From: Desulfobacteraceae bacterium
Lineage (GTDB): Bacteria; Desulfobacterota; Desulfobacteria; Desulfobacterales; Desulfosarcinaceae
NCBI GenBank assembly: GCA_024230435.1
Contig: JAAERL010001058.1
Span: 1-34,173, forward strand
Reading direction: 5' to 3'
DNA: 34,173 nt
In this document: piece after piece, positions 1 through 34,173 of the stretch
Numbering within the stretch: position 1 is the first letter of the stretch
How the letters are laid out: each line of letters begins with the position of its first letter
Notes under the pieces: model-generated
What the model was told of the DNA's origin: nothing
Seen by the model: only the letters and a program-made list of their open reading frames with translations
Databases searched by the model: none
Translations under genes and position numbers: made by a program

Positions 1-153
1 ATACCAGATTGAGCAGGATTTTTTTTCGTATTCAAGGCGCGCCAAAGTTTTGCTGATCAGTTTGCATACTTAACGTATTCGGGCTTTGGCATAACGCAGA
101 AGACGGGAAAAAAGACATACAAGATGGTATATTCTTTAACACAAATCGCCTTA
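1..153 (+). repeat. Dispersed ~180-bp MITE-like repeat, copy A, cut by the window edge
   Basis: This is the right-hand part of a repeat that recurs at 2681, 21378, 23675 and 27486. It carries the shared internal blocks GCCAAAGTTT, GCATACTTAACGTATTCG, CTTTGGCATAACGC and CAAGATGGTATATTCTTTAA and ends with the terminal AAATCGCCTTA. The left terminal inverted repeat lies outside the window. No coding potential is seen, so it is probably a non-autonomous element. Confidence 0.8.
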
Positions 154-306
154 ACCATTATTGAATCAGAGCCTGTTTTAGTCTCAAAAATAAAACATCC
201 CGTTTGCGAGACACAGAAGTTATTCTTTTCGCTTGCCTGAACTTTTTTATGATTTCATAACTTTTCAAAATATAGAGAAAAAAATTCGTTTTGTTTTTTG
301 ATTTTT

Positions 307-321
307 TGGCACATCGTTTGC
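307..321 (+). promoter_or_regulatory. Sigma-54 (-24/-12) promoter
   Basis: TTGGCAC, five bases, then TTGC matches the RpoN consensus TGGCAC-N5-TTGC at every key position. The GG and GC dinucleotides have the proper spacing. Transcription would start near 333, giving the chemoreceptor a leader of about 350 bases. I see no confident enhancer-binding-protein site, and the promoter could instead serve an unrecognised short transcript. Confidence 0.6.
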
Positions 322-684
322 GGTTATACGTGCAAGAGTCTGTCTGTGAATTATGAAATCGGCTGCAAAAGGGCGCGAACGGTCCAAAATAGCGCTACTT
401 TTCGGCAAAAAGGCCGGATATTCATGTCAAATTTGTGACAATTTGGCTTCAGCCCCGTATTTTTTCGCCAAATTTTCTATTTCTCAAACAGGCTCCAAAA
501 CAGCAAATTACAGTTATGATGATGGCAAATGCAAAGGAGCTGATTTCCATCCTGGGCATGGCAAGGGATCAATTGCAAAGCGAAAATTCTTATCGATATC
601 GATCGGTGATTGGACCAAACCATAATTGCCGCTTTGGATAAGGCGGCTTAAATTCCCTTTACTTAATGTCAAGGAGGAAAAAAA
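322..684 (+). other. Long leader upstream of the chemoreceptor, no gene seen
   Basis: Two short overlapping open frames here have no good ribosome site and no recognisable domain, so I do not call them. Just before the chemoreceptor's ribosome site there is a hairpin with GCCGC at 628-632 and GCGGC at 643-647. It could be a leader structure in the putative sigma-54 transcript. Confidence 0.4.
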
Positions 685-2673
685 ATGAATTGGAAAGAGA
701 TGACCATTAAAAAGAAAATTTCATTAGGCTTTGGGATCGTTCTGATCCTTCTGGCCGTAGTCGGCGTGTTAAGTTTCGCAGGTGTGTCCGGTATAGTCCG
801 TAACGCGGGACAGGTTATCGATGGCAACAAGCTCGACGGGAATCTGGCTCAAAAAGAAGTGGATCATCTAAACTGGGTCGGCAAGGTGAACGCCCTTTTG
901 ACCGATGACAACGTTACAACGCTTGAAATCGAGACAAACGACCACAAGTGCGGATTTGGTAAATGGCTCTACGGCCAGGGCCGCAAGGAAGCCGTAGCCT
1001 TAGTGCCGTCTTTGGCGCCTTTGCTCAAACAGATCGAAGAACCGCATCGCCACCTGCACGAGAGCGCGATTGAAATCAAAAAGGTTTTCAAACAGGCTGA
1101 TCAGAATCTGCCGGTAATGTTTGCCATGCGTGAAATCGATCATCTTAAGTGGGCCTCACAGGTGCGGGATGCGTTATTGCGCAAGCAAGATGATCTGAAC
1201 GTGCAGACCGATCCGCACAAGTGCGCCTTGGGCGAGTACCTGAATACGCAATTTGCACAACGGGTGTATGAAAACGGTAACGCGAGGTTTAAAAAGATCT
1301 GGAACCAGATGGTGCATGAGCATACCGCCTTGCACGGATCAGCCGCCGAAATCCAAAAAGCGCTGAAAGTATCGCAAGCCAAAGCCCATAAAGTCTTTGA
1401 AACCAAAACCATGCCGATTCTTGCCAGGACATTGAAATCGTTAGAGGACTTGAAAAATGAATCCGAGCATGAACTGCATGGCATGCATGAGGCCAAAAAA
1501 ATATACAGCATCCAGACCATTCCGGCACTTTTGAAGGTTCAACAGCTGCTCGAAGAAACCCGCGCCGAAGCCAGAAAGAACATCATGACGGACGAAGCCA
1601 TGCTTGATTACGCCCAGGCAACCAAGCGTAGCGTCACGATTGTCGGGATGTTGGCGATTGTCATCGGTATTGCGCTGGCGTTTTTCATCGCCCGGGCAAT
1701 TTCGGTTATCCTGCAGCGTATCGCCAACCAGATGGATGAAGGCGCGATCCAGGTCGCCTCGGCTGCCAGTCAGGTATCCTCTTCTAGTCAGTGCCTTGCT
1801 GAAGGTGCATCTGAACAAGCGGCCAGCATTGAGCAAACATCATCATCCTTGGAACAGATGTCGTCTATGACCAAATCCAACGCCGGAAATGCGTCCCAGG
1901 CAGACAGTTTGATGAAACAGGCCAATGACGTGGTCGCTCAGGCTAATAACTCTATGGACGAACTGACCACGTCTATGGAAGATATTTCCAAGGCCAGTGA
2001 GGAAACATCCAAAATTATCAAAACAATCGATGAGATCGCGTTTCAGACCAATTTGCTGGCGCTCAACGCGGCTGTGGAGGCGGCCAGGGCCGGTGAAGCA
2101 GGCGCAGGCTTTGCGGTCGTTGCCGACGAAGTTAGAAATTTGGCCATGCGTGCGGCTGATGCGGCAAAAAATACAGCACAGCTGATCGAAGGCACGGTCA
2201 AGAAGGTCGGGGACGGTACCGGAATTGTAAACCGCACAAACGAAGCCTTTACCAAGGTGGCGAAAAGTTCCGCCAAGGTCGGGGAACTGGTCGGCGAGAT
2301 CGCCGCGGCATCCAACGAGCAGGCCCAGGGCATTGGTCAAGTCAACATAGCGGTTTCAGAAATGGATAAGATAACCCAGCAAAATGCTGCCAACGCTGAG
2401 GAATCGGCATCTGCGGCTGAAGAAATGAGCGCTCAGGCAGAGCACATGAAAGGACTCGTGGGCGATCTGTTGCAGTTGATTGGAACAGACAAAAACGATT
2501 TGGCGTTGAGCGGGCACTCGTTGAAAAACAAAGCCGCTTATCAGGAAAAGGAACACGCCCTGCTTTCAAACCAGCAAAAAGCGGCGATGCCGGTTGCAGC
2601 GCCCCTAAAACCGGACAAGATAGTTCCGGACAAGGTCATCCCCCTAGACAAGGCCGATTTCATTGATTTTTAA
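685..2673 (+). CDS. Methyl-accepting chemotaxis protein with tandem CZB zinc-binding sensor
   Basis: This is a membrane chemoreceptor of 662 residues. Membrane segments lie at about 14-34 and 316-336. The extracytoplasmic region holds two tandem copies of a CZB-like module: H61, C89, H121, H125 and H153, C180, H213, H217, each with the HLxW and HKCxxG signatures. CZB domains bind zinc and usually sit in the cytoplasm, singly, at the C-terminus, so two copies between the membrane segments is unusual. The cytoplasmic part has a short HAMP-like stretch and a methyl-accepting domain whose tip contains [20 protein letters not shown]. It would signal to CheA/CheW. The C-terminus, DFIDF, is not the NWETF receptor tail. 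The start follows AAGGAGG at 670-676. The ligand is unknown; zinc or a redox signal is an inference from the CZB family. Confidence 0.93.
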
Positions 2674-2680
2674 CACAAGC

Positions 2681-2859
2681 TTAGGCGATTGACGGAAAAA
2701 ATATAGCATCTTAACAGATACCATATTGGGCTTAGATTTTTTTTGGCCTTCAAGGCACGCCAAAATTTGCATACTGAACGTATTCGCACCTTTGGCATAA
2801 CACACAAGACGGGAAAAAAGACATGCAAGATGGTATATTATTTAACACAAATCGCCTTA
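2681..2859 (+). repeat. Dispersed MITE-like repeat, copy B, full length
   Basis: This 179-bp copy begins TTAGGCGATT and ends AAATCGCCTTA, a terminal inverted repeat around GGCGATT/AATCGCC. Inside are nested inverted blocks: ACAGATACCATATTGG against CAAGATGGTATATTATTT, and GCCAAAATTTGCATAC against CACCTTTGGC. It starts 7 bases after the chemoreceptor stop codon. It contains no ORF. Confidence 0.85.
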
Positions 2860-2878
2860 TTATCTTAAAAAAAAATAG

Positions 2879-3100
2879 TTAACCGATTTTTTTTATGCTC
2901 TGAAATTTGCCGGCATCGTTATATGTTATTTTAAAGGTACCGAAAATACCATCGTGGGAGATATAATTTAAAAAAATGTTGATTGGCAAATCCATATACT
3001 CACCGGTATGGCCGTATCCTTTAACTCGTGTGGCAATTCCTTGATAATACTTTAATACCTCGTCTGTAGGTAGATTTATATCAATAACGGCTGTCGGCAT
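2879..3100 (-). CDS. DUF2835 family protein
   Basis: This small cytoplasmic protein of 73 residues matches the DUF2835 pattern from memory: the N-terminal VIDINLPTDEVLKYYQG, a central block ending in NYISHDGIFGTFKITYN, and a lysine-rich end. The length is normal for the family. No function is known for DUF2835. The gene stands alone, 20 bases from a copy of the dispersed repeat, and is preceded by a weak purine-rich ribosome site (GCGAGAG). No membrane segment or signal peptide is seen. Confidence 0.7.
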   Translation of the reverse strand: MPTAVIDINLPTDEVLKYYQGIATRVKGYGHTGEYMDLPINIFLNYISHDGIFGTFKITYNDAGKFQSIKKIG

Positions 3101-3437
3101 GATGTCAACTCTCGCTTTAATGAATAAAAATATAGTTTATTGACCCATAGAAAGCGCCCATCCGGAAATGCGCCATTTGCCAAGTATTTTAAGCTGCGCT
3201 GAAAAATTTTATCGCCGGAATATCTTCTCTTGGGCATATCAATCAGATGCCTGGGATGAAAATTTTCGTAAGCCCGGATTTCGAACAAATTTTCCTATTT
3301 CGCCGATGGACAATAAAAAGTCTATGCATCACTTATGAACCAGAAAACAAGGTTCTCCAGCTTGGCCACCAGGCGGTGTTTTGACCAGCATAAAATTAAG
3401 CAGAGTTTAGCTTATGTGTCAATATAGGCCGAATTTT
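3101..3437. other. Intergenic, no gene seen
   Basis: A 70-residue minus-strand frame at 3076-3288 overlaps the start of the DUF2835 gene and has no recognisable domain, so it is not called. A short inverted repeat (GAACCAGAAAACAAGGTTC) lies near 3338-3356. Nothing else is visible. Confidence 0.4.
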
Positions 3438-4034
3438 TCAGATAGTGATGACCTTATCGGCCAATTGCATAGCGGTAACGATGTCGAGCATATTTGTGGT
3501 CTGACCAGTTTGTTTTTTTTTCAACAGGTTAAAGTGATCCAGGCAAGTGCCGCAAACCAGAATATTAAGCCCGGCAGTTTCATAGGCTTTCAGGTCTTCA
3601 AGAACTTCTGAGCCCTGAATTGTCAATTTGACTCCGTTGTTCACGAACACCAGCCGCCAGAGCTCATCGCCCATCTCCTTGAGCGTGCGTAAAAAGTTGA
3701 TCATAAGTTTTAGGCCCAGCATGTCATCGCCGTATCCGATCCGGTCCGAGGTGCACATTACCAGAATTTTTTCCGCATCAGTGGATCGATCCTTAGCAGG
3801 CAAAAGAGGGGCCGCAGGCGCAAAGTCGTATGATCCGATGACAAAATAGCAGGTCCCTTCAAGTCCTGACGCAGTTTGATACCCCTGGGATTCCAGGAAC
3901 CGCTGAACATTTTGCTGGGAAGCTGAATTATCGATGAGCACTTTTATATTTTCGGGTTTGTCCTCCTGTAGTGTTGACTTCGTTTTGAGTACCGGCTGCG
4001 GGCATTCGAGGCCTCGTGCATCGATTTTTTTCAT
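3438..4034 (-). CDS. yedF: Selenium metabolism protein YedF (TusA-like plus DsrE-like)
   Basis: This is a two-domain protein of 198 residues. The N-terminal TusA-like domain (about 1-70) carries the CPxP motif in ARGLECPQPVLK, with Cys11 as the putative sulfur/selenium carrier residue. The C-terminal DsrE-like domain (about 90-198) ends with the family signature LVCGTCLDHFNLLKK. YedF proteins co-occur with selenium use, and their exact step, probably Se carriage, is not settled. The chosen ATG lies 9 bases after AGGAG; an upstream ATG would add 13 residues that do not fit the TusA fold. The gene follows selD by 73 bases on the same strand, which supports a shared role. Confidence 0.9.
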   Translation of the reverse strand: MKKIDARGLECPQPVLKTKSTLQEDKPENIKVLIDNSASQQNVQRFLESQGYQTASGLEGTCYFVIGSYDFAPAAPLLPAKDRSTDAEKILVMCTSDRIGYGDDMLGLKLMINFLRTLKEMGDELWRLVFVNNGVKLTIQGSEVLEDLKAYETAGLNILVCGTCLDHFNLLKKKQTGQTTNMLDIVTAMQLADKVITI

Positions 4035-4107
4035 GGCAAACATCTCCTGGTTGAGTTCCCTGCATGACTCCAAGACCGATTTTGCAGAGTATTTTTAAAT
4101 AACTGGA

Positions 4108-5154
4108 TCACACAACCCATATTTTTTCTTCCTTAAGATCTATAATTTCACCAATTTGTGCAGCATCTTCGATACCTGCGGCTTTTAGAGCGGCTAACAG
4201 GCCTGTTGTTTGATCGGCCCTGACGCTAATTAGCAGTCCGCCTGAAGTTTGAGGATCAAACAGCAGATCCTGAAGATTGCGCGGCACGGTTTTAGTGATT
4301 GCGATCCTTTTTTCGTGAAATTCTTTGTTTTTGTATGCTCCCATGGGGATCAGGCCCATGGATGCAAACTCCAAGGCTTGTGCAATGACTGGTACCCGCC
4401 CAGATTCGATTTTCAGGCTTGCGCCAGATCCATCAACCATTTCCGCAAGGTGGCCCAGCAGACCAGAGCCGGTCACGTCCGTACAGGCGCTGATATCAAA
4501 TCCGGCCATAATCCGGGCAGCTTCACGGTTAAGGGCGGCCATTAAAAAGGTTACTTTTTGGGCAAGCTGTTCAGGTGCTATGGCCGCTTTAATTGCGGTG
4601 TTGATGACACCGGTGCCAAGGGGTTTTGTAAGTACAAGGCGGTCACCCGGCCGCAGGTTCTTTTTGGAAAGTACACGATCCGGGTGAATGATTCCGGTAA
4701 CGGAAAGTCCGTATTTAATTTGCTTGTCTTTGATACTGTGTCCTCCGATAAGGACCACTCCAGCCTCTTTTAGCTTATCGATTCCGCCTTGGATGATTTG
4801 ACGCAGGATTGCAAGATCCATTTCTCCGGCCGGAAAAGCCACTATGTTCATGGCGGTTTTCGGCGTGCCGCCCATGGCGTAGACATCACTAAGCGCGTTA
4901 GCGGCGGCAATTTGCCCGAACCAATAGGGATCGTCTACAATGGGTGTGAAAAAATCCACTGTTTGAATCAGCGCCAGGTCTTCTGAAATTTGGTAAACGC
5001 CTGCGTCGTCGGCGCGGTTAAGGCCAATGATGACGTTATCATCGGAAGGAAACGCCATACCGCAAAGTGCTTTTTCCAGGTCCCCCGGAGATAATTTGGA
5101 CGCTCAACCGGCGCCGGAGACCGTTTCAGTCAGCCGGATGTTAATAGCTTTCAA
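4108..5154 (-). CDS. selD: Selenide, water dikinase, a selenoprotein with in-frame UGA
   Basis: SelD makes selenophosphate from selenide and ATP, the Se donor for selenocysteine and selenouridine. An uninterrupted frame starts only at 5058, inside the family (MAFPSDDNVIIGLN). Reading upstream in the same frame gives SGAG-UGA-ASKLSPGDLEKALCG, the glycine-rich nucleotide/Se loop, with UGA at 5106-5104. E. coli has catalytic Cys17 and Lys20 in GAGCGCK; here these are U17 and K20, while the second cysteine (Cys19) is Ser and Gly18 is Ala. With the TTG start at 5154 the protein has 348 residues, close to E. coli (347), and UGA falls exactly at residue 17. No ATG exists between UGA and the upstream in-frame TAA at 5208-5206, and the ribosome site is weak, so the start is the least certain part. 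Later motifs such as TVDFFTPIVDDPYWFGQIAA, NALSDVYAMGG and DPQTSGGLL are intact. Confidence 0.92.
5075..5100 (-). promoter_or_regulatory. Candidate bacterial SECIS hairpin in selD
   Basis: Immediately downstream of the UGA, TCCA at 5100-5097 can pair with TGGA at 5078-5075. They enclose a TCTCC/GGGGGA stem region with a G-rich apical loop. Bacterial SECIS elements lie within about 40 bases after the UGA and bind SelB through a small loop. The pairing is by eye only. Confidence 0.4.
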
Positions 5155-5366
5155 AGGCGTTTTCTTTCTTTGTTCGTCAGAGTGTTGGAAGTTGCAAACA
5201 TACCATTATCGCGCCGGATTTGGATTCTGTTTCAAGAAGCAAAGATGGATGCATATTCATTGTCTGTGCTCCTTGATGCAATAGACAAAAACGAATTCAA
5301 AAGGCCATGCATATATATATCGAGACAAGCAAGGATGGGATCAATTCCCAAACAGGCTCTTAGAAC

Positions 5367-5897
5367 CTAATTTACTTTTTCCACCGGATAGCCGGCGCCT
5401 TGCCAGGCGAAAATGCCGCCGGGGTGCCGATAGACGTTCTTGTAGCCGAGCTTGGCGGCCCAGGAGGCCCCATTGTGGCTGCGGGTGCATTTAACGAAAC
5501 CGCAATAAATAACGATAGGCTTGTCCTTGTCGTCACCCAGCAGCTTTATAAAGTCCTCTTCTGTCTCGCCGTTGGTTAGCTTGGTGTCCCATTGCTTCAT
5601 TTCCGGTATGGGAAATAAGAATTGAACCGCTCCGGGGATATGTTGTTTTTCATAGCTGTCAGCAAAAGGCATGGTGTCCACGATAAGCATATCCTTGCCC
5701 GAATCAATCCATTTTTTTAGTTCTTTGGTGGTGACCACTTTGTAGCCGCCTTGCTGAATTTCGCGTGCCAGTTTAACCGAGCCGGTTTCTTTTTCTGCTT
5801 CTTTTTCGAACTTGTTTTTTTCCGCACTACAGGCCGCCAATCCAAAGACCAGCATTGATGTGATTATAAGTTTTATCATCGATTTGACAGTAGACAT
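5367..5897 (-). CDS. Rhodanese-domain lipoprotein
   Basis: This 176-residue exported protein has a lipoprotein signal (LVFGLAACS, lipobox Cys23), a short charged linker, and one rhodanese domain at about 55-175. The active-site loop is IVIYCGFVKCTRSHNG; the Cys after IVIY is the expected persulfide-carrying residue, and a second Cys sits five positions on. Rhodaneses transfer sulfane sulfur, and some carry selenium. The chosen ATG is preceded by AAGGAGAA; a longer frame from 5933 would put 12 charged residues before the signal. The reductase gene ends 41 bases upstream and selD starts 212 bases downstream on the same strand. A link to Se or polysulfide handling is inferred from this position only. 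Confidence 0.85.
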   Translation of the reverse strand: MSTVKSMIKLIITSMLVFGLAACSAEKNKFEKEAEKETGSVKLAREIQQGGYKVVTTKELKKWIDSGKDMLIVDTMPFADSYEKQHIPGAVQFLFPIPEMKQWDTKLTNGETEEDFIKLLGDDKDKPIVIYCGFVKCTRSHNGASWAAKLGYKNVYRHPGGIFAWQGAGYPVEKVN

Positions 5898-5938
5898 TTT
5901 TACATGTTCTCCTTTTCCTTTACGTGTGCGCATGCACG

Positions 5939-7078
5939 CTAAATCATTTCAAGGTAAGCTTCGATACGTACCCGCAACTGTTCGGTATCGCTCTCGGCGT
6001 AATCGGTTTCCAGATGCAGAGGGGAAATACCAAAATTACCATGTATGAATTTGCTCACTTGATATGCCTCCACGTTGTAGGTATGGCAAGCTTGCCACGT
6101 AAGATCGATCACGCCATCCACCTTAAAATCCGGGATCATTTTCTTTAAAAGATCAAATCGGCCTGTGTTGGGACTCATCACCGAGCAGGGTGTGGCCAGG
6201 TATTGTTCGGCCAGGGCGTCCATGGGATCTTTGTCTTCATCAACAGTAAACGCCTGCTTATACCCTGTGCAGTTTTCAAACGCTACTACATCCGCGCCGC
6301 ATTGTTCAACAATATTAACAACCTTATCACTGCCTAAACCTACAGGAACGCCGGTGAGCAGAATACGCTTACGGCGGCCGTTGTGCGAATTGTTTTCTCT
6401 GAGCGTGCCTTTGACGGCCTCGGCGCTGATTTCATCCATCAAGGCGATGGCCTTTTGCTTGTCAGCCAGAAATCCCGCTTTGAACATAATTTCCAGCAGG
6501 TTCGAGCCGCTCAGCGGGGCGGGATCAATCTTGTTTACGTCCATAAGGGCTTTGCGGGAGGTGCGCTCCCGGTTCATCAGATTGATAGCCTTTCGCAGGC
6601 GCTCCGGGGTAATAGCAACACCGGTATGATCCTCGATGATGCTTTTAAAAAGATCTATCTGCGCCCGCCAAAAGGAAAGGGCAATCCGTGAGTCCTGGTT
6701 TTGGGGCAGTTGCAGCACATGGATGGGCTTATGCTGGCTTAGCAGTTCGAACATCTTCTTTTTGCCATCGCAAGTGGTATCGCCTATGATGATGTCGGAA
6801 AACCCGAAAAACGGGCAGGTGCCGGTGACAGCGAAGCCGAAGCTGCTTTTGATCAGGGGGCACAGGTTGCGCGGAAGAATTTCTTCGGCTGCTGCTATGG
6901 GGTCGTTGCGAGTGCCACACAGCGGTAAAACGATAGCTTCGGCCGCCAAGGCGATTTCCGTTGGTGAGTACAAACAGTAAAACCCGATGACCTTGCGCCC
7001 GTTTGTTTTAGCATCTTCGATGGCCATGAGGTTTTTTTCTGAAATATGTTGAAGTTTGTTGAGTAAGACAGTTTTCAT
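5939..7078 (-). CDS. Double-cubane-type 2-hydroxyacyl-CoA dehydratase-family reductase
   Basis: This 379-residue protein belongs to the HgdB/BcrC/YjiM superfamily (2-hydroxyglutaryl-CoA dehydratase D-component). Cysteines C35, C54, C73, C88 and C103, with later ones in FENCTGYKQAF, LATPCSVMSPN and WQACHTYNVE, fit an iron-sulfur cluster protein. A single subunit next to its activase fits the double-cubane cluster proteins (DCCP) rather than two-subunit hydroxyglutaryl-CoA or benzoyl-CoA enzymes. Such reductases receive very low-potential electrons from the ATP-driven activase; the physiological substrate of DCCPs is unknown. The activase gene ends 11 bases before this start. The rhodanese and selD genes follow on the same strand. 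It is called an Fe-S reductase with confidence; the substrate is not known. Confidence 0.86.
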   Translation of the reverse strand: MKTVLLNKLQHISEKNLMAIEDAKTNGRKVIGFYCLYSPTEIALAAEAIVLPLCGTRNDPIAAAEEILPRNLCPLIKSSFGFAVTGTCPFFGFSDIIIGDTTCDGKKKMFELLSQHKPIHVLQLPQNQDSRIALSFWRAQIDLFKSIIEDHTGVAITPERLRKAINLMNRERTSRKALMDVNKIDPAPLSGSNLLEIMFKAGFLADKQKAIALMDEISAEAVKGTLRENNSHNGRRKRILLTGVPVGLGSDKVVNIVEQCGADVVAFENCTGYKQAFTVDEDKDPMDALAEQYLATPCSVMSPNTGRFDLLKKMIPDFKVDGVIDLTWQACHTYNVEAYQVSKFIHGNFGISPLHLETDYAESDTEQLRVRIEAYLEMI

Positions 7079-7089
7079 AAAATACCTTT

Positions 7090-7854
7090 TCAGTCTTGTG
7101 CTCCATTGTGTTGTGCCGCCAGCAGCGCAGCTCCCAACGCCCCGGTCAACTGAGGTTCATCGGGAATGAGAATGGGTCTGCCGAGTTTTTCTCTGAGCAG
7201 GGTCTGCATGCACGGATTTTTGGCCACGCCTCCGGTAAAGACAATATCGCCTGGCGATGACAGCCTGTTGATCATACCGGCCGCCCTGCGAATTACGCTG
7301 CTGTGAAGCCCGCGGGCAATTTCCCGGCGGTTGTTTCCTCTGGCAATCAGGGAAGTGACCTCTGACTCGGCAAATACTGTACACATGCTCGATATTTTAA
7401 GGCCCTTTTCCGCAGCCAGGGCTTCCAGTCCAAACTGCTCGATATCAAAGCCCAATGTTTTGGCCATGATCTCTAAGAATTTTCCGGTACCGGCGGCACA
7501 GCGGTCGTTCATTTCAAATTTTTTCACTTTTCCGTTTTCAAGCAAAGCAATGGCTTTGCTGTCCTGTCCGCCGATGTCCAGCACGGTCTGGGCTCCGGGG
7601 AATAACGCCCGGGCGCCTATGGCATGAGCTTTGATTTCCGTGACCGTAAGCGCATCAAAGCAGATTTCGAAAAGATTGCGGCCGTAGCCGGTGGCAATGA
7701 TGCGGTCGCAGGAAAGGCCACCGATCAGTTTTTTTGCTTCGGCTATTGGGTCAAATCCGGTATCCGCTTGAAGGCTGAGAAGGATTTGTCCAGCTTCATT
7801 TATTACCACGAGCTGTATCGTGCGTGAGCCAATATCTATTCCTGCAAAATGCAT
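7090..7854 (-). CDS. Acyl-CoA dehydratase-type activase (BadF/BadG/HgdC ATPase)
   Basis: This 254-residue ATPase has the ASKHA fold. Phosphate-1 motif FAGIDIGSRTIQLVVI is at 3-18 and phosphate-2 motif DIGGQDSK at 93-100. Cys119 (NDRCAAGTGKFLE) and Cys158 (SSMCTVFAESE) are the conserved ligands of the [4Fe-4S] cluster bridging the homodimer. It hydrolyses ATP to push one low-potential electron onto its partner, encoded 11 bases downstream. It is the first gene of the minus-strand block, with a 667-base divergent intergenic region upstream. Length is normal for the family (about 255-270). Confidence 0.92.
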   Translation of the reverse strand: MHFAGIDIGSRTIQLVVINEAGQILLSLQADTGFDPIAEAKKLIGGLSCDRIIATGYGRNLFEICFDALTVTEIKAHAIGARALFPGAQTVLDIGGQDSKAIALLENGKVKKFEMNDRCAAGTGKFLEIMAKTLGFDIEQFGLEALAAEKGLKISSMCTVFAESEVTSLIARGNNRREIARGLHSSVIRRAAGMINRLSSPGDIVFTGGVAKNPCMQTLLREKLGRPILIPDEPQLTGALGAALLAAQHNGAQD

Positions 7855-8521
7855 TTGCCTTCAATTCTGCTGGTTATCGAATTCGTTTTAAAATTCGGTT
7901 AGATCTTGAATGAACGTTTTTACGCGAAATCATATCCGGTAAACGATGCAACGTATAAAAACGGTCAAGTTAAGTTGTTTTATTAATATGGATAATTTCG
8001 ATATGTCAAATCGAGAATATCAATATATTATTATCTTTTTATCGAAAATCCCAATGCTTATATTAGTGTCAATCCAGAAATAGGAAAATCCGTTCGATAT
8101 CCGGGTTTGCGTAAAATTTTATCACAGGCATCTGACAGGCATCTATTGATAGGTCAAAAGGTTGATATTGCGGGATAAAATTTTTCAGCATAACGAAGAT
8201 GCGCGGTAAATTGGCCATTTATGGATTGGTGCTTATCAGCAAAACTGAATCAGCGGCCGGAATCCGGTATAGGCCAAAATGCAGCCTTTTTGGTTGCATT
8301 GCAGGCATATTTTGCGTAGGCTATCGGCTAAGTAAGCTGCCTGCTTGCTTTTTTTACCGGATCATGGACAGTTACGTTCTTTTATTTCCGGATAGATTAA
8401 CAGTTTTGGTAATACTTTTGTAAGTGAATGCGACTCGTGTTTATTTGAATTGGTTTTTAATTCTGTGGGCAAATGAGCGCTCAACCCCGTTGAAAAAGAT
8501 GTAAATGAAAGGTGTTGTTTT
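7855..8521. other. Divergent intergenic region, no gene seen
   Basis: The region separates the minus-strand activase block from the plus-strand CoA-transferase genes and should hold both promoters. A small hairpin, AATGCAGCC...GGTTGCATT, lies at about 8278-8300. The 74-residue plus frame at 8199-8423 has no ribosome site and no recognisable domain. AT-rich stretches near 7980-8060 could hold promoters, but I cannot point to a convincing -35/-10 pair. Confidence 0.4.
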
Positions 8522-9505
8522 ATGAGAGATATGGATATTGGTTCGGGCGTGAATACCATTTTTATGGACCCTGATCCGGATAAGGCTCGGGAGTTTTTCG
8601 CCAAAAAATCCCGAGCCATGACTGATAAGCGCATAACAGTAAAAGAGGCTGTGGAAAATTATATCCAGGATGGCTGCTATCTAAGTACGGGCGGTTTTGG
8701 TGCGGTGAGAATTCCTACCGCAGTGGTCCATGAAATCCTGAGAGCCGGGCGTAAGAATCTTGGCTATTACGGGCACACCACGACTCACGATTTTCAGCTT
8801 TTTTGCGCTGGCAATTGCTTAAGCAAAGTAGATGCGGCGTACATCGTGGGGCTCGAGGCCAGAGGCCTTTCCCCGAATGCCCGCAGGGTAATGCAGTCTG
8901 GCGAAGTCGAAGTCTGTGAATGGACAAATTACGCATTGGCTGTTCGCTTAAAAGCCGCTTCCGAAGGCGTCTCCTATGGAATCGTTCGCACTATGATGGG
9001 GACCGACACTTTTAAAATGTCAGGGGCTAAAATTGTGAAGTGCCCCTTTACAGGCAAAAAATACGCAGCAGTACCGGCTATCTGGCCGGACGTGGCAATT
9101 ATTCACGTCCATGAGTCTGATATTTACGGAAACTGCCGCATCAAGGGCATCTCTGTAGCGGACATGGAGCTTGCCAGGGCTGCCAAACATGTCATTATCA
9201 CCACCGAGCGTATCGTCAGCAATGATGATATCCGTAGTGATCCGGTTAATACGGCCATTCCTTTCTACCTTGTGGATGCTGTCGTTGAAGTGCCCTTTGG
9301 CAGCTATCCCGGCAATATGCCGTATGAGTATTTTTCCGATGAGCAACATTTGGCCGAGTGGATGCGGGTAGAGAAAGATCCGGCGGCGTTTGAAAAATTT
9401 CTTGATAAGTATATTCATAGCGTATCGAATTTTTACGAATACCTCGAACGTTGTGGCGGATGGGATAAGCTCAAATCTCTAAGAGAAAAAGAAGTCCTGG
9501 TTTAA
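8522..9505 (+). CDS. CoA-transferase family I subunit A (glutaconate CoA-transferase-like)
   Basis: This 327-residue protein matches the GctA type of family I CoA-transferases. It shows the glycine-rich loop YLSTGGFGAVRIPTAVVHEI, the stretch YGHTTTHDFQLFCAG, and DVAIIHVHESDIYGNCRIKG before the C-terminal helices. Such alpha subunits pair with a beta subunit, encoded at 9715, to move CoA between dicarboxylates or related acids. The related IpdAB proteins are steroid-ring hydrolases, so transferase chemistry is likely but not proven. The start is supported by AAAGGTG upstream. The acid substrate cannot be told from sequence. Confidence 0.88.
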   Translation: MRDMDIGSGVNTIFMDPDPDKAREFFAKKSRAMTDKRITVKEAVENYIQDGCYLSTGGFGAVRIPTAVVHEILRAGRKNLGYYGHTTTHDFQLFCAGNCLSKVDAAYIVGLEARGLSPNARRVMQSGEVEVCEWTNYALAVRLKAASEGVSYGIVRTMMGTDTFKMSGAKIVKCPFTGKKYAAVPAIWPDVAIIHVHESDIYGNCRIKGISVADMELARAAKHVIITTERIVSNDDIRSDPVNTAIPFYLVDAVVEVPFGSYPGNMPYEYFSDEQHLAEWMRVEKDPAAFEKFLDKYIHSVSNFYEYLERCGGWDKLKSLREKEVLV

Positions 9506-9714
9506 GGGCCCCGGAAAAATGTTTTATCCCAACTGACTTGTCTATCAACTGGTCTTCTGCGTTGCGCAAAGCTGCGAATATCTCGATATGCACGGCTTTG
9601 AGCGCCTTGAATACGAGCCCATATCCAGCGCCAATTGGACAAAACAATTTTTCCGCGACCCTAAAAGTATTTTTTCGGAAAAGAATATGATCATAAGACC
9701 CAAGGAGTTAAATC

Positions 9715-10485
9715 GTGACTCAAAACTACAATATGATGGAATTGATGATCTGTACCGCCTCGCGGTATTTAGAAGACGGCAAAACGGTGGCGGTGGGCAC
9801 CGGAGCCCCTTGCGCTACGGCTATGCTTGCTCAAAAGACCATATCCCCCAATCTGGTAATCCTGTTTGAAGCCGGTGGGATTGCTCCTGAATTGCCGTCT
9901 ATGCCCATATCGGTCGGCGATTCCCGGACTTTTCATAAAGCCGTGATGGCCGCAGGAATGTCGGAGATGATGACTACCTGCAGCCGCGGAATCGTGGATT
10001 ACGCATTCTTAGGGGGTGCTCAAATCGACAAGTTCGGAAATATTAATTCAACCGTTGTTGGTGATTACTACAAACCGAAAGTGCGTTTTCCTGGAAGCGG
10101 TGGCGCCAACGATTTCGCATCCATGTGCTGGAACACGCTGATTATGACCGTTCATTCCAAGAACCGTTTTGTCGAGAAGGTTGATTTTCTCACAACCCCT
10201 GGTTACCTGACAGGCCCCGGCAGCCGTGAAGCCGCCGGACTTCCGGACAATAGCGGCCCCTACAAAATAATTACCGATCTGGCAGTAATGGGATTTGACG
10301 ATAAAACCAAAACAATGGTGGTCGAATCCATTAACCCTGGAGCCACCAAAGAACAAATTCAAGAAAATACAGGGTTTGAACTGTTGTTTTCGGATAATCT
10401 GAGCAGCACATCGGAGCCTAAGCCGGAGGAACTGAAAATACTTCGGGAAGAAGTAGATCCCACGAAACTGGTTATCGGCCGATAA
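9715..10485 (+). CDS. CoA-transferase family I subunit B (glutaconate CoA-transferase-like)
   Basis: This 256-residue GctB-type partner of the preceding gene starts with GTG, 7 bases after AGGAG at 9703-9707. Motifs include DGKTVAVGTGAPCATAMLAQ, NLVILFEAGGIAPELPSM and VDYAFLGGAQIDKFGNIN. Glu52 in LFEAGG is at the right place to be the nucleophilic glutamate that forms the glutamyl-CoA thioester (Glu54 in Acidaminococcus GctB); its presence favours transferase over IpdB-like hydrolase. The 209-base gap to subunit A is larger than usual for this pair and holds no recognisable gene. A strong hairpin follows 35 bases after the stop. Confidence 0.88.
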   Translation: MTQNYNMMELMICTASRYLEDGKTVAVGTGAPCATAMLAQKTISPNLVILFEAGGIAPELPSMPISVGDSRTFHKAVMAAGMSEMMTTCSRGIVDYAFLGGAQIDKFGNINSTVVGDYYKPKVRFPGSGGANDFASMCWNTLIMTVHSKNRFVEKVDFLTTPGYLTGPGSREAAGLPDNSGPYKIITDLAVMGFDDKTKTMVVESINPGATKEQIQENTGFELLFSDNLSSTSEPKPEELKILREEVDPTKLVIGR

Positions 10486-10520
10486 AAACTGAAGGTTGCA
10501 TCTGCCGCAGTATTTATTTT

Positions 10521-10545
10521 AGAGCCTGTTTGCAAAACAGGCTCT
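10521..10545. terminator. Perfect 11-bp hairpin after the CoA-transferase genes
   Basis: AGAGCCTGTTT, loop GCA, then AAACAGGCTCT forms a perfect stem. No T-run follows on the plus strand. On the minus strand it lies downstream of the M14 peptidase stop, so it may serve as a convergent terminator. The half-site AGAGCCTGTTT also occurs alone near 172-182, and AAGAGCCTGTTG at 14961-14972, hinting at a small repeat. Confidence 0.55.
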
Positions 10546-10643
10546 AATCACACTTTATCGCCGATAGCAGGGGCGAGCATAGCACAAGCCGCTGGATAGA
10601 TAGAGCCGGTTGGATTGTATAAAGCGAAATCCAGCATTTGGAC

Positions 10644-12197
10644 CTACTCTCCTGCGAATATGGCGCTGACAGGCCCCCATGAACCTTCGGCATCCTGACC
10701 GCGGACGTAAATGATATGCCGGCCGGTTTCCAGGTTCGAAAGATTTAAATCAGCCTCAACCGTTTCACTTTCAGCATTAAAAGAGCCGTCTGATGCGGAC
10801 ATAGGTACAGCCGCGGCATTGTCTTGCCACGGGGCAATGTCTATATAATATTCAGCCTGCGCAATATTCGAGCTGGAAATGTTGCCGCCACCATAGTTTG
10901 TATCATCAATGGTTGCAGTGAGCACGTTGTTATTCAAGCTTATGTCCATGGCATCCGGTCCAAAGGGTAATTCGAATGGTGTGCTACAGGTCCGCAGAGC
11001 GTATTTGAGGGCATCCAGGTTGCCAGCAAGTATGTTATTTTCAAAATACGAGCAGTCCTGGAAAAATGATGTGCCCAGTTCAAACAGGAAAGAGGCCACG
11101 CCAACCTCATGGTAACCATATTGGAACGTCATGCCTCCTCTGTATAGAACATCATCTTTAGCAGCTATAGATAAAAGGGGCAAAGCGCGATCATAGCCAT
11201 TAAAGTATTCAAACTTGGACTGCATGGCGTTTAATCCGGAATTATTCGCCGACATGATTATTTCTCCAAAACTGTGCAGATCAATATAGATGCCTTGACC
11301 ATTTGTAGTAAAAATTTCTTTCAGATAATTTTGAACCGCCTGCACCTCGGGCTCGGAAGCAGGCGAAGACCCGTAATAAGTTAAACTGCACTCATCGTTC
11401 GTGCCACTGCTTCCCCATTGATAGTCAAAATTGCGGTTAAGGTCACAGCCTCTTTTCGAAGAGTTTTGCCCGCAGTAGTTCGCATTGGTGTTTTTTCGCC
11501 AGCTTTGCCCAGCTTCGGCATACTTGCGTCCATCCGGGTTCATGTAGAACAACAAGTGGGCTTCATGGTGATCAAGCATCCAGGTGACATCCGGGTCAAC
11601 ATTATATTGATCTATGAGGTGTTGGGCAAAACGGATATTCAATTCCGCAGTCGTGTATTCACGGGCATGCAAAGAGCCAACCACGAACAGTTTGGGTTTG
11701 GAGCCTGAAATTGATTGATTGGTCAATTTTAAGACCCGCAGATCGTAACCGCCGTTACCGTTCTCTTTATCCCAGGAATCGCCAATATCAACCGTGGCGG
11801 CAAGGTCGGGATTGGAACTGACCATCTCATCCATGATTTCAAAGGCTGATTCAACAATCTTATAGCACTCATACCCTTGAATGGTTCCCTCAGCCTTTGC
11901 AGATGGATCGCGCCGTTTATGCATATCATAGTCAGGATACGCTTCGAGAACAAATCCCATGGTTTTGAGCTTTTTTTGCTCATCAGCATTGGCCAGAATC
12001 ACCAGGTAGCCTGCCTCGGTATCCATTTCATAGGCGTCAAATTCGTCCATTTGAAGAATTTGCACAACGGTTTGCTTATCGGGATAATATGCTTTGACAA
12101 AAGCCGATGTTTCAGATTGGTAAGCCCAGGCTGCCGGAATCGTTAATATTAACAAGACGCAACTCAACAGGGGCAAAAATAGATGTTTTTGTTTCAT
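10644..12197 (-). CDS. Secreted M14-family zinc carboxypeptidase
   Basis: This 517-residue protein has a Sec signal peptide (about 1-25, cleaved after AWA), an N-terminal pro-region, an M14 catalytic domain (about 105-400) and a C-terminal beta-rich domain. Zinc ligands are visible as H177 and E180 (SLHAREYTT) and H308 (IDLHSFGE). N254/R255 (DLNRNFDY) form the carboxylate-binding pair, and E373 (FLFELGTS) is the general base. It should hydrolyse C-terminal residues of peptides outside the cytoplasm, and the full catalytic set suggests it is active. The order HxxE, NR, H, E is that of carboxypeptidase A/T. The closing domain (DISLNNNVLTATIDDTNYGG, then IIYVRGQDAEGSWGPVSA) resembles Ig/FN3-like attachment domains. 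It is monocistronic. Confidence 0.92.
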   Translation of the reverse strand: MKQKHLFLPLLSCVLLILTIPAAWAYQSETSAFVKAYYPDKQTVVQILQMDEFDAYEMDTEAGYLVILANADEQKKLKTMGFVLEAYPDYDMHKRRDPSAKAEGTIQGYECYKIVESAFEIMDEMVSSNPDLAATVDIGDSWDKENGNGGYDLRVLKLTNQSISGSKPKLFVVGSLHAREYTTAELNIRFAQHLIDQYNVDPDVTWMLDHHEAHLLFYMNPDGRKYAEAGQSWRKNTNANYCGQNSSKRGCDLNRNFDYQWGSSGTNDECSLTYYGSSPASEPEVQAVQNYLKEIFTTNGQGIYIDLHSFGEIIMSANNSGLNAMQSKFEYFNGYDRALPLLSIAAKDDVLYRGGMTFQYGYHEVGVASFLFELGTSFFQDCSYFENNILAGNLDALKYALRTCSTPFELPFGPDAMDISLNNNVLTATIDDTNYGGGNISSSNIAQAEYYIDIAPWQDNAAAVPMSASDGSFNAESETVEADLNLSNLETGRHIIYVRGQDAEGSWGPVSAIFAGE

Positions 12198-12677
12198 GTT
12201 GACTCCTTTGCAGATGGGTTAACATTAAAATTCAGGGTAAAATCGATTAGTTGGACTATTAAGGGGCTTGGATGCTTATATAAGTAACTGCAAGTCCCTG
12301 ATTCGCTTACAATTGAATACTATTTGAAATGCCCGGAGAAAAAAGCGGGCGGCAGACAACGTTTTCTATTTATGAGAAGTGTTTTCTATGGCTAACGTCC
12401 TGATAAATAAGTTGAATTGGTTTTCATGAATTTAAAATTCATGTCTTTACGCTAAAAAGATTAAAATGCGCAGACTTGTAATGTCAAGAAGAAAGTAAGC
12501 TCAGGTGAGAGAGTGTATAAATTTGCATTAAAATATATGTTTAAAAATGGGAGCCATTTTGCCCGTTGCTTAAAATGACAGTCCGCAAGCATAAAGGGCA
12601 CAAAAACGCTATATTTACAGCTTCCAAGACTCTAAAAATAACGCGCTATGGTTCAGAAACTTCCTTGCGAGCCTGCA
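12198..12677. other. AT-rich intergenic region, no gene seen
   Basis: This lies upstream of the peptidase gene on the minus strand. It holds no open frame of useful length and no clear structured element. The peptidase promoter should be near 12200-12300, but I cannot assign it. Confidence 0.35.
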
Positions 12678-13052
12678 TCAAGGCTGGATCATAGCGTTTT
12701 GTGCTTGCGCCGGCCATTTTTTGAGCTTTTTGACCAGCAGCAGGGGGTCAACCGGTTTGAAGATGTAGCCGCTCATTCCGGCAGACAGACATTTTTCACG
12801 GTCGCCCTTCATAGCGTTTGCCGTCATGGCGATAATGGGAATCGCAGGGCTGAAAACGGTACTGCCGTGCTCGCGGATCATGCGGGTGGCTTCGTAGCCG
12901 TTCATTTCAGGCATCTGAATATCCATCAGGATAATGTCAAAGGATTTGTATTGCAGTAAATTTAAAGTGCCGGCGGCCATTTGGCTTTGCCGTACGCCGT
13001 ATTTGATAGATAAATTGCCATAGTATTTCGGCAGAAAAATTTGTCTGAGCAA
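12678..13052 (-). pseudogene. Truncated response-regulator receiver domain
   Basis: The frame contains the core and C-terminal half of a receiver domain: [20 protein letters not shown] with the phospho-acceptor Asp in [22 protein letters not shown] with the conserved Thr, and SGYIFKPVD with the conserved Lys. The first strand and acidic pair are missing; the N-terminal 30 residues look unrelated or scrambled, only [18 protein letters not shown] recalling helix 1-2. It looks like the tail of a hybrid histidine kinase left by a deletion. A short functional single-domain protein is less likely because the metal-binding acidic residues are absent. Confidence 0.6.
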
Positions 13053-13682
13053 GTAAAACTATTCAGTAGCCTCGTCTTGGGTTAAAAAACTGTGGCGTTG
13101 GCTTAACACATTGTATTATCAGATTTTTTGTTTGACAAGTATTTTTATTTCGGTTAGAAAAACGAATCTCCATTCTATCGTAATTTTATATTAAGAAAAA
13201 TTGCAATGAAAGCAAACGAAAAGAAAATCAATGCTATTTTTCTATTGTTTCATGTGTATTTATTGTATTCGGCTGTGGCGGCGATTCTGAATTCTAAATA
13301 CCGGGCGGCAGAGGCGATGCTCCGATAGTCACCCCTAATTGGAAGACGAATGAGCCCGCCGCTGAAAAACCGGTTAAATATAAAATGGGACTTGACTTAA
13401 ACCCTCATAGAAGACCGGATCACGCTCTTTAACACAAATCGCCTAAAGTGTATGTGTTTTAAGCAAGACCATATTTTTACATACGATTGCCCTGGTTTTA
13501 CTCAAACAAAATTTTTTTACTTGTATTTTTTTTGCTGTAGCAGCTGGATTAAAACCAATTTCACGGCCACGATGATAAAAAGATCACGATCCATTATCCA
13601 TGATTTACAATCCACGACAGACTATAGACGATCCGCAGGGGGCAACATGAAACATTAAAACAATAAAAATGAGAGGTGTTTT
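13053..13682. other. Intergenic with a repeat remnant
   Basis: AT-rich sequence without a convincing gene. It holds a 21-base end fragment of the dispersed repeat at 13426-13446. The ribosome site GAGAGGTG for the next gene is at the right edge. A 68-residue frame at 13452-13658 has no recognisable domain. Confidence 0.4.
13426..13446 (+). repeat. Terminal remnant of the dispersed repeat (copy F)
   Basis: Only the right end survives: CTTTAACACAAATCGCCTAA, identical to the end of copy D at 23675-23733. No left end is visible nearby. It is probably a decayed copy. Confidence 0.65.
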
Positions 13683-14960
13683 ATGAAGAGATTGTCTTTT
13701 TTAGTTTTAGCTTGTCTGGTAATTATTTGTTTAGGATCTATTCCCAATGTAGATGCAAAAAATGTTACCATCACGAATATGGGATCATATTTTAAGGTTA
13801 TCATCGATTATACTAAAGGCGGCACTGCTTATGAAATCGGCGCCGAGTATATGAAGTTGGTAAGACAAATCTTTCCTGAATTTGAATCCAATCTGGATGC
13901 ATATTTTCTTGATTTAGAAGCTCTCGCCGAACAAGGGTATGTGGCCACCTATCCTGAGATGATTCGAAACGCCCAGCTCATTAAATCTCAAATTCCTCCA
14001 AATTATATTGATGAGATTGAGGGACTGGCCACCGGAATTTCCAATACAAAAGATGATATACCCGGAGACGGCAAATTATCTAAAAATGAAATCTATGTTT
14101 TTAACTTAATTCCTGATGTTTGCCGAGCTCATTCATGCAGCGGTATTTCTTTTTTCGGCGATAGCGCCAAAACCGGCAATAGCCTAACAGGCCGTAATTT
14201 AGATTGGATGTATGGTATTAAAAGCAGTTTGTGTAAGCTGCATACTGTTACCGTGATAAAAAATAGAGACAAATCAATTTGTTTAATCGGTTTTTTAGGT
14301 GGTTTAAGCGCTATCACCGCAATTAATGATAATGGTGTTTTTGCCGCCATTCTAGATTCTTCTATTGGATCGGCGCCCATCAATTGCAAAGGAAAAAATT
14401 CATACAGTATGGATTTGCGGTATACATTGGAAAATTTTGATAACCTGAATAGTGTGGCAAATTATATGATCGATAAGAAACGGCAATATAGCTTCAATCA
14501 TAATATTTTACTGTCTGATCCAACGAATAGCAAAATTGTTGAAAACAATATGGCTTTATTAAGAAAGGTAAGAAGCTATGATTCTGATTTGAATCCCGGC
14601 ATTGAATGGGATTTTGATGAAACAATCTGTGTTGTGAATTCTTTTGTGCTGAACGCAAATACTGACAATCATACCGGCTCCGGGAAAAATAGCGGCAGGT
14701 GGAATAATTTCTATAAACTTACCAAAGAAAAACCTTACAATGTAACATTTGATGATGTTAAAAAAATTATGGCGTATCACGAAGGCGAACCCTTAGGCCA
14801 TATTTACCGTGGACCGGAATATGAGATGATAAGCCCAGGTTTTGCAACGATTCAGCAAGTTATTTTTGAGCCAAACACAATGAAACTGGAAGTGTACTTC
14901 AGGCCTGAAACAGGTTCGCTGGCCGAGCCGGATTATGAAGCTATCGATGTTGATTTTTAA
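13683..14960 (+). CDS. Secreted Ntn-hydrolase, acyltransferase/C45-like
   Basis: This 425-residue protein has a signal peptide (about 1-25, VDA). The segment AHSCSGISFFGDSAKTG followed by LTGRNLDWMYG is the hallmark of the linear-amide Ntn-hydrolases related to penicillin acyl-coenzyme A:6-APA acyltransferase. Cys152 would be the nucleophile, exposed by autocatalytic cleavage of the 125-residue propeptide; Arg171, Asn172 and Asp174 complete the conserved GRNxDW site. Family members cut or form amide bonds in beta-lactams, N-acyl amino acids, acyl-homoserine lactones or bile-salt conjugates, so the substrate is open. The ATG follows GAGAGGTG. A small ORF starts 12 bases after the stop. Confidence 0.85.
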   Translation: MKRLSFLVLACLVIICLGSIPNVDAKNVTITNMGSYFKVIIDYTKGGTAYEIGAEYMKLVRQIFPEFESNLDAYFLDLEALAEQGYVATYPEMIRNAQLIKSQIPPNYIDEIEGLATGISNTKDDIPGDGKLSKNEIYVFNLIPDVCRAHSCSGISFFGDSAKTGNSLTGRNLDWMYGIKSSLCKLHTVTVIKNRDKSICLIGFLGGLSAITAINDNGVFAAILDSSIGSAPINCKGKNSYSMDLRYTLENFDNLNSVANYMIDKKRQYSFNHNILLSDPTNSKIVENNMALLRKVRSYDSDLNPGIEWDFDETICVVNSFVLNANTDNHTGSGKNSGRWNNFYKLTKEKPYNVTFDDVKKIMAYHEGEPLGHIYRGPEYEMISPGFATIQQVIFEPNTMKLEVYFRPETGSLAEPDYEAIDVDF

Positions 14961-14971
14961 AAGAGCCTGTT

Positions 14972-15343
14972 GTGCCTAACATATGCAAACTGATGAAAGA
15001 GGGCGATATCGCTGTAATTTGGAACTCAACTGGCATTAATAAGCAAGAAATGCCCCATTCGGATCTTTTAAATGTGGCCATTCCAGGCAAAGATGAGTCA
15101 CCGGTTCAACAGGTGGACGTTTATTCCGAGAAGATCGAAGACGGTAGCATGGCATCAGTATATGTAGTGCGCACATCTAAAGGCGATCCATTGTTTGACA
15201 GTTCTAACAGTTCTAACAGTTCTATAGGTGGCCAAGACCCAACAATATACCGGCGCAAGAAAGATGATTTAGATCGTTGGACCATGAAAGAAGAAAAGTG
15301 GGAAAGCAATAATAATGAGCTTGGTTTTAACATCGCCGATTAA
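14972..15343 (+). CDS. Hypothetical protein with a Ser-Ser-Asn tandem repeat
   Basis: An open frame of 123 residues that I do not recognise. It starts with GTG (or ATG at 14993) 12 bases after the Ntn-hydrolase stop, with no strong ribosome site. The protein is hydrophilic and charged, without signal peptide or membrane segment. The middle holds FDSSNSSNSSIGG, encoded by a 9-bp tandem repeat (TTCTAACAG) near 15202-15225. The C-terminus is rich in Lys, Trp and Glu. It could be a genuine small gene or the remains of a larger one whose N-terminus was lost. Confidence 0.4.
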   Translation: MPNICKLMKEGDIAVIWNSTGINKQEMPHSDLLNVAIPGKDESPVQQVDVYSEKIEDGSMASVYVVRTSKGDPLFDSSNSSNSSIGGQDPTIYRRKKDDLDRWTMKEEKWESNNNELGFNIAD

Positions 15344-15376
15344 TGTCCGATATTATAATCAAGCCCCCCCATCGTG

Positions 15377-16153
15377 TCATGTAATCAACTCCTGGATGCG
15401 CATCATGAAATCTCCCATATTACCGGCGTATTCAGGAGAACCTTCAATGGCAAGGTGCCCTTTGCGCACGGCGTCTACCATGTCAATCCGGTTCATGATG
15501 ATGGGATAAGCTCCTTCAACTCCGTTAAAGCGCATATGAACAAAAGGCCGGCGGCGTTTGTAAAAGCCGCGTCCGGCCTTGGATTTTCCGGCTTTTACTC
15601 TTAAATATGCCGCAATGGAGTCATCAACCGAAAACTGGTAAATTCTTTCCGGCTGGCGCGATGTCCATTTGACCATTTCCGGGTCGCCGCTTTTGTTGTA
15701 TTGGCTTAGAGCGGTGGTGATCATGTAAAATGTCATTTTTACTTTGAGCCGCCGTTTTTCCGGGTTTTTGGGATCAGCGCCGGGCATGAGGATTTTGAGT
15801 CCCATAAGAAGGCTGATTACTTTCATGAGCAATCCAAATCGCCACCAGCCGCTTATTTTTGGAAGCACAGGCTTGCCGGAAAAAAAGGCGTTCATTTTAT
15901 CCAGGCTGCTGAAGGCAAACGTGATATCCGGATTTTCACAGGTGTCAAAGTTTATGGTGAAGTCGCCTTTATCGATGCCTACCCATGCGGCCATCGGCAG
16001 ACCGCCGTTTTGTTTTGCGGTAAACAAAATCCGGGTATTTACCGAGCTGAATTTTTTTTGCATTCCGGGGTCATCGGTCAGAAGTACTTTCATCACTGGC
16101 AATACAGCCCGTAAAAAAATTACAGATGTTGTTTGAGTCGGGTCTGTCACCAT
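15377..16153 (-). CDS. Double SCP2-like lipid-binding protein (second copy of the operon)
   Basis: This protein of about 258 residues has two SCP2-like (sterol carrier) halves. The first, about residues 40-110, contains MAAWVGIDKGDFTINF and PDITFAFSSLDKMNAFFSG. The second ends with AYPIIMNRIDMVDAVRKGHLAIEGSPEYAG and MGDFMMRIQEL. Such domains bind lipids or lipid-CoA in a hydrophobic tunnel; no catalytic residues are expected. The first ATG after the transketolase stop, 2 bases away and preceded by GAGGTG, is taken as the start. It is the last gene of the TetR-linked operon and paralogous in layout to the first gene at 19682. I infer that it presents a lipid to the aminotransferase or transketolase. 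Confidence 0.75.
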   Translation of the reverse strand: MVTDPTQTTSVIFLRAVLPVMKVLLTDDPGMQKKFSSVNTRILFTAKQNGGLPMAAWVGIDKGDFTINFDTCENPDITFAFSSLDKMNAFFSGKPVLPKISGWWRFGLLMKVISLLMGLKILMPGADPKNPEKRRLKVKMTFYMITTALSQYNKSGDPEMVKWTSRQPERIYQFSVDDSIAAYLRVKAGKSKAGRGFYKRRRPFVHMRFNGVEGAYPIIMNRIDMVDAVRKGHLAIEGSPEYAGNMGDFMMRIQELIT

Positions 16154-16155
16154 GG

Positions 16156-17166
16156 TTACACCTCGTCTTCCCAATCGTCGTCTTCTTCAAAGTCGCGGTC
16201 CATTACCTGCCGGACTTTTCCAATAATGCCGTCCGTGTCAAGCTTGTAGTAGCTTTGCAGATCTTCGGGATAGCCAACCTCGCAGTAGCAATCTGGAATG
16301 CCAACTTTTTCAAATGCGCATCCCTTGCCGCTGGCGGCAATCACATCGGCTACGGCGCTTCCCAGCCCTCCCTGGATATTATGCTCCTCAAAAGTAATAA
16401 TACGCCGCGTGTCCATAACAGCCTGTAAAATGGTTTTAGTGTCGATGGGTTTAATTGTATGCAAGTTAATGACTCGCACACTGAGACCATCGTTTTGTCT
16501 AAGGTAATTGGCTGCTTCTGCTGCTTGAAGTACTGTTGCTCCGCAACAGATCAGGGTGATATCCGTTCCCGAATTGACTTCGACCGCTTTTCCGATTGTA
16601 AATCCGTAATCTTCGGTTTCATAAAATGGCGGTTCAAAACCACGGCCAATACGGATGTAGATCGGGCCGGGCCAATCAAAGGCCGCACGTACGGCGTTGG
16701 CGGTCTCTATGCCGTCAGCCGGAACGATGATCGTCATGTTGGCAAAGCTGCGCATGATGGCCAGGTCTTCTGTGCAGTGATGGGTCGATCCGGCCTGGCC
16801 AAAGGATACCCCCCCATGGGTGGCGATGATTTTACAATCAAGATTCTGGTAACAAATGTCTGTGCGAACCTGTTCGCAGGCCCTCATGGAGGTGAACACC
16901 GCCATTGTGGAGATAAAAGGTGTCAAACCGGATTTTGCCATACCGGCGGCAACGCCGAAAAGGTTTTGCTCGGCAATGCCCACGTTAAAAAAACGTTCAG
17001 GAAACTTTTCGCCAAAGCGGCCGATTTTGGTCGATTTAGCCATATCCGCAGTCAATGCTACGATATCCGGGCGCGTTTGGCCCATTTTACAGAGCACCTC
17101 TCCGTATATTTGTGCCTGTGTCATGGTGTTTGCATCATAAAGGGTCCAGGTCAGTCCTTCGCTCAT
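16156..17166 (-). CDS. Transketolase C-terminal half (Pyr and C domains)
   Basis: This 336-residue protein holds the pyrimidine-binding domain (about 10-175), with the catalytic glutamate in NVGIAEQNLFGVAAGMA, then the C-terminal regulatory domain (ITLICCGATVLQAAEAANYL). Together with the N-terminal half encoded upstream it forms a split transketolase-type enzyme that moves ketol units using thiamine diphosphate. The start follows CAGGAG with 8-base spacing. The C-terminus is strongly acidic (DFEEDDDWEDEV). The location in a lipid-type operon suggests a dedicated biosynthetic reaction, as in aminocyclitol or ketose-derived pathways, instead of the pentose phosphate route; this is inferred. 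Confidence 0.9.
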   Translation of the reverse strand: MSEGLTWTLYDANTMTQAQIYGEVLCKMGQTRPDIVALTADMAKSTKIGRFGEKFPERFFNVGIAEQNLFGVAAGMAKSGLTPFISTMAVFTSMRACEQVRTDICYQNLDCKIIATHGGVSFGQAGSTHHCTEDLAIMRSFANMTIIVPADGIETANAVRAAFDWPGPIYIRIGRGFEPPFYETEDYGFTIGKAVEVNSGTDITLICCGATVLQAAEAANYLRQNDGLSVRVINLHTIKPIDTKTILQAVMDTRRIITFEEHNIQGGLGSAVADVIAASGKGCAFEKVGIPDCYCEVGYPEDLQSYYKLDTDGIIGKVRQVMDRDFEEDDDWEDEV

Positions 17167-17217
17167 GGATTTTTCTCCTGCAAAAATTATTCAATGTAAA
17201 AGGTTGGTCTGAAAAGA

Positions 17218-18060
17218 TCAGTTGCGCTGAAACATTCGTTCCACGGAAGCTTTTGCTTTTATAACCAAATCGCTGTTAAGTCCGCCATAGTGCCAGCGCA
17301 CGTCATTTTCCATAAAATCAACACCTTTTCCCTTTGTGGTGTTTGCAATTATGACCGTTGGTTTTTCATCGGCTGTCAGGGCTTCGTCCAGGGCTGTGGC
17401 AAGTTCGACGAAATTATGGCCGTTTATATCCCTGACTTCGAAACCAAAAGCCTTCCATTTATCGGCAAAGGGTTCGATTGACATGATCTCTTCGGTTTTT
17501 CCGTCAATCATAAAACGGTTGCGGTCTACAAAAGTCACCAGGTTCGTAACTTTGAAGTGACTTGCGGCCATTGCAGCTTCCCATATAGAGCCTTCGTTGC
17601 ATTCTCCATCACCAAGAATGCAATAGGTTTTCCAATTTTTTTTCTGAACCCGTGCGCCCAGGGCCAGCCCCACGGCCATGGGCAGTCCGTGACCAAGTGA
17701 GCCGGTGGAGACGTCCACTCCGCGCACTTTAAGTGAATCCAGATGCATGCCGAAGGGGGATTTAAACTTGTTAAAGTCTTTTAGAAGCTCAAAATCAAAA
17801 TATCCTTTTTCGGCCAGAACCGCAGCATAGCCCACACCGCTATGACCCTTGCTGACTACGATGCGGTCCCTGTCAGGCATATCCGGATTTGCAGGGTCTA
17901 TATTCGCATATTTGAAATAAAGCGTGGTGATCATTTCCACCATGCTCAAGGCTCCCCCGATATGGGCTCCACCAGCCCAGCTTGTGATATCGATAATATT
18001 TTTTCGAATTTTGCTGGCCCTTTCCTCCAGGGCTGCTATTTCATTATTGGTTATGGGCAT
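17218..18060 (-). CDS. Transketolase N-terminal half (thiamine diphosphate-binding)
   Basis: This 280-residue subunit carries the thiamine-diphosphate motif GDGECNEGSIWEAAMAASH followed by NLVTFVDRNRF. Other transketolase signatures are SWAGGAHIGGALSMVE, VVSKGHSGVGYAAVLA, HLDSLKVRGVDVSTGSLGHG and TTKGKGVDFMENDVRWHYGG. It would act with the C-half encoded 51 bases downstream. The start follows AGGAGG, 6 bases away, in the 13-base gap after the aminotransferase stop. Split transketolases of this size are common in anaerobes and in secondary metabolism. Confidence 0.92.
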   Translation of the reverse strand: MPITNNEIAALEERASKIRKNIIDITSWAGGAHIGGALSMVEMITTLYFKYANIDPANPDMPDRDRIVVSKGHSGVGYAAVLAEKGYFDFELLKDFNKFKSPFGMHLDSLKVRGVDVSTGSLGHGLPMAVGLALGARVQKKNWKTYCILGDGECNEGSIWEAAMAASHFKVTNLVTFVDRNRFMIDGKTEEIMSIEPFADKWKAFGFEVRDINGHNFVELATALDEALTADEKPTVIIANTTKGKGVDFMENDVRWHYGGLNSDLVIKAKASVERMFQRN

Positions 18061-18073
18061 CTTATCCCTCCTG

Positions 18074-19369
18074 TTAATACGGGCAATTTTCTTTCTCTGA
18101 TTCTACCGGCGCCTCGTGGCGGAAGCGGTCAGCGTATTTTTTCTTTATTACCTTAAATGCTTCGTCAACGACATCCAGGGTCTGCAGGATATCTTCCCGG
18201 GTATGGGCAGCGGACACGAACCAGTTGTGATGCGGGGTGAAATAAATACCTCTGCGCGTACATTCGGCGCACCAATCCTGGTGAAGCATAAGGGACGGAT
18301 CGTTTGTAAGGCGCACATACGGCATGGATGGTGCGCCGGTTACGGCTAAATGGTAACCATAGTCCGAGGCGATCCGTTTCATTGTGCTGAAAAGCTCTTT
18401 TCCGATGGCCAGCATGGTCTCAGGAGCCTGCATTTGCTCCATCGCTTTGAGATTGGCCAGGGCAGCGGCCATGGGTACCGCTGAAAACCAATAACTTCCG
18501 GTATGGAAAATACGGCTTACCACCGTTTTTAAGGCATCCGTGCCCATGAGGGCTGAAATGGGATAACCGTTGGCCAGTGCCTTGCAGAAGCACACCAGGT
18601 CCGGTTTAAATCCGAAGTATTCGCTGGAGCCTTGCATGTTTAATCGGAATCCGTGCCGAATGTCGTCTACAATCAAAACAATACCGTTTTTCCTGCACAG
18701 GGCCTCGACTTTTTGCCAAAAGCCGGATTCAGGCATTACGCTGTCGGAAAAGGCGGGCACGTGGTAGGGGGTGGCAATGAGTCCGGCAATGTCGTTTTCG
18801 TAATGGTTGACAACTTTTTCCAGGCCGGGGTAGTCATTCCAGTCCAACCGGATGATGTGTTTGAGATCTTCTTCGATAACACCATGCCGGCCCGGTGTCT
18901 GCATCCAGCTTTCAACCCCGTGGTAACCGCCCTTAAACGCCAGGATTTTTTTCCGGCAGGTCGCGTCTCTGGCGATCATGACCGCGTAGTTCGTGACATC
19001 ACCGCCGTTTTTAGCGAAAAAAGCCCAATCCATCGAAAAAATCAAGTCCACCAGGTATTCAGCCAGCTCCACCATGACAGGCGGTGCGCCTGTTGTGCAA
19101 TTGCCCTTTTTTAGTTGTTTAAGCGCGGCCTCATCCACCACGGGATTGTTGTATCCGGTCACCATTGGGCCGTAGGCGCACATGTAGTCAATAAATTCAT
19201 TGCCGTCGGCATCCCGGAACCGGGAGCCTTCGGCATTGGAGACATAAAATGGATACTTTTCCGGCGGCACTAGTACTACCGGACTGTAATGTCCGTAAAT
19301 CCCGCCGGGAATCACTTTGGTCGCCCGCCGGAACAGTTCCTGAGATTTGGTAAATGTATAGTTTTTCAT
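18074..19369 (-). CDS. Class III aminotransferase, glutamate-1-semialdehyde aminomutase-like
   Basis: This 431-residue protein has the fold-type I PLP pattern: FKGGYHGVESWMQTPGR, VLIVDDIRHGFRLNMQG (Asp that pairs with the pyridine nitrogen) and LVCFCKALANGYPISALMG, in which the Lys of CKALANG is the Schiff-base residue. It resembles HemL but lacks the usual GGG loop after the lysine, so it is probably not the tetrapyrrole enzyme. Beside a split transketolase it could aminate a ketose-derived or ketone lipid intermediate. The ATG at 19369 has no good ribosome site, but a short in-frame ORF ends in TAG directly before it, so translation may be coupled. The next gene starts 13 bases downstream. 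Confidence 0.88.
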   Translation of the reverse strand: MKNYTFTKSQELFRRATKVIPGGIYGHYSPVVLVPPEKYPFYVSNAEGSRFRDADGNEFIDYMCAYGPMVTGYNNPVVDEAALKQLKKGNCTTGAPPVMVELAEYLVDLIFSMDWAFFAKNGGDVTNYAVMIARDATCRKKILAFKGGYHGVESWMQTPGRHGVIEEDLKHIIRLDWNDYPGLEKVVNHYENDIAGLIATPYHVPAFSDSVMPESGFWQKVEALCRKNGIVLIVDDIRHGFRLNMQGSSEYFGFKPDLVCFCKALANGYPISALMGTDALKTVVSRIFHTGSYWFSAVPMAAALANLKAMEQMQAPETMLAIGKELFSTMKRIASDYGYHLAVTGAPSMPYVRLTNDPSLMLHQDWCAECTRRGIYFTPHHNWFVSAAHTREDILQTLDVVDEAFKVIKKKYADRFRHEAPVESEKENCPY

Positions 19370-19531
19370 CTAAAATTCGGTGGGCAAACTCCGGCATCTA
19401 TACCGGAGAGCAAACACCGGCTCCTTTTTCTTGTTGATAGTTGTAGCCATCGGCAGGGTGCAACTATCGGCAATACTCGTTGCATTGAAGCTGCCTTCAA
19501 TTTCTCCGGTTTTGCTGGGGCCCAAGTCCAT
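19370..19531 (-). other. Possible 53-residue coupled ORF in the operon gap
   Basis: In the 312-base gap between the first SCP2 gene and the aminotransferase, a short frame starts with ATG at 19531 (MDLGPSKTGEIEGSF) and ends with TAG immediately before the aminotransferase ATG, in the same frame. I recognise no domain and no good ribosome site. It may be a real coupled peptide or a decayed gene; the rest of the gap holds nothing I can name. Confidence 0.25.
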
Positions 19532-19681
19532 TCCGGCAATTTTAGCGGCGCCTTTAGCACAAGCAGCCGCCAGCTTACCGCCTTTTTACCTTTTTACCTG
19601 TTTGCCGCAGAGCCTGGAGTTGGTGGAGCAGCCTAAAATGACTTTTTTGGCCGGCCTTCAGATCTTTATTTTGTCACGCCT

Positions 19682-20440
19682 TTACAGGTATTGTGGCATT
19701 CGGTCTAAAATTGTCCCCATAGTTTCCAGCATAGGGATATGGCCCCGGATGCGAACCCGGCCGTTTGAAATCGCTGAAGAAGCATCGAGTTTACCGTTTA
19801 AAAATTTATTGGCGATTTCAATTCCGTCAAATTGCATCAATGCCATGGGTGAATCCGGCCTTGATTTGGAAATAACGATAGATCCGTTATCAAACCGGAT
19901 TTGAACGGCGGGCCCATCCGGCACGATTTCCATAGCAATGGTCCCGTTAAGCATGGTGGCGTGGAGCAATTTGCCAACAGGGTCGTGAAATGCAAGCTCA
20001 CGAACCGCAAAGGCCGCCGTGTAAAATATCATCCGGGTATTGAGCGCTAAAAACGAGGGGTCTTTTAAATCTGTTTCTTTCGGTTTGAGATATCTTTCCA
20101 GCTTGTCGGTTAATTTTGTAAATTTTTTTGTAAGAAAACCGAGTTGTCTGAAACCTTTTAGCGGAAACGGATTGCTGTCGCCGTGAATCATGCGGTTTAA
20201 ATGAGCCGGGGACTGGAACCACAACTTGACGTCCGGTTTGCTATGATATCCTCGAAAAACCGAACATCGGCCGTTTTTAAAGCCGATGAACGCGCAAGGG
20301 CCTTTTCTGACGAAAAATTGAATTACGATCCGCCAATCCTTGGCCATTTTAGCTGCTTCGGCGTCATGGTGAACCAGCTCTTCCAAGTTTTTTAAAACAG
20401 CGTAAAGATTCAAACAGGCTTTTATAAAGTCGGTGCTCAT
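19682..20440 (-). CDS. Double SCP2-like lipid-binding protein (first gene of the operon)
   Basis: This 252-residue protein has two SCP2-type halves. The first contains WRIVIQFFVRKGPCAFIGF and LWFQSPAHLNRMIHGDSNPF. The second contains GPAVQIRFDNGSIVISKS, MALMQFDGIEIANKFLNGKL and VRIRGHIPMLETMGTILDRM. It has no signal peptide and should be cytoplasmic or membrane-associated. The layout mirrors the gene at 15377, which suggests duplication with two roles in one pathway. It is the promoter-proximal gene, starting 33 bases from the palindrome at 20473-20496, so it should be TetR-controlled. Confidence 0.75.
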   Translation of the reverse strand: MSTDFIKACLNLYAVLKNLEELVHHDAEAAKMAKDWRIVIQFFVRKGPCAFIGFKNGRCSVFRGYHSKPDVKLWFQSPAHLNRMIHGDSNPFPLKGFRQLGFLTKKFTKLTDKLERYLKPKETDLKDPSFLALNTRMIFYTAAFAVRELAFHDPVGKLLHATMLNGTIAMEIVPDGPAVQIRFDNGSIVISKSRPDSPMALMQFDGIEIANKFLNGKLDASSAISNGRVRIRGHIPMLETMGTILDRMPQYL

Positions 20441-20472
20441 GATGCCTCCCGTACAAGTGAGGGATTTACGGG

Positions 20473-20496
20473 AAAAGTGAGTGAACGCTCACTTTT
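20473..20496. promoter_or_regulatory. Palindromic TetR-type operator
   Basis: AAAAGTGAGTG, two bases AA, then CGCTCACTTTT: the two 11-base arms match at 10 of 11 positions. It lies between the divergent SCP2-led operon and the tetR gene, right where a TetR/AcrR repressor would bind. GTGAG-N6-CTCAC-type cores are common for TetR regulators of lipid genes. Only the sequence symmetry is seen; binding is inferred. Confidence 0.7.
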
Positions 20497-20677
20497 TAAT
20501 TAATTATGTTATATGCGCGGAATTTGTCAAGAAAAAAAAAGTCTGCCGGTTTGAGCTGATAGTAATATGAGAAAGTAAAATTATAGACTTTTCAGATGGG
20601 GTGAAATATAGTTTGGCACTGCTTTTCAAAAGCGCAGGTCACAAATAATCCATATTCATTGAGGATGGATTTATAAC

Positions 20678-21331
20678 ATGAAAGAAACCAGACATTTTAC
20701 GGATGTATTCGAACGGCTTCCGTTTGAAAAAAAAGAGCGCATTCTCGAAGCTGCCGTCAAAGAGTTTGCTTATAAAGGATTTAGCACTGCAAATATCAAT
20801 ATTATTGCAAAAAATGCCAAAATCTCAATCGGCGCCATGTACAAATATTTTTTATCCAAAGACGATTTGTTTTTAACCGTGGTGGACCGCGCCTACAGTG
20901 TGCTGGAAAGGGTTCTTGATGATATTCAAGCTTCGGGCGGTGATATTTTAGTAAAAATCGAATTGATGATACGCGCTGCGCAGAAGTACTCAAAAATGTA
21001 TCCTGAACTTAATCAAATTTATCTTGATATGACATCTGAAGGTCTGGCGCCTTTGACGAAAAGGATTTCCGGCAAGCTGGAAAGTATTACCGCCCGGCTG
21101 TACCGGAAAATGCTTATAGAGGCTCAGGCAAGCGGACTCATTGACGCCTCAATAGATGCGGCGATTACTGCCCTTTGTCTCGATAACCTGATCCTTACCC
21201 TTCAGTTTTCCTATACTTCCCAATACTATCAAGAGAGGATGAAAGTTTTTTTAGGGCCCGAGCTGGCAGATGATGACGAAGCGGTTGCCAACGGCATCAT
21301 GCGCTTTATCCGCGGTGCTTTGAAAGCATGA
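20678..21331 (+). CDS. TetR/AcrR family transcriptional regulator
   Basis: This 217-residue protein has an N-terminal helix-turn-helix at about 20-65: EKKERILEAAVKEFAYKGFS, then NIIAKNAKISIGAMYKYFLSKDDLF. The remaining ~150 residues form the helical ligand-binding domain, which is variable and gives no ligand clue. It is divergent from the SCP2/aminotransferase/transketolase operon with a palindrome between them, so it probably represses that operon and perhaps itself. A weak GAGGAT ribosome site precedes the ATG. A GC-rich hairpin (GGTCTCGCG...CGCGACC) follows the stop at about 21354-21376. Confidence 0.92.
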   Translation: MKETRHFTDVFERLPFEKKERILEAAVKEFAYKGFSTANINIIAKNAKISIGAMYKYFLSKDDLFLTVVDRAYSVLERVLDDIQASGGDILVKIELMIRAAQKYSKMYPELNQIYLDMTSEGLAPLTKRISGKLESITARLYRKMLIEAQASGLIDASIDAAITALCLDNLILTLQFSYTSQYYQERMKVFLGPELADDDEAVANGIMRFIRGALKA

Positions 21332-21377
21332 GCGGGTGAGTTGTAATTCTGCGCGGTCTCGCGTTTTTCCGCGACCC

Positions 21378-21557
21378 TTAGGCGATTAGCGAAAAAAACA
21401 TTAGCATCTTAACAGATACCATATTGGGCTTATATTTTTTTTCGCCTTCAAGGCATGCCAAAGTTTGCATACTTTACGTATTCGCACCTTTGGCATAACA
21501 CACAAGACGGAAAAAAAGACATGCAAGATGGTATATCATTTAACACAAATCGCCTTG
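21378..21557 (+). repeat. Dispersed MITE-like repeat, copy C, full length
   Basis: This 180-bp copy begins TTAGGCGATT and ends AAATCGCCTTG. It shares all internal blocks with copy B, including AACAGATACCATATTGGGCT and ACCTTTGGCATAACACACAA, and differs at scattered single positions. It lies between tetR and the DUF6288-like gene, with no obvious target duplication longer than 2-3 bases. Confidence 0.85.
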
Positions 21558-21670
21558 ACAGTGGATATAAAGCAGATCTTAAAGCCTAATGGATCTTGTC
21601 TATCAGAATCAGAATATGTGTTTTCCTGTGCCGCAGGCCCCGGTTCCGGTTGCTCTTGCGTCCGCGCAGA

Positions 21671-23206
21671 TTATTTGCTTTGCGCACCTTGAATCAGAAG
21701 TTTACCTTCAGACATACTGAAGAACAGGCCCATCATTGCTGTATATCCGTAGCGATTGCCACGATAATAGGAGTTGTCGGCGCTGCTGCGTCCGGGATTG
21801 ACAACGAAAGAGCCATCGTGACAGCGCGCCATATTGAACCACGCTTTAAAGTGCTCGAGAATAGTCCGCATGCCTGCCTGATCGTCCATCTGGCAGGTTC
21901 CCAGTAATCCCCAGCCCAAGTTCAAAATGGTGCTGGCGTGGCCGTCGGCCATACTTTTGTGCGCGTATACAAGCTGTTCGTTCAATTTTTTAATGTTTTC
22001 ACCCTGAGCTGGATTTTCTGTGCACAGTTTATGACCCACAAGGGCGAGGCCAACGCGGCCTACGTCATCGACACTTGTGCGTTTTTTGAATTCTGCCGGG
22101 TCCTGAAGGCCGTTATTTAATGTAAACTCTCCACCATAGGCCACCATGCCAGAGTTTGTGGTGCCGTAGTCCATAAAAGTCAAGGCGTCGTTGATCCAGC
22201 TTTGGTCTACTTCAACACCGCAGCGGCGGGCAAGTTGCCAACCGATAACCGCCAAGATTGTGGTGGGCTGCATGGGCCCGTAACCGTTGTTGCCAACACC
22301 GGGTATGTAGGGCGGGTGACCGAACCCGCCCAGGTAAAGCTGTTGAGCGGCATACCACTCATGGTTGACATCATCAGTCCAGACGATGATATCACCTTTG
22401 TATTGGGAATCACGCAGCCCCTGCACAAGCCCTTGCATGGTGGACATTACCGAATCGTCTTTGGTCAGCATGTAGTATTCACTAAGGGTGATTAACTTGA
22501 AGGCGCGGTGCCAGTTCCAAGTGTCCTCGCCTGGCAGGCTGTTCATGTATGTAACTATATTTTTGGCTGCGGCTTGTTGTCCGGCGTCGTTACTGGTCAT
22601 AAGCGTTAGGGCCGCGTACATTTCATGCATGGAATTGCCGCCTTGCGAAGCTTCCGGGTCACTGGCCAGGTAATTGCGAATGCCGCTAAGAATAAGATCG
22701 GATTTTGGGCAGTTAAAGGGAAAAGTTTCGCTGAAGCGGCCGATAGGATCAAGGGTAATCTCAACATTCATTTTGTTTTTTCCTCGAATAACTTCCAGGG
22801 TCAGCAGGCCATCACCTGCTTCGGCCTGCTCAATGGCATTGCCAAAATCCATAATGGGCCCATCGTAGCCGAATTTGCCCTTGCCAAAGGTATGGGTGCT
22901 AAAGGCGCTGGCGTTAGCGCCAACGATTTCATCGCCGATTTGCAACTGCCCGATAGCTGGCGAACCATCGAAGATGTACTTGACTATAAAGGAGTTTGCA
23001 GTTAGCACGGCGCGCGCGCCTGTTGGGCCGAGGTTTACCAAAAATCCGGGAACAATGGCGTCAGGGTAGTCGTCACAGGGTTCTTCCCAACGCCCATCGT
23101 TGGTTTCGTCTTGTATAGCTACGGCAAAGGGTGCAGTCAGCAAAGAAAAGGTTGCTACTGAGAGAAAAAACAGACAGACAAACTTCAATCGCAGGAACGT
23201 GTGCAT
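21671..23206 (-). CDS. Secreted PDZ-domain protein with alpha-toroid domain (DUF6288-like)
   Basis: This 511-residue protein has a signal peptide (about 1-30, AVA), a PDZ-like domain (about 55-155) marked by VNLGPTGARAVLTANSFIVKYIF, SPAIGQLQIGDEIVGANA and GDGLLTLEVIRGK, and a ~350-residue helical domain rich in His, Trp and Tyr (TWNWHRAFKLITLSEYYML, VNHEWYAAQQLYLGGFG). This recalls the DUF6288 alpha/alpha-toroid family known from Planctomycetes and Verrucomicrobia; I place it from memory of the LGPTGAR motif, so it needs a search. Its substrate is unknown. It is monocistronic, without an obvious partner. Confidence 0.7.
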   Translation of the reverse strand: MHTFLRLKFVCLFFLSVATFSLLTAPFAVAIQDETNDGRWEEPCDDYPDAIVPGFLVNLGPTGARAVLTANSFIVKYIFDGSPAIGQLQIGDEIVGANASAFSTHTFGKGKFGYDGPIMDFGNAIEQAEAGDGLLTLEVIRGKNKMNVEITLDPIGRFSETFPFNCPKSDLILSGIRNYLASDPEASQGGNSMHEMYAALTLMTSNDAGQQAAAKNIVTYMNSLPGEDTWNWHRAFKLITLSEYYMLTKDDSVMSTMQGLVQGLRDSQYKGDIIVWTDDVNHEWYAAQQLYLGGFGHPPYIPGVGNNGYGPMQPTTILAVIGWQLARRCGVEVDQSWINDALTFMDYGTTNSGMVAYGGEFTLNNGLQDPAEFKKRTSVDDVGRVGLALVGHKLCTENPAQGENIKKLNEQLVYAHKSMADGHASTILNLGWGLLGTCQMDDQAGMRTILEHFKAWFNMARCHDGSFVVNPGRSSADNSYYRGNRYGYTAMMGLFFSMSEGKLLIQGAQSK

Positions 23207-23936
23207 TGTGGGACTCCTTTTGAACGCTGTTGCAGCGGGAACTCACCTCCAGTTAAAAACGATAATTCGAATAGAGGTAAAATTTACCTGGTTTAGAGAT
23301 TTTATTTGATACTGTGTATATTGAAACAACCTGACTGAAATAAAAAAGCCTATCAATATATCAATAAAACTAACTAAAGGTAACCTGAAAAAAATGCATG
23401 CAACAAATGTGCACACTTGGGCCTGAAACATCAACAGCCGGCGCTTATGCATTTATTGCATTGAAAAAAAAGAATTATCTATTTTTAAAAATTCAGGTTC
23501 CAAAAAAATTCAATCTGCCGGTAGGAGGGTGAAGCCGTAAAGTCAAAAAATGAAGGATTATTTTATTTGCCGAGATACATTTTTGAAATTTAGAATTGCA
23601 AATTGGGGACATGAGGAAGTCACATACAATAATATGGCTGATATCTTCGAAGTTTAACATTTGATTTAATTGTGTTAGGCGATTGGCGGAAAAGACATAC
23701 AAGATGGTATATTCTTTAACACAAATCGCCTAAAGGTGTTGCTCCAAATGTAAGGATAAAAAATATTAATAACTTATAATTATTTTGTTTTTTCTGATCG
23801 ATCATGTTTTCCGTTTTAACCGGGTGAGAATCTATGAACCCTATATATGCAGAGACCTCGAACGCTTTGTAAGGCGATTTATTTTATTGAGTTCCAATTG
23901 TATAAAAATAGTAAATAAGACTATGCATTCAGTTAC
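23207..23936. other. AT-rich intergenic region with one short repeat copy
   Basis: No gene is seen. It holds repeat copy D at 23675-23733. Directly before it, TGATATCTTCGAAGTTTAAC and the next ~20 bases resemble TGATATTTTAGAAGTTTAAC at about 30776. Short frames on the minus strand have no recognisable domain. This marks the start of the AT-rich island. Confidence 0.4.
23675..23733 (+). repeat. Dispersed MITE-like repeat, copy D, internally deleted
   Basis: This 59-bp form keeps the left end TTAGGCGATTGGCGGAAAA and the right end ACATACAAGATGGTATATTC through AAATCGCCTAA. About 120 internal bases are missing compared with copies B, C and E. Both ends survive, as expected for a mobile miniature derivative. 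Confidence 0.8.
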
Positions 23937-25250
23937 TTACGTCATCCTTACGTTAGGAGCACTATCTCTGTGCAAATATGGATTTAGAAAAAATTTAATG
24001 ATATTAAGAAGGTCTGCAGGTATGCTGGCTGAGGCGCTCATTTGGTTATAACCATCAAGAGCCTCCATATTTGCATAGCCGGACACAAGGCCGCTAAATT
24101 TGTCACCATTAAATATTTCTAATAATTGCGGTTTGCTTGACGCCGCCTTAATAGCTTTATCCTTCAAATAATCGTAAACCTCTTTGGAACATCCTTTTAA
24201 TACAATTGCTTGAATGAAATTCACATCATTGGTGTTTAAAAATGGGTTTAAAAGTCCCAAAGCCTTATTCAGATTGATCTCAGGGCGCGATAGCAGTAAT
24301 TTTACAATATCGGTGTGACCATTCCATGCTGCCTCAGATATCGGTGTAAAGCCATTTCTATTAAGCTTATTTATATTAATTTTTTTACACGAATTAGGAT
24401 GCGATAGCAGTAATTTTACAATCTTAACGTGGCCATTCCATGCTGCCCCAGATAGCGAGTCTCCCCCATTCACATCAATATCAGGGTGCGATAGCAGTAA
24501 TTCTACAACATCGGCGTGGCCATTCCATGCTGCCCCGGATAGAGAGTCTCCCTTATTCACTTTAATATCATGGCGCGTTAGCAGTGATTTTACAATTTCA
24601 ACGTAGCCATTAACTGCTGCCCAAAGTAGCGGATTGCCCTTATTCACATTAACATCAGAGCGCTTTAGCAGAAATTTTACAATCTCAACGTGTTCATTAA
24701 CTGTTGCCAGGTATAGCGGGTTTTCCTTATTCACATCTGTCCGAGGGTCCTTTATCAGTAATTCTGCAACATCGGCGTGGCCAATACATGCTGCCCAATA
24801 TAGCGGATTGCCCTTATTCACATCAATTTCGGGGCGCATTAGCAGTAATTCTACAACATCGGCGTGGCCTTTTCTTGCTGCCCAAAATAGCAGTGTTCTG
24901 TCATTTTTATCAGGCATATTCACGTCAGCACCAGCATCTATCCATTTCTGTACCAATATAGCATTACCCATTTTTGCAGCTTCAAAAAGATTCTTATTTT
25001 TATCATTCTGTGTATAGAAATTCTTTTTAAAACCCTGTTTTAATTTTTTAAACAATGAAACTGAAGTTTTCGCTTTATCAGGATTTTGATTAATATTACT
25101 AACATCCGCTTTAGGAAGATTCTTCTGGTTTAAGGACTGTAACCTTTTTGCTTGACTTGCGCTATTATCGTTATTGTTTCCTCCGTTCTGGTAATCGTTG
25201 TATTCGTATAAAGATCGAGATGGTGGATATTTTGTTGAACCAAGTGTCAT
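23937..25250 (-). CDS. Ankyrin-repeat protein
   Basis: This 437-residue protein has about eight ankyrin repeats at 85-335. Each is a 30-34-residue unit such as NPLYWAACIGHADVAELL or DSLSGAAWNGHADVVELL; two repeats are nearly identical. The N-terminal 80 residues are low-complexity (Asn, Lys, Gln) with no signal peptide; the last 100 residues are unknown. Ankyrin repeats mediate protein binding, so a host- or toxin-type role cannot be excluded, but none is shown. The gene is AT-rich compared with the conserved operons and has decayed transposases nearby, which suggests acquisition. The start follows AAGGAA. A perfect palindrome lies 87 bases upstream. Confidence 0.85.
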   Translation of the reverse strand: MTLGSTKYPPSRSLYEYNDYQNGGNNNDNSASQAKRLQSLNQKNLPKADVSNINQNPDKAKTSVSLFKKLKQGFKKNFYTQNDKNKNLFEAAKMGNAILVQKWIDAGADVNMPDKNDRTLLFWAARKGHADVVELLLMRPEIDVNKGNPLYWAACIGHADVAELLIKDPRTDVNKENPLYLATVNEHVEIVKFLLKRSDVNVNKGNPLLWAAVNGYVEIVKSLLTRHDIKVNKGDSLSGAAWNGHADVVELLLSHPDIDVNGGDSLSGAAWNGHVKIVKLLLSHPNSCKKININKLNRNGFTPISEAAWNGHTDIVKLLLSRPEINLNKALGLLNPFLNTNDVNFIQAIVLKGCSKEVYDYLKDKAIKAASSKPQLLEIFNGDKFSGLVSGYANMEALDGYNQMSASASIPADLLNIIKFFLNPYLHRDSAPNVRMT

Positions 25251-25336
25251 GAAACATAATTCCTTTTCAATAGTGCTTATTGTTTTTAAAAATACTTAAA
25301 AGTTAGTCTTATGCGGTCCTGATAATCTGTCGTAGA

Positions 25337-25367
25337 GCTCACAGCCTATGACTCATAGGCTGTGAGC
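25337..25367. repeat. Perfect 15-bp inverted repeat with 1-base centre
   Basis: GCTCACAGCCTATGA, one C, then TCATAGGCTGTGAGC: 31 bases of perfect symmetry. No T-run follows on either side, so a normal terminator is unlikely. It could be a cruciform, a protein site or a recombination site upstream of the ankyrin gene. Confidence 0.7.
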
Positions 25368-25597
25368 ATGCCATGACATTGATTTGCCCTTCTGGTGCGC
25401 TATCCGCTTAACTGTCCCTTATTTGGGGCTTTCTGAACAATCTGTTTTTGCAAATATAACAGTGATAGAGACTCTATTTGATTCCGCAAATAGCCAAATT
25501 TACGCTCTAGTTGGAGCCTGGCAGTTCTGCATACACCTTGTATCCTTAAAATTGGACCCATGGAAAAGTAAAAATAGATGAAAAAAAAGGCTTTTCA

Positions 25598-26148
25598 ACT
25601 ATTTCTTCAAGTTCATCACCAGAAATATTACTGCAATAACTGTTTCGGATGTGCTGTCCAGCTTGCTCATGATCTTTGCCAATCTAAACCGCCGTTTGCC
25701 CTGTCCAAATTTTCCTTCAATCGGGATACGGTCAAGTTCATCCTGACGGGCCTGTTTCTGTACCGCTTTTTGCTTTTCGATCTAACTGAGTGGCCGCCCC
25801 AACGCAGGTCCTGATAAACGGATACCATGTTTTTTGCAAAACTTAATTTCCTTTCGAGTTCGATTGATGGCGCCGGCATGAACTGATGCTGGATAATAGC
25901 CAAACCGGGCCCTATATGCTTCGGCCTGATCAATCAAATCATTCGGATCGTTATGCGCAAGCAATTCGCACTGACATGACGGGCGGACCTGGTCCGGAAC
26001 TTGAAAAGTTCTTGGCATAAGCTATTTCACATTCTTTCCAGGGGATAAACTTAGCCAGCTTCACCCAGCGATTATCGCTGCGCAACCGCCCATCAAAAAA
26101 AAGATTAATATTTTCGAATTCCATCTGCTTTAAATTGTGTTTATGCAT
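25598..26148 (-). pseudogene. Decayed IS5-type transposase (DUF772 plus DDE)
   Basis: Remains of one transposase on the minus strand. The N-terminus reads FENINLFFDGRLRSDNRW and LAKFIPWKECEIAYAKNFS. A middle piece reads YPASVHAGAINRTRKE and HGIRLSGPALGRPLS, followed by an in-frame TAG. The C-terminus reads DELDRIPIEGKFGQGKRRF and SETVIAVIFLVMNLKK. Full-length relatives have about 450-500 residues; about 300 residues between the first two pieces are lost. It is inactive. Terminal inverted repeats were not identified. Confidence 0.8.
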
Positions 26149-26269
26149 GAGTTTCCAGGTAAAAAGTGCAAATTTTGTTGATTTTTCAGGGTTTTAAACA
26201 TTTCAAGCCCATCTATATTCCATATTTTAATTGAAATTACAACATATTATCTATAGTTCAGGGAACCCC

Positions 26270-27184
26270 CTACATAATGACCCCTTTATTTATGCCTTCA
26301 GATATTTGTATTTTTGTACAATCTGAAAGATTTAATGTCTTTTTAATATGATAGGCGATGTTTTCAATAGTGCTTTCAACAGGCAGCCAGTTTAATATGC
26401 TATTGGGTGCTATAATCGCAACCGGGCCTTTTGTACCTCTATACTCTATCAGAACTGTATCGTGAATGTTTTTCAACTGTGGAAAATAGTCTGAAAGATC
26501 TTTGTATAAATTGCTGTTCTCAGGTGCGGTTTTATAAGATTCTGAAACAAAAAATGAGTTGTTGATAATTTTAAGGACTTTGGATGTCAGATCATAATCT
26601 AATTTTCCCTTAGTAAATATGCTAAGCATTCCGCTGTGGCCATGAAATTTTTGACAGTTACCCTGATGATTTTTTAATATATGATTATAAGACCAATATG
26701 TATTTTTATTTGAATAATCATTTAATTTCACTTTAAGTGATACGATGTTTTCCGGGCATAGTTCAAGAATAGAGTCCGCCAATAAGATTTCAAGGTTTTT
26801 CTTTATCTCTTTTTCAGTTACCATTGAATCTTCAAGCACAACAATGGTATCTTCAAATGTATTCATTGCAAACAACGATGGGCCGGAACTTGTAGTTATA
26901 TTTTCAGCTACGAGAAATTTTATATCTGAGATTTTAATCACAGAGGATTTTCTTGTAATAATTTTATGATCATATTGCTCTAAAATTTTTTTTGCTAATT
27001 TTTTGGCGTAACTAAAATCTAAGATTACATTATTATCATCATTGACTTTTCCTGCCCATTCAATATCAACTTTCCAACTTTGGCCCCTTGGCCCGATTTC
27101 GGGTAAAAGAAGGGCGCAGTCAATGTTGGTTACATCGTTAGTAAAGATTTTAATTTGGTTTGATTCAATCATCTGGCATGACAT
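26270..27184 (-). CDS. Two-domain PTPS/6-carboxytetrahydropterin synthase-like protein
   Basis: This 304-residue protein appears to be two T-fold halves. The first (about 10-155) has GPRGQSWKVDIEWAGKV and VILDFSYAKKLAKKILEQYD, the PTPS beta-strand and DFxxLK pattern, but lacks the zinc site. The second (about 160-304) has YNHILKNHQGNCQKFHGHSG: His168, His181 and His183 fit the zinc triad and Cys177 the catalytic cysteine of QueD (CxxxHGH). QueD/PTPS enzymes turn dihydroneopterin triphosphate, made by GTP cyclohydrolase I, into a pterin. folE lies 1.3 kb upstream on the same strand, separated by two insertions. QueD is normally about 120-150 residues, so this is a fusion; a pterin or deazapurine product is an inference. 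Confidence 0.8.
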   Translation of the reverse strand: MSCQMIESNQIKIFTNDVTNIDCALLLPEIGPRGQSWKVDIEWAGKVNDDNNVILDFSYAKKLAKKILEQYDHKIITRKSSVIKISDIKFLVAENITTSSGPSLFAMNTFEDTIVVLEDSMVTEKEIKKNLEILLADSILELCPENIVSLKVKLNDYSNKNTYWSYNHILKNHQGNCQKFHGHSGMLSIFTKGKLDYDLTSKVLKIINNSFFVSESYKTAPENSNLYKDLSDYFPQLKNIHDTVLIEYRGTKGPVAIIAPNSILNWLPVESTIENIAYHIKKTLNLSDCTKIQISEGINKGVIM

Positions 27185-27231
27185 AATATATTTTTCCTTT
27201 TTTAGCTTAGTAAGCGGTTTTGAAACCGATT

Positions 27232-27836
27232 CTAGTTGTTACTGAATTCGCACCATGGAAACACTACCCAGTCCTTAACTTTTTTCCGATAATTTCAGCC
27301 TCGTTATCGATATTCATGCCGTTATAATTTGCAAGATTCGCAACTATCAAAGCGCTTGTAACGTTGGCGCCAAACTCGGAAATTTTATTTTTTCCAAAAT
27401 CCAAGTCGATCCTTCACCAATAATATCATCAACGAGCAGCACGTTTTTACCTTTGATATTTTCAAGGTTGGCTGTATAGGTTAGCTTAGGCGATTTGCAG
27501 TTAAAGAATATACCATCTTGCATGTCTTTTTCCCCATCTTGTATGTTATGCTAAAGGTGCGAATACGTAAAGTATGCAAACTTTGGCATGTTTTGAAGAC
27601 GAAAAAAAATCTAAGCCCAATATGGTACCTGTTAAGATGCTATATTTTTTTCCGCCAATCACCTTAGAGGAATTTTACCGAATGGCTGCTGTCACTTGCC
27701 GTTCGGATTACACCAATAGATCCGAAATCGCGCACATTCATCAAATGAGACAAATGCACACCGATAATAAGCCCTACTCTGGATATTCCAATTATTTTAT
27801 CAAATTTATTTTTGAGTAATTTTTTTCTATAAAACG
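27232..27836 (-). pseudogene. Phosphoribosyltransferase gene broken by a repeat copy and an IscB element
   Basis: Two pieces of one type I phosphoribosyltransferase flank repeat copy E. The 5' piece (27836-27667) reads FDKIIGISRVGLIIGVHL and MNVRDFGSIGVIRTASDS. The 3' piece (27485-27232) reads NIKGKNVLLVDDIIGEGST, with the PRPP-binding VDD motif, then after a one-base frameshift FGANVTSALIVANLANYNG and KDWVVFPW before TAG at 27234. The pattern resembles xanthine/hypoxanthine-type enzymes. The N-terminal ~25 residues are missing and the reading frame stops at the border of the IscB element. It is non-functional. It sits between folE and the PTPS gene on the same strand, so it was probably part of that operon. 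Confidence 0.85.
27486..27666 (-). repeat. Dispersed MITE-like repeat, copy E, inverted and inside a gene
   Basis: This 181-bp copy lies in the opposite orientation to the others. In plus-strand reading it begins TTAGGCGATTTGCAGTTAAA and ends CCGCCAATCACCTTA. It interrupts a phosphoribosyltransferase frame, which proves that the repeat inserts as a discrete unit. Candidate target duplications (TTAG or CTA) are too short to decide by eye. Confidence 0.88.
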
Positions 27837-27838
27837 AT

Positions 27839-27885
27839 GAGGCGAGAAAACCCCAAGGTCTTTAGCCTTGGGGATGAATCGCCTC
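27839..27885. terminator. Terminal hairpin of the IscB element
   Basis: Nested stem: an outer 7-bp GAGGCGA/TCGCCTC and an inner perfect 8-bp CCCCAAGG/CCTTGGGG around a 7-base loop (27851-27873). On the minus strand the inner stem is followed by TTTTC, so it may also end iscB transcription. Such imperfect terminal hairpins are recognised by IS200/IS605-type TnpA. Confidence 0.75.
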
Positions 27886-27892
27886 TGTGCTA

Positions 27893-28177
27893 TTATCCCT
27901 GTGATTGAATATATTTGCTTACAGTATCAATTGACGCTTTTTCAATCGAACAACAAAAATATCCATCACTCCAAATCGAATAACCGATATTTGAATATCC
28001 GGCATCGATTCCCAGGATTAATTCCTGCTTTGTTTGCTCAGCAGGGTATTTGAGTTGAATGGTAAACGCACTGTGGCAGACAATCACCGCTTTGCCTTGT
28101 TTCAACAATAATCGGGATTTTCGGCAATTTGCAGGCATCAACGGTCTGCCGCTCATATTTGTGACACATGCAACCAA
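27893..28177 (-). pseudogene. iscB: Truncated IscB (PLMP and RuvC-I only)
   Basis: The 94-residue frame starts with TTG after AAAGGAA and shows the IscB N-terminal PLMP/RRXRR domain: SGRPLMPANCRKSRLLLKQG, KAVIVCHSAFTIQLKY, then the RuvC-I motif LILGIDAGYSNIGYSIW with the catalytic Asp in GIDAG. Full IscB has about 400-500 residues; the arginine-rich bridge helix, RuvC-II/III and HNH parts are missing, and the frame closes after TVSKYIQSQG. It cannot cut DNA by itself. The intact PLMP domain contacts the omega RNA in full IscB, so RNA binding by the remnant is conceivable. The omega RNA lies directly upstream. Confidence 0.85.
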
Positions 28178-28189
28178 TTCGATTTCCTT

Positions 28190-28500
28190 TTTGAATTTTG
28201 GCGGATACTCTCAAGTTCCGTCTCTCTTTACAAGAGAGTGATCCACTTCGCCAATGTTACAAAGGGTTTTTACCGGCAACACTACCCCTTGCCCTCAGGT
28301 ATGTTTAATCACCGGCCAAAGTGCCTGGAACGTGTGGAGTATTCCAGGGTGGCTATATTTTCCAGTGTAACGAAGCTCTCAAAGAGCTTAGGCTAATCAA
28401 CCGGGCTTAAGAGTTACCTCTCAAGCCCCTCGGTATTTAGCCGAAGGGTTGTTGACTCCTTGATCCGTTTCGATATTGGGTCTGAGAGCCAGGGAGCCGT
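28190..28500 (-). ncRNA. IscB omega RNA (HEARO RNA)
   Basis: A ~310-base highly structured region lies directly before iscB. Hairpins visible by eye: CTCTCTT/AAGAGAG (28222-28238), CCTGGAA/TTCCAGG (28324-28348), AAGCTCT/AGAGCTT (28373-28389), GGGCTTAAGAG/CTCTCAAGCCC (28403-28428) and CCCTCGG/CCGAAGGG (28427-28448). On the minus strand AAGCTCTTTGAGAGCTTCGT and TGTAACATTGGCGAAGTGGA agree with my memory of known omega RNA scaffolds. In functional systems the guide is the flanking DNA at the 5' end; here that is the 3' end of folE. The stems are well preserved although IscB is broken. Exact borders need covariance analysis. Confidence 0.82.
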
Positions 28501-29112
28501 TTATGCCTTAATATATTGATAGAATTCATCAAGGTGTTTTTTATCTTCCTTAAATATACCTTTCATTGCCTGTGTTACAGTACTGCTTCCTTGTTTTTGA
28601 ACTCCCCGCATGACCATGCACATATGAGCTGAATCTATCATTACAACGACCCCTTTGGGGTTTAATATTGCTTGCAATGTTTCAGCTATTTGTTCAGTAA
28701 GCCTTTCCTGGACTTGTAATCTTCTTGCAAAAACATCACAGATTCTTGGTATTTTAGATAAACCAATAACCTTGCCGTCAGGGATGTATCCAACATGCGC
28801 TTTGCCGATTATCGGCAGCAGATGATGTTCGCATGTGCTGAATATGTCTATATCTTTTACGACTACGATCTCTGTATTTTTTTCATTGAATATTGCTCCG
28901 TTTACTATTTTATTAATATCTTCAGAATACCCCCCTGTCAGGAATTTTAATGATTTAGCAACTCTTTCAGGTGTTTTTATCAGGCCTTCACGGTTCGGAT
29001 TCTCACCAAGCTCCAATAAAATATTTGAAATACTGGCTTCAATCGATTCAAAATATATGTCTTCTTTTTCATTTTTTAATAAAGTATCGTTCATTTTGTA
29101 ATTCACTTTCAT
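28501..29112 (-). CDS. folE: GTP cyclohydrolase I (FolE type)
   Basis: This 203-residue enzyme opens GTP to dihydroneopterin triphosphate, the first step of folate, pterin and queuosine routes. Zinc ligands Cys94 and His97 in [10 protein letters not shown] and Cys165 in [15 protein letters not shown] are present. Other signatures are [20 protein letters not shown] and [20 protein letters not shown]. The first ATG follows AAGGGA closely; a second ATG at 29097 is also possible and would shorten the protein by 5 residues. The stop codon is directly followed by the IscB element. The neighbouring PTPS gene suggests a common pathway. The protein looks intact and functional. Confidence 0.94.
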
Positions 29113-29617
29113 AGTCCCTTTTTCAACTTTTTGAATTTTGATCCTTTAAAGTGGCAAAATATATCAACAAAAATTTAGACAAACAATAAATTCATCTAAA
29201 ATAAGGAGACCTAAACCAGAATGAAATTCAGACAGGAAATTCAGATCAAATCAGCGGCAGTTTTCAAATCTAATCTATTGTTGTAATGCTTTATTTAATG
29301 CAGTATTAAAAAAATATGAACAAATAACTTGCAATCAAACTGCATTATTATAAAGTCACCTGTATAATTGTAAAAAAATTAACTAATTAATTAATTCAGT
29401 AGTAAATAATTCACAGGCTTTCAAATGTCAAGCGGTTATCTTTTTTTCATACAGGGTAACCGCATTTGGATTTTTAAGGTAATGGTTGATCAGTGGTAAG
29501 CTGATCCAAACGTATAAACCTAAAAAATATTGAAATATTTGTATAAAACATAACGTTTCTTATTGTGATGTGCTAACCATAGAAAATGTTATAACTATTT
29601 GTAGGGTGGGCGATGTG
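29113..29617. other. AT-rich intergenic with hairpins, no gene
   Basis: Upstream of folE. A long hairpin at 29422-29468 pairs CAAATG and GCGGTTA with TAACCGC and ATTTG around a T-rich loop. A second pairs TTGATCAG with CTGATCCAA at about 29485-29509. A 21-codon frame at 29221 has a ribosome-like AAGGAG, but I do not call it. Confidence 0.45.
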
Positions 29618-30749
29618 ATGATAAGTAAATTTCATAGTATAATCGAGTATTCCCCGAATATGAAAAATCCAAGACACAACAATAGACGTCATCAGCTAAT
29701 GGTATAATCACTGTCCGCAATATGTTCTGTTATTTGCAATCTATACAGTTTCGAACATATCATTGAGTCCGGTCGTGCAAAGTATAAATGGTTTAAAAAT
29801 TTTTGGCTCTTCCACATAGCATCCCGTATGAAGATACCTTTGAACGTGTATTTGCCGGAATCAATCCTGATGAATTCAAAAGCAGATCAAAAAGATACTT
29901 TATGGATCGGATACAACAAATTACCATACTGGCCGGAGGAAATAATTGATAGTGATGGAAAAACACTTCGCCGGTCACATGATAATAGTAATGGTAAGTT
30001 GGCTATAAACATGGTCAGGGCATGGATTTGTGCTAATAAGCTTGTGGTCGGCCAAATTAAAACAGACGAAAAATTAAATGAAATTGCCGAAAACCCAAAT
30101 CTTCTTATAGCTCTGGAAATTCAGGGCAGGTATTGTTACGATTGATGCAATAGAGTATCAGAAAAAAAATCAAAAAACCCATGTATGGAAAAATGCTGGT
30201 TATGTGCTTTTTTTTGAAATTTAACCAAAGCAATTTATATAAAGATGTCAAATCACATTTTTTCAATACCAAATAGAATACAACTTCAAGGACGTATTTT
30301 TCGACTATCATGGAACCGTGGATGCCGGTCATGGCCGAATCGAGATCCGTAAGAGCTGGAGAACTTCTGACATCGAACGGTTTGAAGGCAAAAAAATCGC
30401 AAAAAGCTGGAAACACCATGCATGGCCCAACTGGTAAGACAGTTTCCAGACATAACTCAAACACAGGTGAGCTATTACCCCGGCAGTATCGAAAGTAAAT
30501 CTGAACGCTATGCAACTGCAATGTGAAATCACCGGAACATAGAAAATAGCCATCGCTGAGTTTCAGACGTGTCCTTTCATAAAAGTCAAAGCAGGGGCGG
30601 AAATGATAATGCCTCTGAAAATTTCAAGTTGCTCAGACATATAGCGTTGAATTTTATAAAAAGGAAAAGTCATTGAAAAAAGCATCAAGCCTAAACGGCT
30701 CAGAGCCGGATTGGATAATGATTACCTTCTCAAGGTATTGACCTCATGA
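29618..30749 (+). pseudogene. Frameshifted ISAs1-family transposase
   Basis: Pieces in changing frames together follow the ISAs1 transposase from end to end. ATG at 29618 gives HSIIEYSPNMKNPRHNNRRH; then IPYEDTFERVFAGINPDEF; DGKTLRRSHDNSNGKLAINM and VGQIKTDEKLNEIAENP; IVTIDAIEYQKK; and finally LRHIALNFIKKEKSLKK and RLRAGLDNDYLLKVLTS ending in TGA at 30749. The length (1.13 kb) is that of an intact gene, so decay was by small indels and stops rather than deletion. It is inactive. It lies at the right edge of the AT-rich island. Confidence 0.88.
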
Positions 30750-30905
30750 TTTCTAAATACGGTTGCCCCGATGATTGATATTTTAGAAGTTTAACAGTTG
30801 ATTGGATTATGTTAACTTGCGATTTGCATTGTGCGAAAAAGTCTATGTTCGGGACATAATTTTGAGCGAACAACCGGCGGTTTGTCTGATAGGGAGAGTT
30901 TTTTT

Positions 30906-31055
30906 ATGCGTGTAGATGTTTTAGGGGTTTGGAAAAATCAAAGACAACATAGATCACGGCATGCAAAAGGGGTTGATTTTCAATTTCCGGAACTTTTAAT
31001 CCGTTTTTCATTTTGGGGCGCTTTTGCCAAGGTCTGCAGGCTTGGGGCGCTCTGA
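30906..31055 (+). CDS. Candidate small ORF coupled to the methyltransferase gene
   Basis: A frame of 49 residues starts with ATG at 30906 after GGGAGAG (8 bases) and ends in TGA overlapping the methyltransferase ATG (TGATG). It is basic in the middle (NQRQHRSRHAKG) and ends FSFWGAFAKVCRLGAL. I recognise no family. The stop-start overlap suggests translational coupling, and the methyltransferase ATG has no strong ribosome site of its own. It could be a leader peptide, a RiPP-type precursor for the neighbouring radical SAM enzyme, or chance. Confidence 0.35.
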   Translation: MRVDVLGVWKNQRQHRSRHAKGVDFQFPELLIRFSFWGAFAKVCRLGAL

Positions 31056-32632
31056 TGGACGGGCCGTTGCTAACATTTCAAAACGCGGACCCTGCAAAAC
31101 GGCATTTTCAGTACCTGGAAGATCTGGCTACCGCCTATTGGTATTCGCAAGTGTTGTTTACGGCCATTGAATTGCAGCTTTTTGATCATATAGAATCCCA
31201 TGGTCCCTCGGATGCCGAATTGGCCCAAGCCGCCGCTTGCCGTCCGGCAGAGCTTGGACGGCTTTTGCCGGTATTGCAGAACATGGAGTTGATTCAAAAA
31301 AAGAACGGACGCTGGTACAATAGTCAATTGGCCCGCTCTTATCTGCTGAGCCGGGAACCTGACTACATGGGTGATTTTTTGCTCTATCGGCGTTACATGC
31401 AACCCAATTGGCAGCAGTTGACTCAAAAGGTGTCTCTTGAATCCAAACCTGATTCCAAAGCAGCTTCTAAACCGCTGACAGCCAAGGACGATTATGAACG
31501 CCGTAACTATCATTACGTGCAGGCCGTGGATCGGCTCGCAAGGCTTAAAGCTCCGGAAATAAAAATTTTGCTCGAAGAACAGTCCTGGTCGCCGCCCATA
31601 CTGGATATAGGTGGCGGAGCCGGAGCCCTGGGCCGTGAATTAATAGGCGCGTTTGACAGCGGCGCAGCGGTATTGCTTGATTTGCCTGAAGTATTACATG
31701 CCGCCCGCCGGATTTATTCCGATAACCAGGCATGGCAGCGTGTACATGCAGTGGCAGGAGATTTTCGGGGGGCTTTGCCTTTTAATAGCAATCAAAAATT
31801 CGGTCTGATCATAATGAGCAATTTTTTACACGCATATGGCGCTTATGAAGCTTGCGAATTGCTTTCAAAGGCAATTGGTTTACTGCAAGCCGATGGAATT
31901 TTGTTGATCCACGATTATTTCCCGGACCGGCGAGGCGCTTCGATTGCCCGGGGCGGTCTGCACGATTTAAATATGATGCTCAATACCTTCAACGGTCAAT
32001 GTCATAGTGCTGAAAAAATTGTGAGCTGGTTGGATAAGGACGCCGGAATACGATGCCGTGTCATGGATTTGCCCTCGGATTCTTCTATTATTCTGGCCGG
32101 TGATCATCTGGCGCAAAGCAAAGGCGATCAGCGATTAAGCTGTTTGGCCCATCAAGCGCATCGGACCGGTTTTCGCCGGGCAAAACTTCTAGAGGCCGGT
32201 CAAATCAAGGTATCGCCCTGGGTTCGGGTTAAATGCCGTTGCGGTTGTCCTTTATACGGACAAAAATTGCATTGTCCGCCCAATAGTCCAAATGAAACTA
32301 TGACGGCCAAACTGGTTGCGGATTATCGTTGTGCTTTGATTTTGGAAGGCGCTCCGCCGGTGCGGCAATTTAATCAGCAATTGCTGGCCTTGGAAAAAAA
32401 AGCATTTTTAGCCGGGTTTCATAAGGCTCTGGTTTTTACCGCCGGCCCTTGTCCGCTTTGCGATAAATGTCCTGATGATGGATCGTGCCGGTTCCCGCAG
32501 CAAGCACGGCCGTCCATGGAGGCCTGCGGGATAGATGTTTATCAAACCGCCCGGCGGGCCGGGATAGATCTTGATCCTGTTGTGGATAAAATGGATTATG
32601 TTAAATATATCGCAATGTTATTGATAGAGTAG
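31055..32632 (+). CDS. O-methyltransferase fused to DUF2284 metal-binding domain
   Basis: This 525-residue fusion has three parts. Residues ~10-110 form a winged-helix dimerisation domain like that of small-molecule O-methyltransferases. Residues ~165-340 form a class I SAM domain (PPILDIGGGAGALGRELIG, then FGLIIMSNFLHAYGAYEACE and DGILLIHDYFPD). Residues ~360-520 are a DUF2284 domain with VKCRCGCPLYGQKLHCPPNS and CPLCDKCPDDGSC, FPQQARPSMEACGIDVYQT, a cysteine-rich putative metal/Fe-S site. I prefer ATG at 31055 to the upstream TTG at 31013 because 14 residues before it do not fit the family. The radical SAM gene starts 2 bases after the stop, so they work together. A methylated small molecule or cofactor is a reasonable guess. 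Confidence 0.85.
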   Translation: MDGPLLTFQNADPAKRHFQYLEDLATAYWYSQVLFTAIELQLFDHIESHGPSDAELAQAAACRPAELGRLLPVLQNMELIQKKNGRWYNSQLARSYLLSREPDYMGDFLLYRRYMQPNWQQLTQKVSLESKPDSKAASKPLTAKDDYERRNYHYVQAVDRLARLKAPEIKILLEEQSWSPPILDIGGGAGALGRELIGAFDSGAAVLLDLPEVLHAARRIYSDNQAWQRVHAVAGDFRGALPFNSNQKFGLIIMSNFLHAYGAYEACELLSKAIGLLQADGILLIHDYFPDRRGASIARGGLHDLNMMLNTFNGQCHSAEKIVSWLDKDAGIRCRVMDLPSDSSIILAGDHLAQSKGDQRLSCLAHQAHRTGFRRAKLLEAGQIKVSPWVRVKCRCGCPLYGQKLHCPPNSPNETMTAKLVADYRCALILEGAPPVRQFNQQLLALEKKAFLAGFHKALVFTAGPCPLCDKCPDDGSCRFPQQARPSMEACGIDVYQTARRAGIDLDPVVDKMDYVKYIAMLLIE

Positions 32633-32634
32633 TA

Positions 32635-33981
32635 ATGTATATGCGGATTTTACTTGTACAACTGCCCACTTCCCATCTTGGAGCAGGAGAAAAAGTCTAT
32701 CCCCTGGGGCTGGCGCGCCTGTCAGGGATTGTACCTTTGCAGACGGATAAAACCACCCTGGATATGAACTTATCGCCCGATCCCTGGCTGGCGTTAAAAC
32801 AGCGGCTTGAGCAAATGCAGCCCCAGGTGACGGCCCTGTCGTTTCGTAATCTTGATCCGCTGGCCGGTCACCAGGGCTCCTATCTTACATCGTTTGTCAC
32901 GGCTGTCCGCCTGGTGCGGCTCATCTGCCCAAAGTGCCGTATCATCGCAGGCGGGCCTGCCTTTTCGCTTTTTGCCCGTGAGTTGATGCAGGTCTGTCCA
33001 CAGGTCGATTTCGGACTGGTGGGTGAAGCAGAAGAAGTTTTTGCCGGACTAATCGATGCCAATGGACCGTCTTTATCTACACCTGGGCTGGTTTGGCGCG
33101 ATAACGGCCAACTTCGTTTTAATGCGCCTGAATACAAACCGGCACTGGATAAATTGCCAGTGCCCGATATTAAAAGCTTTAATCCTCGCACCTATCTGGA
33201 GCACAACCGTTATGTAGCCGCAATAGGTATCGAGGGTAAGCGGGGGTGCGATCTGCAGTGCGGTTATTGCGTCTATCCGCAGATCGGCGGTGCGCGTACG
33301 CGGCTTCGGCCTCCTGTAAGCATCATCGATGAAATTGAATTTTTCCATCATGAGACCGGTGCTGAACTGTTTCATTTTACTGACGGTGTGGTCAATCGTC
33401 CGGCCGATCATTTTGAGGCTGTTTGCCTTGAGCTTAAACGGCGTAAATTAAAGGTGCAATGGTCCGGCTTTTTCAGGGAGGATACACTCAGCGCTCGGCA
33501 ACTGGACCTTGCCCGCAAAACCGGACTGTCAGCAGTCTATCTTAGCGGCGATGCTTTAAGCGGCAAGGGACTCAAGGTGCTCAACAAGCGTTTGATACGC
33601 GATGATTTGTTTCGCGCAGCGCGATTGCTGGCCCAAAGCGGCCTTTTAACGGTCTGTCATTTTCTGGTCAACCTTCCTGGTGAAACCGAAGACGATGCGT
33701 TGCAGGCGCAACAGACTTTGGAAGCGATTTTGGAACTGCATGCGCCCGCGGGTAATTTAGGCGCGGTTATTTTTAACACGGTGCGCTTGTATCCCGGTGC
33801 GCCCCTGACCCGCCGCCTGATACGTCAAAAAATGATACCTTCGGATATAAATCTGCTTTACCCGGTCTATTTTGATCCACCGGAAGGCGCTCACAGGCGT
33901 CACGAGTTAGAGACGCTTTGTCATGCGGCAACGACCTTCGCCTACCTTGATTTAAGATTATCCAGTGAGAATTCCCGGTAA
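32635..33981 (+). CDS. B12-binding domain radical SAM protein
   Basis: This 448-residue enzyme has an N-terminal cobalamin-binding Rossmann domain (about 1-140: MRILLVQLPTSHLGAGEKVY, IIAGGPAFSLF, DFGLVGEAEEVFAGL) and a radical SAM barrel (about 190-400). The cluster motif CxxxCxxC is C205, C209, C212 in KRGCDLQCGYCVYPQIGG. Such proteins carry out C-methylation, ring contraction or other radical steps on small molecules. It starts 2 bases after the methyltransferase-DUF2284 stop; ATG at 32641 is an alternative start that removes two residues. The pair is a conserved-looking cassette, but I cannot name its product. Confidence 0.92.
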   Translation: MYMRILLVQLPTSHLGAGEKVYPLGLARLSGIVPLQTDKTTLDMNLSPDPWLALKQRLEQMQPQVTALSFRNLDPLAGHQGSYLTSFVTAVRLVRLICPKCRIIAGGPAFSLFARELMQVCPQVDFGLVGEAEEVFAGLIDANGPSLSTPGLVWRDNGQLRFNAPEYKPALDKLPVPDIKSFNPRTYLEHNRYVAAIGIEGKRGCDLQCGYCVYPQIGGARTRLRPPVSIIDEIEFFHHETGAELFHFTDGVVNRPADHFEAVCLELKRRKLKVQWSGFFREDTLSARQLDLARKTGLSAVYLSGDALSGKGLKVLNKRLIRDDLFRAARLLAQSGLLTVCHFLVNLPGETEDDALQAQQTLEAILELHAPAGNLGAVIFNTVRLYPGAPLTRRLIRQKMIPSDINLLYPVYFDPPEGAHRRHELETLCHAATTFAYLDLRLSSENSR

Positions 33982-34054
33982 TTTATTCCCGGGATGAATC
34001 GCTGAATGCCTTATGCTATTTGCACTATATGTAATATTATAAATATTTTTTTTA

Positions 34055-34083
34055 TTGACATATATTATTCTTTTCGGCATACT
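34055..34083 (+). promoter_or_regulatory. Sigma-70-like promoter before tnpA
   Basis: TTGACA (perfect -35) at 34055-34060, 17 bases, then CATACT (4 of 6 to TATAAT) at 34078-34083. The tnpA ATG at 34090 would be at or close to the transcription start, so the mRNA may be nearly leaderless. No ribosome site is visible. Confidence 0.5.
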
Positions 34084-34089
34084 ATATGT

Positions 34090-34173
34090 ATGTCTGAATA
34101 TTTATATGCTCGAACTGCGGTTTATAATGTGAATTATCACTTCGTATGGTGCGTAAAATACCGCCGGAAAGTG
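34090..34173 (+). CDS. tnpA: IS200/IS605-family transposase TnpA, 5' part
   Basis: The first 28 codons are MSEYLYARTAVYNVNY, HFVWCVKYRRKV, the start of a Y1 (HUH-type) single-strand transposase; YHFVWCVKYRRK is typical. The gene runs off the window, so the HUH motif and catalytic Tyr are not seen. These transposases move IS200/IS605 elements, and related elements carry TnpB or IscB. The putative left end lies in the ~100 bases before it, with CCCGGGATGAATCGC at 33988-34002. Confidence 0.85.
   Translation, partial: MSEYLYARTAVYNVNYHFVWCVKYRRKV

What the first reader, a model, noticed from the sequence alone, without database searches (positions are those of the whole stretch)
27837..28500. 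Orphan-like omega RNA next to a gutted IscB
The RNA scaffold upstream of iscB keeps at least five clear hairpins, while IscB is cut to PLMP plus RuvC-I. Selection may be keeping the RNA, or the deletion may be recent. A short PLMP protein with an intact omega RNA could bind RNA without cutting, a regulator-like state.
Basis: partly seen in the sequence, partly recalled or inferred. Interest (0 to 1): 0.72.

Follow-up and report, generated by a model that had tools for sequence, protein, structure and literature searches.

The report
Core-deleted IscB transposon with guide RNA
This is one of several scattered copies of a bacterial jumping gene that has lost most of its RNA-guided nuclease and all but the tail of its transposase but still carries the guide-RNA scaffold; this kind of derivative is already known, and no sign was found that the leftover protein does anything.

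Summary
A full-length HEARO/omega RNA lies at 28456-28236 (minus, 114.7 bits, gathering score 83), followed by a 94-codon IscB remnant. The remnant is not just truncated: residues 5-80 match RRXRR and residues 65-93 match the C-terminal end of a Y1 (IS200/IS605) transposase. The unit, 28456-27826, is an internally deleted ISC element. The own genome holds six loci with the same iscB::tnpA junction, plus shorter derivatives. Progenitors with omega RNA, intact IscB (439-461 aa), tnpA tail and the same type of right end exist in three genomes of the same order. So the deletion is neither recent nor private to this locus. The fused ORF evolves neutrally (dN/dS 1.06, 95% CI 0.51-2.42), against 0.13-0.18 for 22 full-length IscB copies in a related genome. 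The omega RNA changes no more slowly than the dead ORF. No intact IscB is in the assembly. Best reading: a non-autonomous, PATE-like element, once mobilised in trans and now decaying. The RNA could still serve an IscB in trans; the PLMP-regulator idea is not supported.

The parts
27826..28456 (-). Whole mobile element (631 bp), left end at 28456, right end at 27826: internally deleted ISC (IscB-type IS200/IS605) element
   Evidence: Matches to other loci of the genome begin and end near these points, with unrelated flanks beyond
28457..28472 (-). Presumed 16-nt guide: host DNA just outside the left end
   Evidence: Inferred from IscB biology (guide at the 5' end of the omega RNA); 15 different left flanks among the own-genome left ends found by pattern, the window's included; no other exact match in the genome, two at 2 mismatches, backwards control one
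28236..28456 (-). HEARO / omega RNA scaffold
   Evidence: RF02033, 114.7 bits, model 1-211/211
28185..28189 (-). AAGGA, likely ribosome binding site of the remnant ORF (TTG start at 28177)
   Evidence: Read from the sequence; AAGGA followed by TTG also stands before the intact IscB in L168
27893..28177 (-). 94-codon fused ORF: IscB N-terminus (PLMP, RuvC-I) joined in frame to the tail of a Y1 transposase
   Evidence: Pfam RRXRR residues 5-80 and Y1_Tnp residues 65-93; 53 and 9 external relatives stop at residues 61-78
27893..27985 (-). tnpA C-terminal tail (about 29 codons plus stop) inside the fused ORF
   Evidence: PF01797 positions 93-121 of 121; element positions 506-653 are 89% identical to a locus with a longer tnpA piece, G000:C627
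27839..27885 (-). Right-end palindrome
   Evidence: Read from the sequence; present at the right end of most copies (lost in C136 and C144) and, in related form, of the intact elements L168, L330, L331
27826..27834 (-). Right-terminal motif, TTTTATAGA here, TTTTATAAA in other copies
   Evidence: 10 of 11 right ends listed read TTATAAA, the window is the exception; letters up to TTATA were required by the pattern

Best explanation
A non-autonomous, internally deleted ISC element (PATE/MITE-like) of the IscB branch of IS200/IS605. A progenitor with omega RNA, full iscB, a tnpA tail and a right-end hairpin lost everything between iscB codon about 65-70 and the tnpA tail. This shortened unit was copied to several sites, presumably by a Y1 transposase supplied in trans, and the copies have since been decaying. 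The omega RNA came along because it forms the left part of the element. Shown: boundaries, six loci with one junction, progenitor architecture in other genomes, neutral ORF. Inferred: mobilisation by TnpA in trans, the guide being the left flank, present inactivity.
For: HEARO hit; iscB-tnpA fusion; six own-genome loci with the same junction; 15 distinct left flanks; progenitor form in L168, L330 and L331; shorter derivatives, e.g. a 200-bp form at C21 and two end-to-end fusions of about 60 bp; only 2 of 6 fused ORFs open end to end; dN/dS 1.06 (CI 0.51-2.42) against 0.13-0.18 for 22 full IscB copies in G119; no intact IscB among 7 RRXRR hits. Core-deleted IS605 elements that spread as PATEs are described in PMC3119063 (passages).
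Against: Transposition was not observed and no empty site was compared. No intact cognate tnpA was found, so the trans mobiliser is inferred. Not all six loci are whole: C136 and C144 lack the right-end palindrome, C1044 has lost most of the RNA, C750 part of it, and C644 has its RNA split by an insert; this is read as later damage. The window RNA scores as well as RNAs beside intact IscB, which mere decay would not need, though the copies may be too young to have lost it.
Confidence: 0.9

Rival explanations
1. The omega RNA is a working standalone guide RNA used in trans by an IscB encoded elsewhere, so it is kept by selection on the element family (protecting or re-copying its own insertion sites).
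For: It scores as high as omega RNAs next to intact IscB. PMC9581776 states that standalone omega RNAs can function with IscB (passage). In related genome G119, with 22 full-length IscB copies, an orphan element of omega RNA plus right end stands at 5 sites, with fewer broken pairs than expected (2 against 5.7, P 0.035).
Against: No intact IscB in the own assembly: 7 RRXRR hits, longest open frame 217 aa. The RNA changes no slower than the dead ORF (31/883 against 37/1364, p 0.31). Of the 6 loci only C1057, C136 and C144 have the RNA whole; C644 has it split by a 167-bp insert, C750 lacks part, C1044 most. Six G119 copies with gutted iscB show no pair preservation (7 broken against 8.2, P 0.39). 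The P 0.035 is one of three subsets and uncorrected.
Confidence: 0.12
2. The short PLMP-RuvC-I protein binds the RNA and acts as a non-cutting regulator, or as a dominant-negative inhibitor of IscB.
For: The PLMP domain contacts the terminal hairpins of the RNA in solved complexes (PMC9640706, PMC9581776 passages). AlphaFold2 gives residues 1-50 block means of pLDDT 79-93 and the rest 45-55. The window copy keeps AAGGA, a TTG start and an open frame. One stop was seen among the substitutions where about 2.5 are expected without selection, not a meaningful shortage.
Against: dN/dS 1.06; open end to end in only 2 of 6; C644 and C1044 share a 6-bp deletion just before the RuvC-I aspartate. The fusion was not seen outside the own genome: 388 other genomes of the order (not all candidates were scored, e.g. 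13 of 43 in G119), 53 genome-contig loci, 9 viral loci. In one search some foreign hits run past residue 72 (G131:C111 to 91, G119:C28 to 83, G334:C56 to 80, G293 to 78); three lie in frames of 452-519 codons, that is long IscB, and C28 is a differently gutted copy of another subfamily.
Confidence: 0.03
3. A recent one-off deletion of a local, formerly intact IscB gene.
For: The window ORF is open and the RNA intact.
Against: The same junction stands in 6 loci, the others 84-94% identical to this one over shared parts.
Confidence: 0.02

Closest known systems
PATEs (palindrome-associated transposable elements) of Haloquadratum walsbyi, PMC3119063 (passages seen)
   Same: Core-deleted IS605-type elements with near-terminal palindromes, homogeneous expanded families, terminal-only versions of about 52 bp, and frequent attack by another small repeat
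   Different: Here the parent is an IscB (ISC) element and the derivative keeps a full omega RNA and an in-frame iscB::tnpA fusion
Standalone omega RNAs usable by IscB (stated in a passage of PMC9581776; the original, Altae-Tran 2021, is not held and is recalled)
   Same: HEARO/omega RNA without a working iscB beside it
   Different: Here a gutted iscB remains and no intact IscB is in the assembly, so trans use is untested
IscB / ISC elements with HEARO RNA (RF02033; PMC9755519 and PMC9640706 passages)
   Same: Same RNA family just upstream of iscB, same PLMP and RuvC-I start of the protein
   Different: Lacks bridge helix, HNH, RuvC-II/III and TAM-interacting domain
Nuclease-dead TnpB-like repressors (TldR; recalled, no call)
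   Same: RNA-guided transposon protein that no longer cuts
   Different: TldRs are, as recalled, near full length and conserved; this ORF is 94 aa, neutral and broken in 4 of 6 copies

Membership tests
HEARO / omega RNA (RF02033) | Covariance-model match over gathering score, full model | tested here: met
   114.7 bits against 83, model 1-211 of 211
HEARO / omega RNA (RF02033) | Transcribed and loaded into IscB with a guide from the left flank | not testable with these tools
   No transcript data; guide position inferred
IscB nuclease | PLMP domain and RuvC-I aspartate | tested here: met
   RRXRR match and D58 invariant in alignment A1 of 23 sequences
IscB nuclease | Bridge helix, HNH, RuvC-II and RuvC-III | tested here: not met
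   The IscB part ends at about residue 65-70, followed by tnpA tail and stop; the intact relative in L168 has RRXRR 1-174 plus HNH
Y1 (IS200/IS605) transposase | HUH motif and catalytic tyrosine helix together | tested here: not met
   Only profile positions 93-121 of 121 present
PATE / non-autonomous IS200/IS605 derivative | Both ends of the parent element with near-terminal palindromes, core deleted | tested here: met
   Left and right ends of the same type as in the intact elements L168, L330, L331
PATE / non-autonomous IS200/IS605 derivative | Several copies of one deleted form at different sites | tested here: met
   6 loci with one junction, though 5 of them carry further damage to RNA, palindrome or ORF
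PATE / non-autonomous IS200/IS605 derivative | Mobilised in trans by a TnpA | not testable with these tools
   No intact cognate tnpA seen in the assembly; C627 has the closest tnpA piece, itself broken; C350 has a full-length Y1 match of another type
RNA-binding regulator derived from IscB | Conserved open frame under purifying selection | tested here: not met
   dN/dS 1.06, CI 0.51-2.42; 2 of 6 copies fully open

The most novel reading that the evidence does not exclude
Orphan omega-RNA elements such as this one are self-dispersing guide RNAs: each copy takes its guide from the site where it lands and borrows an IscB and a TnpA in trans to stay at, or be re-copied into, that site, so the element is selected for its RNA alone. 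The own genome would then hold an unassembled IscB.
Probability: 0.1. Interest if true: 0.55.

Novelty: new member of a known kind. Interest (0 to 1): 0.25.

Why it matters
It replaces a regulator hypothesis with a traceable life history of an IscB element: intact element, core deletion, spread, decay. It also points to a place where trans use of orphan omega RNAs could be tested: genome G119 holds 22 full-length IscB copies and a 5-copy orphan omega-RNA element side by side.

Tried and rejected
Recent deletion: rejected by six loci with one junction.

Selective retention of the RNA in deletion derivatives: all 73 HEARO hits of G119 were fetched. In its main subfamily ten distinct deletion events keep the left end and rejoin later element sequence: seven keep the whole 212-nt scaffold (left breakpoints 221 in a 5-copy family, 235, 277, 348, 380, 478, 832) and three cut it (127, 101, 84); two more copies simply end at 66 and 68. 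With evenly spread breakpoints about 86% would spare the scaffold, so there is no excess. Five of the ten lie between 221 and 380, just behind the scaffold; this was noticed afterwards and not tested.

Guide aimed at another gene: no other exact match of the 16-nt flank; two sites at 2 mismatches against one for the backwards control.

Hybrid protein elsewhere: not seen in 388 other genomes of the order (capped scoring in some), 53 genome-contig loci, 9 viral loci or 4 phage records; the plasmid DNA search found partial similarity, within element positions 1-215, in 4 records.

A first per-region divergence count (end) was distorted by misalignment around the C644 insert and the C750 deletion and was replaced. 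The dN/dS counts take the consensus of copies as ancestor (star tree). In one search, 33 of 41 G119 copies with the scaffold were tested (22 full, 5 orphan, 6 gutted); 8 were left out, seven cut by a contig or fetch edge and one (L255) with an insertion.

Full report
What is there. The whole 34-kb window has one Rfam match over its gathering score: HEARO (RF02033), 28456..28236 minus, full model, 114.7 bits. On the same strand the RNA is followed by AAGGA and a TTG-started 94-aa ORF, 28177..27893, and then by a palindrome at 27885-27839. The strand folds better than 199 of 200 shuffles (z -3.24).

What the ORF is. Pfam matches RRXRR at residues 5-80 and, at residues 65-93, the last 29 positions of the Y1 transposase family. 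The 53 relatives found in genome contigs and the 9 in viral contigs match up to residue 78 at most, as expected if the end is foreign to IscB. The remnant is an iscB::tnpA fusion made by an internal deletion. AlphaFold2, given the window protein with 22 IscB N-termini (22 of the 62 loci), is confident for residues 1-50 (PLMP domain) and not for the rest.

The element and its copies. A DNA search of the own genome (6.13 Mb in 1238 contigs) gave 33 matches. Six loci carry RRXRR of this subfamily joined to the same tnpA tail: C1057 (window), C136, C144, C644, C750 and C1044; a seventh RRXRR hit, C60, is another lineage and also truncated, with an open frame of 217 codons. Identity to the window copy is 94, 92, 93, 84 and 92% over the matched parts. 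The six are unequally damaged. The RNA is whole in C1057, C136 and C144; C644 has it split by a 167-bp insert, C750 lacks part of it and C1044 joins the first 50 or so bases to the ORF region. C136 and C144 lack the right-end palindrome. A pattern search of the fetched own-genome loci lists 15 different left flanks before GTCAACA and 11 right ends, 10 of them TTATAAA and the window TTATAGA; the patterns fixed the letters up to those points, and variant ends (C136 ATCAAC, C364 GCCAAC) are outside the count. Shorter derivatives include a 200-bp form at C21 and two fusions of the two end palindromes of about 60 bp, C885 and C848. At C627 a longer tnpA piece with the same right end begins with 16 residues like IscB (E 8e-5 to L168), which I take for a RuvC-II stretch.

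Progenitors. In genome G119 of the same order, L168 has the same left end, a 114.3-bit omega RNA, a 439-aa IscB with RRXRR 1-174 and HNH, a short tnpA-like tail and the same type of right end; the DNA match to the window element stops near the IscB junction and resumes at the tail. G293 (L330, IscB 461 aa) and G334 (L331, IscB 459 aa) have the same layout. In these elements the tail sits in frames of 61 and 49 codons (G293, G334), too short for a transposase, so it looks like a leftover of tnpA next to the right end. The window form can come from such an element by one further deletion.

Is the protein kept by selection? Over 255 bases and six copies, against their consensus, there are 10 synonymous and 32 non-synonymous changes; 10.5 synonymous are expected without selection at kappa 2 (dN/dS 1.06; 0.89-1.34 for kappa 1-6), and one stop against about 2.5 expected. 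The 95% interval is 0.51-2.42; counting each change once, 10 and 28, it is 0.93 (0.44-2.14). Only C1057 and C136 are open end to end; C144 and C1044 are shifted near the start, C1044 also has a stop, C644 and C750 are shifted near the end. As a positive control, 22 full-length copies of another IscB subfamily in G119 (21 of 22 with a 443-codon frame, stop to stop) give dN/dS 0.13 (all changes) or 0.18 (unique, 131 synonymous and 69 non-synonymous); the difference from the fused ORF has p about 1e-5.

Is the RNA kept by selection? In four copies (C1057, C136, C144, C644 with its insert left out) the RNA region has 31 substitutions in 883 cells, the spacer 6 in 232 and the ORF 31 in 1132; RNA against the rest p 0.31. 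Substitutions at paired sites are 14 against 18.5 expected (P 0.07) and broken pairs 6 against 9.8 (P 0.10); the window RNA keeps 58 of 66 standard pairs. That is a hint at most. In G119 the same test gives 11 broken against 28.6 for 22 copies with full IscB (none of 2000 simulations as low), 2 against 5.7 for the 5 orphan copies (P 0.035) and 7 against 8.2 for 6 gutted copies (P 0.39). Cells of related copies are not independent, so these P values are optimistic.

Could it work in trans? No intact IscB is in the own assembly (7 RRXRR hits, longest open frame 217 codons), although completeness is given as 100%. One contig (C838) ends inside an omega RNA match, so an unassembled full element cannot be excluded. 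PMC9581776 says in a passage that standalone omega RNAs can function with IscB, so the idea is not new. G119, with 73 HEARO and 41 RRXRR matches, is the better place to test it.

Verdict. A non-autonomous, core-deleted ISC element of the PATE kind (PMC3119063, passages), one of a small family in this genome. The omega RNA in the window is genuine and well preserved, the protein is a neutral relic, and the deletion came before the spread of the copies. Papers: PMC9640706, PMC9581776, PMC9755519, PMC13180657 and PMC3119063 were seen as passages only, others as search listings; Altae-Tran 2021, Kapitonov 2016 and Weinberg 2009 are not held and are recalled. I make no claim that this form is absent from print.

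Noticed in passing
window 1-150, 2718-2856, 21416-21554, 27489-27627: Copies of a second short repeat (about 167 bp, ends GGCGATT..AATCGCC) found at many of the fetched own-genome loci; it sits inside or against several omega-RNA elements (C644, C610, C537, C136:45k), like the SMR-A elements that hit PATEs in PMC3119063.
   Followed up: partly
G119 loci L245, L246, L248, L251, L260: A five-copy orphan element of omega RNA (full scaffold) plus right end without iscB, in a genome with 22 full-length IscB copies and 73 HEARO matches.
   Followed up: partly
L168 3212-3319, L330, L331: IscB elements in three genomes of the order keep, next to the right end, a stretch matching 18-28 residues of the end of a lost tnpA.
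   Followed up: partly
L157 3155-3520 (G000:C627): A different fusion: 16 IscB-like residues (taken for RuvC-II) joined to a tnpA piece that has, by eye, a HUH-like motif, with the same right end.
   Followed up: no
window 27826-27834 and other right ends: The right-terminal motif contains ATAAA, named as a target-adjacent sequence for an engineered IscB (PMC13180657 passage); it may be the TAM left at the right end.
   Followed up: no
window 26270-29112: The element lies between folE (28501-29112) and a 6-pyruvoyl tetrahydropterin synthase-like gene (26270-27184), all on the minus strand.
   Followed up: no
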